NCBI RefSeq assembly: GCF_900103665.1
Contig: NZ_FNGY01000001.1
Coordinates: 310,001-374,000 of the forward strand
Direction of reading: 5' to 3'
Length of the DNA: 64,000 bases
From: Pedobacter steynii
Lineage (GTDB): Bacteria > Bacteroidota > Bacteroidia > Sphingobacteriales > Sphingobacteriaceae
Below the pieces are notes generated by a model that was given only the letters and a program-made list of their open reading frames with translations, was not told the origin of the DNA and did no database searches. Every line of letters starts with the position of its first letter. Positions within the stretch are counted from its first letter, which is position 1. A program made the position numbers and the translations under genes. This document shows positions 1 to 64,000 of the stretch, piece after piece.

Positions 1-2
1 GT

Positions 3-500
3 GACACGCCAATTGTTAACTATTTAACGACGGATGCAAATACCATTTATGGAAGTGCAGCAATCCTGATCAGCGGAGAAGAAACGGCGAACTTAACCGC
101 CATCATCCCTAAGCCGGACGGGCAAACATTAACCATTTCCCAGAGTATCGTGCTTAGTCCTTTGCAGGATTTGTATGAGGTCATCCTGACTGTACCTGGT
201 CTGCTGCTCTTATCAGATCCACAATCTGGATTATTAGCTGTCTTTGTAGAAATGATGTGCGGATGCAAAATTACGCAGGGAACACCTAAGTCTTTTTGGT
301 CATATGAGGATTTTGAGGTATGGGCGGTACTTACGCTGGCAAATGAGGAGACGCTCCAGGTTCCGCTGCAATTCGATCTTGAAAGTAACAACTCTCTTTT
401 TACCGCACCTATACTTCCTGATCAACAAACGGAAATTGTGCAGTTAACTTACTATGCAAAACAGAAAAGTACCGGAAACTATGCCTTCGTGGTCGGTTAA
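3..500 (+). CDS. 3' part of a gene of unknown function (5' truncated by window edge)
   Basis: The reading frame is open from the first complete codon to a TAA at 498-500, giving about 165 residues, so the true start lies outside the window. The visible part has alternating hydrophobic and polar residues typical of a beta-rich fold, with a segment around FWSYEDFEVWAVLTL and the end YAFVVG. I do not recognise a family. The next gene starts 11 bp later in the same direction with a signal peptide, so the two may be co-transcribed and this product may also be envelope-associated, which is inference. Confidence 0.6.
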   Translation, partial: DTPIVNYLTTDANTIYGSAAILISGEETANLTAIIPKPDGQTLTISQSIVLSPLQDLYEVILTVPGLLLLSDPQSGLLAVFVEMMCGCKITQGTPKSFWSYEDFEVWAVLTLANEETLQVPLQFDLESNNSLFTAPILPDQQTEIVQLTYYAKQKSTGNYAFVVG

Positions 501-511
501 ATGATACGTTC

Positions 512-1728
512 ATGGCTAAATTTTTTATTACGCTCTTTATCTGCGCTTTCATTTGCGGTCCATGTCTTGCAAATATTGACCATATCAATATTGATAAAAT
601 AAGTACAGAGGCCGCGCAAGTCAGGCATTTCAATTTTATTAAGGATCATAAAAGGTATTACGACCGCTGGACGCAGAACTGGACTCATGATCAGCCAAAA
701 GCAAGCCTCATCGCAGCGCTCAAAGATGCCTATACCTCATTTTCTGCGATACCAGAACAAAATATAGAACTGCAGTTATTGTTGGGTGATATCTCACATT
801 ACCTGTATAATATGGAAGTGTCTGAGTCATTTCAACTGGCGGTAAATAACTATGAGCTGGCCATCAAAAGTAGCCCTGAAGATGTCAGAGGGTATTGGTT
901 TTTAGGTTACCATTTTGGACTTGCTAATGTGATTCCAAAGGCAATTGATCAGTTTGCTTTGGCTCAAAAAATGCTATTGGGTGTTCATGCAGGCGGATTT
1001 TGGAATGATTATGCTTATATTTCCACCATAGCTGGTATGCCATCGACAACAGTATTTGCCATGAAAAAGGCGAAGCTTGCTTTCGGTAAACCGGGAGCAT
1101 TTGAAAATGAATTCGGCCCGCAAACACTCGCATAGAAATCTGGGAGGCATTGAAAGGAGAAATGGTTAGTTTCATTTCACGGCCATTAGGGGTTAAATTG
1201 TTGCTGGACAGTACCTGGAGAGTTGATATCCCGGACTATAAAAACCGGCAGGGCGTATTTGTGATCACACCCCCAACTGTAAAGAATAAAAACGGGAAAG
1301 ACATTGGTTATACCATGTTACTGATGGGGAAAGTTGCGGGAGAGGACGAGCAGCTCAGTGGCTATGTAGAAAAGTTGGTTGGCAAATATCCAACGAGGCA
1401 AAAGATCAGTTTTTCCAACAAATACGATCAAATGATCGCTTACGAAATCAAAGACAAAAATCTGTATCCACATCTTGGTGGCGGTCACCTCTACACAGTT
1501 GGAATCGAGAGAGACAGCCCGGAAGATCCTGGTTTATTACTTGAACAACCGGTAGTTTTGCAGATGAAGGCAAACGGACAAATGACGTATGCCCGTGCCA
1601 ATCAAAGCCAGAATAGATTTCCAGGTAAGATCTTCTATGTTTTTCTGTTAGATAGCTGTGAGGATATCCATGAACAATCATTGGAAAACTTCCGGTCTTT
1701 TCTGGAAAAACAACTCATTATAGAATAA
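512..1728 (+). pseudogene. Secreted TPR-like protein, apparently frameshifted near 1131
   Basis: Frame 1 starts at ATG 512 with a signal peptide (MAKFFITLFICAFICG...) and about 180 residues of helical, TPR-like sequence (LAVNNYELAIKSSPEDVRGYWFLGYHFG). It stops at TAG 1133-1135. In the -1 frame a protein-like sequence continues without a gap (IEIWEALKGEMVSFISRPLG) to 1728, ending FRSFLEKQLIIE. That second part has no convincing start: the candidates are TTG 1150 and ATG 1162, both after purine-rich stretches. It also lacks a signal peptide. The simplest reading is one protein of about 405 residues broken by a one-base indel, real or a sequencing error. Two overlapping genes remain possible. 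The family is not recognised. Confidence 0.55.
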
Positions 1729-1792
1729 GCTGATTCATAAAATAGTCCATCATTACCAATGTAATATCCATTCCTAATCACTCCGGTTCATT

Positions 1793-1800
1793 TAAGTTTG
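1793..1800 (+). promoter_or_regulatory. Candidate -7 element TAAGTTTG for the GH2 operon
   Basis: It matches the Bacteroidota sigma-70 -7 consensus TAnnTTTG and lies 49 bp before the ATG at 1849. No convincing TTTG -33 element is seen at the usual distance. Confidence 0.4.
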
Positions 1801-1848
1801 TATTTGATCAATTGATCTATTTTAATTTCAGTTTAAAAAGTACAATTT

Positions 1849-4800
1849 ATGAGATTCTTTCCGGCCTTTTTTCTTTTTGTTTTGCTGGGGCAACTGGCTT
1901 TTGCACAGGAACAGCTTTCACTTGCCGGATCCTGGAAATTCCAGCTGGACCCTGCAGGAAACGGAGAAAAAGAACGCTGGTATCAGCATCAACTTAAAGA
2001 CAATATCGCGCTTCCAGGCTCTACCGACGAAGGTAAAAAAGGAACCAAAACCGAAGGGGCCGATTACGGTATTTTGTCAAGGGCCTATAAGTATGTTGGA
2101 AAAGCCTGGTACAGCAGAGAAATCAATATTCCTGCAAACTGGAAAGGAAAAGAGGTAGAGTTATTTCTGGAAAGGGTGATGTGGGAATCTAAAGTATGGG
2201 TAGATGGAAAACCTTTAACCAGCAGGGATGCACTCGCGGTGCCGCACCTGCATTCACTCGGTAAATTAAAACCAGGTAAACACACTTTAGTGTTGAGGAT
2301 TGACAACGGGATGATCTATAATATAGGCGATAAGGGACATGTATATACCGAGTATACCCAAAGCATCTGGAACGGCGTTGCGGGGAAGATCGAGCTGCGG
2401 GCGCAGGCAAGTACAAAGCTATCTGACCTGCAGGTTTTTCCTGACGCGGCGAAAAAAATACTGGAGCTGAAACTGAAGCTTGAAAATCCTGCAGCGATGA
2501 AGGTGGTATATACCATCCTGGATTTGCAGACCAATAAAAACGTATTCAGCAAAACACTGGGATTGTCTGCCTCGGAAAGTCAAACACATCGTTTGCAGTT
2601 AAATTTTCCGCTTAAATTATGGGACGAGTTTTCACCAAATCGTTACCGGATTACTGCGGCACTACAAAACAAAAACACCACCACAGCAGACTTTGGTTTC
2701 CGGAGCATCAGTCATTCTGCTTCAAAAATATTGATCAACAATGCCCCGGTATTTATGCGCGGAAATCTGGACTGTGTTCATTTTCCACTTACGGGATACC
2801 CTTCCTGCGATGTAAAGGAATGGGAAAGGATTTTTAAAATCTATAAATCCTACGGCCTCAACCATGTTCGCTTTCATTCCTGGTGTCCCCCGGAGGCTGC
2901 TTTTGAAGCGGCAGACAAACTGGGGATCTATATACAGGCAGAAACGATCTGGATCGACTGGTGGATGACAGATCCACCTAAAGACCGCCCGGATATGCTG
3001 ACCCAGGGCTTGCCAAAAGGCTTGGGGAAAAATCCTTCAGCAGATAAATTTGTACAGGATGAAATGCAGCGTATGCTGGATGCCTATGGAAATCACCCTT
3101 CCTTTACCATGCTTTGTATTGGCAACGAATTGGGGAATTCTGATTTCGATGTGATGCAGGAATGGATAAAAAAGCTAAAAGCTACAGACAGCAGAAGGCT
3201 ATACGCGGTTTCCACGGCAAGAAAAATTATGCCGGTGGATGATTTTTCTGCTACGCATAATATTCCAAATGTGGGTGGTACTTACGGACTTCAGGGTCCA
3301 CGCTCAGATTACGATCTGGAGAAGAATTATTCCAAAAGCAATATTCCTATCCTTGCTCATGAAGTTGGCCAGTTTCCCATCTACCCATTGTGGTCGGAAA
3401 TTGATAAATATACCGGGGTGCTGAAAGCACGTAACCTGGAAGTTTGCAGGGCTTCGGCGGTTGCCAACGGCCTGGAAAAACAGGATGAGGTTTTTCATAA
3501 AGCCAGCGGTGCATTACAAAAGGTTTTATATAAGAGTTTAATCGAGAATTTTTACCGTACGCCTTCCTGTGCAGGATTTCAAATGCTGAGTCTGCAGGAT
3601 TACCAGGGCCAGGGAGAAGCGTTGGTGGGTTGGCTGGATGTGTTTTATGATGATAAAGGCACCACTTCCCCGGAATATTATAAGCAATATAACAATGCGG
3701 TGGTTCCGCTGGCGAGGATTAAAAAGTTCGTTTGGGAAAGTAAGGAAACATTTAATGCTTCCCTGGAACTGGCCAATTATGGCAGCGCTGACCTGATCAA
3801 TAACATCAAGTGGGAAATCAGAACGGAAAACAATACCATACTCGGAACAGGAATACTGGAGGCTGTGGCTGTTAAAAGAGGGGAAGTAAAGCAGATCGGA
3901 ACCATAAATGTAGGCTTAGAAAGCGTGAATAGAGCAACTAAAGCGAAGTTATCCCTGAGCTTACCCGGGACAGCATACCGCAATGAATGGGATTTGTGGA
4001 TCTACCCTGACCAAACTGCTGAGGCTTCCTCCGCTCAGGTGATAGAAACGATAGAAACTGATGTGCTGGATGAAAAAACGCTGGAGGCATTGCAAAATGG
4101 AAAAACAGTATTGCTTTATGCAGCAAAGCTGGGCAATACAGAAAGCTTCAGGCCTGTGTTTTTTAGCCCCTTGTTTTGGTCTAACGTGTTTTTCCCTGGT
4201 CAGGAAAATACCACATTGGGCGCTTATATCAACGATAAACATCCGGTATACCGTGAATTTCCTACAGATTCCTGGACAGACTGGCAATGGGAATCTATCA
4301 GTAAAGGAGGCCGTGCATTTAAGCTGGCCGGATGGCCGGAAAGCATTAAACCTATGGCACAGCCGATCAGCGATTTTCATCTTAACGAAAAACTGGGATC
4401 ATTGCTCGAATGTAAGGTTGGGAAAGGAAAGTTGCTGATTTGTGGTTATGATGTTCAGGCGGCTAAAAACCCCGTAGCAAAACAATTCAGGCATAGCCTC
4501 TTAAATTATGTCAACACGGCTGACTTTAACCCGGGTACAGAAGTAGATGGCGAATTGCTGAAAAAAAGTTTTCCATTTATCAAACAAGCGGAAAGTAAGA
4601 TTCCTGTTCCGGCAGCTTTCACCGACGCCTTACTCTATGCCAAAGCAACGGAAAGCACGGCGGTACTGAAGCGCAATACAAAGTACGAACTGCGTGGAAC
4701 AGAAGGCATCTGGACCTGGGACAATAAAGCAGCCTGGTATGGTAAGAAAATGGAATTGGAGATCAATCCTCCTCAGGGGGTGATCGGAGAATTGTTCATT

Positions 4801-5013
4801 CATTTTGCAGATTGGAATAACGAAGGCCGGGATGCTAAAATCTGGATTGAAGGCCGGGAATTTACGACCGGTAAGCTGGATAAAGAAGGGAAATGGGTAA
4901 AGCTGTTCGTGATGAGGGAAGACACAAATGACGGAAAGGTGATGGTTCGTGTCGAATCTCTTGCAGGTAGCAATGCCATGATCGATGAACTGGTATTTGT
5001 CGAAAGCAAATAA
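1849..5013 (+). CDS. Secreted glycoside hydrolase family 2 enzyme (beta-galactosidase/mannosidase type)
   Basis: This is a 1054-residue exo-acting glycosidase. A signal peptide (MRFFPAFFLFVLLGQLAFAQ) is followed by a GH2 sugar-binding domain (LAGSWKFQLDP, WYSREINIP, WVDGKPL), an Ig-like domain to about residue 285 and the TIM barrel. The acid/base Glu is expected in CIGNELG (N426-E427) and the nucleophile in LAHEVGQFP (E505). The roughly 300 residues after the barrel are unusually long and include a glutamine-amidotransferase-like or beta-galactosidase-type tail (LLICGYDVQ). It likely acts in the periplasm, removing non-reducing beta-linked sugars. It leads an operon with a sugar transporter, DUF5107-TPR protein and alpha-galactosidase. 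Substrate specificity cannot be read from the sequence. Confidence 0.88.
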   Translation: MRFFPAFFLFVLLGQLAFAQEQLSLAGSWKFQLDPAGNGEKERWYQHQLKDNIALPGSTDEGKKGTKTEGADYGILSRAYKYVGKAWYSREINIPANWKGKEVELFLERVMWESKVWVDGKPLTSRDALAVPHLHSLGKLKPGKHTLVLRIDNGMIYNIGDKGHVYTEYTQSIWNGVAGKIELRAQASTKLSDLQVFPDAAKKILELKLKLENPAAMKVVYTILDLQTNKNVFSKTLGLSASESQTHRLQLNFPLKLWDEFSPNRYRITAALQNKNTTTADFGFRSISHSASKILINNAPVFMRGNLDCVHFPLTGYPSCDVKEWERIFKIYKSYGLNHVRFHSWCPPEAAFEAADKLGIYIQAETIWIDWWMTDPPKDRPDMLTQGLPKGLGKNPSADKFVQDEMQRMLDAYGNHPSFTMLCIGNELGNSDFDVMQEWIKKLKATDSRRLYAVSTARKIMPVDDFSATHNIPNVGGTYGLQGPRSDYDLEKNYSKSNIPILAHEVGQFPIYPLWSEIDKYTGVLKARNLEVCRASAVANGLEKQDEVFHKASGALQKVLYKSLIENFYRTPSCAGFQMLSLQDYQGQGEALVGWLDVFYDDKGTTSPEYYKQYNNAVVPLARIKKFVWESKETFNASLELANYGSADLINNIKWEIRTENNTILGTGILEAVAVKRGEVKQIGTINVGLESVNRATKAKLSLSLPGTAYRNEWDLWIYPDQTAEASSAQVIETIETDVLDEKTLEALQNGKTVLLYAAKLGNTESFRPVFFSPLFWSNVFFPGQENTTLGAYINDKHPVYREFPTDSWTDWQWESISKGGRAFKLAGWPESIKPMAQPISDFHLNEKLGSLLECKVGKGKLLICGYDVQAAKNPVAKQFRHSLLNYVNTADFNPGTEVDGELLKKSFPFIKQAESKIPVPAAFTDALLYAKATESTAVLKRNTKYELRGTEGIWTWDNKAAWYGKKMELEINPPQGVIGELFIHFADWNNEGRDAKIWIEGREFTTGKLDKEGKWVKLFVMREDTNDGKVMVRVESLAGSNAMIDELVFVESK

Positions 5014-5113
5014 AAAGCAAATAAAGTAATATTGTCCATTCCTTTCGTAAGTATTTCTATTGTGCTGCCGCGGATATAAGTTCAAATTTGATATAGTTAA
5101 CCTAAACCTGAAA

Positions 5114-6442
5114 ATGCCACATTTTAAAACTTCATACCTGTTGTCCATCTCTTTCATCTCTGCATTGGGTGGATATCTTTTTGGCTTTGACTTTGCCGTT
5201 ATTTCGGGAGCATTGCCCTTTTTGCGTGACCAGTTTGGTTTGAACGAATACTGGGAAGGTTTTGCTACCGGATCGCTGGCCCTCGGCGCGATTATCGGCT
5301 GTTTAGCAGCTGGTCGGGTGGCTGATAAATATGGTCGCAGGCCAGGATTATTTCTCGCAGCGCTTATTTTTGGCGTTTCCTCATTGGCCATGGCTTTTGC
5401 CTCTGGTCTTGGTCTGTTCATTACGGCACGTTTTGTGGCTGGAATAGGGGTGGGAATGGCTTCACTATTGTCGCCCATGTATATTGCAGAAGTATCTCCT
5501 GCTCAGTATCGCGGAAGGATGGTGAGCATCAATCAGCTGACAATCGTACTTGGAATCCTGATCACCAATCTGATCAATTATTCTTTAAGAAACAGTGGTC
5601 CTGATGCCTGGAGATGGATGTTTGGTCTCGGAGCGGTTCCATCAGCGTTATTTATTATAGGCGTAATCTGGTTGCCGGAAAGTCCAAGATGGTTGCTCAA
5701 AGCCGGAAAGGAAGAGAAAGGAAGGGAGGTCTTAAAGAAAATCGGGGGAGAAGATTTTTCAGTTAGTTCTATGGAACTGATTAAAGATTCTCTGAAAGGA
5801 AATCAAAAGATCAGTTACAAAGCGGTATTTGAAAAAGCGGTATTTCCAGCCGTATTGATTGGGATTGTGCTGGCCGTTTTTCAGCAGTTCTGCGGCATCA
5901 ATGTGGTGTTTAATTACCCATCTAATATTTTCGCCAGTATTGGGGCCTCAAAAGATGATCAGTTGTTACAAACGGTTTTCATAGGAGGTGTAAACTTGTT
6001 TTTTACGGTCCTTGCCATGTTTCTGGTAGATAAGATCGGAAGGAGACCACTGATGTTGTTTGGAGCAGCTGCCTTGGCGATATTGTATGTGGTGATCGCG
6101 CAGTTACTTGCCGTTCATTCTGCCTTGGTGGGCCTGTTTCTGCTGGCAGCAATAGGAACCTATGCGATTTCGCTCGGACCGGTAACCTGGGTGCTGATTT
6201 CGGAGATCTTTCCAAATCATGTAAGGGGAGCGGCTTCCTCCATCGCAGTATTGTGTTTATGGGCAGCCTACTTTATCCTCACTTTTACCTTTCCGGTACT
6301 GGCCAAATGGATCGGTATGCACAACACCTTTTACCTCTATTCAGGGATCTGTATGCTTGGTTTTCTTTTCATCAGAACAAAGGTCAGGGAGACCAAAGGA
6401 AAAACCCTGGAAGAGCTGGAATCGGTGTTTACACCTCATTAA
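5114..6442 (+). CDS. MFS sugar/proton symporter (sugar porter family)
   Basis: The 442-residue inner-membrane protein has about 12 hydrophobic segments. Sugar-porter signatures are GRVADKYGRRPG between helices 2 and 3, PESPRWLL after helix 6 and DKIGRRPLMLFG between helices 8 and 9. Helix 1 (GGYLFGFDFAVISGA) is typical of XylE/GLUT relatives. ATG 5114 is chosen because MPHFKTSYLL leads directly into helix 1; an upstream in-frame GTG at 5060 would add an 18-residue tail with no support. It sits between a GH2 enzyme and a DUF5107 protein, so it probably imports the monosaccharide they release. Confidence 0.9.
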   Translation: MPHFKTSYLLSISFISALGGYLFGFDFAVISGALPFLRDQFGLNEYWEGFATGSLALGAIIGCLAAGRVADKYGRRPGLFLAALIFGVSSLAMAFASGLGLFITARFVAGIGVGMASLLSPMYIAEVSPAQYRGRMVSINQLTIVLGILITNLINYSLRNSGPDAWRWMFGLGAVPSALFIIGVIWLPESPRWLLKAGKEEKGREVLKKIGGEDFSVSSMELIKDSLKGNQKISYKAVFEKAVFPAVLIGIVLAVFQQFCGINVVFNYPSNIFASIGASKDDQLLQTVFIGGVNLFFTVLAMFLVDKIGRRPLMLFGAAALAILYVVIAQLLAVHSALVGLFLLAAIGTYAISLGPVTWVLISEIFPNHVRGAASSIAVLCLWAAYFILTFTFPVLAKWIGMHNTFYLYSGICMLGFLFIRTKVRETKGKTLEELESVFTPH

Positions 6443-6489
6443 TTAATCAGATACCCATCAAGTAATCATACCTATCAAGAAGCAATATT

Positions 6490-9400
6490 ATGGAAGTAAA
6501 AGCATGGATAGAGAAAGTCATCATCCCTACTTACGAAACAGGTAAAGCCGAGAAGAACCCAATTTTTCTCGATAAGCGGGTTTACCAGGGCAGTACCGGA
6601 GCGGTGTATCCAAATCCTGTAATTGAAAAGATATCCGACGAAAAAACCGACAAAGAATATACAGCGGTCTATATAGAGAATGAATTTCTGAAAATCATGG
6701 TGCTTCCTGAGTTGGGAGGCCGGATTCAAAGGGCTTTTGATAAGGTTCGAAACCGTGATTTTATCTATTATAACCAGGTGATCAAGCCAGCTCTGGTTGG
6801 TTTAACAGGACCCTGGATTTCCGGAGGTATCGAATTTAACTGGCCACAACACCATCGCCCAAGTACTTTTGATGCAGTAGATTTTACGATAGAGGAACAT
6901 GCAGATGGCAGCAAAACAATCTGGGTAAATGAGCTGGAGCTGATGACGCGGACGAAAGGAATGGCAGGTTTCACCTTGTATCCCGATAAGGCTTATCTGG
7001 AGGTGAAAGGCAAAATATATAACCGTACTCCTTTTCCGCAAACCTTCCTGTGGTGGGCAAATCCTGCGGTAAAGGTGAACGACCATTACCAGTCTGTTTT
7101 TCCACCGGATGTATATGCGGTTTTTGACCATGGGAAAAGAGATGTTTCTGATTTTCCAATTGCCACCGGTACCTATTACAAAAAGGACTATGCTCCCGGA
7201 ACGGATATCTCCCGTTACAAAAATATTCCGGTCCCTACTTCTTATATGGCGATCCGGTCTGAATATAATTTTATCGGCGGATATGAGCACGATACGCAGG
7301 CAGGAATGCTGCATGTAGCCAACCACCATATTGCACCGGGAAAGAAACAATGGACCTGGGGAAATAGCGATTTCGGACAATCCTGGGACAGAAACCTGAC
7401 GGATGAAGATGGCCCATACATAGAACTGATGACGGGTGTATTTACTGACAATCAACCTGATTTTTCCTGGTTACAACCAAATGAGGAAAAAACATTTGAA
7501 CAGTATTTTATGCCCTATGCAAAAGTTGGGGCTGTGAAAAATGCGACTAAGGAAGCGATGCTGAACGTGGAAATCAATCAAAACAATGTCGACATAAAAG
7601 TCTACGCGACATCGGCATTCCCTTCCTGCTTAATTAAGTTATTTGTAAATGAAGTGCTCGTCGATACCAGCATTTTTGATCTTTCCCCTTCTTCAATCTT
7701 TGAAAAAAGCATTTCGCTAAATACAACAGTAAGGCAGGAAAGTCTCAGCGTGCGGGTAGAAAGTGCGGCTCATCAGCTCCTGGTGAGTTATGAACAGGAA
7801 GAGACGATCCCGAAAGAAATTCCCCCGGCGGCAACAGCTGCAAAAGATCCTGCGGATATCGTTTCCATAGAAGAATTATACCTGAACGGCCTGCATATTG
7901 AACAATACCGTCATGCGACTTATGTCGCGACGGATTATTATCTGGAGGCCCTAAAGCGAACGCCTGTCGATGTTCGTTGCAACAACGCAATGGGGCTATG
8001 GTATATGAGACGTGGACAATTTGCCCTGGCGGAACCTTTTTTCCGTACGGCAATAAAAACCCTGACGCTCAGGAATCCAAATCCCTACGACGGGGAGCCT
8101 TATTATAACCTCGGCTGGTCTTTAAAGATGCAGGGAAAACTGGATGAAGCTTATGACGCAATTTATAAATCGACCTGGAACGCCGCCTGGCAGGATGCGG
8201 GCTTTTTTGCACTTGCAAGGATTGCATCAGAAAAAGGAGATTTTGAAGATGCCCTATATCTGATCAATAAATCGTTGCTGCGCAATGGTCAGGCGCATTC
8301 GGTACGTCACCTGAAAACGGCCATCCTCCATAAAATGAACAGAGTAGAGGAGGCGATGTCATTTATTGAAGAATCTCTGCTGACCGACCCTTTCAATTTC
8401 GGATGTCTGTATGAAAGATATGTGATGCAGCAGGAAGCAGGAAACCTGGATACTTCGGAACTGTCGCTGGCCTATTTTGTGCATCAGATGCGGCAGGATG
8501 TGCAGAATTATATAGAATGTGCATTAGATTATGCTCAGGCAGGATTATACCAGGAGGCAATTGCATTGTTAGCAGTCTATCTGCAGGGGCAGGAAGGAGC
8601 AGCATATCCAATGGTGTATTATTATATGGGTTGGTGTTGCCTGCAAACAGGAGATGAAGAAGGGGCAAGGGCTTACTTTAGGAAAGGACAGTCTGCTTCG
8701 CCTGATTTCTGTTTTCCGCACCGCATTGAAGATGTAAATGTATTATCGTCAGCCATTTCAATAAACCCTCAGGATGCCAAAGCGCATTACTATCTGGGGA
8801 ATTTTTGGTTCGGCAGACAGCAATTCCCTGAGGCCATAGCCTGCTGGGAAAATGCTGTCGCTGCAGACCCGCTTTTCCCGACCGCACACCGTAACCTTTC
8901 TCTGGCCTATCAGAATCAGTTAGAGGATTCAGAACGGGCATTGATCGAACTGGAGAAAGCTTTCCGTCTGGATGTTGGGGATGCCCGGGTATTCATGGAG
9001 CTCGATCAGCTGTACAAGAAGCTTGGATATCTTCCGGAACGCCGTCTGGAATTTTTAGAACAGCATCCGGAACTGGTGGGTTACCGCGATGATTTATACC
9101 TGGAAAAGGTAAGCTTATATAATCGACTGGACCGTTGCGAAGAAGCAAAAGCGCTGCTTGAAAACAGGCAGTTTCACCCCTGGGAAGGTGGAGAAGGAAA
9201 GGTGGTAAGCCAATACCTGATTTGTCATACTGCACTGGCCAAAAAAGCATTGATGGAAGAGGCGTATGAAGCTGCGCTGGAACTGCTTTCGGCTACAGAA
9301 CAGTACCCGCACAACCTTGGCGAAGGCAAGTTGTATGGGGCACAGGAAAATGATGTTCATTACCTGCAAGGTTGTATTTATGAGCAGATGAACCTGACAG

Positions 9401-9834
9401 ATCAGGCAAAAGAGAAGTTTTTGATGGCTACAACAGGCCCGACTGAACCCGTACAGGCCATATTTTATAACGATCCCCAACCGGATCAGATTTTCTATCA
9501 GGGATTGGCCTGGTTAAAACTCAGGGAGGATGGGAAGGCAAAGGAGATCTTTGAACGCTTTATTCAGTTTGGTAAGCAACACCTGAACGATGAGATCAGG
9601 ATCGATTATTTTGCGGTTTCCCTTCCGGATTTACTGGTATTTGATCAGGACCTTAACTTAAAGAATTACATCCATTGCAATTATCTGATCGGTTTGGGCT
9701 ATCTTGGCCTTAAACGTTTTGAGGACGCGGGAAATATATTTAATGAAGTGCTGAAAATGGATGCCAATCACCAGGGAGCAAGCACTCACCTTCATCTCGT
9801 TCCTCTTTTACTAACTACAAATTTATCTATATGA
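6490..9834 (+). CDS. DUF5107 and tetratricopeptide repeat protein
   Basis: The 1114-residue protein has no signal peptide, so it is probably cytoplasmic. The N-terminal ~420 residues match the DUF5107 family, with a mutarotase-like beta-sandwich look: LPELGGRIQRAFDK, and GGIEFNWPQHHR starting at residue 112. From about residue 450 to the end it is built of TPR-like helix pairs (EPYYNLGWSLKMQGKLDEAY, AHYYLGNFWFGRQQFPEAI). DUF5107-TPR proteins commonly sit beside sugar catabolism genes in Bacteroidota, and their role is not established. It follows the symporter by 47 bp and its stop overlaps the next start (ATGA). Confidence 0.85.
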   Translation: MEVKAWIEKVIIPTYETGKAEKNPIFLDKRVYQGSTGAVYPNPVIEKISDEKTDKEYTAVYIENEFLKIMVLPELGGRIQRAFDKVRNRDFIYYNQVIKPALVGLTGPWISGGIEFNWPQHHRPSTFDAVDFTIEEHADGSKTIWVNELELMTRTKGMAGFTLYPDKAYLEVKGKIYNRTPFPQTFLWWANPAVKVNDHYQSVFPPDVYAVFDHGKRDVSDFPIATGTYYKKDYAPGTDISRYKNIPVPTSYMAIRSEYNFIGGYEHDTQAGMLHVANHHIAPGKKQWTWGNSDFGQSWDRNLTDEDGPYIELMTGVFTDNQPDFSWLQPNEEKTFEQYFMPYAKVGAVKNATKEAMLNVEINQNNVDIKVYATSAFPSCLIKLFVNEVLVDTSIFDLSPSSIFEKSISLNTTVRQESLSVRVESAAHQLLVSYEQEETIPKEIPPAATAAKDPADIVSIEELYLNGLHIEQYRHATYVATDYYLEALKRTPVDVRCNNAMGLWYMRRGQFALAEPFFRTAIKTLTLRNPNPYDGEPYYNLGWSLKMQGKLDEAYDAIYKSTWNAAWQDAGFFALARIASEKGDFEDALYLINKSLLRNGQAHSVRHLKTAILHKMNRVEEAMSFIEESLLTDPFNFGCLYERYVMQQEAGNLDTSELSLAYFVHQMRQDVQNYIECALDYAQAGLYQEAIALLAVYLQGQEGAAYPMVYYYMGWCCLQTGDEEGARAYFRKGQSASPDFCFPHRIEDVNVLSSAISINPQDAKAHYYLGNFWFGRQQFPEAIACWENAVAADPLFPTAHRNLSLAYQNQLEDSERALIELEKAFRLDVGDARVFMELDQLYKKLGYLPERRLEFLEQHPELVGYRDDLYLEKVSLYNRLDRCEEAKALLENRQFHPWEGGEGKVVSQYLICHTALAKKALMEEAYEAALELLSATEQYPHNLGEGKLYGAQENDVHYLQGCIYEQMNLTDQAKEKFLMATTGPTEPVQAIFYNDPQPDQIFYQGLAWLKLREDGKAKEIFERFIQFGKQHLNDEIRIDYFAVSLPDLLVFDQDLNLKNYIHCNYLIGLGYLGLKRFEDAGNIFNEVLKMDANHQGASTHLHLVPLLLTTNLSI

Positions 9835-10463
9835 AAAATCTATCTTTAATCACCCTTTCTGTTGGGAGCATGTTGTTTTTTAGCTGTCAACAGACGCCAA
9901 AAAATAACACAGCTGCGGAAACAAAGGATTCGTTAAGTTCGACAACCGAACAGAAAAAAACGGAAAGGACTGATACCGTTCCGGCAACTGCCCCGACGAC
10001 GGTAAAAGCTTATAATGAAAACACGGTTAAACTTGTAAAAGACAAACTGGTGACAATATTTAAGGATGATTTGTCTAAAAATCTGATCCCGGAGCCGAGC
10101 AGAAAATTTATTCTTTTTGAATATGACCTTAACGAGGATGGTAAAACCGAAATTTTTGTCGGCCTGACAGGCCCTTATTTCTGTGGTTCCGGTGGTTGTA
10201 CTTTTTTATTGCTCAATCATGAAGGTGAGAAAGTGACCCAGTTTACAGTTACCGATTATCCGGTAATCATTGCAAAAACTAAAACAAAAGGATGGAAAGA
10301 TTTGATCCTGAGTAGTGCCGGTAAAAATCACCTGATGAAATTTAACGGAACTGGCTACCCTTCAAACCCTTCAGTTCAACCAATTTTTGAGGGGACTCCA
10401 GGCAATGATTTACCAAAATTCCCGAATACGGTAAATGCTGATTTTCCCTGGGTTAACTTCTAA
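9831..10463 (+). CDS. Small lipoprotein of unknown function
   Basis: The 210-residue product has a lipoprotein signal peptide ending FFSC (Cys19) and a Thr/Lys/Glu-rich linker (residues ~20-65). The globular part contains FEYDLNEDGKTEIFVGLTG, an Asp/Asn-rich calcium-loop-like motif seen in FG-GAP type repeats, and CGSGGC, which could form a disulfide. Its ATG overlaps the stop of the DUF5107 gene by 4 bp, so translation is probably coupled. It lies 47 bp before the alpha-galactosidase gene. It may be a surface or periplasmic accessory of the operon, but the sequence gives no function. Confidence 0.7.
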   Translation: MKNLSLITLSVGSMLFFSCQQTPKNNTAAETKDSLSSTTEQKKTERTDTVPATAPTTVKAYNENTVKLVKDKLVTIFKDDLSKNLIPEPSRKFILFEYDLNEDGKTEIFVGLTGPYFCGSGGCTFLLLNHEGEKVTQFTVTDYPVIIAKTKTKGWKDLILSSAGKNHLMKFNGTGYPSNPSVQPIFEGTPGNDLPKFPNTVNADFPWVNF

Positions 10464-10510
10464 AATTCTCTTGAAAATTTAACCTTTTACAAAACATACA
10501 CACCACAAAA

Positions 10511-11707
10511 ATGAAACTGAAATTAGTATTCGCGCTGCTTTTAATTGCAGGAACCATCTCCGCACAAGTGAAATTAGCGCCCACACCGCCAATGGGATGG
10601 ATGAGCTGGAACATTATGTCGGTTAATCCGAACGAAAAGGACATCAAAGAGATGGCTGATGCCATGGTTGCCAGTGGTATGGTCGAAGCGGGATATCAAT
10701 ATATATTTCTTGACGATTGCTGGCAGGGTGGAAGAGACAATAAGAACAACATCATCGCCGATCCTTTAAAATTCCCTTCCGGGATCAAATCGTTGGCCGA
10801 CTACCTGCATGGCAAAGGAATGAAAATGGGTATTTATTCAGATGCCGCGTCATTAACCTGTGCAGGATATACCGCCAGCTTTAACTTTGAAGATCAGGAT
10901 GCCAAAACTTTTGCTTCCTGGGGGATCGATTACCTGAAATATGATTATTGTAATGCGCCGGAGGATGTAGCAACGGCTAAACTGCGTTATGGAAATATGG
11001 CGAAGGCCTTGCGGCAATCAGGCCGGGACATTGTGCTTGGTATTTGCGAGTGGGGCCCAAGGGAAGCATGGAACTGGGGAGCAGAAATAGGTGGGCAGAG
11101 CTGGCGGACCACTTTTGACATCCGGGACAAATGGAACGATACCGATGGTAAAGGTGGAGTTGGTATTTACAACGTGATCGATAAGAATGCTGGCCTGGCT
11201 GAGTTTTCAGGTCCTGGGCGCTGGAATGATGGCGACATGCTGAATGTCGGCTTAAAAGGTGTAAAAGGCCCCTCAGGTGCATTTGATGCCAATGGTTGTA
11301 CGGATGCAGAATACCAAAGCCAAATGAGCATGTGGTGCATGCTGAATTCTCCGCTATATGCCAGTAACGATATCCGGACGATGACAGAAACGACTAAACG
11401 CATTTTATTAAACAAAGAAATTATAGCCTTAAACCAGGATGCCTTAGCTAAGCAGGCAGAACGCAAAGTTAAAAACGAGACCTGGGACATTTTTGTTCGC
11501 CCGCTGGCCAATGGCGATTATGCAATTGCGATATTGAATAAGGCTTCCTCAACTCAAAATGCAAAAATTGCTTTCAGTGATTTGGGTTTAACTGCTAAAT
11601 ATGAAATCAGAGATTTATGGCAGCACAAAGTGATGGGGAAAGCCAATCAATGGGCTGGTAAGGTCGCTTCACACGAAACCAAAGTTTTCCGCCTGAAGAA
11701 AGTATAA
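10511..11707 (+). CDS. Secreted alpha-galactosidase, glycoside hydrolase family 27
   Basis: The 398-residue enzyme removes terminal alpha-linked galactose. After a signal peptide (MKLKLVFALLLIAGTISAQ) the GH27 barrel starts at TPPMGWMSWN. The nucleophile is D145 in YLKYDYC and the acid/base is expected at D203 in SWRTTFDIRD, by alignment to the human alpha-galactosidase A region with Arg and Asp four residues apart. FLDDCWQ, RWNDGDMLNVG and LNSPLYASND are also family hallmarks. The C-terminal ~100 residues form the usual antiparallel beta-domain. It is the last gene of the operon starting at 1849, and a perfect hairpin at 11715-11734 follows. Confidence 0.93.
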   Translation: MKLKLVFALLLIAGTISAQVKLAPTPPMGWMSWNIMSVNPNEKDIKEMADAMVASGMVEAGYQYIFLDDCWQGGRDNKNNIIADPLKFPSGIKSLADYLHGKGMKMGIYSDAASLTCAGYTASFNFEDQDAKTFASWGIDYLKYDYCNAPEDVATAKLRYGNMAKALRQSGRDIVLGICEWGPREAWNWGAEIGGQSWRTTFDIRDKWNDTDGKGGVGIYNVIDKNAGLAEFSGPGRWNDGDMLNVGLKGVKGPSGAFDANGCTDAEYQSQMSMWCMLNSPLYASNDIRTMTETTKRILLNKEIIALNQDALAKQAERKVKNETWDIFVRPLANGDYAIAILNKASSTQNAKIAFSDLGLTAKYEIRDLWQHKVMGKANQWAGKVASHETKVFRLKKV

Positions 11708-11714
11708 GCAAAAG

Positions 11715-11734
11715 GGTCTGAAATGTTTCAGACC
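11715..11734. terminator. Bidirectional terminator-like hairpin between GH27 and AraC genes
   Basis: GGTCTGAAA and TTTCAGACC form a 9-bp perfect stem with a 2-nt loop. It lies between convergent genes and contains the stop codon of the minus-strand AraC gene at 11728-11730. There is no long T-run on either side. Confidence 0.55.
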
Positions 11735-12576
11735 ACTTGCCTTGCAAATTTAGGGCTGATGCCCATGTACTTCTTATACGTTTTATTGAAGTGACTGGCA
11801 TCTGTAAAACCTAACCTGGAGGCAATTTCATTGATGTTATGACGACCATTCTTTAACAATTGCTCGGCTGCCCTGAGTTTTGTTTGGAGGATATGCTGCT
11901 GTATAGAAGCATTGCTGTGTTTTTTGATGTAGATGCTGATGTAATTGGGCGACATCGCAAACTTTTCTGCAAGATTTTCAATGCGCATTTTTTCTGCATC
12001 CATGGTGTGCAGCCTGATGTAGCCGAGGATTTGATTTAATTTGTCAAGCTCGGTATTACTTGGGCATTGGTGCCCATACTGAGCGGTAGAGTGACTTCTA
12101 GCTACCATCATCATGATTGCTCCAAAAAGTTCCAATACGACTTCCCGGCTATAGGCACAGGTCTTGCTGAACTCGATCAACAGGATCTGCAACAGCTGCG
12201 AAAGGTGTTTTTTATCTTCCGGATCAGTAACCAGACTTCCATTTACCGATGATGGATTCTGTAATAAAGTTTTGATCACTTCCATCCATTTGGCTGTTTT
12301 TCCGCCTTCCAGTTTCTCTATAAACAGTTGCTCTGTAAATTTTACGAAGATGAAATGGGTATTTTCAGTAATCTCAAAGTAGTGCGCATCTTCAGGCCTT
12401 AACAAAAAGACATCTCCTTCTGTATAGGCACAGGACTTATCATTTAACACATGATTCCCAACTCCTTTTTCTACATATATAAATTCATAAAAGTTATGGT
12501 TGTGTGTGGGAAATGTCCATTCGTCAAGTGTAAGCCTAAACACATTTAAAGAATGATAGCCTTGGAAACGTTTCAT
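11728..12576 (-). CDS. AraC-family transcriptional regulator
   Basis: The 282-residue protein has an N-terminal cupin-like sensor (HNHNFYEFIYVEKG, GDVFLLRPEDAHYFEI, residues ~25-85) and a C-terminal double helix-turn-helix of AraC type (NEIASRLGFTDASHFNKTYKKYMGISPKFARQ). It probably binds a sugar or glycoside and activates a neighbouring operon, either the convergent GH27 operon or the divergent deacetylase operon. A candidate -7 element for it lies on the minus strand at 12596-12603. Confidence 0.88.
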   Translation of the reverse strand: MKRFQGYHSLNVFRLTLDEWTFPTHNHNFYEFIYVEKGVGNHVLNDKSCAYTEGDVFLLRPEDAHYFEITENTHFIFVKFTEQLFIEKLEGGKTAKWMEVIKTLLQNPSSVNGSLVTDPEDKKHLSQLLQILLIEFSKTCAYSREVVLELFGAIMMMVARSHSTAQYGHQCPSNTELDKLNQILGYIRLHTMDAEKMRIENLAEKFAMSPNYISIYIKKHSNASIQQHILQTKLRAAEQLLKNGRHNINEIASRLGFTDASHFNKTYKKYMGISPKFARQVV

Positions 12577-12595
12577 ATTCGTTGATTAATTGTTA

Positions 12596-12603
12596 CAAAA
12601 ATA
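12596..12603 (-). promoter_or_regulatory. Candidate -7 element TATTTTTG for the AraC gene
   Basis: Read on the minus strand it matches TAnnTTTG and lies about 20 bp upstream of the AraC ATG at 12576. The divergent deacetylase promoter candidate is at 12641-12648. Confidence 0.35.
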
Positions 12604-12640
12604 CAATGAATTTTTACCATTCTGTTCCTGTTCGCCAAAA

Positions 12641-12648
12641 TATCTTTG
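12641..12648 (+). promoter_or_regulatory. Candidate -7 element TATCTTTG for the deacetylase operon
   Basis: It is a TAnnTTTG match about 85 bp before the ATG at 12734, leaving a leader long enough for regulation. No clear -33 TTTG is seen. Confidence 0.4.
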
Positions 12649-12733
12649 TACGAAATAATTATCTGATCAAATGAAATGACCATTATTTCATTTATCAGAC
12701 AGATTTATTGCATTTAAAACAACTGACAAAGAA

Positions 12734-13705
12734 ATGAAAAGAAAACTAGCAACATTCGTAGCCCTGATTACAGGAGTCATGATCATGGTCTCCTGGACTG
12801 TATCCCCTAAGAAAAATGAAAACCCTGCACCTCATAAAACCATCAAATCCCATTGGCCCAACGGCGATCAGCTGGTGATCTCGGTCTCTATGCAATTTGA
12901 AACCGGTGGTCAGCCGGAAGGAGCGGAAAGCCCTTTCTCAGGCAATCCATTACCTAAAGGTCAGCCTGATCTGGCCGCCGAAAGCTGGTATCGCTATGGG
13001 GCGACAGAAGGAATCTACCGCATGCTCGATCTCTGGAAAAAGTACGACATCAAGGTGACTTCACATGTGGTCGGAGCGGCAGCGGTCAGGTATCCTGAAG
13101 TGGCAAAAGCAATTGCTGCCGGAGGTCATGAGATGGCGGCGCACGGCATGTCCTGGGACAACCAATGGAACAAAAATTACGCCGATGAATTACAATTTGT
13201 AAAACAGGGAGTAGATGCCGTGGCAGCCATTACCGGCCAGAAAGCGGTAGGCTACAATGCCAACTGGTTGCGCCGTAGTCCGAATACCTTAAAAGTGCTG
13301 CAGGAGCTGGGCTTCTTATATCATATCGATGATTTAAGCAGAGACGAGCCTTTCCTCACGAAAGTAAATGGTAAGAACTTCGTGGTGATGCCGTATACCC
13401 TTCGCAACAATGACATTGTGAACATTGCTGGCAATCACTGGACGCCGGAAATGTTTCTTTCGCAATTAAAAATGGAGTTTGATCAGCTGTATGCCGAAGG
13501 GGCCACAAAAAGACGGATGATGAGCATTAGTTTTCACGACCGTATTGGTGGAACGCCAGCAGTAGTTAAAGCGATGGACGACTTTATTAAATATGCCAAA
13601 GAGAAATCCGGAGTTGTATTTATGCGTAAAGATGACATTGCCAAAATGGTGATAAACGACCCGAATACTCCCGTTGACAACGCTGAGGCACAGTATAATA
13701 AATAA
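12734..13705 (+). CDS. Exported polysaccharide deacetylase-like protein (PuuE/allantoinase type)
   Basis: The 323-residue protein has an N-terminal export or anchor segment (ATFVALITGVMIMVSWTV). Its NodB-fold resembles the PuuE-like subgroup: the first metal motif is SMQFETGGQPEG rather than TFDDG, with GHEMAAHGMSW as the metal-binding His motif and SISFHDRIGG as the C-terminal His motif. Members act on cyclic amides, ureides or N-acetyl groups, so the substrate is open. It starts an operon with acetolactate decarboxylase-like, cupin and oxidoreductase genes (gaps of about 26-35 bp), which hints at small-molecule catabolism rather than cell-wall editing. Confidence 0.75.
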   Translation: MKRKLATFVALITGVMIMVSWTVSPKKNENPAPHKTIKSHWPNGDQLVISVSMQFETGGQPEGAESPFSGNPLPKGQPDLAAESWYRYGATEGIYRMLDLWKKYDIKVTSHVVGAAAVRYPEVAKAIAAGGHEMAAHGMSWDNQWNKNYADELQFVKQGVDAVAAITGQKAVGYNANWLRRSPNTLKVLQELGFLYHIDDLSRDEPFLTKVNGKNFVVMPYTLRNNDIVNIAGNHWTPEMFLSQLKMEFDQLYAEGATKRRMMSISFHDRIGGTPAVVKAMDDFIKYAKEKSGVVFMRKDDIAKMVINDPNTPVDNAEAQYNK

Positions 13706-13732
13706 ATATCCTTTCACATTCATCTGTAACTT

Positions 13733-14518
13733 ATGACCAATAAATTCGCATTTCCCTTTTTTAACCTCTTTTTTATGCTGTCCGTTTGCGGTATCGCTAA
13801 TGGTCAGACCGTTGAAGACAAGCCGATTTTTCACTATTCAGTCATGGATGCCATGCGAAATGGCGTTTATACCGGAGCACTTACTATTGATGCCCTGGCT
13901 GCTCAGGGAGATTTTGGTTTAGGAACCTATAACCAGCTGGATGGGGAAATGGTGGCGCTCGACGGTGTATTTTATCGTGTAGCACCGGATGGCGGAGTTG
14001 CCAAAGCCGAAGCGCAGCGGAAAGTCCCCTTTGCATCAGTTGCTTTCTTTAAGGCTGATCAGGTTTTTGAGTTGACAAATATTCAAAATATCGAAATGCT
14101 TCAGCAGGAAATCATGCGCAGGCTGCCTTCCAAAAACAAACCTTACCTGATACGGATCGAAAGCGTTTTTAAGGAACTGAACGTTGGCGGTGCCAATAAA
14201 CTAGAGGCAAAGGATACTACAGGTTTGGCAGAGCTGATGAAATCCAGGCCGCTTTACAAAAAGCAAAATGTTGCCGGCACCATCGTTGGCTTTTACCATC
14301 CTGCTTATGCTTCCGGAATTGATTTGTCGCCTTTTCATTTCCATTTCATCTCCAATGATAAAACGTATGGCGGACATATCGTTGCAGGGGAATTGTCCTC
14401 TACGAAGATTAAGGTGAGTATAGATGAAAAACCAGGTTATCAGCTGATGCTACCTGAAGATAATAAAACTTTTAACAGGCCCTGGTCCACACCCGACAAG
14501 ACAAAAGGCACTTACTAA
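13733..14518 (+). CDS. budA: Exported acetolactate decarboxylase
   Basis: The 261-residue protein matches alpha-acetolactate decarboxylase, which converts acetolactate to acetoin. Family motifs are GTYNQLDGEMVALDG, GTIVGFYHPAYASGID and FHFHFIS..YGGHIVAGEL, the last carrying the three zinc-ligand histidines. Unlike most bacterial versions it begins with a signal peptide (FFNLFFMLSVCGIANG, then QTVEDKP), so it should work outside the cytoplasm. No acetolactate synthase or acetoin dehydrogenase is nearby. Its partners are a deacetylase and a cupin fusion, so the physiological substrate may differ from acetolactate. Confidence 0.85.
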   Translation: MTNKFAFPFFNLFFMLSVCGIANGQTVEDKPIFHYSVMDAMRNGVYTGALTIDALAAQGDFGLGTYNQLDGEMVALDGVFYRVAPDGGVAKAEAQRKVPFASVAFFKADQVFELTNIQNIEMLQQEIMRRLPSKNKPYLIRIESVFKELNVGGANKLEAKDTTGLAELMKSRPLYKKQNVAGTIVGFYHPAYASGIDLSPFHFHFISNDKTYGGHIVAGELSSTKIKVSIDEKPGYQLMLPEDNKTFNRPWSTPDKTKGTY

Positions 14519-14552
14519 CAAAACACCCTTTGAATAATAAAAACTTATAAAA

Positions 14553-15977
14553 ATGATAAAACTAAAATTACTGACTATTGTTGCTATGGCAATGAGTCTG
14601 ACCATAAATTCGGCAAGCGCACAAGACTTGAAAAAAGTACAGCACCTGCAATTTGATGATAAGGGCTGGGAACAGATGGCCGATAAATTACAACGTAAAT
14701 ATGTATATGGTGAACAGGGCATGCTCGCTTTGTTCAAAATGGATAAAGGTGCGAAGGTCCCTTTACACCAACATCCAAACGAGCAAACTTCCTACATCAC
14801 TAAAGGAAGTGTAAAGGTAACGATGCAGGGAAAGGATTATATCGTAAAGGCAGGGGAGGTGTTGATTATCCCCGGAAATATCCTTCATCAATTCGAGTGC
14901 CTGGAAGATGGGACACTGGACATAGATTTCTTTGCTCCTCCACGCATGGACTGGATCAACGGTACGGCGAGCTATTTTGCTGAACCTGCAAAAGAGCAAC
15001 CGGAACTGGAAGTGGTGGCTGCATTAGACATTCGCCCTGGTGATGTGGCCGTATCTGCCGAAGGACGGGTATTTGCAACCATTCATCCCCTGGGCAGTCA
15101 GAAATTACAGTTGGTAGAAATCATCAATGGAAAAGCGGTACCTTATCCAAATGCTGCGTATCAGAAGAACAATGAAAAGGCTACGGATGCAAAATTTGAT
15201 GCCATGCTTGGATTGATTTTTGATAAAAACAATAAGCTGTGGGTAATCGACATGGGTCTTGAGCTTGGTAAAACAAGGCTATGGGCTTTTGATATTAGCA
15301 AAAATAAAGTGGTGGAGAAAATTGAATTACCGGCCTCCCTTGCGCCAAAAGGTACATTTACACAGGAAGTTGCTATTGATGAAAAGAACGGATGGGCCTA
15401 TCTGGCCGATATTGCCAATCCGGGAATCATTGCATTGAATCTGAAGACCAAAAAGGCAAAAAGATTCAGCGGTCATCCCGCCTTGCAGGCAGAAGATAAA
15501 GACATGGTGATCAATGGCAATGTGGTTCTTTTTGGTGGTAAACCTGCACGTGTAGCCATCGATCCGATGACCCTTTCGGCAGATAGAGAGACGCTGTTTT
15601 TTGGAGCGATGAATGGAAGCACCTGGTATCAGGTACCTGCAAATCTCTTCAGGTCAGGGAAAGATGATCAAACCATTGGCAATGCAATTACTAAAGCCGG
15701 AGACAAGCCCTTTAGTGATGGCGCCGCTACCGATGCCATGGGCAATCACTACTTTACGAACCTGCAGGAACAGGCCATCACTAAGCTGGATGCCAATGGG
15801 AAGTTAAGTCAGCTGATACAAAATAAAGAAAAGCTGTTATGGTCCGACAATGCGTATCTGGCACCTGGTGGATGGATGTACATTTCAACCAATCAACTGG
15901 AAACCACCGCAGCCTTTACCGGTAAAGCAGATAGTGGCAAAGCGCCCTATTATATTTATAAATTTAAAATGAAATAA
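14553..15977 (+). CDS. Secreted cupin / major royal jelly protein-like fusion
   Basis: The 474-residue protein starts with a signal peptide (TIVAMAMSLTINSASAQ). Residues ~45-125 form a cupin (PLHQHPNEQTSYITKG, GEVLIIPGNILHQFE) with His/Glu metal ligands. Residues ~150-474 resemble the yellow/major royal jelly beta-propeller (LGLIFDKNNKLWVIDMG, FSDGAATDAMGNHYFTN, LLWSDNAYLAPGGWMYIS), a relative of SMP-30 lactonases. The cupin could act on or bind a small molecule and the propeller could hydrolyse a lactone; both are inference. It sits in an operon after the acetolactate decarboxylase gene and 26 bp before an oxidoreductase gene. Confidence 0.75.
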   Translation: MIKLKLLTIVAMAMSLTINSASAQDLKKVQHLQFDDKGWEQMADKLQRKYVYGEQGMLALFKMDKGAKVPLHQHPNEQTSYITKGSVKVTMQGKDYIVKAGEVLIIPGNILHQFECLEDGTLDIDFFAPPRMDWINGTASYFAEPAKEQPELEVVAALDIRPGDVAVSAEGRVFATIHPLGSQKLQLVEIINGKAVPYPNAAYQKNNEKATDAKFDAMLGLIFDKNNKLWVIDMGLELGKTRLWAFDISKNKVVEKIELPASLAPKGTFTQEVAIDEKNGWAYLADIANPGIIALNLKTKKAKRFSGHPALQAEDKDMVINGNVVLFGGKPARVAIDPMTLSADRETLFFGAMNGSTWYQVPANLFRSGKDDQTIGNAITKAGDKPFSDGAATDAMGNHYFTNLQEQAITKLDANGKLSQLIQNKEKLLWSDNAYLAPGGWMYISTNQLETTAAFTGKADSGKAPYYIYKFKMK

Positions 15978-16003
15978 TTCAGCATACCATAAAAAAGATA
16001 GAT

Positions 16004-17014
16004 ATGAAAGCAATAGGATTTAGAACATCATTACCAATAAGCGATACAAATAGTTTTATAGAATTTGAAACGGAAAAGCCGGCGCCGAAAGGAAGAGATT
16101 TGCTGGTAAAAGTTGCCGCCGTGTCGGTAAACCCAGTTGATTATAAAATACGTCAGAACAGTGCAAAAGACCAGGTATTAGACACACCAAAGGTGATTGG
16201 CTGGGATGCAGTAGGTACGGTAGAAGCGGTAGGAGAGGAAGTAAGCCTGTTTAAGGTTGGAGATGAAGTTTATTATGCAGGAGATTTGAACAGAGCTGGA
16301 AGTAATGCGGAATACCAACTCGTTGATGAGCGTATTGTGGGTTCAAAGCCTAAAAAACTCAGTATAGAAGAAGCTGCCGCCATGCCATTGACTGCCCTGA
16401 CGGCCTGGGAAATCCTGTTCGACCGCATTCGGATTAATGAAAAGGATAAAGGGAAAACCATTTTGATTATCGGTGGTGCCGGAGGTGTTGGCTCTATTGC
16501 CATTCAGATCGCTAAAAAAGTAGCCGGTCTTAAGGTCATTACCACCGCAAGCAGGCCGGAAACGGAAGGGTGGTGCAGGGAACAGGGAGCAGACTATGTG
16601 GTTAACCATAAGGATCTGCTCAATGAAATGCGTGAAGCTGGTTTTCCGCAGGTAGATTTTATTCTGGATTTTGTAGATGCCAATCAATACTGGGATATCA
16701 TGGTTGAGCTCATTAAACCTCAGGGACATATTGCATCCATTACCGGTTCGGCCGTTCCGGTGGCGCTGGATAAACTAAAGAGTAAAAGTGTAAGCTTCTC
16801 CTGGGAGCTGATGTATACGCGGTCTATTTTTCAGACGGAAGATATGATTGAACAACATCATATCCTGAATGAGGTTGCCCGTCTTTTGGATGATGGCGTA
16901 TTAAACAGCACATTGAAAGCAACGCTTTCAGGTTTTTCTGCTGACAATTTAAAAAAGGCCCATCAGCAATTGGAAAACAACACGACAATTGGAAAAGTGG
17001 TGATTACATTTTAA
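16004..17014 (+). CDS. Zinc-type alcohol dehydrogenase-like / NADPH:quinone reductase family protein
   Basis: The 336-residue MDR-superfamily oxidoreductase has no signal peptide. The N-terminal GroES-like domain shows VAAVSVNPVDYKIR and IGWDAVGTVEAVGEEV. The Rossmann nucleotide site is IIGGAGGVGSIAIQIAK (residues ~147-165). The structural zinc cysteine lobe of classical alcohol dehydrogenases is absent, placing it with the quinone-reductase-like group. It is the last gene of the 12734 operon and probably reduces a carbonyl made by its neighbours. A hairpin at 17026-17062 follows. Confidence 0.85.
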   Translation: MKAIGFRTSLPISDTNSFIEFETEKPAPKGRDLLVKVAAVSVNPVDYKIRQNSAKDQVLDTPKVIGWDAVGTVEAVGEEVSLFKVGDEVYYAGDLNRAGSNAEYQLVDERIVGSKPKKLSIEEAAAMPLTALTAWEILFDRIRINEKDKGKTILIIGGAGGVGSIAIQIAKKVAGLKVITTASRPETEGWCREQGADYVVNHKDLLNEMREAGFPQVDFILDFVDANQYWDIMVELIKPQGHIASITGSAVPVALDKLKSKSVSFSWELMYTRSIFQTEDMIEQHHILNEVARLLDDGVLNSTLKATLSGFSADNLKKAHQQLENNTTIGKVVITF

Positions 17015-17025
17015 GATCTAAGGTG

Positions 17026-17062
17026 TTTAAGCAGTCCTGTTGGTAAAATAGGGCTGCTTAAA
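17026..17062. terminator. Bidirectional terminator-like hairpin
   Basis: TTTAAGCAG (17026-17034) pairs perfectly with CTGCTTAAA (17054-17062). It sits between convergent genes and overlaps the stop codon of the minus-strand AraC gene (17058-17060). Confidence 0.55.
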
Positions 17063-17924
17063 TATTCATCTCTTTCCGGTAGGCACTTGGACTTTTGCTC
17101 ATGATCATTTTAAAAAACTTGTTGAAATTGGTCAGGTTCTGATACCCGCTTTGGTAGCATACCTCCGAAATCGAGAGTTGTCTGTTCATGAGTAATTTGC
17201 TTGCATGACCAATACGCATCTCATTGATGAATTTTGAAAAGGGCTTTTGGGTGTGATGCCTGAAAAATCTGCAAAAGGCATTTGGTGTCATATTCGCAAT
17301 TTCAGCAGCTTTGCTAAGCAAGATCTCTTCTCTGAAATTCTGCATAATATAGATGTACACGTTATTGATGCGGTTGGTCTCTTGTTGGCCAAATGTAGGT
17401 TTATAACCTTCTGACGCCAGATTTTCGTATTCCCCGGTTTGATGCAGCAATTCAATAAGGTTCAGGAATCCGGTGATGCGGGAAAAACCTTGCTTGTCGA
17501 TGAGGGCCTTGATCAGTTCAGTGGCTTTTTCCAGGGTTGATCCATAAAAACGAAGCCCGCGTTTCGCCTTATTTATGAATTTTTGCATCGCCATAATCGT
17601 CGGTTGATCGTCAGTTAGACTGAGCAGGAAATCTGCAGGAAAATACAATACTATTGCCCTGGCCCGTGCTTCATGTAAGGGATCCAGAAAGATGTCGTCA
17701 TTGCGCCAGATATGTGGGATATTGGGTCCCATCAATACCAGGTCGCCGGCCGTAAACGAGGCCACATGATTTCCAACAACCCGTTTGCCATAGCTTTCTA
17801 AAATCAGTACCAATTCACATACCTCATGGAAATGTAAAGGATTATCCAAAAAATCCTGATCAACCTGCTTGATGTTAATGGTCTTTTCTGATGGCGATGA
17901 CAATCCGAAAAATTGCGCTTTCAT
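17058..17924 (-). CDS. AraC-family transcriptional regulator
   Basis: The 288-residue regulator has an N-terminal cupin sensor (NPLHFHEVCELVLILESYGK, GDLVLMGPNIPHIWRND) and a C-terminal AraC DNA-binding domain (SISEVCYQSGYQNLTNFNKFFKMIMSKSPSAYR). The frame is open up to 18122, but MKAQFFGL at 17924 is chosen as start. The extension would overlap the divergent GH2 gene, is compositionally odd, and would cover the -7 candidate at 17954-17961. It is divergent to the second GH2 gene, so it probably controls that gene in response to a sugar. Confidence 0.87.
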   Translation of the reverse strand: MKAQFFGLSSPSEKTINIKQVDQDFLDNPLHFHEVCELVLILESYGKRVVGNHVASFTAGDLVLMGPNIPHIWRNDDIFLDPLHEARARAIVLYFPADFLLSLTDDQPTIMAMQKFINKAKRGLRFYGSTLEKATELIKALIDKQGFSRITGFLNLIELLHQTGEYENLASEGYKPTFGQQETNRINNVYIYIMQNFREEILLSKAAEIANMTPNAFCRFFRHHTQKPFSKFINEMRIGHASKLLMNRQLSISEVCYQSGYQNLTNFNKFFKMIMSKSPSAYRKEMNI

Positions 17925-17953
17925 GGTGCTTTCTGAATTTATAAGGCTGCTGA

Positions 17954-17961
17954 CAAATCTA
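17954..17961 (-). promoter_or_regulatory. Candidate -7 element TAGATTTG for the AraC gene
   Basis: On the minus strand this matches TAnnTTTG about 30 bp upstream of ATG 17924, supporting that start over the longer frame. Confidence 0.4.
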
Positions 17962-18079
17962 CTCAAAAGAGCTGGAAGTAAAACAATAATGATGCTTATG
18001 GATCTTTGATCTGCCTTTTTATGTGTAAAAAGTTTAGGTTTAGGTGTATCAGGTTTTAGTTTGCTGGCATCAGTAATGA

Positions 18080-18087
18080 TAACTTTG
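18080..18087 (+). promoter_or_regulatory. Candidate -7 element TAACTTTG for the second GH2 gene
   Basis: It is a TAnnTTTG match with a TTTG at 18060-18063 upstream. The 16-bp gap is shorter than the usual 19-21. It lies about 25-45 bp before the start codons at 18112 and 18133. Confidence 0.4.
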
Positions 18088-18111
18088 GTTGTATAGTTAT
18101 AGGATAGAGAT

Positions 18112-21102
18112 ATGATTATCAATTTTTTTAAAATGAAGCTGTCGAAAGTGTTATTGTTTTCTTTTGCATTTGTGGTGTCAGCGGTAAACGTTTCCGGTCA
18201 GGAGCTTGCTTACGAATTGCCGAAACATACAGCCGGTGTTAAGCAGGCTGTGATGTCTTTAAATGGCAAATGGCAGTTTCAGTTTGATGAGAAGTCCGAA
18301 TGGGATGTAATCCAGGTGCCCGGAGAAGCAGTGATGCAAGGCTATGGGATTGCCCATGACCAGTCTTTCTTTTATAAAAGGAAATTTTCTCTTCCGAATG
18401 ATTTTAGGGGAAAGAAGATTATTTTACGGTTTGAGGGGGTATATAGCCAGGCTACGCTAAGTATTAACGGAAAAGTGTTAAGGACACATAAAGGTGGCTT
18501 TTCCCGCTGGGAAACAGACATCAGCGCCTATGTTTCATTTGATAAATCGAATGAGGTATTTTTAGAAGTTCAGGACAAGCTGGATGACATTTCTTATGCC
18601 TCAGGTTATGCCCACCACCCCATTGGTGGAATTTTAAGGGATGTCACGCTTTTCGCTACAGCTGCAAATGGCATCGCTGATTTTGGGGTAGAAACAGCCT
18701 TGGATCCCGATTTTAAAGATGCAACACTCAAGCTGAGTTATGCAGCAGAAGTGGCCCCGGGAACAACGGTTCAGTATGCTTTATTTGATCAGCAGCAGAA
18801 ACAGGTTCCTCAGACTACGCGTCAATTTACCGTTAACAATGGCCAGAATATAAATAGCTTCAGGATTTCCAATCCCTTGAAATGGGATGCCGAGCACCCG
18901 AACTTATACCGCCTGGAGGTGAAGATTAAACAGGGAGGTAAGGAAACTTATTCCTTTAATAAAGAGATCGGGTTCAGGACAGTAAAGATCGTTGAAGACC
19001 AGATGCTGGTTAATGGCAGGCCTGTGAAACTGAGAGGGGCGAACCGTCATGATTTACATCCAACTTTAGGCCGTGTCAGCACGCCTTATTATGATAGTCT
19101 TGATGTGAAGCTGCTGAAAGAGTCGCATATCAATTTTATCCGTACTTCGCATTATCCGCCTTCTGAACGCTTTGTAGCGCTTTGCAACCGATACGGGATC
19201 TATGTGGAAGTAGAAACCTCAGTTTGTTTTGTAGATACCTACAGGCAAAAGAACTATGCGCCTGGGGCTACACAAAATGACCCAAACCATACCGCTCAAT
19301 ATTTAAGTCAGTGTCGTGAAATGGTGAATACTTTCAAATCTCATCCTGCAGTTGTGATCTGGTCTATTGGCAATGAGTCTCAATATGGAAGCAACTTCAG
19401 AAAAAGCTGGGATTACGTGAAAAATGCCGATCGGACGAGACCTGTCATCTGGAGTTATCCGGGGACGCAAACCAGCGATGCCAAGATCTATGAGATTTTA
19501 AGTATGCATTATCAGGATGTGAACGGGAACCTGACTCAATTTGGGAAAACGACAAAAGGGTATGAAGGACATGGAATACCTGCATTATTCGATGAATGGG
19601 CACACCCCGCATGTTATACTTATCAAACTTTAAGGGATGATCCAAACATCAGAGAGTTTTGGGGAATTTCCATGGATATGATGTGGGGACGTTTGTTCCC
19701 GACGAAAGGTGGATTGGGAGGCGCAATATGGGGATATGTGGACGAGACTTTTAACATCCCGGAGCAGTTAAAAAAAGGAACTGCTTTTTGGAATGAGTTT
19801 GCTAAAACGGCTAAGCCAGAGGGTTACCAGGGACATGCGGTAGGCTATGGAGAGTGGGGGATTGTAGATGTCTGGAGAAGGCCGAAGCCAGAGTTTTGGT
19901 CTACTAAAAAAGCACAGTCTCCGATCCGTATTTTGGAGGAAGGAAAAGTGATTAAAAACTTTAACCCAAATCAGCAAATTCAGTTTTCGGTATTTAACCG
20001 GTATGACCATACCTTCTTAAATGAAGTAAAGTTGGAATATGTGTATGAGGGCAGGAAGAAAATGATCAACCTGCCAGGCATCGAGCCACATGAGAAAGGA
20101 ACTTTTCAATTGCCTGCTGAAAACTGGAAAAAAGGGGCATCAGTTTTATTAAACTTTATTGATCGTGATGGCCAGGTGGTAGACACCTATGAGTACTTTT
20201 TTGGGGAACGTCCGGTGAGCATTCCGGTTGCTGCGCATCAGGGAGGGTTAACACTTGTTGAAAATACAGCGCAGTTTATCATCAAAGGTACTGATTTTGA
20301 AATCCCTGTGTCTAAAGAAACGGGGCTAATTGAAAATGCCAGATCAAAAGGAAAAGTCTTTATCGAAAAAGGCCCGTTTTTGAATATAGACGTGAACCTG
20401 AATCATTTGACCGGTGCTGAAGTAAGAAAAAGTGCAAATAAATTTTTAATCCATGATAAAGATTGGAAAAAGACAACACTGAGCTGCAGTATCAAAAATG
20501 GTGTAGCCTTGATTTCAATTGCAGGAACCTATCAGGGCTTGAATGTCTCTTTTGAGATTACGGTGAATCCGGAAGGGGAGCTGACCACAAATTACCGTAC
20601 CACCGGAGAGCCAAATGGATATCTGAGAGAGATTGGACTTAAATATTACATGGCAGACGATATCGACGATCTAAACTGGGAACGTGATGGGTATTGGAAT
20701 TACTACCCTGAAGGCGCATTTGCCGGAAATAAAGGGCGTGCTGCTCTTTATGAAAGTAAACAGGCTGCTTATGGAGTAAAACCTGTACAAGCTTGGAATC
20801 AGGACACACACAACTACTATTACTGGTCTGATAAAGGTGCCAGAACAGAAAAACCACTGACAAATAAAGCGAAAGGCATGAAAGAAAATGTGTATTACTA
20901 TACAATTTCGGGCGCTCAGTTGTCCCGGCTTTCAGTAGTGTCTCCACAAGCAGATATTGCTTGTCGTATCGATCGTATGGACGACAACCAACTGATCCTA
21001 TATGTCAATAACAAGTGGGATTATCCGGAAATTGCATGGGGTAACTATTGTAAAACTTTGGAAGCTTCGCCTTGCAATGGTGTCGTAACTGTCAGATTTT
21101 AG
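18112..21102 (+). CDS. Secreted glycoside hydrolase family 2 enzyme (beta-galactosidase-like)
   Basis: The 996-residue enzyme has a signal peptide best read from the second Met at 18133 (MKLSKVLLFSFAFVVSAVNV). Domains in order are: GH2 sugar-binding (SLNGKWQFQFDEKSEW), Ig-like, TIM barrel (RGANRHDLHPTLGR, FIRTSHYPPSERF), then C-terminal domains that include a segment like the small-chain domain of LacZ (DFEIPVSKETGLIENARSKG). The acid/base is expected at E422 in IGNESQYG and the nucleophile at E495 in LFDEWAHP, numbered from 18112. It stands alone opposite an AraC gene. It belongs to a different GH2 subgroup from the one at 1849, whose motifs differ around both catalytic residues. Confidence 0.9.
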   Translation: MIINFFKMKLSKVLLFSFAFVVSAVNVSGQELAYELPKHTAGVKQAVMSLNGKWQFQFDEKSEWDVIQVPGEAVMQGYGIAHDQSFFYKRKFSLPNDFRGKKIILRFEGVYSQATLSINGKVLRTHKGGFSRWETDISAYVSFDKSNEVFLEVQDKLDDISYASGYAHHPIGGILRDVTLFATAANGIADFGVETALDPDFKDATLKLSYAAEVAPGTTVQYALFDQQQKQVPQTTRQFTVNNGQNINSFRISNPLKWDAEHPNLYRLEVKIKQGGKETYSFNKEIGFRTVKIVEDQMLVNGRPVKLRGANRHDLHPTLGRVSTPYYDSLDVKLLKESHINFIRTSHYPPSERFVALCNRYGIYVEVETSVCFVDTYRQKNYAPGATQNDPNHTAQYLSQCREMVNTFKSHPAVVIWSIGNESQYGSNFRKSWDYVKNADRTRPVIWSYPGTQTSDAKIYEILSMHYQDVNGNLTQFGKTTKGYEGHGIPALFDEWAHPACYTYQTLRDDPNIREFWGISMDMMWGRLFPTKGGLGGAIWGYVDETFNIPEQLKKGTAFWNEFAKTAKPEGYQGHAVGYGEWGIVDVWRRPKPEFWSTKKAQSPIRILEEGKVIKNFNPNQQIQFSVFNRYDHTFLNEVKLEYVYEGRKKMINLPGIEPHEKGTFQLPAENWKKGASVLLNFIDRDGQVVDTYEYFFGERPVSIPVAAHQGGLTLVENTAQFIIKGTDFEIPVSKETGLIENARSKGKVFIEKGPFLNIDVNLNHLTGAEVRKSANKFLIHDKDWKKTTLSCSIKNGVALISIAGTYQGLNVSFEITVNPEGELTTNYRTTGEPNGYLREIGLKYYMADDIDDLNWERDGYWNYYPEGAFAGNKGRAALYESKQAAYGVKPVQAWNQDTHNYYYWSDKGARTEKPLTNKAKGMKENVYYYTISGAQLSRLSVVSPQADIACRIDRMDDNQLILYVNNKWDYPEIAWGNYCKTLEASPCNGVVTVRF

Positions 21103-21120
21103 TATCAAAAAGATGAAGGT

Positions 21121-21146
21121 CATCGCAGGGGTTCATCCCGGCGATG
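21121..21146. other. Hairpin after the second GH2 gene
   Basis: CATCGC (21121-21126) pairs with GCGATG (21141-21146), with inner GGG/CCC pairs. It could be a weak terminator or 3'-end structure for the GH2 mRNA; no T-tract follows. Confidence 0.35.
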
Positions 21147-21213
21147 GATTTCCGGAGCTTCAGGATCATGATTTTACCTCTCTGGAAACAAGGACCTGAC
21201 CGCTTGCAGGAAA

Positions 21214-21686
21214 GCCCGTTTTTACCTTGGTTTTTACGCGTTGCTTACCCGCCTTTAACAGGCTTTCAAGCGGGTGTGCACCGAGTATAGACCGAGTATA
21301 GAGCCTGGTTAGAACGCGTATAGGTAAAATACGGTATTTTGCTGTTCCGAAGCTGTCTTTTGGCTTCTCAGCAGCGACATTTTACTGCTTATTCCGGATA
21401 TAGGTTTACAAAAAATGCCCCTGTTTTTTTCTTTATTCCTATAGGCGCTTTACATACAGTCTAATATGGGTTTCATTTTACACCTCCGTATACGCTTCGT
21501 ATACGCTCCTTAATGAGTCTTTACCTGGAAGGTTATTGAAAGGTAATTGGGAGGTTATTGAAAGGATAAAATAACCTTTGAACTACTTCGAACAACTTCC
21601 GAATTACCTTCCAACAGCCTTCCAACCTAAGAGCGTAATAGGAGCGTATTAGGAGACTTCCAGGCGCCAATAAGAACTCTATATCC
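21214..21686. repeat. Degenerate 11-nt periodic repeat array in a gene-free tract
   Basis: The tract reads in one constant 11-nt phase. ACCGAGTATAG occurs twice in tandem (21280 and 21291), then AGCCTGGTTAG and AACGCGTATAG follow. At 21533-21565 there are TTATTGAAAGG, TAATTGGGAGG and TTATTGAAAGG. At 21489 and 21500 there are TATACGCTTCG and TATACGCTCCT. At 21632 and 21643 there are AGCGTAATAGG and AGCGTATTAGG. Units drift in sequence but keep the spacing for about 43 units. Eleven is not a multiple of three and no open frame of gene quality runs through it. The surrounding 21103-21894 contains no supported gene. Confidence 0.75.
21440..21672. repeat. Long imperfect palindrome (about 233 bp) within the 11-nt array
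   Basis: The left side (TATAGGCGC at 21440, the GTATACGCT units at 21488-21507, and GGAAGGTTATTGAAAGGTAA from 21527) is an imperfect reverse complement of the right side (TTACCTTCCAACAGCCTTCC ending at 21623, the AGCGTAATAGG units at 21632-21653, and GGCGCCAATA at 21663). The inner 97-bp palindrome (21527-21623) is the best matched; several differences would be G-U pairs in one RNA orientation. Confidence 0.7.
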
Positions 21687-21790
21687 AATGCGGTCGATTC
21701 GACCCTCAGTCCCTAAAATACCCCCAATAAATTTGAGAAAATAATCTTTTGCTTTACGGTTTCCCGTAAGGAAAGCCTGCTGTTGCTATA

Positions 21791-21798
21791 TACTTTTG
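21791..21798 (+). promoter_or_regulatory. Candidate -7 element TACTTTTG
   Basis: It is a TAnnTTTG match about 97 bp before the ATG at 21895. It is the only clear promoter-like element upstream of the small-gene group and possibly of the large operon at 22731. Confidence 0.35.
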
Positions 21799-21894
21799 AA
21801 GTGTTGAAACATTAAACATTAGGTGAGAAAGAGATGTAAATGAAAAGAGAAGCCCTGGATATGTAAATCATAAACACTCAAAAATAAAGACATC

Positions 21895-22128
21895 ATGGAA
21901 TACAAAGTAGTGCCATTTATCGCAACGCTAAATCAGCAAAAGGAAACAAGTGATACTGTTGCTGATCAATTGGAAAAGGTAATAAAACTGGCCAATCTTA
22001 AAGGTTGGGAATATGTCCGGTTGGAAAGTGTATCGACTTACGTACAAGCCGAGTCGGGCTGCTTTGGATTTGGAGGAAAACCTGGTTATGTATCATCCTA
22101 CCAGATGGTTGTTTTCAGTAAAAGCTAA
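21895..22128 (+). CDS. Small DUF4177-like protein
   Basis: The 77-residue protein fits the small beta-alpha-beta DUF4177 pattern: YKVVPFIATL at the N-terminus, then VADQLEKVIKLANLKGWEYV, and a C-terminal strand SSYQMVVFSKS. No signal peptide or membrane segment is seen. It lies 2 bp before the YidD-like gene, so the two are co-transcribed. Its function is unknown in the family. Confidence 0.7.
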   Translation: MEYKVVPFIATLNQQKETSDTVADQLEKVIKLANLKGWEYVRLESVSTYVQAESGCFGFGGKPGYVSSYQMVVFSKS

Positions 22129-22130
22129 CC

Positions 22131-22412
22131 ATGAAAATCTCGCTTCTTTTATTGATTCGCTTTTACTGGGCAGTCATTCCTAAAGGCAAATGGCGCAAGT
22201 GCATATTCAGAACCAGTTGCTCTCAATATGTCTACCAAATCACAAAAACTGAAGGCCTCTGTAAAGGACTACTGGCATTAAAATACAGATTTCAACACTG
22301 CAGAGGCGGATTTCACATTTTTGAGAATCCTATTGACGGGCGTAAAAATATGATTTTATCGAACGCTCAGATCCTTACAGAAGAGGAGATCGCAGAAAGG
22401 TTGATCAGATGA
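22131..22412 (+). CDS. yidD: YidD-like membrane protein insertion efficiency factor
   Basis: The 93-residue protein shows the YidD signature: LLIRFYWAVIPKGKWRKC, CIFRTSCSQYVYQ, then GLCKGLLALKYRFQHCRGGF. YidD is a small inner-membrane-associated protein that helps YidC insert proteins. Members normally lie between rnpA and yidC. Here it sits between a DUF4177-like gene and a small secreted protein gene, and carries an extra C-terminal stretch (ILTEEEIAERLIR). It may be a second, accessory copy. Confidence 0.75.
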   Translation: MKISLLLLIRFYWAVIPKGKWRKCIFRTSCSQYVYQITKTEGLCKGLLALKYRFQHCRGGFHIFENPIDGRKNMILSNAQILTEEEIAERLIR

Positions 22413-22448
22413 GATCAAAGTACAGGGATAGAATTTAAATAATTGTCT

Positions 22449-22661
22449 ATGAAGATAACTTTACTACTCGGATTTATTTTCTTGAATAACGTTGTATGCA
22501 CAGACGCCAATACCGTATACATCTGCGATAGCGGTACCGGAAAAAGATACCACCATACTGCAGATTGCAGGGGCCTGAATAACTGCCAGCACAAGGTGAT
22601 AAAAACAACCCTCGAAATCGCCAAAAGTAAGGGAAAAACACTATGCGGCTGGGAAGATTAA
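22449..22661 (+). CDS. Small secreted Cys-rich protein
   Basis: The 70-residue product starts with a signal peptide (MKITLLLGFIFLNNVVCTD). The mature part, VYICDSGTGKRYHHTADCRG and then LNNCQHKVIKTTLEIAKSKG ending LCGWED, has evenly spaced Cys and His that suggest disulfides or metal binding. ATG 22449 is preferred over TTG 22443. Similar tiny proteins are known in Bacteroidota, but I recall no function. Confidence 0.65.
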   Translation: MKITLLLGFIFLNNVVCTDANTVYICDSGTGKRYHHTADCRGLNNCQHKVIKTTLEIAKSKGKTLCGWED

Positions 22662-22662
22662 T

Positions 22663-22685
22663 CCCGAGCTGAGCAATATTTCGGG
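22663..22685. other. Short hairpin before the large operon
   Basis: CCCGA (22663-22667) pairs with TCGGG (22681-22685), followed by CGGCATTTT. It is a possible weak terminator or attenuator separating the small genes from the operon at 22731. Confidence 0.3.
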
Positions 22686-22730
22686 CGGCATTTTCTATAA
22701 AGAGTTTCAAATTATTAAATAAAAATTCAA

Positions 22731-23837
22731 ATGGATTTTAAAGATCAGATTGCACAGTTAGCATCTCGTGTAGAGAAGATGTTACCTCAAATACAAACAG
22801 AAGAAGCGACAAAAAATGCTTTGGTGATGCCATTTATTCAGATCATGGGATATGATGTTTTCAATCCTTTTGAGGTGAACCCGGAATTCATTGCGGATTT
22901 GGGGATTAAAAAAGGGGAGAAGGTAGATTACGCGATTATGAAAGATGGGGAGCCCACCATATTAATCGAATGTAAACACCATCAGGAGAATTTGGACCCG
23001 CACAATTCTCAGTTGTTCAGGTATTTTCATACCACCAAAGCTAAGTTCGGCCTGTTAACCAATGGTTTGGTATACCGTTTTTATACCGACCTCGTGGAAA
23101 AGAACAAAATGGATGGTACACCATTCTTTGAATTCAAATTAACGGAAATCAAGGATGCGGAAATTGCGGAATTGAAAAAGTTTCACAAGTCTTATTTTGA
23201 TGTAGAGAGCATTACAAATACCGCGAGCGAGCTAAAATACCTGAACGAATTGAAAAGCCTCCTTCATAAAGAGATCGCCGATCCTTCCGATGGCTTTATC
23301 AGTTTCTTTACAAAGCAGGTTTATCCAAAGGTGATTACTGCGAAGGTTAAAGAACAATTTGCACCGATTATTAAACGCTCCTTTAATCAGCTCATCAGCG
23401 ATGCAATTAATGAGCGCCTGAAATCCGCGCTAAATCAGGAAAAGGAAAAAGACGCCTCAGAAGCCATTAAAATCGAAGAAACCATAAATGCCGAACCTGA
23501 ATCTGGAATTGTAACCACAGAAGAGGAGATCGAAGGATTCTTTATCGTAAAATCCATGCTTAGAGAAACGATCGATTCCAAAAGGATTACCTACAGAGAT
23601 GCCCTTTCCTATTTCGCGATTCTGCTGGACGACAATAACCGTAAGACCATTTGCCGCTTATACCTGAATACCAAAAAATACCTGGCGGTGCTCGATGAGC
23701 ATAAAAAAGAAACGAAGTACGAATTGCAGTCGCTCGATGATTTATACCATCATGCAGGCATCTTGAACGGAGTTCTTGCGCGACTGGAAGCGGTGAAAGT
23801 TAACGACCTGAATCCATCATTAAATAACGCCAATTAA
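22731..23837 (+). CDS. HsdR N-terminal-like PD-(D/E)XK nuclease domain protein
   Basis: The 368-residue cytoplasmic protein has the type I restriction enzyme R-subunit N-terminal fold: EEATKNALVMPFIQIMGYDV, then KVDYAIMKDGEPTILIECKH. D66, E80 and K82 form a complete PD-(D/E)XK set. There is no helicase motor, and no hsdM or hsdS nearby. The C-terminal half is helical and unassigned, with EEIEGFFIVKSMLRETI and YRDALSYFAILLDDNNRKTI. It lies 12 bp before the vWA-like lipoprotein gene and appears to be the first gene of the operon running to 34922. Stand-alone HSDR_N proteins are widespread and their role is unclear. Confidence 0.75.
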   Translation: MDFKDQIAQLASRVEKMLPQIQTEEATKNALVMPFIQIMGYDVFNPFEVNPEFIADLGIKKGEKVDYAIMKDGEPTILIECKHHQENLDPHNSQLFRYFHTTKAKFGLLTNGLVYRFYTDLVEKNKMDGTPFFEFKLTEIKDAEIAELKKFHKSYFDVESITNTASELKYLNELKSLLHKEIADPSDGFISFFTKQVYPKVITAKVKEQFAPIIKRSFNQLISDAINERLKSALNQEKEKDASEAIKIEETINAEPESGIVTTEEEIEGFFIVKSMLRETIDSKRITYRDALSYFAILLDDNNRKTICRLYLNTKKYLAVLDEHKKETKYELQSLDDLYHHAGILNGVLARLEAVKVNDLNPSLNNAN

Positions 23838-23849
23838 AACTTATAGATT

Positions 23850-25388
23850 ATGAATATAGTTAAGAACCTGGGTTTCCTCAGGATCACAGGAACATTTGGA
23901 TTGTTGATCATCCTGTCTGCTTGCAATAACAATAAAAACACGTCGGCAACTGATCCATTTGCTAAGGTAAACCTGTATGATCAGGAGTTAGGCAAACGAA
24001 TAGAGGCCTATGATCAAACCATCGCTCCGAACAATGCCAATTCAAAAAGTGGTAATCCGGCCTTATATATTGATTTCTCATCTGGCATCAATAAAGCATT
24101 TGCGGAACCAGGGATTAAAGAAATGATGAACACTTGTTTCAATACTGTTTTGGCTCAAAAGTTTGATGTCTATAAGCTTGGTTCAAATCAGATTACACTT
24201 TTAAACATTGCGAATACCACTGAATTAGGTCAGCAGGTAAGTGACCCGGCCCAATACGGCGACATTTGGGCCCCGATCCAGTCGGCGGTTGAAAAAATTG
24301 TAGCCGGCAATAATGACGCGTTATTAATTACTGATTTTGAAGAATGGCAAAAGAACATTGAGGTTACCCGTACTGCTTTTCTGAAAATTCCTTTCTCCCA
24401 ATGGCTGGAAAAAGGAAATACCATCCATTTCTTTATCGCAGATTACAAGGAAGGTCCTGTTGATAAACACCTTTATTTCACCGTTTTCAATTGTGGCAAT
24501 CCAAATGAATCCAGCATGATTTCAAAACTGGAATCTAAACTGGAACCCTTTACCACAAGGTTTGATTTATCCAATAAATCCTATAAACTGCGTACCGGTT
24601 ACCCAGGAGAGAAGTCGGGCGGTATATTTTACGACCCAAGTGGTAAAAAAGATAACGATAAGAATGTCCTGGATTTAAAGGATAGCTATGTAAACGGGCT
24701 TAAAAAAGGGAATCATTTCGAATTTTATCCTTTAGGTGTAGATTGGAATACCATCGATAAACTTCATGCCAGCTACGCCAGTCAGCAGCAGTTTAACGAC
24801 TTCTTTAGAAAGCTATATATTGATTTAAGCAATGAGGATAGCTATTCATTTGGTGATTTTGATGTAAAAGTCTCCGATGTAAGCACTGATTTTGAAAATT
24901 TTGCTAAAACTGAAGAAGCTAAGAAACACCGGCCAAAATTAACTAAAGGAGCCGATGGGGAGGCGAAGTTTGCTGATCAGGAAACCGATGATATTGCAAC
25001 GGCATGTTATGATACCAATGGAAAAATAAAAGAACAATGGATCTATAAATCAACACCTGCTATTCCTGTAAATGAGGTTTTTACTTTTAACAAGTCCCTG
25101 TTTAACAACACCAAAACATCCGATACTAAAAACGTAGAGTTTGGTGTGTCTTTCGATCCCAGGTTCAGCCTGAAAAACATTCCAAATCCGAAGGGTTTAC
25201 TGAAGGTCGACCTGCTGTTGAATACCGCTACGCCTAATCTTGCGGGCGAAAAGCTTTCCAAGCTCCAATGGGTTAATGCTAAAGGTACGGCGAACACCGC
25301 ATTGTACGAGTCTGTCAAAAACACCTTACAAGAGCTCAAGCCAGCTCATAAAGTCATCTATTCCTACTACATCAAAACTCAACAATAA
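23850..25388 (+). CDS. Lipoprotein with a vWA-like domain
   Basis: The 512-residue protein has a lipoprotein signal with lipobox LSAC (Cys25). ALYIDFSSGINKAF (D75, S77, S78) resembles the DxSxS metal-site strand of von Willebrand A domains, and ALLITDFEEW (D162) fits the later strand ending in Asp. The middle part (LRTGYPGEKSGGIFYDPSGK) and the C-terminal beta-rich part are unassigned. A vWA lipoprotein beside tubulin-like and OmpA-like genes fits an envelope anchor of the same complex. The vWA call rests on motif shape only. Confidence 0.6.
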   Translation: MNIVKNLGFLRITGTFGLLIILSACNNNKNTSATDPFAKVNLYDQELGKRIEAYDQTIAPNNANSKSGNPALYIDFSSGINKAFAEPGIKEMMNTCFNTVLAQKFDVYKLGSNQITLLNIANTTELGQQVSDPAQYGDIWAPIQSAVEKIVAGNNDALLITDFEEWQKNIEVTRTAFLKIPFSQWLEKGNTIHFFIADYKEGPVDKHLYFTVFNCGNPNESSMISKLESKLEPFTTRFDLSNKSYKLRTGYPGEKSGGIFYDPSGKKDNDKNVLDLKDSYVNGLKKGNHFEFYPLGVDWNTIDKLHASYASQQQFNDFFRKLYIDLSNEDSYSFGDFDVKVSDVSTDFENFAKTEEAKKHRPKLTKGADGEAKFADQETDDIATACYDTNGKIKEQWIYKSTPAIPVNEVFTFNKSLFNNTKTSDTKNVEFGVSFDPRFSLKNIPNPKGLLKVDLLLNTATPNLAGEKLSKLQWVNAKGTANTALYESVKNTLQELKPAHKVIYSYYIKTQQ

Positions 25389-25415
25389 TTAACTGTCATC
25401 TCTAATCAAAAAAAA

Positions 25416-25754
25416 ATGGAATCTACATCAGCTTACTTCATCTCTATCGTTACTGCTTTAATTTTTCTGCTGCTGGCAGCGATCATTGCCAATGCCATAA
25501 AATTTGAGGGTGGCAGTCATCCCAAAGACCCACAATCACGGAAAACCTGGTTCTGGATTTTAGCCATCCTAAATCCGGCAATAGGCTTTTTACTGGGCTA
25601 TTTTGTATTCAAGCCTGAGGCAAATGTGATGGTCGTAAATAATTATGTAAATGCTTTAAGCATAGGAACAGTAATCGGATTTGTGCTGTATCTCCTTCTG
25701 GGCTTCATCCTGAGTAAAGTATTTGCCAACGGCAAAATTGGTCACTGGTTTTAA
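25416..25754 (+). CDS. Small integral membrane protein
   Basis: The 112-residue product has three hydrophobic segments: YFISIVTALIFLLLAAIIA, WFWILAILNPAIGFLLGYFV and GTVIGFVLYLLLGFILS. A short loop between the first two carries HPKDPQSRKT. It lies 27 bp after the lipoprotein gene and 13 bp before the tubulin-like gene. It is probably an inner-membrane element of the complex; no family is recognised. Confidence 0.7.
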   Translation: MESTSAYFISIVTALIFLLLAAIIANAIKFEGGSHPKDPQSRKTWFWILAILNPAIGFLLGYFVFKPEANVMVVNNYVNALSIGTVIGFVLYLLLGFILSKVFANGKIGHWF

Positions 25755-25767
25755 ATTCTAAATTTCA

Positions 25768-27411
25768 ATGGATAAATTATTTGTCATCGCGATAGGCGGT
25801 ACCGGAATGCGTTGTTTAGAATCTTTCACTCACCTGTGTGGTATTGGGATGTTCGACAACCAGGAAATAGAAATATTGACCTTAGATACGGATCAAAATA
25901 ACGGCAACAAAGGCAGGGTGGAAGAGCTCATCACCCTATACAACCAGGTCAAAACATCCGGTGCAACAACCGGTGGTACACCAAATGCCAATACGTTCTT
26001 TTCCGCGAAGCTGAACCTACACCGGTTCTGGACCAATTATTCCGGCCCCGGAAGAGAGAATTATAAAAACATCAGCAAAATTTCTACAGGCACACCAGAG
26101 CAGCAAAAAGCCAATAAACTGATCTCCGATTTATTCCTGGATACCAGGTCTGTACAGGAGTTTGCTTTGGAACATGGCTACCGGGCACAAACACATCTGG
26201 GCTCTATGCTGATGTATCATGGGATTGTCGAAGCAGCGAGAAACATCTTGAAAGGATCTGCTGTACAATCTCAGGAGCGGGAGCTGGATGCCTTCATGGG
26301 GAAACTTGAAAAAGCAGGTGCTTCGGCCAGGGTGTTTATTTTCGGATCTGTATTTGGCGGAACCGGAGCATCCTCCATCCCGGTAATTCCCAAAGCGCTT
26401 CAGGATTTTGTGAAGATTCGTTCCAACGGAAATTCGAGCATAGATTTCTCTAAAGCAAAGTTTGGCTCCACCTTGCTAACGGAATATTTTACGTTTAATA
26501 AGCCCGATGATCAGCAGAAATCAAATAAAGCCAATAGCGTTATTGCTGATTCCTCTTTCTTTCCATTGAATAGTCAGGCGGCATTACAATTTTACCAAAG
26601 TGATCCCACTGTGCAGAAATGCTATAAATTGCTGTACCATATCGGCTGGCCGATTGAAAGTAAAAAGATAGATGGGAACAATACCTCAAATCAAACGATC
26701 ACCGGCGGAGGTGAACAAAAGAATCCTTGCCATATCACCGAATTACTGTGCGCCTGTGCGGCCTACGATTTTTTTACCCGTACCGATGGTTTTAACAGTG
26801 CAAAGGCTGATTATTTATATAAAGCGGTAGAATTTAAAGACAATTCATTCAACTTCTCCTTTGATGATTTTATTGGAAAAGAGCATAAATCAGGTGAAAT
26901 TTTCGTCAACAAATTAGGCGCATTTTTCTCCCTGGCGCACATCTCTTTAACCAAGAACGGTGCTGCTTTTGACGATGCTGGTATCAAAGGTTTTATCAAA
27001 CAATGTGAAAATCAGAAACTACATCAGTACAGTACCATTTCAGATGTAGAGTGTAAAGACATCAATGAATACTTCAAGCTTTTTGCCTACACTTTTAAAG
27101 ATGCCCGGTTTATTCCCGGCTGGCTTTACCAGGTGAGGAATTCTGTAGCGCCAGGTCGTTTCCTGTTCGACAGCAAAGCATTTCCGGACAATCAAACCGA
27201 GCTCAGGAAATTGGATGTAGGAACCATTTTCCTTGATGATAAACACCATTGGTCGAAAGGAGGAATGTTTAGCAACAGATACGACACTTTTGTCGCACAA
27301 CTCATCAATACCGGCCCTAAGGATGAACAGAAGGTAAACACGACAAAGGAGAAATTCCTCGCTCACATTTTTAATGCACTTACCATTTCACAAAACTTCG
27401 ATATAAACTAA
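25768..27411 (+). CDS. Tubulin/FtsZ-like protein (Tubulin_2 type)
   Basis: The 547-residue cytoplasmic protein starts with a Rossmann-like strand and glycine turn, LFVIAIGGTGMRCLESF, and EIEILTLDTDQNNGNKGR, as in tubulin-superfamily GTPases. The tubulin signature loop is FGSVFGGTGASSIPVIPKAL, with GGTGAS at residues 197-202. It is longer than FtsZ and lacks the conserved FtsZ C-terminal tail, so it is not the division protein. FtsZ-like families of this kind are reported beside vWA and OmpA proteins and proposed to remodel membranes. The nearby actin-like ATPases and TerD proteins are the distinctive context here. Confidence 0.75.
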   Translation: MDKLFVIAIGGTGMRCLESFTHLCGIGMFDNQEIEILTLDTDQNNGNKGRVEELITLYNQVKTSGATTGGTPNANTFFSAKLNLHRFWTNYSGPGRENYKNISKISTGTPEQQKANKLISDLFLDTRSVQEFALEHGYRAQTHLGSMLMYHGIVEAARNILKGSAVQSQERELDAFMGKLEKAGASARVFIFGSVFGGTGASSIPVIPKALQDFVKIRSNGNSSIDFSKAKFGSTLLTEYFTFNKPDDQQKSNKANSVIADSSFFPLNSQAALQFYQSDPTVQKCYKLLYHIGWPIESKKIDGNNTSNQTITGGGEQKNPCHITELLCACAAYDFFTRTDGFNSAKADYLYKAVEFKDNSFNFSFDDFIGKEHKSGEIFVNKLGAFFSLAHISLTKNGAAFDDAGIKGFIKQCENQKLHQYSTISDVECKDINEYFKLFAYTFKDARFIPGWLYQVRNSVAPGRFLFDSKAFPDNQTELRKLDVGTIFLDDKHHWSKGGMFSNRYDTFVAQLINTGPKDEQKVNTTKEKFLAHIFNALTISQNFDIN

Positions 27412-27417
27412 AGGAAC

Positions 27418-30400
27418 ATGTCAGATAAAAGAATAAAAGCACTGGCGATAAAAGTTCAGGCTAAAACGGAACCAAATGGTGTTGAATTTGCCTGGGATAA
27501 AATCCCTCAGCTGGAAGTTTTTACCAAGAACATTTTAATACCTGAAATAGCCGTTGATAAAGACGGAAACTCATCGGTTAATATTGGAACTATCGTTTCC
27601 GGAATTCCCTCTGTATTTGCCCGGGCAAACTTGTTTAAAAGTGCGCTGGATAACATTCAGGACAAAGATGCCGATGCTGCGGGATTAATGCTGTTTTACA
27701 AATCTTTGATTAGTGAATGGAAAGGCTTCATCAGCTGTATCGCATTAAATTACAAAGATATAGAGGTGAATAGGATTCACCTGGCCTATTCTGATGGGCA
27801 GCAGCTCATCAATACCGCGAATATCTATGAGCCAATAGGTGCATTTGGAAATATGCTCTTTGAGCGGCAGCCGCTTTGGTGTGACCAGTCGCTGGCGAAT
27901 AACACGGATAAAATCCCTTTTATTGACGTCATCTCGTTTAAGGGCAATGTGGTTGGTGGAACTTCTCCAGACAGCTTTTTATTCACCTCTGTAGCGTATA
28001 ACCTTAAAGAAAAACTGCCTTTTGTAAATGTACAGAACGGAAAGTTTATAGATCCTTTAAAATCCGAACTCAATCCCCAGGAACTGTTTACGCTATATGG
28101 TTACGCCAAACATATTCTCAAAAATATAGAGCAATTCAGGTCCAATTATGGGGACCTGGAAGAGTTCATCAGGCCGGAATACGGTAATATGTCGGGTTGT
28201 CTTCAATCATGGATTGAGGAGATGACCGTTTATCAGGAAAAGAAAGGATATCCGAAACTTGATGTTCAGGCAGCACCTGAAGTTGGCGCGTTGTTTAATT
28301 ATCCTTTTAGCATTTTGTTTAATTATTCTACAGAGTTGTTTGGCTCTGAAGGGATCATCTACAATGAATCAAAAGAGGGCAGCATCAGCTTTGATCCTAA
28401 AGACCTGCTGCTGCCAGATACGACGGAGATTGCACAGATTGATTTCGGAAAAGAAGGGATGGAAAACAGGAACTATCTGAAATCCAAACCTATATTGTTG
28501 CTGGCTGCAGAAACTAAAGGTCAGCCAAACAATTATGCCTACTTCACTTTACCGTTAACACCACTGGCCTTAAATGTTTTTGGCGCTACGCTGGAAGCAT
28601 TGGTCGGCATTTCAGAAGCCTCAAACGTAAAGTCACGGATTACGGCTATTTATGACCCGAATGATAAAAACGGGGAGCGTTTAATCGTCAACCTGAGACT
28701 GTATACGGAAACCGGAAACGAGATCATTAAAGAGGTCATTTATAAGATCACTTCCACCTCCATAGCAGGAAAGGACATTTTAATGTGGCCTAACTTCATT
28801 TCCAAACAATGGAACCGGTATTTTCTTTATTCAGAAATTCCACATAATGATGCTAAGTTCCAGGCGACACCATTTATTGGCAATGTAGAGGATGATTTCT
28901 TCCGGATTGTGCTGGATGAAAAGGGAGTTCCCCTGTATCTGGCCAATAACGGCAAAGCAGCTATAGTTCCAGAAAAATACGGCAATATCAAGGCGCAATT
29001 GCATGTCACTTCCAATAATGCAGTAGCAGATAATAAGTATAAATATGAGATTTATGAGAGCAACCAGCCTTTCAAAGGGATGAAGTTTGCCCATGCAGGA
29101 ATTGATTGTGGTTTTGGGATCATTCGTTACGATGGCTCGGGCAATACACAGGCCTTACCGGTCAATATGCTGAATTCTCCAAGAACATTGTCGCCCGCAT
29201 TTTTAGGGGTTGACTTTGGCAGTACAAACTCTTCTATTGCCTATTTCTCTGACCAGAGAAATGAAGTCTGTGAAAGTTTAAAGTTAACCAATAAAAGAGT
29301 TTCGCTGTTGTCTACCGACACGAAAAATAACGATAAACGTCCGGCGGTAGAAGATGAGATCTTCTTCTTCCAAAACGATGAAATCCTCAGCAATTCTATT
29401 AAATCAGTGCTCACGATCCATGATTCGAGAAGAATTGTAAACGAGGGCAATATCCTGAGCGATTCATTGATGGCACAGGCCGTAAAGGGCGGATTCCCTT
29501 GCTTTGAAAAAAATCTGCCGATTGAAAATGCAGAAGATAACCGGTATATCCTAAGTTACAATAGAATAGGCAGGGCAGAACTGGTTTACAATATGAAATG
29601 GTCTTCCCAGCCTATCGATAAGAGTTACAAAACGGCATATCTGAGCTCTTTACTTCTGCATGTGTATGCACAGTTGTTCATCGAAGGTCATGAGCCCCAT
29701 ACTTTAAAATGGTCATATCCATCCTCAATGGGTAAAGAATTGTTGAGCGAATATAGAGGGATATGGGATTCACTGAAAGAGATCTCACCGATTGTGGGCA
29801 ATGTGAAGTTGAAAACATATCCTCCTTCAGACCTCTCCGATATTGGCGAGACTTCAGGCAACAGTACCTGGGCTGCGCCAGCGGCAACATCAGGCTGGGG
29901 CGATGGTATGGCTGAAGCTCCGGTGCAAGATTCCGGTTGGGGTGCAACAGCTTCGGGCAGCAATGGATGGGGAACGGAAACTCAGGTTCCGACAGTTGCC
30001 GCAGGTTGGGGTAATGAAGCTTCAAAGAAGGCGGTGGCAGTAGTAAATATCGCGACAGAAACCGCTGCCCTGCGGTTTGATTTTAGAAAATTAAGCAATG
30101 AAGAGTCACTTTCAGAAGCCTGTGCGGTAGCGAATTACCTGGTCAGGCCAAATGGTGGTTATTCCATCGGTCCCAGTGAACTGGTGCTTTGTTTTGACAT
30201 TGGCGGCAGTACCACTGATATTACTGCATTGTGCCAGATGGATGGTGGAAAGGCGATGATCAAACAAAACTCTATTCGTTTTGCAGCGGAGCGGGTAGCA
30301 CAGGCGACTAAATTTTCTCCCAATTTCAAAAACGTGTTGTTGAGGATGTGCGAAAGGAAGAACATCTCCATTCAGGGATTAAATAATGGGAGCAATAAGT

Positions 30401-31329
30401 TTTCTGAAAATACAGCCCCTTATTATTTTGAACAGGTGGTAGACCGGTTGGAGGCTGCAGATTTTGAAACCTTTTATCTTTTAATTGCCGCAGAATGTAA
30501 GGAGATGATGAGCATCAACCTGTATGTGACTGGTTTAATCATGTTTTATGCGGGGCAGCTGGCTTATAAATTAAGAAATGAAATTGTCAAATCGGAAGAT
30601 GCACCAGCGTCCGTTAAAGCCATTCCTCCCAAAATTAAGATTGCTTTTGCAGGAAAGGGATCCAGGATTTTCGATTGGTTCGCTGCAGTAGATCCAAAGG
30701 CCGCAGATGATTATTATACGCAGATGTTTATCCGGGGGATGGGCGGAGAAAGCATCGCAAGGGCAACCATTAGCCCAATGAATACCAATCCTTTAAAGAT
30801 CATCGACATCAACTCTCAGCGCGGAACAGATAATGCAGATGTTAAATATGAGGTGTCAAAAGGTTTGGCCATTCCGACAAACATTACCAGCATTTTGGTG
30901 CCAACCAATAAGCAGGCGATAGAAATACTTGGAGAAGATAACTTCTGTGTAATTACCCCTGCAGGTGAGTTCAAATATCTGGAATCCACTAATTCTATTA
31001 CGCCGGAAATGCTGGAACACATCGGAAATCACTTTATCTGTTTACCTCCGGAAGGAAAGCCACATTGCCCGAGGTTCATGGATTTCGCAGATCTGTTCTA
31101 TAAAGTCTCTTCCAGCATGTTTGGCTTAAAGATGAATGCTGCAGATTTTATGGCGGGCTTTCAGGACATGAATATTGAAAACTATATCAAAGGAGAGCCT
31201 GGTTTTATCAAGGCGCAAAAGCGGAAACATGACGATCAGAAAGCTTTTGACTATGTCGCGCCGATCATCATTTTAGAAGGAATGAAATTCTTTGAAAAAC
31301 ACCTGCTTAAGGGCATCCAAAAACAATAG
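27418..31329 (+). CDS. Giant Hsp70/actin-fold ATPase (SrfB-like)
   Basis: The 1303-residue protein has an N-terminal ~590-residue region of unknown fold, followed by an actin/Hsp70 ATPase: phosphate-1 FLGVDFGSTNSSIAYF (D599), phosphate-2 LCFDIGGSTTDITAL (D927) and a possible adenosine motif KIAFAGKGSRIFDW. Between phosphate-1 and phosphate-2 lies a disordered Gly/Trp insertion (residues ~812-870). Size and motifs recall the SrfB virulence-factor family, which is from memory. It starts 6 bp after the tubulin-like gene and ends 5 bp before a second actin-like gene. It probably binds ATP and acts as a scaffold or motor for the complex. Confidence 0.72.
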   Translation: MSDKRIKALAIKVQAKTEPNGVEFAWDKIPQLEVFTKNILIPEIAVDKDGNSSVNIGTIVSGIPSVFARANLFKSALDNIQDKDADAAGLMLFYKSLISEWKGFISCIALNYKDIEVNRIHLAYSDGQQLINTANIYEPIGAFGNMLFERQPLWCDQSLANNTDKIPFIDVISFKGNVVGGTSPDSFLFTSVAYNLKEKLPFVNVQNGKFIDPLKSELNPQELFTLYGYAKHILKNIEQFRSNYGDLEEFIRPEYGNMSGCLQSWIEEMTVYQEKKGYPKLDVQAAPEVGALFNYPFSILFNYSTELFGSEGIIYNESKEGSISFDPKDLLLPDTTEIAQIDFGKEGMENRNYLKSKPILLLAAETKGQPNNYAYFTLPLTPLALNVFGATLEALVGISEASNVKSRITAIYDPNDKNGERLIVNLRLYTETGNEIIKEVIYKITSTSIAGKDILMWPNFISKQWNRYFLYSEIPHNDAKFQATPFIGNVEDDFFRIVLDEKGVPLYLANNGKAAIVPEKYGNIKAQLHVTSNNAVADNKYKYEIYESNQPFKGMKFAHAGIDCGFGIIRYDGSGNTQALPVNMLNSPRTLSPAFLGVDFGSTNSSIAYFSDQRNEVCESLKLTNKRVSLLSTDTKNNDKRPAVEDEIFFFQNDEILSNSIKSVLTIHDSRRIVNEGNILSDSLMAQAVKGGFPCFEKNLPIENAEDNRYILSYNRIGRAELVYNMKWSSQPIDKSYKTAYLSSLLLHVYAQLFIEGHEPHTLKWSYPSSMGKELLSEYRGIWDSLKEISPIVGNVKLKTYPPSDLSDIGETSGNSTWAAPAATSGWGDGMAEAPVQDSGWGATASGSNGWGTETQVPTVAAGWGNEASKKAVAVVNIATETAALRFDFRKLSNEESLSEACAVANYLVRPNGGYSIGPSELVLCFDIGGSTTDITALCQMDGGKAMIKQNSIRFAAERVAQATKFSPNFKNVLLRMCERKNISIQGLNNGSNKFSENTAPYYFEQVVDRLEAADFETFYLLIAAECKEMMSINLYVTGLIMFYAGQLAYKLRNEIVKSEDAPASVKAIPPKIKIAFAGKGSRIFDWFAAVDPKAADDYYTQMFIRGMGGESIARATISPMNTNPLKIIDINSQRGTDNADVKYEVSKGLAIPTNITSILVPTNKQAIEILGEDNFCVITPAGEFKYLESTNSITPEMLEHIGNHFICLPPEGKPHCPRFMDFADLFYKVSSSMFGLKMNAADFMAGFQDMNIENYIKGEPGFIKAQKRKHDDQKAFDYVAPIIILEGMKFFEKHLLKGIQKQ

Positions 31330-31334
31330 AAGCA

Positions 31335-32666
31335 ATGAAATTCTGTGTATTAGCGAAAATCTCTAAGCGTTCCATCTCTTTCTGGTATCAATCAGACCGG
31401 AACGCTTATGCGCCATTGAGCATAACGGAATCAAACGAGGTTCCCTTATACTTTTATGTAAATGGCAACGATTTTATTTTTGGAACTGCAGCAAGGGATC
31501 GGTTCAACAGACATGATCCCAATGCTTATGGCAACTATTTTGAAATTATAAAGGACCCGGGGAAGCATTTCAGTATTTATGGCAATAAAAAGCCGGTTAA
31601 ACAGCTGTTTTACTATGGTGTTGAACAATACTTGTCTCATTTTTTGAATACCGTTTTATATAAAACAGATTCTATTGAATCTTACAGGCAGCATTTTCCG
31701 CTTCGCTTTTTATTTGATACGGATATTGAAGACCAGGAGAAATCATTGATAGAACACCTGTTTAAAGAAGCCGGTTACTTTAACCTGGACCGCATTGATT
31801 TCAATAAAGCGTTGTTTGGCGTGTTGACTCAAAAAGCAGTTCTGCCCAAAGGGAAATCCGTTTTATGGTTAAGCAGTGTGGATGATGTGCTATATCTGAA
31901 ACTCTATAAAGATGTCCTGGCGGAGGCGATCGGTTCTTTTAAGCTGGAAGGGCAGGGCGCCGATCCAAGAGTAAAGATTCTCGCAGATATGATTGTAGAA
32001 TACATCATTGTTCAAAATTCTTATTTATCAATTGATAAAGATGCAGAGATCGCTGCCTTGCTTCCCTTTTGTGTCCGTGTGCTGGAAAATATAAGTCCGA
32101 TTATAAAAGGTGATGCCGAACTAATCGATGGAAACAAATATTGGTTTAAGGTGAATGAGCGAAACCTCAACGACAGGCTTCAATATTATTCTAATGATGG
32201 AATGATCTATAGCGCGATAGATGATCTTTTGAAATCTGCAGGTTTAATTGCACAGGAAGTCATCATTCTATTGGGGACAGAGGAAATCAGTACTTCTTAT
32301 TTCTCTGGCAAGTTGCTCAGGAAATACCCGTATGTGCTGGCGGTAAAAGCTGCAGATGCCGGAGATGCGATGAAAGCTGTTTTTGCAGAGATTGCCAGTT
32401 CAAACTATACAGTTAAATCAAAACCGCCGGTTGCAGCACCTGTGTTGGCAGCACCAGCAGTTACCCCACCTGTAGTTACCGCGTCGCCACCTGTATTGGC
32501 AAGACCAGCGCTTCCTACACCAAAGACACCGCCTCCATTGCCACCAAAAAGAGAGCAGCCCGTTTCACAACCGCAGGTAAACATCCCCAAATTACCGGAA
32601 CCAAAACCTGCAATACCCACAAAAGTTAATGCGGTTAAACTTCCGCCACTTCCACCTAAAAAATAA
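31335..32666 (+). CDS. Degenerate actin-fold-like protein with a proline-rich tail
   Basis: This is a 443-residue protein. The N-terminal ~360 residues look like a decayed Hsp70/actin fold: VLAKISKRSISFWYQ at the phosphate-1 position without the Asp-Gly motif, FIFGTAARDRF, and DQEKSLIEHLFKEAGYFNLD before a segment in the place of the phosphate-2 strand. The last ~80 residues are Pro/Ala/Val-rich (PPPLPPKREQP, ending PPLPPKK), like ligands of SH3 or WW domains. It probably pairs with the large ATPase encoded 5 bp upstream. Motif loss suggests it does not hydrolyse ATP. The fold call is tentative. Confidence 0.55.
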   Translation: MKFCVLAKISKRSISFWYQSDRNAYAPLSITESNEVPLYFYVNGNDFIFGTAARDRFNRHDPNAYGNYFEIIKDPGKHFSIYGNKKPVKQLFYYGVEQYLSHFLNTVLYKTDSIESYRQHFPLRFLFDTDIEDQEKSLIEHLFKEAGYFNLDRIDFNKALFGVLTQKAVLPKGKSVLWLSSVDDVLYLKLYKDVLAEAIGSFKLEGQGADPRVKILADMIVEYIIVQNSYLSIDKDAEIAALLPFCVRVLENISPIIKGDAELIDGNKYWFKVNERNLNDRLQYYSNDGMIYSAIDDLLKSAGLIAQEVIILLGTEEISTSYFSGKLLRKYPYVLAVKAADAGDAMKAVFAEIASSNYTVKSKPPVAAPVLAAPAVTPPVVTASPPVLARPALPTPKTPPPLPPKREQPVSQPQVNIPKLPEPKPAIPTKVNAVKLPPLPPKK

Positions 32667-32673
32667 ACACAAA

Positions 32674-33240
32674 ATGGCTATACAACTAGAAAAAAACAAA
32701 TCAATATCGATCGCTAAAGAACAACCTGGGTTAAATCATATTATAGCTGGCTTAGGCTGGGATCCATCAACAGTGAACGGACATCCTGTAGATCTGGACC
32801 TCTCCTTATTTATGCTGGCTGAAAATGGTAAACTGGCCGCAGATGAGTATTTTATCTTTTACAATAACGCTTCGAGTCCTGATGGTTCTACTCATTATCC
32901 CGGCGATAACAGGGGAGGTGAAGGGGATGGAGATGATGAGGTGATTCATCTTGATTTATCTAAAATAGACCCGAAAATAGAGTTTCTATATTTTGCGGTC
33001 ACCATCGATCAGGGAGAAGAAAGAGGCCATCATTTCGGTCATGTGCAGAACTCCTATATCAATATCAGGGATGCTTCAGACCATTCCATTCTGTGCCAGT
33101 ATCAGCTAAAAGACCATTTTACAGACGAAGATTCTATCGTCATTGCAGCGATTTCCAGAAATGGAGGGGAATGGAACGTGGAGGCACTCGGGCAGGCTTT
33201 TTCCGGAGGGCTAAATACACTAGTTGAATTATACCAATAA
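32674..33240 (+). CDS. TerD-family protein 1
   Basis: The 188-residue TerD-domain protein has LEKNKSISIAKEQPGL at the N-terminus and LGWDPS..VDLDLSLFML. The acidic calcium loop is GDNRGGEGDGDDEVIHLDLS. TerD domains bind calcium and occur in tellurite-resistance and general stress systems. The frame extends upstream to 32629 inside the previous gene, but ATG 32674 follows that gene's stop by 7 bp and begins with the canonical TerD strand. A second TerD gene follows by 12 bp, so the two may form a heteromer. Confidence 0.88.
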   Translation: MAIQLEKNKSISIAKEQPGLNHIIAGLGWDPSTVNGHPVDLDLSLFMLAENGKLAADEYFIFYNNASSPDGSTHYPGDNRGGEGDGDDEVIHLDLSKIDPKIEFLYFAVTIDQGEERGHHFGHVQNSYINIRDASDHSILCQYQLKDHFTDEDSIVIAAISRNGGEWNVEALGQAFSGGLNTLVELYQ

Positions 33241-33252
33241 AAAAATATAACT

Positions 33253-33906
33253 ATGAGCAGTTTTAATTTAAGTAAGGGCGACAGGTTCTCCCTTTCCAAG
33301 GCAGCGCCCGGACTAACGATTGTGAAAATTGGCATGGGATGGGACCCTAATGATGAACCCGGCGGACCGGAATTTGATCTTGATGTATCTGCGTTTTCAA
33401 TAGGCAATGACTTTAAAATCCCTTCTGATTCTTATTTTACTTTCTATGGTCAGATCCGGATGGGAAACAAAGTGGAAGACAAAATAGAGAAAGGTTTGTT
33501 CAGGCCGCTTACTGAGGATGGCGCGATTACCGGGGCCATTGATGATCCGGATGGATCGAGAAGTGATGGCGATGATGATGAAGATATGTTTATCGATTTA
33601 ACAAAAGTGAGCCATAAGATTGAACAAATTATTATTTGCTGTACAATCTGTAAATATCCCCACGACAATAACAAAGACCGCAGAACACTGGACCTGAACT
33701 TCGGACAGGTAAATGATTGCTATATCCGTATTGTGGATGAAAGAAGTGGAGAGGAGGTACTAAGGTATGACATGAAAGACCAGTATACCAATGAAGATGC
33801 CGTAGAATTTGGACGGCTATTCCGTGTGGGCGAGACCTGGGAATTTGAAGCCATGGGCAGAGCGCATACTGGCAGCTTGCAGGCATTGGTAGATATGTAC
33901 ACCTAA
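33253..33906 (+). CDS. TerD-family protein 2
   Basis: The 217-residue TerD-domain protein starts FNLSKGDRFSLSKAAPGL and continues MGWDPNDEPGGPEFDLDVS. It has a longer acidic loop than copy 1 (DDPDGSRSDGDDDEDMFIDL) and an insertion before it (IRMGNKVEDKIEKGLF). The C-terminus, VGETWEFEAMGRAHTGSLQ, matches copy 1 (GGEWNVEALGQAFSGGLN). It is cytoplasmic by lack of signal peptide. It lies 12 bp before the OmpA-domain gene, which carries the same N-terminal FDLSKGD motif. Confidence 0.88.
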   Translation: MSSFNLSKGDRFSLSKAAPGLTIVKIGMGWDPNDEPGGPEFDLDVSAFSIGNDFKIPSDSYFTFYGQIRMGNKVEDKIEKGLFRPLTEDGAITGAIDDPDGSRSDGDDDEDMFIDLTKVSHKIEQIIICCTICKYPHDNNKDRRTLDLNFGQVNDCYIRIVDERSGEEVLRYDMKDQYTNEDAVEFGRLFRVGETWEFEAMGRAHTGSLQALVDMYT

Positions 33907-33918
33907 TCATTAGAAATT

Positions 33919-34692
33919 ATGGCATTTGATTTAAATAAAAATAATGGCGCTGATCCGGAATCATCGGGTGAAAAATCAGCTTCCGCGAAGTTTGACCTTT
34001 CAAAAGGAGACCTAGTAGTAGGTGCAAGCCCGCCGGCAGAACCTTCAAAATCGAGAAATTTGATCATTGGATTGGCCGGACTGCTGATCATTGGAGGAGG
34101 GATCTGGTATTATAGCTCCGGCAGAAGCACGGCAACAAGAAACACAGCAACAACAGATACGGCGGCGAAGAGCGCATCAGCGGTGAACAGCGCATCAGCT
34201 GAAGTAACGGCCTCCGATACCACCCTTGCAGCTCCAACTGTTAGCCAGGTTGATAAAGAAAGCCCCGCTACTGTTGAAAATACACCTGCAACCGTTCAAA
34301 ACACCGTTGCTGTTCCTGAGCAGCGGAGCTCCGGTAGCGATAACCCGGTAAAAACAAGATTAAACCATAAAATTCCCGCAACCTTTGCCCAGGGATCTTC
34401 CTTCATTAATCAGATAGATCAATTATTGATCAAACGTATTCTGGCTTATTTATCTAAAAATCCTGAGGCATCAATTCAGGTTAACGGATATGCGAGCAGC
34501 GACGGCATTTTGGAAATCAATCAAACGGTGTCTCAGGCAAGAGCAGATGCCTTTAAGAAATACCTGGTTTCAAAAAATGTTGATGAAAACAGGGTACTTG
34601 CATCAGGAAAAGGAATTGAAAATCCAATTGCATCAAATGATACCAATGCTGGCAGAAAAAAGAACAGAAGGGTGGAGATTATCCTCCCGTAA
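33919..34692 (+). CDS. Membrane-anchored OmpA-domain protein with TerD-like N-terminal motifs
   Basis: This is a 257-residue protein. The N-terminus MAFDLNKNNG and the later KFDLSKGDLVVGA repeat the first strand of the TerD proteins encoded just upstream. A transmembrane helix (NLIIGLAGLLIIGGGIWYY, residues ~47-65) is followed by a Thr/Ala/Ser-rich linker. The C-terminal OmpA peptidoglycan-binding domain (IPATFAQGSSFINQ, IQVNGYASSDG, NQTVSQARADAFKKYL, GRKKNRRVEIIL) is complete. It probably links the inner membrane to peptidoglycan, with a short cytoplasmic tail that could engage TerD or the cytoskeletal proteins. Confidence 0.82.
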   Translation: MAFDLNKNNGADPESSGEKSASAKFDLSKGDLVVGASPPAEPSKSRNLIIGLAGLLIIGGGIWYYSSGRSTATRNTATTDTAAKSASAVNSASAEVTASDTTLAAPTVSQVDKESPATVENTPATVQNTVAVPEQRSSGSDNPVKTRLNHKIPATFAQGSSFINQIDQLLIKRILAYLSKNPEASIQVNGYASSDGILEINQTVSQARADAFKKYLVSKNVDENRVLASGKGIENPIASNDTNAGRKKNRRVEIILP

Positions 34693-34709
34693 ATTAAGAA
34701 ATATCGCCT

Positions 34710-34922
34710 GTGGCTAAGAGAAGAACCAAGAAAATAACAACGAAAGGAAGGAGCCTTAAAGAAGTGCTGATTTTATTAGGAATCCTGTTTAGTGCAATGC
34801 TGTTTATTATAAAAGTGATTACCGGAGGGATAGGCTGGCTTGAAGTCTTTGCGCCTGTGCTGATTGCATTTTTTATTGTTTTCCTGCTGTCGGTATTAAA
34901 GGCGGCACTAAGAAAGGTATAA
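34710..34922 (+). CDS. Small two-helix membrane protein
   Basis: The 70-residue product starts at GTG 34710 with a basic N-terminus (AKRRTKKITTKGR) and has two hydrophobic helices (VLILLGILFSAMLFIIKVI and VFAPVLIAFFIVFLLSVL). It lies 17 bp after the OmpA-domain gene and before the strong terminator at 34969, so it is probably the last gene of the operon. Family unknown. Confidence 0.6.
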   Translation: MAKRRTKKITTKGRSLKEVLILLGILFSAMLFIIKVITGGIGWLEVFAPVLIAFFIVFLLSVLKAALRKV

Positions 34923-34968
34923 TCACGTCCTGAGAATGGTTGACCATTTTAAGTGATACAAATTTTAT

Positions 34969-35010
34969 AAAAAAGCTCAAGTATTTTCAAAGAATGTTTG
35001 AGCTTTTTTA
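34969..35010 (+). terminator. Strong intrinsic terminator of the 22731-34922 operon
   Basis: AAAAAAGCTCAA (34969-34980) pairs perfectly with TTGAGCTTTTTT (34998-35009), a 12-bp stem ending in a T-run. It lies about 47 bp after the last gene of the operon. Confidence 0.85.
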
Positions 35011-35158
35011 TTGTAGGTTTTGATCGCAATTTTTTCTGTTTGTGCATTTGTACTGGTGTAAGCATAACAAGGATCCTTTTTTGAAGTTTTTATAGATTTG
35101 CAGATAGCAACCGATTCAGCTATTTTAGAGGTATTATTGCGTATAAATCAGATAAAAT

Positions 35159-35287
35159 ATGTTTACTGTTGAACAGATTAAAGATGCGCATAGCAAGGTG
35201 AAATCGGGTGCAGATCTGGATGAAATGACCTGTATTTATTATGACATGGCAGGGAGTAATGTATTGGAAGAACGCATACCCCAATAA
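35159..35287 (+). pseudogene. DUF1398 gene remnant with internal deletion
   Basis: The 42-codon frame reads MFTVEQIKDAHSKVKSGAD and then LDEMTCIYYDMAGSNVLEE, ending RIPQ. The first 19 residues match the start of DUF1398 proteins (about 130 residues in full), and the remaining 23 match their very end. The middle ~85-90 residues are missing in frame. The product is probably non-functional. The junction GCAGATCTGGATGA looks like a fusion of two similar GAT-containing segments, which suggests deletion between short repeats. Confidence 0.7.
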
Positions 35288-35324
35288 GCAGATATACCGG
35301 TCAATAATCAGGATAGGAATCCGC

Positions 35325-36020
35325 CTAATTTGATTTTACTTCTTTGGTCAGTTCTTGTGCAGCTTCCAGGTGTTTTTTCAAAACCGGTAATTGTTTTGCA
35401 CTAAATGCCCTCAGGTCAGCATCTTTGGAGTTGCCAACAGCGGTACTAAGTGCTATCATATTCCGATTACTTTCTATCATCATCTTCACAAAAGCCAGAT
35501 CTGTTTTAGGAGCACCTTTTAAAGAAGCCTGAGGGGCTAACGCTACGTTTTTCTGAGTGGAAAGTTTGTCTAATTCCTTTTTAATCTCCGTATGATCGTT
35601 GAAAATCATGAGCGCATATTCCTTAATTTTGTCGTTCGTTGTGATTTGACGGGTATTGTTACTCATGGTAATCTCCACCTGTTGTATCGCTGCAATGGTG
35701 CTGATCAGCTCTTTATCTGTCATGCTTTCCAGGTTTTGCAGTTTCGCTTTCGCTATTGCATTCGCTTTTTCAATCGCACTAAAGGCAATATTGGTCGCGT
35801 TTTCTTTAGAACCGGCTCCTGTGGTCTGACTAATTCCTTGCGACAGCCCATCACCGGTCGCATTAATTACAGAGCGACTCGGATTTTTAAGACCCGGTTT
35901 AATCGTAGTTATTTTTGTGCGTTTCTTTTTCTCCTCGCCGGATGAATTTCTGGAAGTGGAACAGGAATAGATCAGGCAGGATAACAGGGCCGAGGTGATC
36001 AGGATGCGAGGTGTGTTCAT
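35325..36020 (-). CDS. DUF4142 lipoprotein (ferritin-like helical bundle)
   Basis: The 231-residue product has a lipoprotein signal ending IYSC (Cys20) and a basic, Ser/Thr-rich linker. The DUF4142 helical domain shows KIKEYALMIFNDHTEIKKEL, VKMMIESNRNMIALST and LRAFSAKQLPVLKKHLEAAQ. DUF4142 proteins are secreted four-helix bundles of unknown role, common in Bacteroidota and Proteobacteria. Its -7 candidate is at 36037-36044 on the minus strand. Confidence 0.82.
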   Translation of the reverse strand: MNTPRILITSALLSCLIYSCSTSRNSSGEEKKKRTKITTIKPGLKNPSRSVINATGDGLSQGISQTTGAGSKENATNIAFSAIEKANAIAKAKLQNLESMTDKELISTIAAIQQVEITMSNNTRQITTNDKIKEYALMIFNDHTEIKKELDKLSTQKNVALAPQASLKGAPKTDLAFVKMMIESNRNMIALSTAVGNSKDADLRAFSAKQLPVLKKHLEAAQELTKEVKSN

Positions 36021-36036
36021 AGCGCCTTTTTTTATT

Positions 36037-36044
36037 CAAAGATA
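36037..36044 (-). promoter_or_regulatory. Candidate -7 element TATCTTTG for the DUF4142 gene
   Basis: Read on the minus strand it matches TAnnTTTG about 17 bp upstream of the ATG at 36020, in the 47-bp gap after the next upstream gene. The leader would be very short. Confidence 0.35.
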
Positions 36045-36067
36045 AGCTAAAAATGTGAGGTAATGCC

Positions 36068-36940
36068 TTACTTCATCTCTATGATTTCGCTGGCAATTTT
36101 ACCATCCCAGATATATTTTACACGTTTTTTGCTTTCCTTATATTTTAGCTCTTTCTGGTCTGGATCTATGACCTCTCCATCGATGATGTCTTTGATAATT
36201 AAAGAGGGGTCAAGACGATGTTCGGCGGGGAACAGCAATTTCTCTTGGTGGTACAAAACGCCGGCGTCGCTGACATTACTCTTTCCCGGTAAGCGGATGA
36301 AATTCAGTCCCGTCCATCCAATATAGTGATGATCGGTAGGAACAGCGCAGGCCTCACCAAAGAAACCAATCCTGTAAATTGCTTGTAAACCTGCTAAGCC
36401 CATATTGTCCAGTATTTTTCCTTCGGTGAAAGTTTGTTCTCCTTTGGTAACCAGAATAGAGGTCCGGCCAATAGTCTGGAGCGAAGGGTCTAGAACCTTG
36501 ATTTCACATAGGGAGAGGTGTTCCTCATCATTTGACCGGTTGAGGTATTTGTTGAATCCATACATCCATAATTTTCCTTCTTTATCATGATTTGTTCCAA
36601 GGGCGAGCAGCCCTAACCAAATAAATCCGGATCGTTGTTGTTTCCCGGCCATATAAGTTACTTTATGCCAGGGCGCATGAAAATCCTTGATCAAGGTGTT
36701 GTTATAGGCTTCACTTTTGATGATCACCCTGGTTCCGGTAGTCAATGAGTCCAGTATCATTCCCTTTAAACCAGGGTAATCCCGTATGTAGGCGATGTCA
36801 GCAAAGACACAGGTAGTATCATTTGTTTTTTTGTTCCAGAGGTTAAAATTTTCATCAACGGCATAAGCTGCGGGACGCTCCTGAGCCCGTACACTAACCG
36901 AAAGGATGATTAGCAATGCGGTAAACACTTGTTTAAACAT
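36068..36940 (-). CDS. Secreted protein with SH3-like N-terminal domain
   Basis: The 290-residue product starts best at the second Met (MFKQVFTALLIILSVSVRAQ), a signal peptide; an in-frame Met five codons upstream (36955) is also possible. Residues ~30-105 look like a bacterial SH3 domain (ADIAYIRDYPGLKG, TTGTRVIIKSE, SGFIWLGLLAL). The rest shows GFFGEACAVPTDHHYIGWTG and a C-terminus KYIWDGKIASEIIEMK. I do not recognise the full-length family. It is transcribed with, or independently of, the DUF4142 gene 47 bp downstream. Confidence 0.7.
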   Translation of the reverse strand: MFKQVFTALLIILSVSVRAQERPAAYAVDENFNLWNKKTNDTTCVFADIAYIRDYPGLKGMILDSLTTGTRVIIKSEAYNNTLIKDFHAPWHKVTYMAGKQQRSGFIWLGLLALGTNHDKEGKLWMYGFNKYLNRSNDEEHLSLCEIKVLDPSLQTIGRTSILVTKGEQTFTEGKILDNMGLAGLQAIYRIGFFGEACAVPTDHHYIGWTGLNFIRLPGKSNVSDAGVLYHQEKLLFPAEHRLDPSLIIKDIIDGEVIDPDQKELKYKESKKRVKYIWDGKIASEIIEMK

Positions 36941-37014
36941 AGCGCAAAGAAACAAAAAAAACAGTTGGGCGTCAATTTACAGGTTAAAACTATGTTGTAT
37001 TATCGACGTGGAAA

Positions 37015-38352
37015 TTATTGCTTGTCCGGATTTTTTTGTTGAGTTGCGGCCCAATCCCTGAATTGTGATACTGCTTTGCTTAATACTCCGGCAGATCCTT
37101 TAAATTTACCTGATCCGCTGGGTACATCCCCTTTTCCATACCACTCATAAAACCCTTTGTTTTTGACTACCCGGTCGAGCATAGGGCGAACCTCTTCATA
37201 TGCTTCTTTTACAAAGCCATGTGCGATCAGCTGCTGGATCATTCTTCCACCAAACCAGGTCCAATCTCCGCCATTTTGATAGACATATGGTTTGGCCATA
37301 CCTCCTCTGAAAAAACCTTCAGGATAGGTAGGGTATAAGGTCAGACCAATGCTTGGCATGCCGGAAATTTTTACGTTTTCTACCATTTGTTTATTCACAA
37401 TTGCAATCTCTTCTTTGGAAAGTAATCCTGCTTCTATTGCAATTGCAGTGCCGCCATGATAATGGATGCTGTTTTCATCAAACCCATCTGGAACAGGTGA
37501 TTTTTTTGGATAAATATGTGGAATAAACTTTTGTTTTTTTACATCCCAAAGGTATTTTCTTACCTTATCGTGGATGCTTTTTTGAAGTTTTGTCCATTCG
37601 GCTACTTTCTGTTTGTCCGGTACAATTTCTACCAGATATTGTAAGGCAATGATTAACATGGCATTGTCGTAAACATCGATTGCTTCATCAGAGAGCTTGT
37701 TCCAGTCGCAGCCAAAGTCGTCATTTGGCTGGACATCCCCCCAATCTGCAGTCATCGCCCCCCAGAGTAAGCCGTATTGTTGGTTGTAACGCTCGCGTAA
37801 CAGATAGGCAATCATCTTTTCCATTCTGGAAAGCACGGTGATACCGGCAACTTTTTCGGTTAACAGCTGAACGTCTCCCGTCTTTTTTATATATTTTCCC
37901 ACCAGTTGAATGAGTGATGTTTCCTGGTCAGTTTCAACAGTATTTTTAAAACCCACATGACCTGGGGCTGCATCTGAGTAATATGGCGTATCATCATTCC
38001 ATGTGAAATCTTTTTTTAATACATAACCGTCCACCATCTCATCATTTTTTTGCTGGAGCGCAAAAAAGAGCAGGATCGCTCCGCGAACCTCTTCTTTCGG
38101 ACGTACGTTTAAAGAAGTCTCAATAAGCGTATTGAAATCACGTGCCCATACCTGAGAATAGCCACTGCCGGCATTGAAACCATCTTTGATCACGTCCTTT
38201 GCCAGATTGTCGACGATGGTCAGCGTAGTATCTGCAAGGATTTGATCGGCCAGTTCCTGATGCTGACTTTTTTTCTTCGTAGCACATCCGGTAGCGAGAC
38301 ATGCACAGGATAGCATGTAAATGATATATTTCTTCATAAGAGGATTCTTCAT
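37015..38352 (-). CDS. Lipoprotein six-hairpin glycosidase-like enzyme, copy 1
   Basis: This is a protein of 440-445 residues; the start is 38337 (MKKYIIYM) or 38352. The signal peptide holds several Cys, with the likely lipid-modified one in LATGC. The (alpha/alpha)6-barrel motifs are SQVWARDFNTLIETSL, NTVETDQETSLIQ, TADWGDVQP, DVYDNAMLI and GDWTWFGGRM. The pattern recalls GH100 invertase-like or amylo-1,6-glucosidase-like clans rather than a family I can name. The Asp/Glu in VETDQE and TADWGD are likely catalytic candidates. A clear paralog lies at 40993, and it is divergent from the GH92 gene. Confidence 0.7.
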   Translation of the reverse strand: MKNPLMKKYIIYMLSCACLATGCATKKKSQHQELADQILADTTLTIVDNLAKDVIKDGFNAGSGYSQVWARDFNTLIETSLNVRPKEEVRGAILLFFALQQKNDEMVDGYVLKKDFTWNDDTPYYSDAAPGHVGFKNTVETDQETSLIQLVGKYIKKTGDVQLLTEKVAGITVLSRMEKMIAYLLRERYNQQYGLLWGAMTADWGDVQPNDDFGCDWNKLSDEAIDVYDNAMLIIALQYLVEIVPDKQKVAEWTKLQKSIHDKVRKYLWDVKKQKFIPHIYPKKSPVPDGFDENSIHYHGGTAIAIEAGLLSKEEIAIVNKQMVENVKISGMPSIGLTLYPTYPEGFFRGGMAKPYVYQNGGDWTWFGGRMIQQLIAHGFVKEAYEEVRPMLDRVVKNKGFYEWYGKGDVPSGSGKFKGSAGVLSKAVSQFRDWAATQQKNPDKQ

Positions 38353-38353
38353 T

Positions 38354-38365
38354 ATGTGTATACAT
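38354..38365. promoter_or_regulatory. Operator-like site ATGTGTATACAT (site 1)
   Basis: It is a 12-nt site with dyad ends ATGT-N4-ACAT just upstream of the minus-strand six-hairpin gene start. It matches site 2 at 38490-38501 at 11 of 12 positions. Confidence 0.45.
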
Positions 38366-38489
38366 ACAAGTATAGTGAATTTTATATATACACTTGTAAA
38401 TTAATTATAAGGTCCTGTAGATATTGCTTTTTTAGCTTTAATTGATTGCTAAATAAGGTATTTTAAAATAATTTGCCTGGAAATGTTAT

Positions 38490-38501
38490 ATGTGTGTACA
38501 T
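38490..38501. promoter_or_regulatory. Operator-like site ATGTGTGTACAT (site 2)
   Basis: It is the second copy of the ATGT-N4-ACAT dyad. It overlaps a -7 candidate (TACATTTG, 38497-38504) and lies close to another (TATATTTG, 38520-38527), so a bound repressor would block transcription of the GH92 gene. Confidence 0.45.
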
Positions 38502-38519
38502 TTGGTTTATTGGAACGTT

Positions 38520-38527
38520 TATATTTG
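38520..38527 (+). promoter_or_regulatory. Candidate -7 element TATATTTG for the GH92 gene
   Basis: It is a TAnnTTTG match about 33 bp before the ATG at 38561. TTTG at 38501-38504 could be a -33 element with a short 15-bp spacing. Confidence 0.4.
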
Positions 38528-38560
38528 TCTTTCACCTGAGCAAAACCTAAATTTTAAACC

Positions 38561-40888
38561 ATGATCAAAAGAACTGTTCTCCTATTATTAATTGGTATCC
38601 AGGGGATACTGCTTTATGCGCAAAAAGAGAAGGGGCCGATTCAGTTTGTGAGACCCAATATCGGGTCTGCGCATAGCCGATACTTTTTCTATACTCCTGC
38701 TGCTGTTCCTTTTGGCATGGCCAAATTAGCGCCGAGCACAAATGGGAGCGATGGAAATGCGTCGGGATGGGAAGCGGTAGGCTATGATGACCGTCACCGC
38801 TCAATTGAAGGTTTTGCAAATTTTCATGAGTTTCAGATTGGTGGGATCGTATTTGCGCCAACAGTAGGTCCGCTGAGAACCATTCCCGGCAAAGAAGGAT
38901 TGAAAAACTCAGGATACCGGTCTTCATTTGATAAGTCTGACGAATATGCTACCGCCGGATATTATCGCGTCTTATTAAAAGATTATAAAATTAAAGCTGA
39001 ACTTACTGCTACTGAAAGGGTCGGCTTTCATCAATATACTTTTCCGGAAACAGACTCCGCCAATGTTATTTTTGACATTGGCCATAAGATGGGAGAGAGT
39101 GGACCCGTGTTAGATGCCGAAGTAACTTATGATGACCGTCATATCTGGGGATATGTAGTCACTAAGCCGGTCTATGTTCAGAAATATCAGGAGGCAGCGA
39201 ATGTGACGATGTATTTTTATGCTGCGCTTGATCAGCATCCTGTTGCTTACGGCGCATTTAGAGATGCGGCAAAGTACGAAGGGGTTAAGCATATGAAAGG
39301 GAAGGGTGCAGGAATATACCTGCGGTTTAAGACCAGGAATGGCGCGAAAATCGGAATTAAAACAGGCCTTTCTTATACTTCTGTCGACAATGCAAAACTC
39401 AATTTGATGAAGGAAGCATCCGCTTTAACTTTTACAAAGGCTAAAGCTGATGCCATCCAAAAGTGGAACAGCTCATTGGGCAGAATTGAAGTAAAAGGTG
39501 GATTGGAGGTAGACCGTATTAAGTTTTATACCGGACTTTTTCACGCATTGTTAGGAAGAGGACTGGCCGATGACGTGAATGGTGCATACCCTAAGAATGA
39601 CGGGACTGTCGGGCAGATTCCGCTTTTGAAAGATGGCAGGCCTTTACATCACCATTATAATACAGATGCGATTTGGGGCGCTTTCTGGAACCTGACGCAG
39701 TTGTGGGCGATCGCATACCCGGAATATTATAACGATTGGGTCCAAAGCCAGTTATTGGTTTATAAAGATGCCGGCTGGCTTGGTGACGGCATTGCAAACA
39801 GTAAATATGTGTCTGGTGTTGGAACGAATTTTACTGGACTGGCCATTGCTGCGGCTTATAATGTAGGGATCCGGAACTATGATGTTTCTTTGGCCTATGA
39901 GGCCGTCCGAAAAAATGAATTGGAAGGACAAGGCCGCATTCCGGGAGCCGGAAAGCTGGATGTGGGTGTCTTTGTGAAAAAGGGCTATTCGCCCTATGTG
40001 AAAGATTTGACAGGCAAGCCGGAATTAAATACAGAGGGCTCGCCTTTTGGGGCTTCTCATACTTTAGAGTATGCTTTTTCTGCTTTTGCAGCGGCACAAT
40101 TTGCAAAAGGACTTCATAAATCAGCAGATTATAAACAACTGAGCAAACTTTCAGAGGGCTGGAAGTTGCTGTATGATCCGGCTACAAAATTTATCAGACC
40201 GAAGGATAGCATGGGGGTATTTCTGGATAAATTCAATCCTTTGGAGTCCTGGAGAGGTTTTCAGGAGGGGAATGCCTGGCAATATACATTTTACGTTCCT
40301 CATGCTCCCGAGCAGTTGGTTGATTTGCTGGGCAAAGAGACCTTCAGTAAGCGACTGGACAGCATTTTCACCATTTCACAGAAAAATTTATTTGGAGGAG
40401 GGAAACATATTGATGCCTTTGCCGGAATTGAAGGTTTATACAATCATGGTAATCAGCCCAATCTGCATGTTTCCTGGTTATTCCATTATGCAGGCCGGCC
40501 AGATCTAAGTCAGAAATGGGTTAGGGCAATTTGCAATGAGTTTTATGGTACTGATGGAATCCATGGCTATGGTTATGGCCAGGATGAGGATCAGGGACAG
40601 TTGGGAGCGTGGTATGTATTATCCGCTATGGGCCTTTTTGATGTAAAAGGGCTAACAGGGGAGCAACCTTCTTTTCTGATAGGAGCACCATTGTTTGAAA
40701 CTGTTAAAGTGAAATTACCAGGGCGAAAAAGCAGCTTTTTAATTGAAGCCGGTCCGCAGCAGCCAGATCACTACTATATACAAAGTGGAACGTTCAATGG
40801 CCGGCCTTTGAAGGACCTGACCCTTAAATTTGATGAACTGAATAAAGGGGGAGTGCTAAAACTGGCGCTTAGTGCGCTGCCTAAATAG
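38561..40888 (+). CDS. Secreted GH92 alpha-mannosidase, copy 1
   Basis: This is a 775-residue exo-alpha-mannosidase, calcium-dependent in the family. A signal peptide (MIKRTVLLLLIGIQGILLYA) is followed directly by the GH92 N-terminal beta-sandwich (RPNIGSAHSRYFFYTP, VPFGMAKLAPS) and the (alpha/alpha)6 catalytic domain. The expected catalytic acid is E569 in FQEGNAWQYTFYVPH and the base Asp pair is D675/D677 in DEDQGQLGAWYVLSAMGL. It acts in the periplasm or outer membrane on alpha-linked mannose of N-glycans or mannan. The next genes are a six-hairpin paralog and a second GH92, all in one direction. Confidence 0.93.
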   Translation: MIKRTVLLLLIGIQGILLYAQKEKGPIQFVRPNIGSAHSRYFFYTPAAVPFGMAKLAPSTNGSDGNASGWEAVGYDDRHRSIEGFANFHEFQIGGIVFAPTVGPLRTIPGKEGLKNSGYRSSFDKSDEYATAGYYRVLLKDYKIKAELTATERVGFHQYTFPETDSANVIFDIGHKMGESGPVLDAEVTYDDRHIWGYVVTKPVYVQKYQEAANVTMYFYAALDQHPVAYGAFRDAAKYEGVKHMKGKGAGIYLRFKTRNGAKIGIKTGLSYTSVDNAKLNLMKEASALTFTKAKADAIQKWNSSLGRIEVKGGLEVDRIKFYTGLFHALLGRGLADDVNGAYPKNDGTVGQIPLLKDGRPLHHHYNTDAIWGAFWNLTQLWAIAYPEYYNDWVQSQLLVYKDAGWLGDGIANSKYVSGVGTNFTGLAIAAAYNVGIRNYDVSLAYEAVRKNELEGQGRIPGAGKLDVGVFVKKGYSPYVKDLTGKPELNTEGSPFGASHTLEYAFSAFAAAQFAKGLHKSADYKQLSKLSEGWKLLYDPATKFIRPKDSMGVFLDKFNPLESWRGFQEGNAWQYTFYVPHAPEQLVDLLGKETFSKRLDSIFTISQKNLFGGGKHIDAFAGIEGLYNHGNQPNLHVSWLFHYAGRPDLSQKWVRAICNEFYGTDGIHGYGYGQDEDQGQLGAWYVLSAMGLFDVKGLTGEQPSFLIGAPLFETVKVKLPGRKSSFLIEAGPQQPDHYYIQSGTFNGRPLKDLTLKFDELNKGGVLKLALSALPK

Positions 40889-40992
40889 TTGCCAGGATAA
40901 TTTATTCCCACCCGCTTTATGCAGCATATAGAAACCGGACTGAAATGCCTGGGTTTACCTGATAATATTAAATGATTAAAAACGATTGACAT

Positions 40993-42300
40993 ATGAAATT
41001 AACTGCTATTTACGGCTTTATTGCTGTGTTTTTTCTTTCTTTTTCTGCCGGAGCTCAAAAACAAGACCGGAAGATACTGGCGAAGCGCATCCTCGCAGAT
41101 GCCCGTTTAGACAGCGTCCAAAAGAAGGCTTTGAAATTATTGGACGGCTTCTCGGCCGGAACCTCTTACAATGAAATATGGATCAGAGATTTTAATACTT
41201 TTATTAAAGGCTCTCTAAAAGTGAGGCCGAAAGAAGAGGTTAAAACCAAATTGTTGATGTTTTTTAAAATACAGGGCAATGACGGCAATATCGTAGATGG
41301 TGTGGTGGAAAGTTCTAAAGCACAGGTAGGCTACGATTATCGTTATGCTGATCTGTTGCCTGGATGGGCCGCGCATAAGAATACGGTGGAAACCGATCAG
41401 GAATCATCGCTTGTGCAGGCGGTAAAAAAATATATTGATGTGACCGGCGACAAGACCATTCTGACAGAAGTTATAGGCGGAAAGTCTGTGCTGCAAAGAA
41501 TGGAAGATGCTTTCGTCTATATCAGGAAAGAAAGATGGTCGGAAAAATACGGATTGGTTACCGGAGCAACTACTGTCGACTGGGGTGATGTACAACCGGA
41601 AACCGGCTGGGGAGTCTCGATCAATGATAAAACTAAAATGGCCATTGATATCTACGATAACGCCATGTATGTGATGGCGATCAATGATTTTCTGGCCATG
41701 AAACCTCAGGGATACAAAACCATTGAGAATTGGCAGGGTATCGCCGATCAGGTGAAAAAGAATGTCCGCAAACATTTGTGGATGAAGGATGTCCAAAAAT
41801 ACAAACCCCATCTATATTTAAACGGAAGTCCTTTTTCAAAGAATTTTGACGAAGATAAAATTTTATACGGTGGAGGTTCTATCTGTGCAATCCTGGCTGG
41901 TTTTAATACGAGTGCAGAGGTCGCAGCCATCAATAAGCAACTCGTAGCTGCTGCAAAAAAAGAGAAACATGCAACGATTGGTATGACTGTTTACCCGCCT
42001 TACCCTGTGGAGGAGTTTCCTAATATGAAGGCTTATTTATACCAGAACGCCGGCGACTGGACCTGGTTTGGTGGAAGAATGATGGGGGCTTTAGTAAATT
42101 TCGGTATGGTCAATGACGCTTATGAGGAATTTATCCCAATGGTAGACCGGACGCTTGCCAACAAGGGCTTTTTTGAGTGGTATGATGTACAAACCGGTGC
42201 AGCTAAGGGATCCGGTGATTTCAGAGGTGAGGCAGGGGTAATGTATGATGCAATTGCCTTGTTAAAAAACTGGGCGGAGACCGAAAGTAAACACAAATAA
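40993..42300 (+). CDS. Secreted six-hairpin glycosidase-like enzyme, copy 2
   Basis: The 435-residue paralog of the 37015 protein carries a plain signal peptide (YGFIAVFFLSFSAGAQ) instead of a lipobox. It shares IWIRDFNTFIKGSL, KVRPKEEV, NTVETDQESSLVQ, TTVDWGDVQP, DIYDNAMYV, GDWTWFGGRM and NKGFFEWYD. Asp and Glu in VETDQE and DWGD are the best catalytic candidates. It is sandwiched between two GH92 genes, 17 bp before the second, so it probably trims the same mannose-rich glycan. The family is not named with confidence. Confidence 0.72.
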   Translation: MKLTAIYGFIAVFFLSFSAGAQKQDRKILAKRILADARLDSVQKKALKLLDGFSAGTSYNEIWIRDFNTFIKGSLKVRPKEEVKTKLLMFFKIQGNDGNIVDGVVESSKAQVGYDYRYADLLPGWAAHKNTVETDQESSLVQAVKKYIDVTGDKTILTEVIGGKSVLQRMEDAFVYIRKERWSEKYGLVTGATTVDWGDVQPETGWGVSINDKTKMAIDIYDNAMYVMAINDFLAMKPQGYKTIENWQGIADQVKKNVRKHLWMKDVQKYKPHLYLNGSPFSKNFDEDKILYGGGSICAILAGFNTSAEVAAINKQLVAAAKKEKHATIGMTVYPPYPVEEFPNMKAYLYQNAGDWTWFGGRMMGALVNFGMVNDAYEEFIPMVDRTLANKGFFEWYDVQTGAAKGSGDFRGEAGVMYDAIALLKNWAETESKHK

Positions 42301-42317
42301 TATTAAGACCTGTATAT

Positions 42318-45300
42318 ATGATAAGGAAAAGCGTACTACTGGTATTTGTTTGTTGTTGGATAACCAGTTTGGTTTGTGCACAGCAAAAGAACATATGGGA
42401 AATCGGAAAGGCTGATCACAATAGTGCTGGTATGGCACTCTCACCCTCAGGTTACCATGATTTTTTAGCAGCGGATTTCGGATGGGAAGATCGTTTTTTC
42501 CTGATCGGTTATTCAGATGCTGCGAAGGACTGGCCTTATGCAATGCCAGGGCCTGTTGATGGATGGGGTGGGACGGGAAATACCTCCGGTACCCGGTCGC
42601 AGGTTTTAAATATTTTGTTTGAATTGGCGTCGGTGTCAGGAAAGCCTAATGGTACCCTGGTTATCGATTTGTTAGATTATCAGGGCAGTTTGCCACCACT
42701 CGTTAAGGTTTTGGTAAACGGAAAAGCCAGGACCATCCAGTTGCCGGTAAGAAGTTATACTGATGCTGCTTTGAAAGGAAACTTCGCTGCCGCGAAAGGA
42801 TATAAGTTAACCATTCCTGTGGAGAACCTAAAGACTGGCGGAAACGAAATTCAATTGTCCTCCTTGTCGGGATCCTGGCTCGTCTTTGATCAGGTGAGGT
42901 TGGAAGGTGATCAAAGTCTTCAGGTTGTAAAACCAGCTGAAATTTATATTCGTCAGATAAAAGCGGCCAGCTATACGGTAAAGAAAGAAGGGAAGTATTT
43001 TCAGCCTTTGCTACTCGATGTGGAACATTTGCGGGGGAAACCAGTGGTTACCGTGAAACTTGATGGCAGACTGATCTTTTCTGAAAAAATGGATACCTCC
43101 AGACATGAGTTTGAGGTTCCCATGCCGGCTGTTGCTAAAGCCACCAATAGCGGATATGAAATCTTTGTGAATGGACATGCTGTCCGGAAAGGAAAAGTAA
43201 AGCGTGCGCCCTGGAAGGCCTCAACTCCTGCCGACTATGTAGACACTAAACTAGGCTCCGCGCATTCCAGATGGATGATTGCTCCCGGACCATGGATGCC
43301 TTTTGGGATGGTGAAATTAAGTCCTGATAATCAGAATTCCGGCTGGTCGGCGGGTTATGATCCTATTTTCGAAAGCATAGGCACATTCAGCCATATTCAT
43401 GAATGGACGATGGCAGGTTTAGGGATGATGCCCACTGCCGGTCCATTGGAGATCAGGATGGGAGATCAAAATAATAACAATGGCGGATATAGGTCCGGAA
43501 TTGATAAAGAGACGGAAGAAACCCCTCTTGGACTTTATAAAGTGATGCTTAAGGATTATCAGATTAAAGCGGAACTGACTTCAACCACCCGGGCTGGTTT
43601 CCAGCGTTATACCTATCCTAAGCGGGAAGATTCGAGGGTGATGATTGATTTAATGATCCCTGCGGAATATGGTTATAAACTGAAAGAAGTAAGTCTTAAA
43701 AAAGTAAGCGATTACCGTATCGAAGGATCAAGCAAACAGTTTACAAAAGATGCCTGGTCTGGCGGAATAAACCAGGATTATACGGTTCATTTTGTGATTG
43801 AGTTTGATCGTCCGATTAAAAAATATGGAACCTGGATGAACGGGAATGTCCTGGAAAGGGATATCGCCGGAGAGAAGGATTTAAAAGATGCAGGTGCTTT
43901 TGTAGAATTTGATACGAGGGAAAACCAGGTTGTACAGGCCAGAACGGGTATTTCTTTGGTTAGTGTTGAAAATGCAGCGAAGAATCTATCGGAAGAAATT
44001 ACGAAGCCTTTTGGATGGAGTTTTACGAAAGTTGTGGAGGCGCAGAAGAAAACCTGGAACAACTGGTTTGGCCGGTTGGAAATCAGCAGTAATGACCGGA
44101 GGGAAAAGATGCGCTTTTATAGCAATATGTTCAGGGCGCTGGCAAGCCGCAATACATGGAGTGATGTGGATGGAAAATGGGTAGACGCGTCAAAGAAGGT
44201 TCAGCAGTTAAAAGATCCGGAAGCGGTAGCCCTGGGTTGTGATGCCTTTTGGAATACGTTCTGGAACTTAAATCAGTTCTGGAATCTGGCCACACCAGAA
44301 TGGTCTTCCAAATGGGTAAAGTCGCAATTGGCGATGTATGATGCTGATGGTTGGCTTTCTAAAGGGCCCGCCGGAATGAACTATGTTCCGGTGATGGTAG
44401 CCGAGCATGAAATCCCCCTGATTGTAGGGGCTTATCAAATGGGAATCCGTGATTATGATGCACAAAAAGCTTTTGAAGCGGTACATAAAATGCAGACTAC
44501 CCCTGCTCAAAAGGCAGGAACCGCTGGTTTTGCAGGCAACGAAGATTTGGAACCTTATTTGAAATATAAGTATGTGCCTTACGACAAAGGTCGTTTTTCC
44601 AATACGCTTGAATATGCTTATGACGACTGGACGGTTGGACAGTTTGCGAAGTCATTGGGAAAAAACAAAGAATATAAGGAATTCAGCACGCGCTCCGGTT
44701 ACTGGAAAAATGTACTCGATTCGGCATCTGGTTATGCACGTATGAAGAAATCTGATGGCAGCTGGCTCCCGGATTTTGATCCGTTTAAATCTGGCGCGAA
44801 TGAACACTATGTAGAAGGTAATGCCTGGCAGTTAACTTACTTTGTTCCCCAGGATATTCCCGGATTGATCAATAGCATAGGGAAAGTTCGTTTTACGGAC
44901 CGGTTGTCATGGGGATTTGGGGAAAGCAATAAGCTTCGGTTTAACGCACCTGGAGATCAGTACTGGGATTACCCTGTCATTCAGGGCAACCAGCAATCTA
45001 TGCATTTCGCCTTCTTGTTTAACTGGGCTCAAAAGCCATGGCTAACCCAAAAATGGAGCCGTTCTATTCTCGATCGTTTTTATGGTTATGGTACGGCAAA
45101 TGCTTATCTGGGTGATGAAGATCAGGGCCAGATGAGTGCCTGGTTTATCATGAATGCGATTGGCCTCTTTCAAACAGATGGGGGGGCAAGTACAAATCCT
45201 ATCTATGAAATCGGAAGCCCGATCTTTCCGAAGCTGACCATTCACTTAAATGAATTGTATGGCAGAGGAAAGAGCTTTACCATTGAAGCGCCCAATGTAT

Positions 45301-45464
45301 CAAGGTCTAATAAATACGTGCAGTCTGCCACGTTAAATGGTAAACCTTTAAATTCTTTCTGGTTTCCTGCGTCCGAATTGTTAAAAGGGGGTACACTTAG
45401 ATTGGAAATGGGAGAACTGCCTAATGAAAATTGGGGGATTAAGAATCCGCCTGTTGCACAATAG
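42318..45464 (+). CDS. Secreted GH92 alpha-mannosidase with N-terminal carbohydrate-binding-like module, copy 2
   Basis: This is a 1048-residue protein. A signal peptide (SVLLVFVCCWITSLVCAQ) is followed by a ~285-residue module resembling the beta-sandwich domains of rhamnogalacturonate-lyase-like enzymes (DGWGGTGNTSGTRSQVLNIL, GSWLVFDQVRLEG). The GH92 domain starts at about residue 305 (DYVDTKLGSAHSRWM). The catalytic acid is expected at E833 in EGNAWQLTYFVPQD and the base pair at D933/D935 in DEDQGQMSAW. The additional module may bind glycan. A perfect hairpin follows at 45474. Confidence 0.92.
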   Translation: MIRKSVLLVFVCCWITSLVCAQQKNIWEIGKADHNSAGMALSPSGYHDFLAADFGWEDRFFLIGYSDAAKDWPYAMPGPVDGWGGTGNTSGTRSQVLNILFELASVSGKPNGTLVIDLLDYQGSLPPLVKVLVNGKARTIQLPVRSYTDAALKGNFAAAKGYKLTIPVENLKTGGNEIQLSSLSGSWLVFDQVRLEGDQSLQVVKPAEIYIRQIKAASYTVKKEGKYFQPLLLDVEHLRGKPVVTVKLDGRLIFSEKMDTSRHEFEVPMPAVAKATNSGYEIFVNGHAVRKGKVKRAPWKASTPADYVDTKLGSAHSRWMIAPGPWMPFGMVKLSPDNQNSGWSAGYDPIFESIGTFSHIHEWTMAGLGMMPTAGPLEIRMGDQNNNNGGYRSGIDKETEETPLGLYKVMLKDYQIKAELTSTTRAGFQRYTYPKREDSRVMIDLMIPAEYGYKLKEVSLKKVSDYRIEGSSKQFTKDAWSGGINQDYTVHFVIEFDRPIKKYGTWMNGNVLERDIAGEKDLKDAGAFVEFDTRENQVVQARTGISLVSVENAAKNLSEEITKPFGWSFTKVVEAQKKTWNNWFGRLEISSNDRREKMRFYSNMFRALASRNTWSDVDGKWVDASKKVQQLKDPEAVALGCDAFWNTFWNLNQFWNLATPEWSSKWVKSQLAMYDADGWLSKGPAGMNYVPVMVAEHEIPLIVGAYQMGIRDYDAQKAFEAVHKMQTTPAQKAGTAGFAGNEDLEPYLKYKYVPYDKGRFSNTLEYAYDDWTVGQFAKSLGKNKEYKEFSTRSGYWKNVLDSASGYARMKKSDGSWLPDFDPFKSGANEHYVEGNAWQLTYFVPQDIPGLINSIGKVRFTDRLSWGFGESNKLRFNAPGDQYWDYPVIQGNQQSMHFAFLFNWAQKPWLTQKWSRSILDRFYGYGTANAYLGDEDQGQMSAWFIMNAIGLFQTDGGASTNPIYEIGSPIFPKLTIHLNELYGRGKSFTIEAPNVSRSNKYVQSATLNGKPLNSFWFPASELLKGGTLRLEMGELPNENWGIKNPPVAQ

Positions 45465-45473
45465 AATTAAATG

Positions 45474-45501
45474 AATCCATTCGATACCTATCGAATGGAT
45501 T
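45474..45501 (+). terminator. Hairpin terminator after the second GH92 gene
   Basis: AATCCATTCGAT pairs perfectly with ATCGAATGGATT (12 bp) around a 4-nt loop, followed by TTCTTTAATTT. It lies 10 bp after the stop codon. Confidence 0.75.
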
Positions 45502-45849
45502 TCTTTAATTTATCAATTCCCTTCCTGTGCCTCTAGCACAGCATATACCCTGATAGATTTCTGTCTTCAGCAAAAAAAGCATCGATATTGAGCAATTTAG
45601 TACAACTTTACCATTCCTAAAATATCTAGGTTTAGCACATTCTAAGTTACAGATCCAGTGTGGTTTTGGCCGCCATCTAATGCGATTAGCCTGGACTGCA
45701 GCAAATTGTTGAACTTAGGTGATCATACTAATGATGAAATGCATCGCTGGCCGGATAGGAACGCCATGGCCCCGACTGATGTCTTTTAAAATAGTAATTC
45801 GTCTGTTTTTTTCGGGATAAACACAAACACACAAATAAGAATAAATCAA
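45502..45849. other. Intergenic stretch without a supported gene
   Basis: It contains a 6-bp stem-loop (CTGTGC 45525-45530 with GCACAG 45536-45541) and otherwise unremarkable sequence. No clear TAnnTTTG element is found ahead of the gene at 45850, although the start codon follows an AT-rich leader. Confidence 0.5.
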
Positions 45850-48048
45850 ATGAAACTTAAAAATTTACAAATTCTATTGTTAATTCCTTTAATACTAGCT
45901 GGCCTGTCGAAGGTATATGCCCAGACAACTCCCCCACAGGATTGGCTGATCAAACCGATTGCTGCGAAAGCTCAGGTCCTGAAAAGTGCTGACGGTAAGG
46001 AGATCGTTTTACAAAATGGCCTGCTGAAACGGGTATTCCGGATTTCAGCTAATCTGGCCTGTATAGATTATACCAATTTAAGTACCGGACAGCAGTTGTT
46101 GCGTTCCGTAAGAGAAGAAGCGCGGTTGGTCATTAACGGAAAATCCTATAATGTTGGAGGACTTTATGGGCAAAAAGAAAAGGCTTATCTGCAACCGGAA
46201 TGGGTTGATGAATTTAAGGCCGGGCCCGCTGATTTTAAATATGTTTCTTATGAGGTTAAGCCCATTACACCCCGTATAAAATGGAACGATAGCAGATATT
46301 GGTCTTTACGCGCACAGCCGGCAAGTGGTAAAACCGTTTCTTTTCTATACAAACCTGCAGTGGCTGAACTTGAAGGGCTTGAGCTGACGGTGGTGTATGA
46401 ACTCTATGACGGAATTCCTTTAATTGTGAAATCATTAAGTGTGGTCAACAAGGGAAGCCAGTCGTTCAAAATTGACCGGGTGGTGAACGAAGTTTTAGGC
46501 ATGGTGGAAGAAGAGAGTTCTGTAGAAGGAAGTTTTGAAATCATGAAAAAACCAAGTGGAATATACTTCGAAACCAATTATGCCTACAACAACTCCATGA
46601 ACTACGCCAATAGTGATCAGACCACACATTGGAAGGCGGATTCAACCTATACCTCACAGGTACATTACCGACATCAAACTCCGGTGCTCCTGGAAATTTA
46701 TCCGGAAAAGGCCGGGGGAATTGAACTAAAGAGAGGAGAAATATTCAACTCTGTACGTACGCATGAGCTGCTGATGAACAAAGACGATAGGGAAAGCCGT
46801 GGTTTAGCCATTAGAAAGATGTACCGTACGATCGCACCATGGACTTCAGCTAATCCGATCTTTATGCACCTGGTGGCCAGAAATGAGGGGCAGGTGATTA
46901 CCGCAATAGATCAATGTGCGGCAACAGGCTATGAGGCACTGATCATTAGTTTTGGCAGTGCGCTGAATATGGAGGATACCTCGCAGACAAACATTGGTAA
47001 ATGGAAGAAACTGGCTGATTATGCACACAGCAAAAACATAAAGATCGGCGGATATTCCTTATTTAGTTCCCGGAGTATCAGTGCTGCTGATGATGTGGTT
47101 GACCCGAAAACAGGTAAGCCTGGAGGTGCTTTTTTTGGTAATGCTCCTTGTTTTGGTAGTAAATGGGGACTTTGGTACAGAGATACCATCAAGGACTTTT
47201 ACACGAAAACTGGTTTTGATATTTGGGAAAATGACGGGCCGTATCCCGGCGATGTCTGTGCATCAACAACACATCCGGGCCATAAAGGTCTGGAAGATTC
47301 GCAATGGAAGCAAATGGAGATTCAAAAAGAATTGTATACCTGGCTCAACGAAAAAGGAGTTTACATTAACGCGCCTGACTGGTATTTCCTGGATGGCACG
47401 AATAAAATTGCTTTAGGCTATAGAGAGGTGAATTTTTCTTTGCCGAGAGCGAATCAGAAAATCCTGAACCGCCAGAATATTTATGATGCAACCTGGGCGA
47501 AGACCCCTTCAATGGGCTGGGGCTTTGTACCGCTTACACAATACCAGGGGGGTGGCAGTGCTGCGACTTTAGAGCCTTTATCTGAGCATTTAAAAGATTA
47601 TGAGCAGTTAATGATGCAGTACTATGGCGCAGGGGTACAAGCCTGTTACCGTGGGCCAAGATTGTATGATACGGAAGAGACCAAACAGACGGTAATAAAT
47701 GTCATCAGCTGGTACAAGAAGTATAGAAATATATTGAACTCAGACCTGATCCATTTGCGTAGGGCAGATGCCCGTGACTGGGATGGGATCTTACATGTTA
47801 ACCCTGCTCAAAAAGAAAAAGGTTTGATGATGTTGTATAATCCGACAAAGGAGAAAATTGTCAGAACGATTAAAGTGCCATTGTATTATACCGGATTAAC
47901 AGACATTGCGCGGGTTAGAGAAAAAGAGGGCAGTATGAAAAACTATAAACTAAACAGAGATTATACCATTGACCTGACTTTCAGTATCGATGCAGAAAGC
48001 TATACCTGGTTTGTCATTGAAGGTCCGGCTCATCAGAAGGCCTTATAA
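45850..48048 (+). CDS. Secreted GH-D-clan-like glycosidase (alpha-galactosidase/N-acetylgalactosaminidase type)
   Basis: This is a 732-residue protein. A signal peptide (ILLLIPLILAGLSKVYAQ) is followed by an N-terminal beta-supersandwich (residues ~40-320). A TIM barrel begins near PWTSANPIFMHLVARNEGQV, with strands IIGSF-like EALIISFGSAL, IKIGGYSLFSS and GFDIWENDGPYPGD (D462), then YINAPDWYFLDG. This layout resembles GH36-type enzymes, but the usual nucleophile motif (Lys-x-Asp) is replaced by WENDGP. The exact family is uncertain. It probably acts after the mannosidases, and a terminator hairpin follows at 48114. Confidence 0.68.
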   Translation: MKLKNLQILLLIPLILAGLSKVYAQTTPPQDWLIKPIAAKAQVLKSADGKEIVLQNGLLKRVFRISANLACIDYTNLSTGQQLLRSVREEARLVINGKSYNVGGLYGQKEKAYLQPEWVDEFKAGPADFKYVSYEVKPITPRIKWNDSRYWSLRAQPASGKTVSFLYKPAVAELEGLELTVVYELYDGIPLIVKSLSVVNKGSQSFKIDRVVNEVLGMVEEESSVEGSFEIMKKPSGIYFETNYAYNNSMNYANSDQTTHWKADSTYTSQVHYRHQTPVLLEIYPEKAGGIELKRGEIFNSVRTHELLMNKDDRESRGLAIRKMYRTIAPWTSANPIFMHLVARNEGQVITAIDQCAATGYEALIISFGSALNMEDTSQTNIGKWKKLADYAHSKNIKIGGYSLFSSRSISAADDVVDPKTGKPGGAFFGNAPCFGSKWGLWYRDTIKDFYTKTGFDIWENDGPYPGDVCASTTHPGHKGLEDSQWKQMEIQKELYTWLNEKGVYINAPDWYFLDGTNKIALGYREVNFSLPRANQKILNRQNIYDATWAKTPSMGWGFVPLTQYQGGGSAATLEPLSEHLKDYEQLMMQYYGAGVQACYRGPRLYDTEETKQTVINVISWYKKYRNILNSDLIHLRRADARDWDGILHVNPAQKEKGLMMLYNPTKEKIVRTIKVPLYYTGLTDIARVREKEGSMKNYKLNRDYTIDLTFSIDAESYTWFVIEGPAHQKAL

Positions 48049-48113
48049 TCTGGTACTTTTTATGAAGTTAGTTCTGCTCCTTATGGTACAGGCATCTGCA
48101 AATTTTATTCTGG

Positions 48114-48149
48114 ACGCTGGTTCTTTCGAAAGGAAGGCCAGCGTTCTTT
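48114..48149 (+). terminator. Hairpin terminator before the sigma factor gene
   Basis: ACGCTGG (48114-48120) pairs with CCAGCGT (48138-48144), with an inner TTT/AAA stem around CG and TCTTTG after it. It separates the glycosidase gene from the ECF sigma gene. Confidence 0.55.
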
Positions 48150-48177
48150 GATCTTATGATAAATAATTAGCAAAACC

Positions 48178-48801
48178 ATGAGTAGAACGCGACGATTGGA
48201 TCAATATAATGCTGATGAAGACCATTTATTGTTAGAACGGGTCTTTGCCGGGGATGCGCTGGCATTTAACCAATTGTATGATCAGACCAATAGAAATATT
48301 TATAATGCGGTCATGACTTATGTGAAAAATGAGCACGTTGCCATTGAGCTTGTTCAACAGGTTTATGTCAAACTTTGGAACAATCGTCAAAAATTAAAAG
48401 AGGTAAGGAGTTTGAAGGACTATCTTTTTATTCTTGCCAGGAATTTAACGCTTGATCATTTTAAAAAAGTAACGATAGAAACCAGGTTCTTCGCAGAATT
48501 CAGTTCAAAGGGGAACAGCCCGGTAAGTACAACAGATGAAAGGATTGAACAATTAGAATATGATAAATTATTGAACAATGCGGTCGCGCAGCTACCTCCC
48601 CAACAAAAGGAAGTATGGCTATTGATCCATGAAGAGGAGCTGAGTTATGCGGACACTGCTGTTAAAATGAACATTTCCAGATTAACGGTGAAACGACATT
48701 TAGAACTGAGCCGCAAGAGCGTACGCGATTACCTCAGATCACATATATATACGGTGTTAACACTTCCTGTTTTCATCAGCACTTATCATTTTTTTAAGTG
48801 A
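48178..48801 (+). CDS. ECF sigma factor (FecI/SigW-like)
   Basis: The 207-residue protein has region 2 (VFAGDALAFNQLYDQTN, YVKLWNNRQKLKEV, SLKDYLFILARNLTLDHFKK) and region 4 (LPPQQKEVWLLIHEEELSYA, MNISRLTVKRHLELSRKSVR). With the anti-sigma factor gene 85 bp downstream and the SusC gene after it, it is the usual Bacteroidota trans-envelope switch. A signal from the SusC receptor through FecR frees this sigma factor to transcribe the locus. The gap upstream holds a terminator-like hairpin. Confidence 0.92.
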   Translation: MSRTRRLDQYNADEDHLLLERVFAGDALAFNQLYDQTNRNIYNAVMTYVKNEHVAIELVQQVYVKLWNNRQKLKEVRSLKDYLFILARNLTLDHFKKVTIETRFFAEFSSKGNSPVSTTDERIEQLEYDKLLNNAVAQLPPQQKEVWLLIHEEELSYADTAVKMNISRLTVKRHLELSRKSVRDYLRSHIYTVLTLPVFISTYHFFK

Positions 48802-48886
48802 TACTTTCATTAGATTAATTATTTTTTTCCGCTGATTGGGCCATTTGTTTTTTGTAATCGTCTTTAGTTAAAATACGATTACAATA

Positions 48887-50056
48887 ATGAAGAGCAGCCG
48901 TTTTTATACCCTTTTGCAGTATTTTAAAGAAGATGTGATTTCTGAGAAGGAATGGCATGAATTGCAGACCATGATAAAAACGGGTTGTTTTGATCAGTTG
49001 CTGGAAGATGACCTCTTAATTTCTTTAGCGGGTAAAGGAAAACAGGAGAAATGGACGGCGGATATCGAACAGGAAATACTGGCTGGTATTCATGCTCAAA
49101 TAAGTGAACACTCAAACAGGTCTGGTTACAAACTATGGATCGCCGTGGCTGCGGTCTTTTTGCTGATGTCGACAGCAGGGATCATTTTCTTTAAATCAAA
49201 GGATCCGCTGCCGGCTAAGATAAATACCCTCTCCCATAAATATGATATTCCGCCTGGCGGAAATAGAGCGCTGCTTACCCTGCCGGGTGGCGAGCCTATC
49301 GTGCTAAATGATTCATCGATTCGTCAGCTTAAAAATCAGACCGGTGGTTCAATTGTTAAAGCCGGCAATGGCATTCTTGTTTATAAGGCAAATGCGCTGG
49401 CCGGGCAAGCAGGAAAAGAAATGTTCAATACCATCAGTACCCCTCGCGGCGGACAGTACCAGGTTATATTGCCCGACGGAACTCATGTCTGGCTAAATGC
49501 AGCTTCATCGCTTAGGTTTCCTGCTGCCTTTAAAGGAGAGAAACGTCTGGTGAAACTGAATGGCGAAGCTTATTTTGAAGTGGCGAAAAATAAACGGATG
49601 CCATTTATCGTACAGACCGAAAATCAGGAAGTTGAAGTATTAGGGACTCATTTTAACATCAGTAGTTATGCCGATGAAACCGCAACAAAGACCACGTTGC
49701 TGGAAGGCTCAGTTAAGGTAACTGCTCAGGCCGGTCAAAAAGTGCTTAGCCCCGGCGAACAGGCGCTGACCAATAAAGATACCCGGGTAATCAAGGTGAT
49801 GCCGGTGAGCATAGAAGATGCTATTGCCTGGAAAAATGGCTATTTCGTATTTAATGATGAAAAGCTCGAAAGCATTATGCACCGTGTATCCAGGTGGTAT
49901 GATGTGGAGTATCATTTTGAAGGTAAACAAGGCGATTTGTCTTTTTTAGGTGTCGTAGAACGATCAAAAAATATATCATCCTTATTAAAAGTGTTAGCAT
50001 CAACTGGAAATGTTCATTTTAAAATAGAAGGGAGGAAAATTATCGTTATGCCATAA
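48887..50056 (+). CDS. FecR-type anti-sigma factor
   Basis: This is a 389-residue protein. The cytoplasmic N-terminal ~80 residues bind the sigma factor (HELQTMIKTG). One membrane helix (LWIAVAAVFLLMSTAGIIFF) is followed by the periplasmic FecR domain (TPRGGQYQVILPDGTHVWLN, GEAYFEVAKNKRMPFIVQTE, LGTHFNISSY, LLEGSVKV) and a DUF4974-like C-terminus (NDEKLESIMHRVSRWYDVEY). It sits between sigma factor and SusC, and senses the receptor's N-terminal STN domain. Confidence 0.92.
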   Translation: MKSSRFYTLLQYFKEDVISEKEWHELQTMIKTGCFDQLLEDDLLISLAGKGKQEKWTADIEQEILAGIHAQISEHSNRSGYKLWIAVAAVFLLMSTAGIIFFKSKDPLPAKINTLSHKYDIPPGGNRALLTLPGGEPIVLNDSSIRQLKNQTGGSIVKAGNGILVYKANALAGQAGKEMFNTISTPRGGQYQVILPDGTHVWLNAASSLRFPAAFKGEKRLVKLNGEAYFEVAKNKRMPFIVQTENQEVEVLGTHFNISSYADETATKTTLLEGSVKVTAQAGQKVLSPGEQALTNKDTRVIKVMPVSIEDAIAWKNGYFVFNDEKLESIMHRVSRWYDVEYHFEGKQGDLSFLGVVERSKNISSLLKVLASTGNVHFKIEGRKIIVMP

Positions 50057-50225
50057 CAATTACAAAAAGACGGTAGTTTAAGCAAGCCAGGGATGCGGGA
50101 ACACCCCTGACTAATGTTTGGATATACCGTGATAAATTAAGCTATATCAACTAACCAATTATCGACACGATCTTTCTCTGTTAAAAGAGTAAAGAACCTG
50201 TTGTAATACCAAACAAACCAAATGT

Positions 50226-53200
50226 ATGAAATTTTACGATCAATTCAGATTGAGCAGGCTGTCCGCCTGGAATTCTGGACTAATAATACGTATAATGAGG
50301 CTAACCATTCTCATCTTAATCAGTTGTTTACTTCAGGTAAGTGCTTCCACAAAGGCACAGAAGATCTCCCTGACTGAAAAAAATGCTTCGCTGGAAACCA
50401 TTATCAGGAAGATCAGAAGTCAAACCAGTTATTATTTCGTTGGGAATACCGCCTTAATCAGAAAGGCAGGCCTGATCAATATTAACGTTAGGGAGGTGTC
50501 TATTGAAGAGGCGCTTAATCAGTGTTTTTTTAATCAGCCCCTGGCTTATTCTATTGTTGATAAGACTGTTGTCATTAAAAACAGGACTTCGCTTTCTCCA
50601 TCGCAGAGCGCAGGACAAAAGATTTCCATCAAGGGGAAAGTTATGGATGAAACCGGAACATCGCTGCCGGGAGCTTCTGTAAAGGTAGAGGGTACAGAGC
50701 TGGCTACAACGGCCAATACCAATGGGGAATTTCAACTCGAAGTTCCCGATAAGGATGCTGTTCTGCTGGTCTCTTATGTCGGATATGAATTGACGCGTGT
50801 AAAGGTTCAGGAAGGCACGCTTATGGCCATCCGTCTTAAACCTCAGCTGCGGGACTTAAATGAGATCTTAGTGGTAGGTTATGGAACTAAAAGTAAACGG
50901 GAAATTACCAGTTCTATCGCTTCTGTAAATGTAAACGAAATCAGCGCAAATGCGTCGAATAATGTAACTGATGCGCTTCAGGGGCGTGTTGCCGGAGTAT
51001 CGATTGAGTCGGGCAGCGGTGCGCCGGGAGCAGGGTCATCCATTACCATTCGTGGCTCCGGAACGCTTGGCGCCAATGGTCCATTGGTTGTGATTGACGG
51101 AATGCCTTTTGGCAGCCTGGACGGAATAAATCCTTCCGACATACAGAATATTGAAATCCTGAAAGATGCTGCGGCGGCAAGTATTTACGGATCCAGGGCT
51201 GCGGGTGGTGTGATTCTGGTTACTACAAAATTGGGTGGAAAGAACTCAGCGCCAAAAGTTCAGTTAAATGCGGTATATAGCAGCCAGTCGATTGCGAAGC
51301 GAATGTCTTTGCTCAATGGAGAACAATGGACGAATTTATTCAATGCTCATGGTGGGAATTTTTCTGCTTATAATGGAACGAATACGAATTGGCAAGAAGA
51401 AATTTTCAGGTCTGCCCCGGTTTATAAAGCCAATGCAGATGTTACAGGTGGATCAGAACACTTTTTGTATAGTTTATCCGGTAGCTATCTGAACCAAAAA
51501 GGTACGATCGAAAAAACCGATTTCAACAGCGCAAATTTCCGGGCGAAATCAGTATATGAAAAAGGCAGGATAAAAATCGGAGAGACCTTCATTTACAATA
51601 GAAACAATGGACGTTCACTTCCTCCGGGGGGAGATCAAACGCACAGTAATATATTGAGTTCCCTGGTCATGCCTCCAACTGTTCCGGTTTATAATCCTGT
51701 AAACCTGCCGGGTGGCTGGGGAGGGATCACCACCGGGATGAAAAACCTTTCCAATCCTGTAGCCATTTTGAACGCGAATGATTACAGAAACAACAGCAGC
51801 TCAGTAACCGCGGATATCTTTGCTGAAGTGAGATTGGTTGATCAGTTAAAATATAAAATCAATGCTGCATTATCAGAAAACAGGGGATTTGGCAATAATT
51901 ACAGCTATGCCTATAATGACGGGAATGTAATCCTTAATCTGCCAACGTTGGCTCAGAATGCCGGAGTTTCAAATTCCTGGTTATTAGAGCATACACTTAG
52001 CTATGATAAAAAGATCGGCTTACATAATATTTCATTACTTGCCGGTTTTACCGCTCAAAGGGATACGACCAATTCTTTTAATGCGAAAGGCAATAACATT
52101 CCAAATGGGATTTATGCTTTATCAGCCGCAACCTCGGGGCAGTCGGTTGGAGGAGGATCATCATCTACAACAAGAGAATCCCTTATTGGAAGAGTTTCTT
52201 ATTCCTACGATTCAAGGTACCTGATCAGTGCGTCGGTTCGTAGAGACGGATCTTCTATATTTCCATCAGGGTATCAGTATGGCGTGTTTCCATCGGTATC
52301 TGCAGGCTGGAATATCAGCAATGAAAAATTTTATGGCAATTCATCGGTTTCAGCATTTATGAATTCCTTAAAAATCAGGGGGAGTATAGGTTTGCTGGGT
52401 AACGATCAGATCCCAAACTATTCGACAATTAATGGGATTACCAATAACTTAAATTTCCTTACCAATGGGGGGATGGTATTGGGATCTATTCCCAGCGGAA
52501 CAGCCTCTCCTCAGAATTTAAAATGGGAACAAACCAAGACCATCGATGCAGGCCTTGACGCCAGCTTCCTCAATGGCAAACTTTCATTGGTGTTTGACTG
52601 GTTTAATAAAACCTCAAGTGGGGTACTACTTGCGGTTCCAATACCACCGAGTGCAGGGATTAATGGTACGCCGACAGTTAATGCAGGTACAGTCAATAAC
52701 AAAGGGATAGAGCTGGCTTTAGCATACTCCGATGTAGCGGGTGATTTTAGCTATAAAATAGGATGGAATCTGACTTCGATCCGAAATAGAATGACGGCAA
52801 TTACTATCGGAAGCGGTAACCAGCAATTTGGTGATATAGAACGGGCAATAGTCGGGTATCCGTTGGGAAGTTTCTTTTTAATAAAAACGGATGGTGTTTT
52901 TAAAACACAGGCAGAGATTGATGGTTACAAAGGTCCAGGTGGTCAAAAGTTACAGCCAAATGCCCAGCCTGGAGACCAAAAGTTTATTGATTTCAATGGT
53001 GACGGGCAAATTGATAATAACGATCAGCAATATTCAGGAAGTCCTATTCCAACTTTAGAAACAGGACTGACTGGTACACTGGCATGGAAGAATTTTGACC
53101 TGAATTTATTGGTGCAAGGGGTTTTTGGAAATAAAATATATAACGGCGGCAGGATCTGGATCGAGCAAATGACTGCATATACCAATTTATCCAGCGATGT

Positions 53201-53549
53201 TTTAAATGCCTGGACACCTGAAAACAGCAGTTCTGACTTTCCGAGATTTACACTTGCAGATCCAAATTTAAACTCCCGTGGAAATAGCGACCGTTGGCTG
53301 GAAAAGGGCTCTTATATTAGGCTAAAGCGAGTTGAATTGGGGTATACGCTAGCCGAAGATATTGCAAAACGGTTAAATGTTGGAAAGATACGGGCTTATC
53401 TTTCAGGTCAGAATTTATTTACATTTTCAAAGTACAAAGGGTTCAACCCGGATTTAGGAAATGGTGGGAATCCGCTTTCCAGAGGTTATGACAGTGGAGC
53501 TTATCCGCTTCAACGAATTGTTTCCCTGGGCTTAAACGTATCTTTTTAA
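50226..53549 (+). CDS. susC: SusC/RagA-family TonB-linked outer membrane transporter
   Basis: This is a 1107-residue protein. A long N-terminus with signal sequence (LTILILISCLLQVSASTKAQ) is followed by an STN domain (ISLTEKNASLETIIRKIRSQ, residues ~47-120), which contacts FecR. The carboxypeptidase-like domain follows (KVMDETGTSLPGASVKVEGT), then the plug (DLNEILVVGYGTKSKREITS) and the 22-strand barrel ending FSKYKGFNPDLGNGG. It imports oligosaccharides across the outer membrane with SusD as lid. Start choice between 50226 and the Met at about residue 24 (IMRLTIL) is open. Confidence 0.94.
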   Translation: MKFYDQFRLSRLSAWNSGLIIRIMRLTILILISCLLQVSASTKAQKISLTEKNASLETIIRKIRSQTSYYFVGNTALIRKAGLININVREVSIEEALNQCFFNQPLAYSIVDKTVVIKNRTSLSPSQSAGQKISIKGKVMDETGTSLPGASVKVEGTELATTANTNGEFQLEVPDKDAVLLVSYVGYELTRVKVQEGTLMAIRLKPQLRDLNEILVVGYGTKSKREITSSIASVNVNEISANASNNVTDALQGRVAGVSIESGSGAPGAGSSITIRGSGTLGANGPLVVIDGMPFGSLDGINPSDIQNIEILKDAAAASIYGSRAAGGVILVTTKLGGKNSAPKVQLNAVYSSQSIAKRMSLLNGEQWTNLFNAHGGNFSAYNGTNTNWQEEIFRSAPVYKANADVTGGSEHFLYSLSGSYLNQKGTIEKTDFNSANFRAKSVYEKGRIKIGETFIYNRNNGRSLPPGGDQTHSNILSSLVMPPTVPVYNPVNLPGGWGGITTGMKNLSNPVAILNANDYRNNSSSVTADIFAEVRLVDQLKYKINAALSENRGFGNNYSYAYNDGNVILNLPTLAQNAGVSNSWLLEHTLSYDKKIGLHNISLLAGFTAQRDTTNSFNAKGNNIPNGIYALSAATSGQSVGGGSSSTTRESLIGRVSYSYDSRYLISASVRRDGSSIFPSGYQYGVFPSVSAGWNISNEKFYGNSSVSAFMNSLKIRGSIGLLGNDQIPNYSTINGITNNLNFLTNGGMVLGSIPSGTASPQNLKWEQTKTIDAGLDASFLNGKLSLVFDWFNKTSSGVLLAVPIPPSAGINGTPTVNAGTVNNKGIELALAYSDVAGDFSYKIGWNLTSIRNRMTAITIGSGNQQFGDIERAIVGYPLGSFFLIKTDGVFKTQAEIDGYKGPGGQKLQPNAQPGDQKFIDFNGDGQIDNNDQQYSGSPIPTLETGLTGTLAWKNFDLNLLVQGVFGNKIYNGGRIWIEQMTAYTNLSSDVLNAWTPENSSSDFPRFTLADPNLNSRGNSDRWLEKGSYIRLKRVELGYTLAEDIAKRLNVGKIRAYLSGQNLFTFSKYKGFNPDLGNGGNPLSRGYDSGAYPLQRIVSLGLNVSF

Positions 53550-53568
53550 CTCAATAATTAGAGAAATT

Positions 53569-55209
53569 ATGTATAGAAATATAATAAAAACAATGGCACT
53601 GGTATTTCCGGTTGCGTTGTTTATGATATATGGTTGTAAAAAGGATTTTCTTAAAACAACTAATCCAAATCAGATCACTGAAACCCAATTCTGGAAAACC
53701 GATGCCGATGTAATGTCGGCTGTAGCTTCGGTTTATAGTCCCTTGCGCCAACCTTTGTATGGGTATTGGGGCGCATTTATCGGCATTCAGAATATCAATT
53801 CACTGGGCGATGATGTGCTTACGTTTCCAGGTGGAGAAGCCGCAACGACTAATATTGCGCTATTCACGAATGAAGCTACAAATTCTGATGCCGCTTCCAT
53901 TTTCTCCACGCTTTATAAATCCATTTATCGCGCCAATCAGGTGCTGACCAATATCGATAAGGTTCCGATCCCTGAGGAGAAGAGAAAGGCATATATCGCC
54001 GAAACGAAGTTTCTGCGTGGACTTTGCTACTTTACCCTGGCCTCAAATTTTGGGGATGTACCGCTGATTATTACTTCAGCAAAGACTGCATCAGATCAGT
54101 TTGTTCCAAGTACGCCTGTAAACCAGGTTTATGAGCAGGTCATTCTGGACTTTACGGATGCTAAAAACGGATTGCCTGAGGTAAGACCTTCAGCAGATAT
54201 GGGAAGAGCAACAAGTGGTGCGGCCATTGCCTATCTGGGCAAGACTTATCTGTATACTAAAGATTATCAGAAAGCTGCGGCTACTTTAGCCTTGTTAAAT
54301 TCGAGCCCCTATAATTACGATTTGGTTCCCGAGTTCTCCGATAATTTCACCAGTAAAAATGAGTTCAATAAAGAAGCCGTTTTTCAGTGGGTTTATGGCC
54401 CTTTTGGAGATCCATATAACCCTTGGGGAGCAGAAAATGCAAATGCAGGAATGTACAATTATTTACCTCAGCTGATCGGACCGCGTGCCGGAGGAGGCTG
54501 GTTTAAATATGTGCCAACTAATTATTTGGTGAATCAGTTTATGCTGGAGAAAAGACCTGCGGGTTCGGACACTAAATTTGACAAGCGGATGTATTATACC
54601 TTATCATGGAAACGCTCAAATTTCGGTGAAGCTGACGTTACCTGGTATGGAGGAACCCAGACTTTCGACCAGCTTTGGGCCTCTGCCCGTGCCAATGTAA
54701 CCAAGATCTCTCCTGCATCATTGTTAGATACCATCAGCCCCGGCAAGTTCTTAATTAATAAATTTACCAATGGCTGGAGTGGCGTAGCGAGTGCAGATAA
54801 TTATTGGTCGGCTACACCTTCTACCGCTAATAATGTAATTATGCGCTATGCGGAGGTGTTGCTGATGCATGCTGAAGCTGTTGCACAAAATGGAGATTTG
54901 GCAACTGCTATTATTGATGTCAATAAAATCAGGCAAAGAGCAGGGCTGAATGCTAAAACGGCTGCGGACCTTCCGGATTTAACAAGTGTAATGAATGAAA
55001 TTAGTCATCAAAAGATGCTGGAATTGTTCTTTGAGCAGAATAGGTGGCATGATTTAAAACGTTGGTATACACCGGCGAATTTAAAGGCCCATTTTACGAC
55101 AGTAAATAAGCAAGGTGCCCAGTATCTGCAACCTAGAAACTATATTTTCCCAATTCCGACAACTGAGTTGCAAACGAATAATAAAATTAAACAAAATCCT
55201 TTGTGGTGA
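53569..55209 (+). CDS. susD: SusD/RagB-family glycan-binding lipoprotein
   Basis: The 546-residue surface lipoprotein has a signal ending IYGC (Cys23) and the SusD start KKDFLKTTNPNQITETQFW. TPR-like helices follow (RANQVLTNIDKVPIPEEKRK, AETKFLRGLCYFTLASNFGD). The C-terminus KRWYTPANLKAHFTTVNKQG, then YIFPIPTTELQTNN, is typical. It binds glycan and caps the SusC barrel. It lies 19 bp after SusC in the same operon. Confidence 0.94.
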   Translation: MYRNIIKTMALVFPVALFMIYGCKKDFLKTTNPNQITETQFWKTDADVMSAVASVYSPLRQPLYGYWGAFIGIQNINSLGDDVLTFPGGEAATTNIALFTNEATNSDAASIFSTLYKSIYRANQVLTNIDKVPIPEEKRKAYIAETKFLRGLCYFTLASNFGDVPLIITSAKTASDQFVPSTPVNQVYEQVILDFTDAKNGLPEVRPSADMGRATSGAAIAYLGKTYLYTKDYQKAAATLALLNSSPYNYDLVPEFSDNFTSKNEFNKEAVFQWVYGPFGDPYNPWGAENANAGMYNYLPQLIGPRAGGGWFKYVPTNYLVNQFMLEKRPAGSDTKFDKRMYYTLSWKRSNFGEADVTWYGGTQTFDQLWASARANVTKISPASLLDTISPGKFLINKFTNGWSGVASADNYWSATPSTANNVIMRYAEVLLMHAEAVAQNGDLATAIIDVNKIRQRAGLNAKTAADLPDLTSVMNEISHQKMLELFFEQNRWHDLKRWYTPANLKAHFTTVNKQGAQYLQPRNYIFPIPTTELQTNNKIKQNPLW

Positions 55210-55218
55210 TTTTTTTAG

Positions 55219-55275
55219 ACGGATATTAAATTAGTGCAATCTACTTAACCAGGTGTTGCCTAATTTGATATCCGT
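55219..55275. repeat. Long inverted repeat between SusD and sulfotransferase-like genes
   Basis: ACGGATATTAAATTAG (55219-55234) and CTAATTTGATATCCGT (55260-55275) are reverse complements with one mismatch (a G-U pair in RNA), separated by 25 nt. No T-run follows in the plus direction, so it is not a classical terminator. It could be a regulatory or mRNA-stability structure. Confidence 0.6.
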
Positions 55276-55324
55276 TGCTTTCGCCCTGTAACCCGGAGAT
55301 TTATCACTATATATTTCATATCAA

Positions 55325-56752
55325 ATGTTTTCAAAAATAAACCAGTCAAGACTATTTTTTATTGGATTGATCATCGTTGGAACCTGTATTACTGCATGTG
55401 TTGGTGCCGGGTTTGGCACTTTCAAAAATATTTCATTAACTGAAACAGGAGATGGTAACGCATTGAGGGTTGTGGTCAATTTTGCTTGTGCTAAACAGCA
55501 AGATGCCTATGTGGAGTACTGGATGAAGGGACAAAAAGATAAACTGTCTACAAGCCCTGTTTCTACTCAAAAAACGGACTTTAAAATAGTGCTGACCAAT
55601 CTGAAATTTAACACTGATTATCAATATCGTTTGGTATCGGGTAGTAATGGGGTCAGGTTTCAATCTGATGTGTATTCCTTCAGGACAAAAGATATTCCCG
55701 ATGGATTATTAGGTCTGTATCATGTTGGTGATAAAAATCTGCAATACCTGCCTGCCGAATTTAAGGAAGGTAGCATGATGGTTTACAACAGAGAAACACC
55801 TGGTTTTATTGGTATGATAGATTATAAGGGTGATTTGCGATGGTATCATAAATTAAAGAATACCGGAGTTAAGGTGGCTCATTTTACTCAAAATAAAACC
55901 ATTCTTTCCATTTTAGCTCCAATGGATTATCCTACGAGTTACGGGAATGAAATTTTGGAGTTATCACTTGCAGGCGATACCATTTTTTATCTGAAAAAGG
56001 GGGAGAAGGATTTCAGGCAAACCATTCATCACGAAATATTACTCAACGCCAGGAATCAGTACGTTACCTTATCGGCAAATGAAAGAGTTGTCGACTTAAG
56101 GACTGTGGGTGGAAAAGCAGCGGATACCGTAAAAGGAGATGGGATTTTAGTCCTGGATAAGTCTGGAAAAAGAATCTGGAGCTGGAGTGTTTTTGATGCA
56201 CTTGACCCCTTAAAAGACAAGAATATTTTAAAGGAAGCGAAAGATTGGATGCATGCCAATAGCCTCTTTATTGATGCTGATGGGAATTATATCATTTCAT
56301 TTTATAATAATGGACAGATCTGGAAGGTGAATGCTGCCAATAAAAAGGTGATGTGGAAATTCGGAAATGGAGGCGATTTCGGCTTGCCCCGGAATGTGGG
56401 ATTTGACCAGGGACATGCGGTACATAGAAACAGTCAGCATCACCTCATGTTGTTTGACAATGGAACCAGTAAAAAGCAGTCGCAGGTATTGGTTTTTAGC
56501 TTAAACGAAGTGTCTAAACAAGCATCATTACAATGGCGTACGCAATTGCCGGAAGGGATTTTTACAGACAGAATGGGAAGTGCCTATTTGATTAACGATA
56601 GCACTGTTTTAACTTGTGTTTCTAAACAAAATCAGGTATTGCTGACCAATAGAAAGGGGGAGGTGTTGTGGAGTATGAGGTGTGCCAATACCCCTTACCG
56701 TGTGGAGTTTGTACCGTTTAGTAAATCAAAACCTTATATAGGTGAATTTTAG
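55325..56752 (+). CDS. Arylsulfotransferase (ASST)-like lipoprotein
   Basis: The 475-residue product has a lipoprotein signal ITAC (Cys25) and an N-terminal Ig/fibronectin-like domain (LRVVVNFACAKQQDAYVEYW). The six-bladed propeller of the ASST family follows: MIDYKGDLRWYHKL, RQTIHHEILLNARNQYVTLS, DWMHANSLFIDADGNYIISF, VMWKFGNGGDFG, GHAVHRNSQHHLMLFDNG. ASST enzymes move sulfate between phenolic acceptors using histidines; several conserved His are visible, but activity is not proven. It follows the SusD gene, separated by the inverted repeat, and may share the PUL's regulation. Confidence 0.8.
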   Translation: MFSKINQSRLFFIGLIIVGTCITACVGAGFGTFKNISLTETGDGNALRVVVNFACAKQQDAYVEYWMKGQKDKLSTSPVSTQKTDFKIVLTNLKFNTDYQYRLVSGSNGVRFQSDVYSFRTKDIPDGLLGLYHVGDKNLQYLPAEFKEGSMMVYNRETPGFIGMIDYKGDLRWYHKLKNTGVKVAHFTQNKTILSILAPMDYPTSYGNEILELSLAGDTIFYLKKGEKDFRQTIHHEILLNARNQYVTLSANERVVDLRTVGGKAADTVKGDGILVLDKSGKRIWSWSVFDALDPLKDKNILKEAKDWMHANSLFIDADGNYIISFYNNGQIWKVNAANKKVMWKFGNGGDFGLPRNVGFDQGHAVHRNSQHHLMLFDNGTSKKQSQVLVFSLNEVSKQASLQWRTQLPEGIFTDRMGSAYLINDSTVLTCVSKQNQVLLTNRKGEVLWSMRCANTPYRVEFVPFSKSKPYIGEF

Positions 56753-57402
56753 ATGGTAATGATTCCACTTTTTACTGCGTAAATAACCAAACCTGCAATG
56801 TTTTTAGAGCCTACTTTTTCGAACAACCTGGTGCGATAACCTTCCACTGTACGCACACTTAGAAATAATTTATCTGCAATCTCCGTATTGCAGTATTCTT
56901 CGCAGATGAGTTTAAGGACTTCAATTTCACGCTCGTTTAGCCTGGCATCTTTTTCATGCAGGCGGTGCATGAAGTTGATACCCAACAGCTCTTTAGCCAT
57001 GGTTACCGACAGGTCGTCGTTAAAATAAAAACCTTTAGTGTGTACGTTTACAATGGCCTCCAGTATCTCTTCGGGTTCTGCATTTTTTAAAAGATAGCCC
57101 GAAGCACCCAAACGCATGGCATTTAAAATGTATTTATCCTCGTTATGCATGGAAAGTACCAATATTTTAATGTCTGGAAAGTGTTGATGAATATAGGTTA
57201 TGGCCTGCATTCCATCCATTTCCGGCATTTTAATATCCATCAGGATGACATCTGGTTTCTGATTGATAATTTGAGCGATCAGGTCTTTGCCGTTTGTTGC
57301 TTCTATAATTAAATTGAGTTGGGCGTAGTCTTCTAAAGTGAATTTTAAACCTTCACGGAATATTTTATGATCATCAGCGATAGCTAACTTTATTAAGTCC
57401 AT
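56749..57402 (-). CDS. NarL/LuxR-type response regulator
   Basis: The 217-residue protein has a receiver domain with D56 (VILMDIKMPEMDGM), D10/D11 acid pocket (AIADDHKIFREG) and K105-region motif SASGYL-like LGASGYLLKNA, then a LuxR helix-turn-helix (LNEREIEVLKLICEEYCNTE, LFLSVRTVEGYRTRLFEKVG). It is encoded 15 bp after the histidine kinase gene in the same operon. Its stop overlaps the stop of the convergent ASST gene by 4 bp. It likely controls the divergent cluster at 59616. Confidence 0.9.
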   Translation of the reverse strand: MDLIKLAIADDHKIFREGLKFTLEDYAQLNLIIEATNGKDLIAQIINQKPDVILMDIKMPEMDGMQAITYIHQHFPDIKILVLSMHNEDKYILNAMRLGASGYLLKNAEPEEILEAIVNVHTKGFYFNDDLSVTMAKELLGINFMHRLHEKDARLNEREIEVLKLICEEYCNTEIADKLFLSVRTVEGYRTRLFEKVGSKNIAGLVIYAVKSGIITI

Positions 57403-57417
57403 AAGTTAAAGATATGG

Positions 57418-58215
57418 TTAATTGTCAAGTTTATTGATGTTTAAAGTAATCGTGGTTTGTGTGCCTTTTTCCATTTCTGAATAGGTTTTAATATCGGCTT
57501 TTATTAATTGGGAACGGCTTTGCAGGTTTTTTAAGCCAAAACCATGTACAATAGTTTTTTTATTAAAACCGATACCATTGTCTTTAAAGTTTAAGCAGAG
57601 CAGTTCTGCTTCTTTGTCTAAGGTAACCTCAATTCTGGAAGCCTGTGCATGTTTTATGGCATTGCCAAACAATTCCTGCATCATGCGGTAAAGCGTGATT
57701 TCTATTTCAGGCGTAAAGCGTTCTGCATTTAAATTCTGACGGTAATTTACCTGCATGTCCGTATTTTGCTGCACATAATTACACAGGTCTTTCAGGGCGT
57801 CTGCCAATCCAAAATCTATTAAAACCGGAGGCAAAACATTGTGGATAATGTTTCGTATCTCCTGTATACATTCGTCGGTTAATTTGCGGGTACAGGCCAG
57901 CAAAGCTGATGCGTTTTCGGCATTGCCGGATAATTTGTCAATGCGATGCAAATTTAATTTAATGGCCGATAAAACCTGCCCAACACTATCGTGCAGATCA
58001 ACTGATAAGCGTTTGCGTTCGCTCTCCTGCGTTTCGAAGACTGCACGCAGAAAGCTGTTCTGTGCTTCGGTTTGCATTTTACGCTTTTCTTTCTGGTACT
58101 TTAGTATTTTTCGCTGGTAAAGAATTATAAATAAAAACAGGAACACCAGTAGTAAAACTACTACAAGCGTACCAATAATAAGTACTTCGGTTATATCGTT
58201 TTCTGTGGTTTGCAA
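57418..58215 (-). CDS. Sensor histidine kinase (HisKA_3)
   Basis: This is a 265-residue protein. It has one N-terminal membrane helix (VLIIGTLVVVLLLVFLFLFI), a coiled-coil linker and HisKA_3 with phosphoacceptor H75 (VDLHDSVGQVLSAIKLNLHR). The ATPase domain has ELFGNAIKHAQASR, LNFKDNGIGF and GFGLKNLQSR. It has almost no periplasmic sensor, so sensing may rely on the four- to seven-helix membrane protein encoded just upstream, whose gene overlaps this start by 25 bp. Confidence 0.9.
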   Translation of the reverse strand: MQTTENDITEVLIIGTLVVVLLLVFLFLFIILYQRKILKYQKEKRKMQTEAQNSFLRAVFETQESERKRLSVDLHDSVGQVLSAIKLNLHRIDKLSGNAENASALLACTRKLTDECIQEIRNIIHNVLPPVLIDFGLADALKDLCNYVQQNTDMQVNYRQNLNAERFTPEIEITLYRMMQELFGNAIKHAQASRIEVTLDKEAELLCLNFKDNGIGFNKKTIVHGFGLKNLQSRSQLIKADIKTYSEMEKGTQTTITLNINKLDN

Positions 58216-58853
58216 AGTAAGGCAATTGCGAATAAAGCGTTAGCGATGATATTGATGACAGAGTGAATGGTCCAGAAATTTGACGATAACGGTCCCAGAG
58301 ATCTCATGAGCATAAATAAGAAAATATTGATACTACAGTAGGATAAAACTCCGGCACTTATCCAAAACATAGGTTGCTTTTCTAAACGAACAATTTCAAC
58401 CTGATCAAGCAATTGCCAGAAATATAATAAGGACAATAAAATTAAGGTCACGCTTAAAATTGTATTTCCAATAGAAGGAAATTTTAATAGACCTTCTATA
58501 AAAAATGCATTGATTAAAATTAGCACTCCGGCTATTCCGGCAAAAACTATGGAGGTCCTTTTTAAAGTTAATTTATTAAATGCATTAAAGTAGATTAACG
58601 CATAAAAAAAAACACTTACCAATAGAAATAAATGAATTAACGGTGCATTATTGGCACGCCCGCCGGTGGTAATTAGTGTGACGTTAAAGTGCATCACTAA
58701 AAGCAAACTAAAGTCGAACAGACCCGAAATGATAAAAAAGGCAGCAGCAATTTTCTGCAGGTGATTTAAGTGCCTGCGGTTAACTATTGCTGCTGCTATG
58801 GGCAAAAGTGCCGACAAACTGGATAAATTTTGTAAAAGGAGAGACGTTGACAT
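58191..58853 (-). CDS. Multi-spanning membrane protein, probable sensor partner
   Basis: The 220-residue protein has about seven hydrophobic helices (LLPIAAAIV, AAAFFIISGLFDFSLLLVM, LIHLFLLVSVFFYALIYF, SIVFAGIAGVLILINAFFI, TILSVTLILLSLLYFWQLL and two more). It overlaps the kinase gene by 25 bp, which implies translational coupling. A seven-helix protein next to a kinase lacking its own sensor suggests it is the input module. Family not recognised. Confidence 0.7.
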   Translation of the reverse strand: MSTSLLLQNLSSLSALLPIAAAIVNRRHLNHLQKIAAAFFIISGLFDFSLLLVMHFNVTLITTGGRANNAPLIHLFLLVSVFFYALIYFNAFNKLTLKRTSIVFAGIAGVLILINAFFIEGLLKFPSIGNTILSVTLILLSLLYFWQLLDQVEIVRLEKQPMFWISAGVLSYCSINIFLFMLMRSLGPLSSNFWTIHSVINIIANALFAIALLCKPQKTI

Positions 58854-58863
58854 AATCGATGCT

Positions 58864-59337
58864 TTAACTTGTCAATTCATTTTCCGGGCAACCCGCACCT
58901 CCGGGGCATGGAGAGGCCTGTTCTGCCATCGTATATTTTTCTGTGCTAAAAGACATGGCCATCATTACCTTTTCCGAGCCTTCCGGAGCTATCGTTGGGA
59001 CCTGCTCAGGAACCTGATCTATGCCATCTTTATCGCTACCTACCAGGATGAGGTGTTTTACGCCATAGGCGCCGGCAATCCAACGCAAGAAATTACTTAC
59101 GGCAATAAAAATACGCTGAATCCAATTTAACCTTAATTCATTCGCATAATAGATACGGATGCCCAGACAATCGGGTTGGGCAAGGATCTGCTGTAAAATC
59201 TGATTGCCAAAAAAATGTGAAATCGTTTCATTGGGATTCATGATGCGATAATGTGCTGTCCAGGCAGCTGCAATCTTTGAGTCTATTGGATTGCCTTCAG
59301 TACCATCAATAGGGTGTTGTCTGTTTTTAGTTTCCAT
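58864..59337 (-). CDS. Conserved hypothetical protein with Cys-rich tail
   Basis: The 157-residue product has no signal peptide. Central motifs are ETISHFFGNQILQQILAQPD, CLGIRIYYANELRL and KHLILVGSDKDGIDQVPEQV. The C-terminus ends SPCPGGAGCPENELTS. It is the first gene of the minus-strand operon with the sensor, kinase and regulator. The GIRIYYA..G..LILVG pattern suggests a small alpha/beta protein; no function is assigned. Confidence 0.65.
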   Translation of the reverse strand: METKNRQHPIDGTEGNPIDSKIAAAWTAHYRIMNPNETISHFFGNQILQQILAQPDCLGIRIYYANELRLNWIQRIFIAVSNFLRWIAGAYGVKHLILVGSDKDGIDQVPEQVPTIAPEGSEKVMMAMSFSTEKYTMAEQASPCPGGAGCPENELTS

Positions 59338-59615
59338 TGTTATAAGATTCGTTTAGTTTGGTTTACTAAAATTAGATATTTATCAACTGTATTTCAAAGA
59401 CTTAGCGTCAATAAACTGCCTTTTGTTAATAATTGCGTAAAAGCCATATCGCACCTGCGTATTAATACGCAGGCAGAAACCGTGGCGGCTACCTTGTGTA
59501 TCGTTGGCATTCATTAGAACTTTAATCTATCAAAAAAAGCGAATCTAAAGGGTGGTCTTATCCTCCTTTGATTGGAATTAAAAATCCCTATTGAGTAAAC
59601 AACAAATTAAAAAAA

Positions 59616-60752
59616 ATGGAAAGTAAAGATGAATCCCTAAAAGTTCCCTGCTGTCCGGAATTGTTAAAAGACAGCAATTGCGATGTACTGGTTTTTACAC
59701 GTACATTAAATTATCCACTGGCTATAAAAGGGCAGGACAGGCAAACAGCCCTGATGGCCCAGCTATTAATTAGCTTCAGGTTAAGCCGATGTACTATAGG
59801 TAGTGTGCTGGGTGATCCGGTTTATACCACGACTTTATTGCCTGGCGAAAAAGTACGTTTGGTGACCACCGACAGAAGAAGCAAGTTTACTTACGATGCC
59901 AGTACCCAGTTAAGCTACCGTTCTGAACAGATATCAGAGGAACAATACTTTATGAAAGCATCACAAAGCTATTTTTCTGATATGGAAAACAACCAATCGG
60001 GACATCAGAGCAGCCAAAATAAAGACCATTGGGATTTTAGCGGGAGCTCGGGTACCAGTATAGATCCCAATCCATTTAGTCCGGGTGTAGATTCTAATAG
60101 CAATTCTAATAAAAACCACAACGGTTCCTCTGCCCTCGATTATTTAAACAGTCAAAGCAGTCATATGCGGGCTTCGGCAAGCCAGGCTGTAAATGCCACA
60201 CACAAAGCACATTCCGTTTCGATTGGTGAGGTAGCCACGAAGGTACACGCCGAAGGCCAGTCAGAAGATCATTTTGAATCTTCATCCAGGGAGTTTTCAA
60301 ACCCTAATGGTTGTCATGCGGTGTCCTACTTTTTTTATCGGATGAATAAAAAGCAAGTGGTAAAATTTGAATTGCTAAGCATAGAAAAATTAATCAGTGT
60401 CTCTGGATTTTCAAATCTCGCTTTTGTAAATCCGACCATAACACCTGCTATGCGCGAAGAAGCTTTAAAAGAGTTAAACAAAGACTTAATCGCGGCCGGT
60501 ATTTTAGATGATAAAGGCGAAATATCAGCTGCCTACCGCAAGAAATTTGAGTTTTCGATGGAATTCTCTTTACCAACTGCCGGCGTCATTGTAAAAGGCT
60601 GTCTGGACGAATGTAACACCTGCGAGCCTGCTGCAAGAGAACGTATTCATTTGCAAAATGAACTTTTACGTAAACAAATAGAACTACTCGAAAAATCACA
60701 GGAATATCGCTGCTGCCCTAATGATTGTGATGCCGGCGAAGAAGACAATTAA
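59616..60752 (+). CDS. Uncharacterised protein with Cys motifs and C-terminal coiled coil
   Basis: This is a 378-residue protein without a signal peptide. It has an N-terminal Cys cluster (VPCCPELLKDSNCDVLVF), a beta-rich part (GDPVYTTTLLPGEKVRLVTT, RRSKFTYDASTQLSYRSEQI), a Ser/Asn-rich low-complexity centre (residues ~125-185), a domain with KQVVKFELLSIEKLISVSGF, and a C-terminal coiled coil ending YRCCPNDCDAGEEDN. No family is recognised. It is divergent from the two-component operon and followed by a 9-bp hairpin at 60768-60812 before the next gene. Confidence 0.7.
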   Translation: MESKDESLKVPCCPELLKDSNCDVLVFTRTLNYPLAIKGQDRQTALMAQLLISFRLSRCTIGSVLGDPVYTTTLLPGEKVRLVTTDRRSKFTYDASTQLSYRSEQISEEQYFMKASQSYFSDMENNQSGHQSSQNKDHWDFSGSSGTSIDPNPFSPGVDSNSNSNKNHNGSSALDYLNSQSSHMRASASQAVNATHKAHSVSIGEVATKVHAEGQSEDHFESSSREFSNPNGCHAVSYFFYRMNKKQVVKFELLSIEKLISVSGFSNLAFVNPTITPAMREEALKELNKDLIAAGILDDKGEISAAYRKKFEFSMEFSLPTAGVIVKGCLDECNTCEPAARERIHLQNELLRKQIELLEKSQEYRCCPNDCDAGEEDN

Positions 60753-60767
60753 GTTTTGCGCACCAAT

Positions 60768-60812
60768 AACGCTCAGCATGCCAACGGGGGGAAAGCTGTT
60801 AGTCTGAGCGTT
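60768..60812 (+). terminator. Hairpin (terminator or attenuator) between 59616 and 60917 genes
   Basis: AACGCTCAG (60768-60776) pairs perfectly with CTGAGCGTT (60804-60812), followed by TTAT. With only a short T-run it may act as a partial terminator lowering expression of the downstream gene. Confidence 0.5.
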
Positions 60813-60916
60813 TATGTGTCCTTCCAGGCGATGTTGGAGCCCGCTTATCTAAAATTAAAACAGAGGAGTCTGCCGAAAATCCGATGAAAGAGTAGGCTAT
60901 TAAAATAATCAAAACT

Positions 60917-63229
60917 ATGTATATTTCTATGCAAGGCAATTGGACCATACGAGTTACGGCCAAAAATGCAGCCTTTAAACAGCAGTTTGTAGTGCAAGGC
61001 GCGACAAGCGGAAACGGTATCCATCCAGGTACAATCGGCGCAGCCGATGTGGTAGTCACTGGTGCCATGTGGACCCTTAACATCCAGAATAACCCAGGTA
61101 CGGGCTTCCAGAATTCTGAGGCCCGGATTAAATTTCCAACCAAAGTGGGGAGTACCTACCAGTTTCAAATTCAATCCAATGATGCGGGTGCTGATCAGGA
61201 TTTCGATGATTTGGTACTGACCTGCATTACGGCGGCCGGTGCTCAGGATTTTTTAGCCTATGGCCATGTCAGCACTTACAGCGGCAGTTGTCTGTATAAT
61301 CCCTGCTACCGCAGTCATTTTGTGATTGATCACCTGGATGCTTTCGAAAAAGCATTAAAAAACCCAAGAATGCGCGAGCTGATAGAGAAATATTATCCTG
61401 AGCGCATCCCACCGGTTATTGTCAACCCAAATCCGCCAGATCCGGGACCTTTCAGACCCATTATGCTGAACTTAATGGATGATCGTCAAACACCGAATCG
61501 TTTGGCCGATGTATTTAACATTGAAAACGAAGCAAAGATCATTGATACCAAAGCAGCGAATAAAAAGGGCGCTGAAAACAGCCCCCTGGAAAGAACGCTG
61601 AAATTTAGTAAAACCATCCAGCTGGATTCCAAGGTGAATAGTGTGCTGGCCGCAGCGCATCGCGATATCGTTGGTATCTTTGATAATGCCCGTTTTGGAT
61701 GTAGTGTTTCCGATGGAAAAAACATCAGTTTAAATTTTGAGGAGTACGATCGTACCACTGCTGAAAAACTTGGAAATCCCTATACCGGTACCGGAGAACG
61801 AAGAAATTTAGGCTTTGCTGTTACCGATATGAATGGTAACTACATTTTCCATTATAAACATACGGCTGGTGATGTACTCGACGAAATCTTTACAGACTTT
61901 GCTGCCGGCGAAAATGTAGCGATACAGCGATTGCCGGATTTGGTGGTAAGTATCCCCGGATCTACCGTTGGGGCGCCTGTTTTGTACGAAAGTGCCTGTT
62001 ACTTCAATGTAAGCCAAATTAAGCGAATTGACATTTGCGTCCCGGCATCGGTGATACCCAAACCTTTCAATTGTTTTAACGGCAATATGATCGGTGCTTT
62101 AGGCAATGTAGTTATCGGCGGCAACCAAAATAGTACGGCAAGTTTTGCTGCTATGGATAGAGATTCTGCTACCTTGCACAATCATTTGTATGCTGATGGC
62201 CGCATTACCAGCCATAATGTTTTGGCACATTTGAATATTGATTGTGCGGCATGGGCGGGTACAGTAGACGTAAAAGGTTGTTTGTACAATACACAAAGGA
62301 AAGCTACGGACCCGATAATTGCCTTTTATACGATTAGATACAGCAAAAATATGTTGGAACCTTTCAACAGCTGGAATTATGTATCTGAAGGTTATATGGG
62401 CTATTTATTTCAGGGAATTGGTTTGGATCTGTTACCCAAATTGATAGGTACCTACGATACTGTGCCGTTAAAAGTTGATGGTGGTCCGGCAATTAAAGTA
62501 CCTTATTACCTAAACGTAGAGGCTCAGATTGAAGCAGGAATTCCCTGGATCCCATATGATAAAAATCGCTTAATTCAGCTAAATACAGGAATTTATCAGG
62601 GTACAGCACCCGGAACGGTTTATTTCCGTATGGATGGTTACGATGCTGCAGGAAAACATATCGCAGGTGCTACAGATATGATTGCCCTATTTATCGATAA
62701 CAATTACCTGGGCTTTAGCTTAGATGATGTCTGGTTTGATGCAGATGGTGTAAACATTGTAAAAGCAGAATGTAATTTATACCGCATTAAGGAGGCGTTT
62801 CTAAACAGCCCGTTAAACGTTAAATTTAAGGCCTGCGAAACTCACCCTAATTCTAAATTTCAGGATCATTACGACCTGTCTATCGGAAAATGTGGTACTT
62901 CTGCAGGGTTTGAGGTCAAACTATTTGGAAGCCTGATACCCGCACCAACCATTTTACATGGTGATAACCCAGATAATAACGAAGCACATAGTTGTCCTGG
63001 TTATCGGGGTACAGCAGATCCCAGCAAATTTGGAGATTCAAATGCACACCAGATTACTTTCGTACCCCTACCTGTTCCGGCAGGAAAATGGCTCGAACCT
63101 ACTGAAAGTTATGCGACCGTTTCCATTGGTTTATCGGCATCAAAAAGAACAACCAATGGTTATGGAGCAGGTGCAAATGCGGCTCCATATAGTGTAAGTA
63201 CGGGTGTCGCTATTGAACGTTTACCATAA
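60917..63229 (+). CDS. Large uncharacterised protein with N-terminal calcium-loop-like domain
   Basis: The 770-residue protein has no signal peptide. Residues ~1-115 form a beta-sandwich with DAGADQDFDDLVLTC, similar in shape to D-x-D-F-N-D-L calcium motifs of secreted adhesins. A Pro-rich linker follows (RIPPVIVNPNPPDPGPFRPI). The long remainder is beta-rich (FGCSVSDGKNISLNFEEYD, GGPAIKVPYYLNVEAQIEAG, AGATDMIALFIDNNYLGFSL). It is not recognised, but looks like a particle, fibre or surface-layer type protein. Export, if any, would be non-classical. It lies 12 bp before the DUF1360 gene. Confidence 0.68.
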   Translation: MYISMQGNWTIRVTAKNAAFKQQFVVQGATSGNGIHPGTIGAADVVVTGAMWTLNIQNNPGTGFQNSEARIKFPTKVGSTYQFQIQSNDAGADQDFDDLVLTCITAAGAQDFLAYGHVSTYSGSCLYNPCYRSHFVIDHLDAFEKALKNPRMRELIEKYYPERIPPVIVNPNPPDPGPFRPIMLNLMDDRQTPNRLADVFNIENEAKIIDTKAANKKGAENSPLERTLKFSKTIQLDSKVNSVLAAAHRDIVGIFDNARFGCSVSDGKNISLNFEEYDRTTAEKLGNPYTGTGERRNLGFAVTDMNGNYIFHYKHTAGDVLDEIFTDFAAGENVAIQRLPDLVVSIPGSTVGAPVLYESACYFNVSQIKRIDICVPASVIPKPFNCFNGNMIGALGNVVIGGNQNSTASFAAMDRDSATLHNHLYADGRITSHNVLAHLNIDCAAWAGTVDVKGCLYNTQRKATDPIIAFYTIRYSKNMLEPFNSWNYVSEGYMGYLFQGIGLDLLPKLIGTYDTVPLKVDGGPAIKVPYYLNVEAQIEAGIPWIPYDKNRLIQLNTGIYQGTAPGTVYFRMDGYDAAGKHIAGATDMIALFIDNNYLGFSLDDVWFDADGVNIVKAECNLYRIKEAFLNSPLNVKFKACETHPNSKFQDHYDLSIGKCGTSAGFEVKLFGSLIPAPTILHGDNPDNNEAHSCPGYRGTADPSKFGDSNAHQITFVPLPVPAGKWLEPTESYATVSIGLSASKRTTNGYGAGANAAPYSVSTGVAIERLP

Positions 63230-63240
63230 GCTAAAGCATA

Positions 63241-63522
63241 ATGACAGCCTATTTGTTTCTGATTTCTGTTCTCGCCGTTTGGCGTGTTACCCATTTAATA
63301 CAAGCCGAAGATGGTCCCTTTGACATCATTTATAAACTAAGAAAACTTGCAGGTGAAAGCTTTTTTGGGTCATTAATGGACTGTTTCTTCTGTTTATCTA
63401 TTTGGGTAGCACTGCCAGTCGGAATTTATTTCGGTAATGATTGGATGGAAAAAGTATTACTAACCCTGTCGTTCTCGGCAGCTGCAATATTTTTAGAACA
63501 AATCATTATGAAAAAGAATTAG
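63241..63522 (+). CDS. DUF1360 membrane protein
   Basis: The 93-residue protein has two or three hydrophobic helices and the DUF1360 pattern: LAVWRVTHLIQAEDGPFDII, FFGSLMDCFFCLSIWVALPV, and SFSAAAIFLEQIIMKKN. The Cys pair in DCFFC is conserved in the family. It is probably an inner-membrane accessory of the cluster; DUF1360 has no assigned function. Confidence 0.85.
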   Translation: MTAYLFLISVLAVWRVTHLIQAEDGPFDIIYKLRKLAGESFFGSLMDCFFCLSIWVALPVGIYFGNDWMEKVLLTLSFSAAAIFLEQIIMKKN

Positions 63523-63578
63523 GCTGCTCGAATTGTTGTACCTACGAAATAATCCAGTCAACCTTAAAAACTAAAACC

Positions 63579-63848
63579 ATGAACTGCTGCGGACAAAAAA
63601 GGCAAAGCCTGCAATTTACTTCTGCTAATGATACTGATGTACATGAACCAGAAACCGAAAATAATCTGATTACATCAGATCAAAAGCCTGTCTATTTTCG
63701 ATATACCGGAAATAACGAATTGCAGGTGAAAGGTATTTTTAACATCACCTATACATTCTCTGCACACAGGCCCCGGGTGTTGGTGCATCCGGATGACGTT
63801 TCGGTAATGAGGGGGTATCCGGATTTAGTGGAGCTGAGAGAAACCTAA
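63579..63848 (+). CDS. Small conserved protein with N-terminal CC motif
   Basis: The 89-residue protein begins MNCCGQKRQSLQF. The C-terminal half, VYFRYTGNNELQVKGIFNIT and then YTFSAHRPRVLVHPDDVSVM ending LVELRET, is a small beta-barrel-like unit often encoded beside DUF1360. The longer frame from 63441 overlaps the DUF1360 gene and is not supported; ATG 63579 starts at the conserved NCCGQKR motif. A terminator follows 9 bp later. Confidence 0.75.
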   Translation: MNCCGQKRQSLQFTSANDTDVHEPETENNLITSDQKPVYFRYTGNNELQVKGIFNITYTFSAHRPRVLVHPDDVSVMRGYPDLVELRET

Positions 63849-63856
63849 ATAAAACG

Positions 63857-63896
63857 AAAAGCCTGCTTATCTTAGGATTTGCAGGTTTTTTTTCGG
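63857..63896 (+). terminator. Intrinsic terminator of the 59616-63848 cluster
   Basis: AAAAGCCTGC (63857-63866) pairs with GCAGGTTTTT (63881-63890), one G-U pair, and is followed by a T-tract to 63893. Confidence 0.75.
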
Positions 63897-64000
63897 TTTA
63901 AGGACCTGTGTGTATTAAATTCGAATTGTAGATATAATCAAAATATATCGGTATCTTTATAATGGCAATATTTCTCCCGCATCATTTACTGAAGCATTTA
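63897..64000. other. Window end, intergenic; possible gene start not supported
   Basis: ATG 63962 opens a frame to the window edge (MAIFLPHHLLKHL), with TATCTTTA upstream resembling a -7 element. Thirteen codons are too few to call a gene. Confidence 0.3.

What the first reader, a model, noticed from the sequence alone, without database searches (positions are those of the whole stretch)
22731..34922. Ten-gene operon joining tubulin-like, actin/Hsp70-like, TerD, vWA and OmpA proteins
Gaps are only 5-27 bp and a strong terminator closes the set, so these genes work together. I recall from the literature an FtsZ-like family proposed to act in membrane remodelling with a vWA protein and an OmpA-family protein. 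Here the set adds a 1303-residue actin-fold ATPase, a decayed actin-like partner, two TerD proteins, an HSDR_N nuclease-like protein and two small membrane proteins. Two cytoskeletal folds with calcium-binding TerD units and peptidoglycan anchors suggest an envelope stress or contact-dependent machine not described in this form to my knowledge.
Basis: partly seen in the sequence, partly recalled or inferred. Interest (0 to 1): 0.88.

Follow-up and report, generated by a model that had tools for sequence, protein, structure and literature searches.

The report
TerD-mimic tail anchors tubulin–actin machine
A conserved but patchily distributed operon of Bacteroidota encodes a predicted tubulin-like protein, two predicted actin/Hsp70-fold proteins and two TerD proteins, and its membrane-spanning, predicted wall-binding protein carries a tail that repeats the opening motif of TerD, so the tail likely ties the whole assembly to the cell envelope.

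Summary
The operon is real and conserved, but not as ten genes. In 80 Bacteroidota loci (of 162 found) the core is lipoprotein – small membrane protein – tubulin-like protein – giant ATPase – actin-fold pseudo-ATPase (g2–g6), always in that order. The HSDR_N gene (9/80) and the last small protein (16/80) are optional. AlphaFold2 and Foldseek support an Hsp70/actin fold for the giant ATPase and its decayed partner; 33/35 tubulin-like members match Pfam Tubulin at E ≤ 0.01. Two things were not foreseen. (1) After g6 an output module is exchanged: TerD genes in 49 of 67 loci with enough downstream sequence, a DO-GTPase–GAP1 pair in 15, never both. This ties the operon to published tubulin/GTPase systems. 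(2) The wall-binding protein (OmpA or CW_7 outside, one membrane helix) has a cytoplasmic tail repeating F[D/N]LxK, the N-terminal motif of TerD: at least two copies in 40 of 49 (shuffles predict 0.004 in total) and in 6 of 6 TerD loci found later. One TerD-less relative has an OmpA-type protein without it. Docking of TerD on the tail is inferred, and tail/TerD covariation does not exceed shared ancestry. Best reading: an NTP-driven, TerD-gated, wall-anchored inner-membrane scaffold for envelope or phage stress.

The parts
22731..23837 (+). g1: HSDR_N / PD-(D/E)XK nuclease-like protein, 368 aa; optional passenger of the operon
   Evidence: Pfam HSDR_N E 3e-16; in 9 of 80 loci, next to g2 in 6 and elsewhere in 3
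23850..25388 (+). g2: lipoprotein with a divergent vWA-like domain, 512 aa; core
   Evidence: in 76 of 80 loci; Y73, D75, S77, G79 near-invariant and a cysteine in the N-terminal consensus; no vWA family in Pfam; weak co-linear match to vWA profiles
25416..25754 (+). g3: small membrane protein, 112 aa, about three hydrophobic helices; core
   Evidence: in 78 of 80 loci; helices read from the sequence
25768..27411 (+). g4: tubulin-like GTPase, 547 aa; core
   Evidence: Pfam Tubulin 33/35 and Tubulin_2 28/35 family members at E up to 0.01; GGTGMR and FGGTGAS invariant; in 80 of 80 by selection
26344..26382 (+). glycine-rich loop GSVFGGTGASSIP of the tubulin-like protein (residues 193-205)
   Evidence: nearly all positions invariant in 35 sequences; aligns with the FtsZ glycine loop in hhalign although with low probability
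27418..31329 (+). g5: giant protein, 1303 aa, with Hsp70/actin-fold ATPase in its C-terminal half; core
   Evidence: AlphaFold2 of residues 104-1303, mean pLDDT 84.6; the 50 Foldseek hits listed are Hsp70-family, best E 8e-7, with TM-scores of 0.33-0.49 by target length; in 79 of 80 loci
29203..29244 (+). phosphate-1 motif LGVDFGSTNSSIAY of g5
   Evidence: G597, D599, F600, G601, N604 invariant in 36 sequences
29836..30033 (+). GW-rich, predicted disordered loop inside the g5 ATPase domain (residues 807-872)
   Evidence: pLDDT below 50 at model residues 704-769
30190..30219 (+). phosphate-2 motif CFDIGGSTTD of g5
   Evidence: D927, G929, G930, S931, T932, D934 invariant
31335..32666 (+). g6: pseudo-ATPase of Hsp70/actin fold with proline-rich C-terminal tail, 443 aa; core
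   Evidence: AlphaFold2 pLDDT 87; Foldseek best hit DnaK NBD E 9e-16, TM 0.60 by target length; nucleotide motifs decayed; in 72 of 80 loci
32674..33240 (+). g7: TerD1, 188 aa from the conserved start
   Evidence: Pfam TerD E 2e-60; start by comparison with relatives
32680..32718 (+). TerD1 N-terminal motif pair IQLEK...ISIAK
   Evidence: sequence; compared with relatives
33253..33906 (+). g8: TerD2, 217 aa
   Evidence: Pfam TerD E 2e-45; solved TerD relatives 3ibz and 2kxt
33262..33300 (+). TerD2 N-terminal motif pair FNLSKGDRFSLSK
   Evidence: same stretch in solved TerDs aligned
33919..34692 (+). g9: wall anchor: cytoplasmic TerD-mimic tail, one membrane helix, OmpA peptidoglycan-binding domain, 257 aa
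   Evidence: OmpA E 2e-17 at residues 155-250; tail analysis
33925..33939 (+). tail copy 1 FDLNK (residues 3-7)
   Evidence: at least 2 copies in 40 of 49 tails
33991..34005 (+). tail copy 2 FDLSK, followed by GD (residues 25-29)
34057..34113 (+). predicted membrane helix of g9 (residues 47-65)
   Evidence: hydrophobic stretch read from the sequence; similar place in relatives
34381..34668 (+). OmpA domain of g9
34710..34922 (+). g10: small membrane protein, 70 aa, GTG start; optional
   Evidence: in 16 of 80 loci
34967..35011 (+). intrinsic terminator hairpin
   Evidence: -18.4 kcal/mol, z -5.6

Best explanation
This operon encodes a predicted tubulin-like and actin/Hsp70-fold assembly that is likely held at the inner membrane by a predicted wall-binding protein whose tail repeats the TerD N-terminal motif and would recruit the TerD proteins. 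Shown directly: the conserved core g2–g6, the either/or exchange of the output module after g6 (TerD genes plus wall anchor, or a DO-GTPase plus GAP1 pair), and repeated F[D/N]LxK motifs in the tail, which among the genes examined are otherwise a mark of TerD itself. Predicted: the folds, tail-in topology, and wall binding by OmpA or CW_7. Inferred: TerD assembles through its N-terminal motif, the tail offers the same motif as a docking or nucleating site, and a TerD ligand (calcium, recalled; or a nucleoside-like signal, as summarised in PMC7824862) triggers assembly. The ATPase pair and the tubulin-like GTPase would then build or remodel a wall-anchored patch under the inner membrane that seals or isolates a breach, for example during phage entry. 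The envelope or conflict role is inferred from patchy distribution, non-shared flanks and kinship with published conflict systems.
For: Core: g2 76, g3 78, g4 80 (by selection), g5 79, g6 72 of 80 loci, no order violation. Folds; one g5 member of 36 matches Pfam MreB_Mbl (E 9e-4). Module exchange: of 67 loci with at least 2 kb past g6, 49 TerD, 15 DO-GTPase+GAP1, 3 neither, 0 both; the 15 were found with profiles grown from the L069 pair, all at E below 1e-140. Pfam names were checked on three of them plus one GAP1 protein: DO-GTPase2 over cut-off in L069, L047, L055; GAP1-N2 over cut-off in L069, just under it in L047; only weak GAP1-M hits in L055 and L084. At least 4 changes between the two states on the tubulin tree (quick method). 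Tail: of 51 TerD loci a tail-type protein was found in 49 (not in L080 and L081, whose contigs end near); strict motif at least twice in 40 of 49, at least once in 48, against 0.004 expected in total from shuffled tails. Of 29 TerD-less loci none has an OmpA-type or tail protein. Of 449 other gene-like ORFs one has the motif twice, and it is the L042 tail protein. TerD loci found later: 6 of 6 with at least two copies (L119; L197, L200, L203, L210, L211). TerD-less L120 has an OmpA-domain protein without the motif. The wall domain changes while the tail stays: OmpA in 12 and CW_7 in 11 of 23 scanned. DO-GTPases have also been linked by others to membrane stress (PMC11237479, one passage).
Against: Tail and TerD motif sequences covary beyond random pairing (p 0.0004 in 21 representatives) but not beyond the nearest relative: 7 better, 7 worse, 7 ties. 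Four Chitinophaga-type tails have one copy only (L027, L028, L029, L050). The TerD-less control is a single locus. At position 2 tails prefer D, TerD prefers N or S. The vWA assignment is weak. The g5 Foldseek matches have low TM-scores. PADLOC hits no core protein; only g9 (ZorB models, best E 4e-9, through the OmpA domain) and g1 (Cas4, E 0.0014). No match on phages and only distant cyanobacterial ones on plasmids.
Confidence: 0.4

Rival explanations
1. It is an FtsZl1-type membrane-remodelling machine as proposed in 2010, in which TerD and the wall anchor are structural parts for vesicle or envelope shape and not stress sensors.
For: Tubulin, putative vWA and OmpA-domain proteins occur together here as in PMC2875224; the core is found in free-living and gut Bacteroidota (record titles).
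Against: Patchy even within the genus: 8 of 35 other same-genus genomes have a close tubulin match; 26 of 399 in a family-wide sample including own. A housekeeping remodelling role would be less patchy. Module exchange with DO-GTPase/GAP1 points to a switchable output.
Confidence: 0.25
2. It is an abortive or wall-off anti-phage conflict system of the DO-GTPase/tubulin/HSP70 kind, with TerD as sensor of a nucleoside-like signal made by the separate Ter cluster of the same genome.
For: 15 loci with the same core carry a DO-GTPase and a GAP1 protein, the defining parts of systems in PMC7159879; own genome has HAD, PRTase, two TerD, TelA and TerC together at C27 about 715-721 kb; flanks are hardly shared among Pedobacter loci.
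Against: No PADLOC hit to the core; no variable effector domain seen; the published conflict role is itself a prediction.
Confidence: 0.2
3. The F[D/N]LxK tail is an independent short linear motif that binds a core protein (tubulin-like or ATPase), and its likeness to TerD is convergence because TerD uses the same site.
For: Tail/TerD covariation does not exceed ancestry.
Against: The core is present without TerD in 15 GTPase/GAP1 loci and none has a tail protein; a TerD-less OmpA-domain protein lacks the motif.
Confidence: 0.15

Closest known systems
FtsZl1 family and its predicted operons (Makarova and Koonin 2010, PMC2875224; parts 1-3 of 5 and passages read)
   Same: tubulin/FtsZ-like protein with the glycine loop, beside a (here putative) vWA protein and an OmpA-domain protein; the genome also has a separate FtsZ
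   Different: giant actin-fold ATPase plus pseudo-ATPase, TerD genes and the TerD-mimic tail; the paper's main text has no TerD, Hsp70 or SrfB; the long coiled coil of FtsZl1 was not tested for here
DO-GTPase/GAP1-N2 systems with tubulin, vWA or HSP70 (Kaur et al. 2020, PMC7159879; outline and passages read)
   Same: the same core occurs with a DO-GTPase and a GAP1 protein in 15 loci
   Different: the window's operon has neither; TerD and wall anchor stand in that place; the paper describes the tubulin theme as restricted to firmicutes and actinobacteria
Ter stress systems (Anantharaman et al. 2012; not held; seen only as summarised in PMC7824862)
   Same: TerD domains; predicted sub-membrane structures
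   Different: no TerC, TelA, HAD or PRTase in this operon; those form a separate cluster in the genome
SrfB (PF07520)
   Same: one UniRef relative of g5 bears the name Virulence factor SrfB
   Different: no Pfam SrfB match among 36 g5 members at E up to 0.01

Membership tests
FtsZl1 tubulin operon | tubulin-superfamily GTPase domain with glycine-rich T4 loop | tested here: met
   Pfam Tubulin 33/35, Tubulin_2 28/35 at E up to 0.01; window copy itself below the curated cut-off
FtsZl1 tubulin operon | long coiled coil and helical C-terminal domain after the GTPase domain | not tested
   no structure predicted for g4
FtsZl1 tubulin operon | vWA-domain partner | tested here: inconclusive
   no vWA family in Pfam for 36 members; weak co-linear profile match, DxSxG in place of DxSxS
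FtsZl1 tubulin operon | OmpA-domain partner (in several genomes) | tested here: met
DO-GTPase/GAP1 system | DO-GTPase and GAP1 genes in the operon | tested here: not met
   none of the ten window proteins; found in 15 related loci
Ter system | TerD domain | tested here: met
Ter system | associated TerC/TelA or PRTase/HAD genes | tested here: not met
   absent from the operon; present elsewhere in the genome
actin/Hsp70 ATPase (g5) | fold and phosphate-1, phosphate-2, adenosine motifs | tested here: met
   motifs; fold (E 8e-7, low TM-scores)
actin/Hsp70 ATPase (g6) | nucleotide-binding motifs | tested here: not met
   fold met, motifs decayed in the rows printed
SrfB | PF07520 match | tested here: not met
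   a search of 148 genomes rang nowhere, controls included, so uninformative

The most novel reading that the evidence does not exclude
A wall-bound membrane protein displays copies of TerD's own N-terminal strand as a cytoplasmic seed, so that TerD polymerises on it by strand exchange and clamps a tubulin–actin NTPase skeleton to peptidoglycan: a ligand-gated, through-membrane cytoskeleton–wall clutch whose output cassette (TerD clutch or GTPase–GAP1 switch) is swapped in evolution.
Probability: 0.3. Interest if true: 0.87.

Novelty: new variant of a known kind. Interest (0 to 1): 0.68.

Why it matters
[quoted passage not shown] The tail gives a concrete, testable bridge: one protein crosses the inner membrane, holds the wall outside (predicted) and shows the TerD motif inside. 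It also offers a partner and a binding motif for TerD, whose role in stress has stayed unclear, and shows that TerD and DO-GTPase/GAP1 are interchangeable outputs of one tubulin/actin core.

Tried and rejected
Profile search of solved structures with g2, g4, g5 and g6 gave nothing significant, although the weak g5 hits fall on Hsp70 phosphate motifs. hhalign of g6 against g5 found no sequence kinship. hhalign of g4 against FtsZ aligned only the glycine loop, with low probability. Tail/TerD covariation: null against ancestry. SrfB membership: not supported. Phage or plasmid carriage: none on phages; on plasmids only 5 cyanobacterial records at 25–29% identity. HSDR_N as a core nuclease: rejected (9 of 80). 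A first vWA comparison read minus-strand loci the wrong way round and was redone.

Rows and choices: one search kept the best 80 of 162 relatives. The tubulin tree used 81 rows with tubulin ORFs of at least 500 aa, L039 and L048 falling out, window, L119 and L120 added. I left L048 out of the g4 alignment A2 and L030 and L044 out of the g6 alignment A4. In one search the L042 tail protein was taken from the motif search and L060's by position, since the OmpA profile misses both; without L042 the count is 39 of 48. Four proteins in which the helix scan failed (L007, L033, L048, L083) were cut at residue 60. ORF starts of L014, L027, L028 and L029 are probably too far upstream. The motif comparison fixes K and the hydrophobic positions by construction. 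Of 26 close family-wide matches and others, 16 regions were fetched: 7 repeat tubulins, 5 are the new TerD loci counted above, 3 (L206–L208) are distant copies with no TerD or tail protein in the stretch held, 1 (L209) is a reduced copy.
Full report
WHAT IS THERE. Ten same-strand ORFs fill 22731–34922, with short gaps and a stable terminator hairpin. The window lies on an 8.06 Mb assembly whose nearest named relatives are Pedobacter. Pfam recognises HSDR_N, two TerD domains and OmpA above cut-off, and Tubulin and Tubulin_2 below it.

CONSERVATION. The tubulin-like protein has 1782 relatives at E up to 1e-3. A scan of one-genome-per-species contigs gave 162 loci, of which the best 80 were kept and mapped. 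Counts of 80: g1 HSDR_N 9, g2 lipoprotein 76, g3 membrane protein 78, g4 tubulin 80 (by selection), g5 giant ATPase 79, g6 72, TerD 52 (51 of them downstream of the core), OmpA-type protein 47, g10 16. The core genes present never depart from the order g2–g6: 68 loci have all five, 12 a part, several of these cut by contig ends. So the core is g2–g6; g1 and g10 are optional.

FOLDS. AlphaFold2 of g5 residues 104–1303 (pLDDT 84.6) matches Hsp70 nucleotide-binding domains (best E 8e-7; TM-scores only 0.33–0.49 by target length, the domain being interrupted by a long loop). The phosphate-1 and phosphate-2 motifs are invariant and the adenosine motif conserved: g5 is likely an active ATPase. g6 (pLDDT 87) matches DnaK/Hsp70 domains (best E 9e-16) but its motifs are decayed: a likely pseudo-ATPase. 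For g4, 33 of 35 members match Pfam Tubulin and 28 of 35 Tubulin_2 at E up to 0.01; no structure was run. g2 has a near-invariant YxDxSxG motif and invariant D162 and E164, but vWA is only weakly supported.

THE EXCHANGED MODULE. Loci without TerD carry, in the same place after g6, a pair of about 400 and 800 aa. In L069 Pfam names them DO-GTPase2 and GAP1-N2, both over cut-off. Profiles grown from this pair find both proteins in 15 loci, all at E below 1e-140. Further checks: L047 DO-GTPase2 over and GAP1-N2 just under cut-off; L055 DO-GTPase1 and 2 over cut-off, GAP1-M weak; L084 GAP1-M weak; the other 11 pairs were not run on Pfam. Of 67 loci with at least 2 kb past g6, 49 have TerD, 15 have the pair, 3 neither, none both. 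On a quick tubulin tree of 81 rows the TerD/GAP1 state changes at least 4 times; whether modules moved or whole operons did is not resolved. More distant tubulin/ATPase operons carry other partners, among them MotA/ExbB-like proteins (L113 just over, L112 just under the Pfam cut-off).

THE TAIL. The wall-binding protein starts, in the window, with MAFDLNKN…KFDLSKGD, then a membrane helix, then the OmpA domain. TerD2 starts with MSSFNLSKGDRFSLSK, and the two solved TerDs found start alike. Among the 51 downstream-TerD loci a tail-type protein was found in 49; 40 have at least two strict motifs before the helix, 48 at least one, against 0.004 expected in total from shuffling each tail. One of the 49, L042, was itself found by the motif, though it lies directly after TerD2; without it 39 of 48. 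None of the 29 TerD-less loci has an OmpA-type or tail protein (11 of the 29 end within 2 kb of g6 or before it). Other gene-like ORFs of the same loci with at least two motifs: 1 of 449, and it is the L042 tail protein. Core genes: g2 0/76, g4 0/81, g5 0/79, g6 2/72; GTPase/GAP1 0/30; TerD by the same strict rule: TerD2-type 43/59, TerD1-type 11/36; OmpA-type 38/46. The outer domain is OmpA in 12 and CW_7 in 11 of 23 scanned (six looked at singly carry one or the other), so the tail persists while the wall-binding domain differs. The L083 protein also has a TerB match just under cut-off. TerD loci found later: 6 of 6 with at least two copies. The TerD-less L120 has an OmpA-domain protein without the motif; this control is one locus. 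Against the model: covariation between tail and TerD motifs is no better than with the nearest relative (7 better, 7 worse, 7 ties); position 2 is mostly D in tails and N or S in TerD; four Chitinophaga-type tails have one copy.

DISTRIBUTION. Any match in 13 of 395 phylum-wide genomes, 3 of them close; 22 of 395 class-wide; 54 of 399 family-wide, 26 close including own; in the genus, 8 of 35 other genomes have a close match and 2 a distant one. Among 18 Pedobacter loci (about 7 kb held upstream, 2.5 kb downstream) no extended gene order is shared with the window's flanks; a 77-aa ORF plus YidD upstream recur in 3, and isolated matches elsewhere occur in L019 (up to 86% identity) and L012 (27%). 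This is the pattern of an accessory cassette; transfer against loss was not separated.

HOW IT MAY WORK. Committed model: TerD proteins bind one another, or the tail, through the shared N-terminal motif; the anchor thereby places TerD and, through it, the tubulin/ATPase core at wall-bound sites of the inner membrane; a TerD ligand gates this; GTP and ATP turnover build or dismantle the patch; the lipoprotein and g3 would report from or act on the periplasmic side. Only the parts list, the exchange and the motif are shown; the folds are predicted; all dynamics are inferred.

KNOWN OR NEW. The core belongs with published tubulin neighbourhoods: FtsZl1 (PMC2875224, parts 1–3 of 5 read) and DO-GTPase/GAP1 systems (PMC7159879, outline and passages read). 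Neither text, as searched, sets TerD beside tubulin: TerD occurs 0 times in the main text of the first and once, among effector domains of another system, in the second. Searches for TerD with tubulin, vWA, OmpA, HSP70, calcium or peptidoglycan and for FtsZl1/DO-GTPase listed no paper that by title or start of abstract describes this operon or the tail; lists were capped at 20. Of the listed papers I looked into three by passage or section (PMC2875224, PMC7159879, PMC7824862) and one by a single passage (PMC11237479). The library holds open-licence papers only, and the main Ter survey of 2012 is not held, so prior notice cannot be excluded. Hence: new variant of a known kind, with a testable new mechanism.

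Noticed in passing
L209:9399-9950 (G703:C1, - strand): A reduced copy of the operon: g2, g3 and the tail protein remain, while one 183-aa ORF holds about the first 54 residues of the tubulin-like protein running into the C-terminal part of TerD2; most of g4 and all of g5-g7 are missing.
   Followed up: partly
L112:1829-3457 and L113:2017-3477: Distant tubulin/giant-ATPase operons carry a MotA/ExbB-like protein; L112 also has a short OmpA-type protein upstream, reminiscent of ZorA/ZorB.
   Followed up: no
L122:4271-10134 (G000:C27, about 715.3-721.1 kb): A separate, canonical-looking Ter cluster of the same genome: HAD hydrolase, PRTase, two TerD, TelA, one unassigned protein, TerC.
   Followed up: partly
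L030:18254-20449: A third kind of downstream protein: 731 aa with N-terminal GKIAGN-like repeats and C-terminal hydrophobic stretches, no Pfam hit, in a TerD-less, GAP1-less locus.
   Followed up: no
window 29836-30033: A GW-rich, predicted disordered loop sits inside the ATPase domain of g5, between the two phosphate motifs; the consensus of 36 relatives keeps WG/GWG there.
   Followed up: no
L119:987-4063 (- strand): A relative with three TerD genes and a tail of at least four FNLSK-type copies.
   Followed up: partly
L083:12498-14072: A tail protein that carries, between tail and CW_7 domain, a stretch matching TerB just under the Pfam cut-off.
   Followed up: partly
window 21895-22412: A 77-aa ORF and a YidD-like ORF just upstream recur upstream of the operon in 3 of 18 Pedobacter loci.
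   Followed up: no
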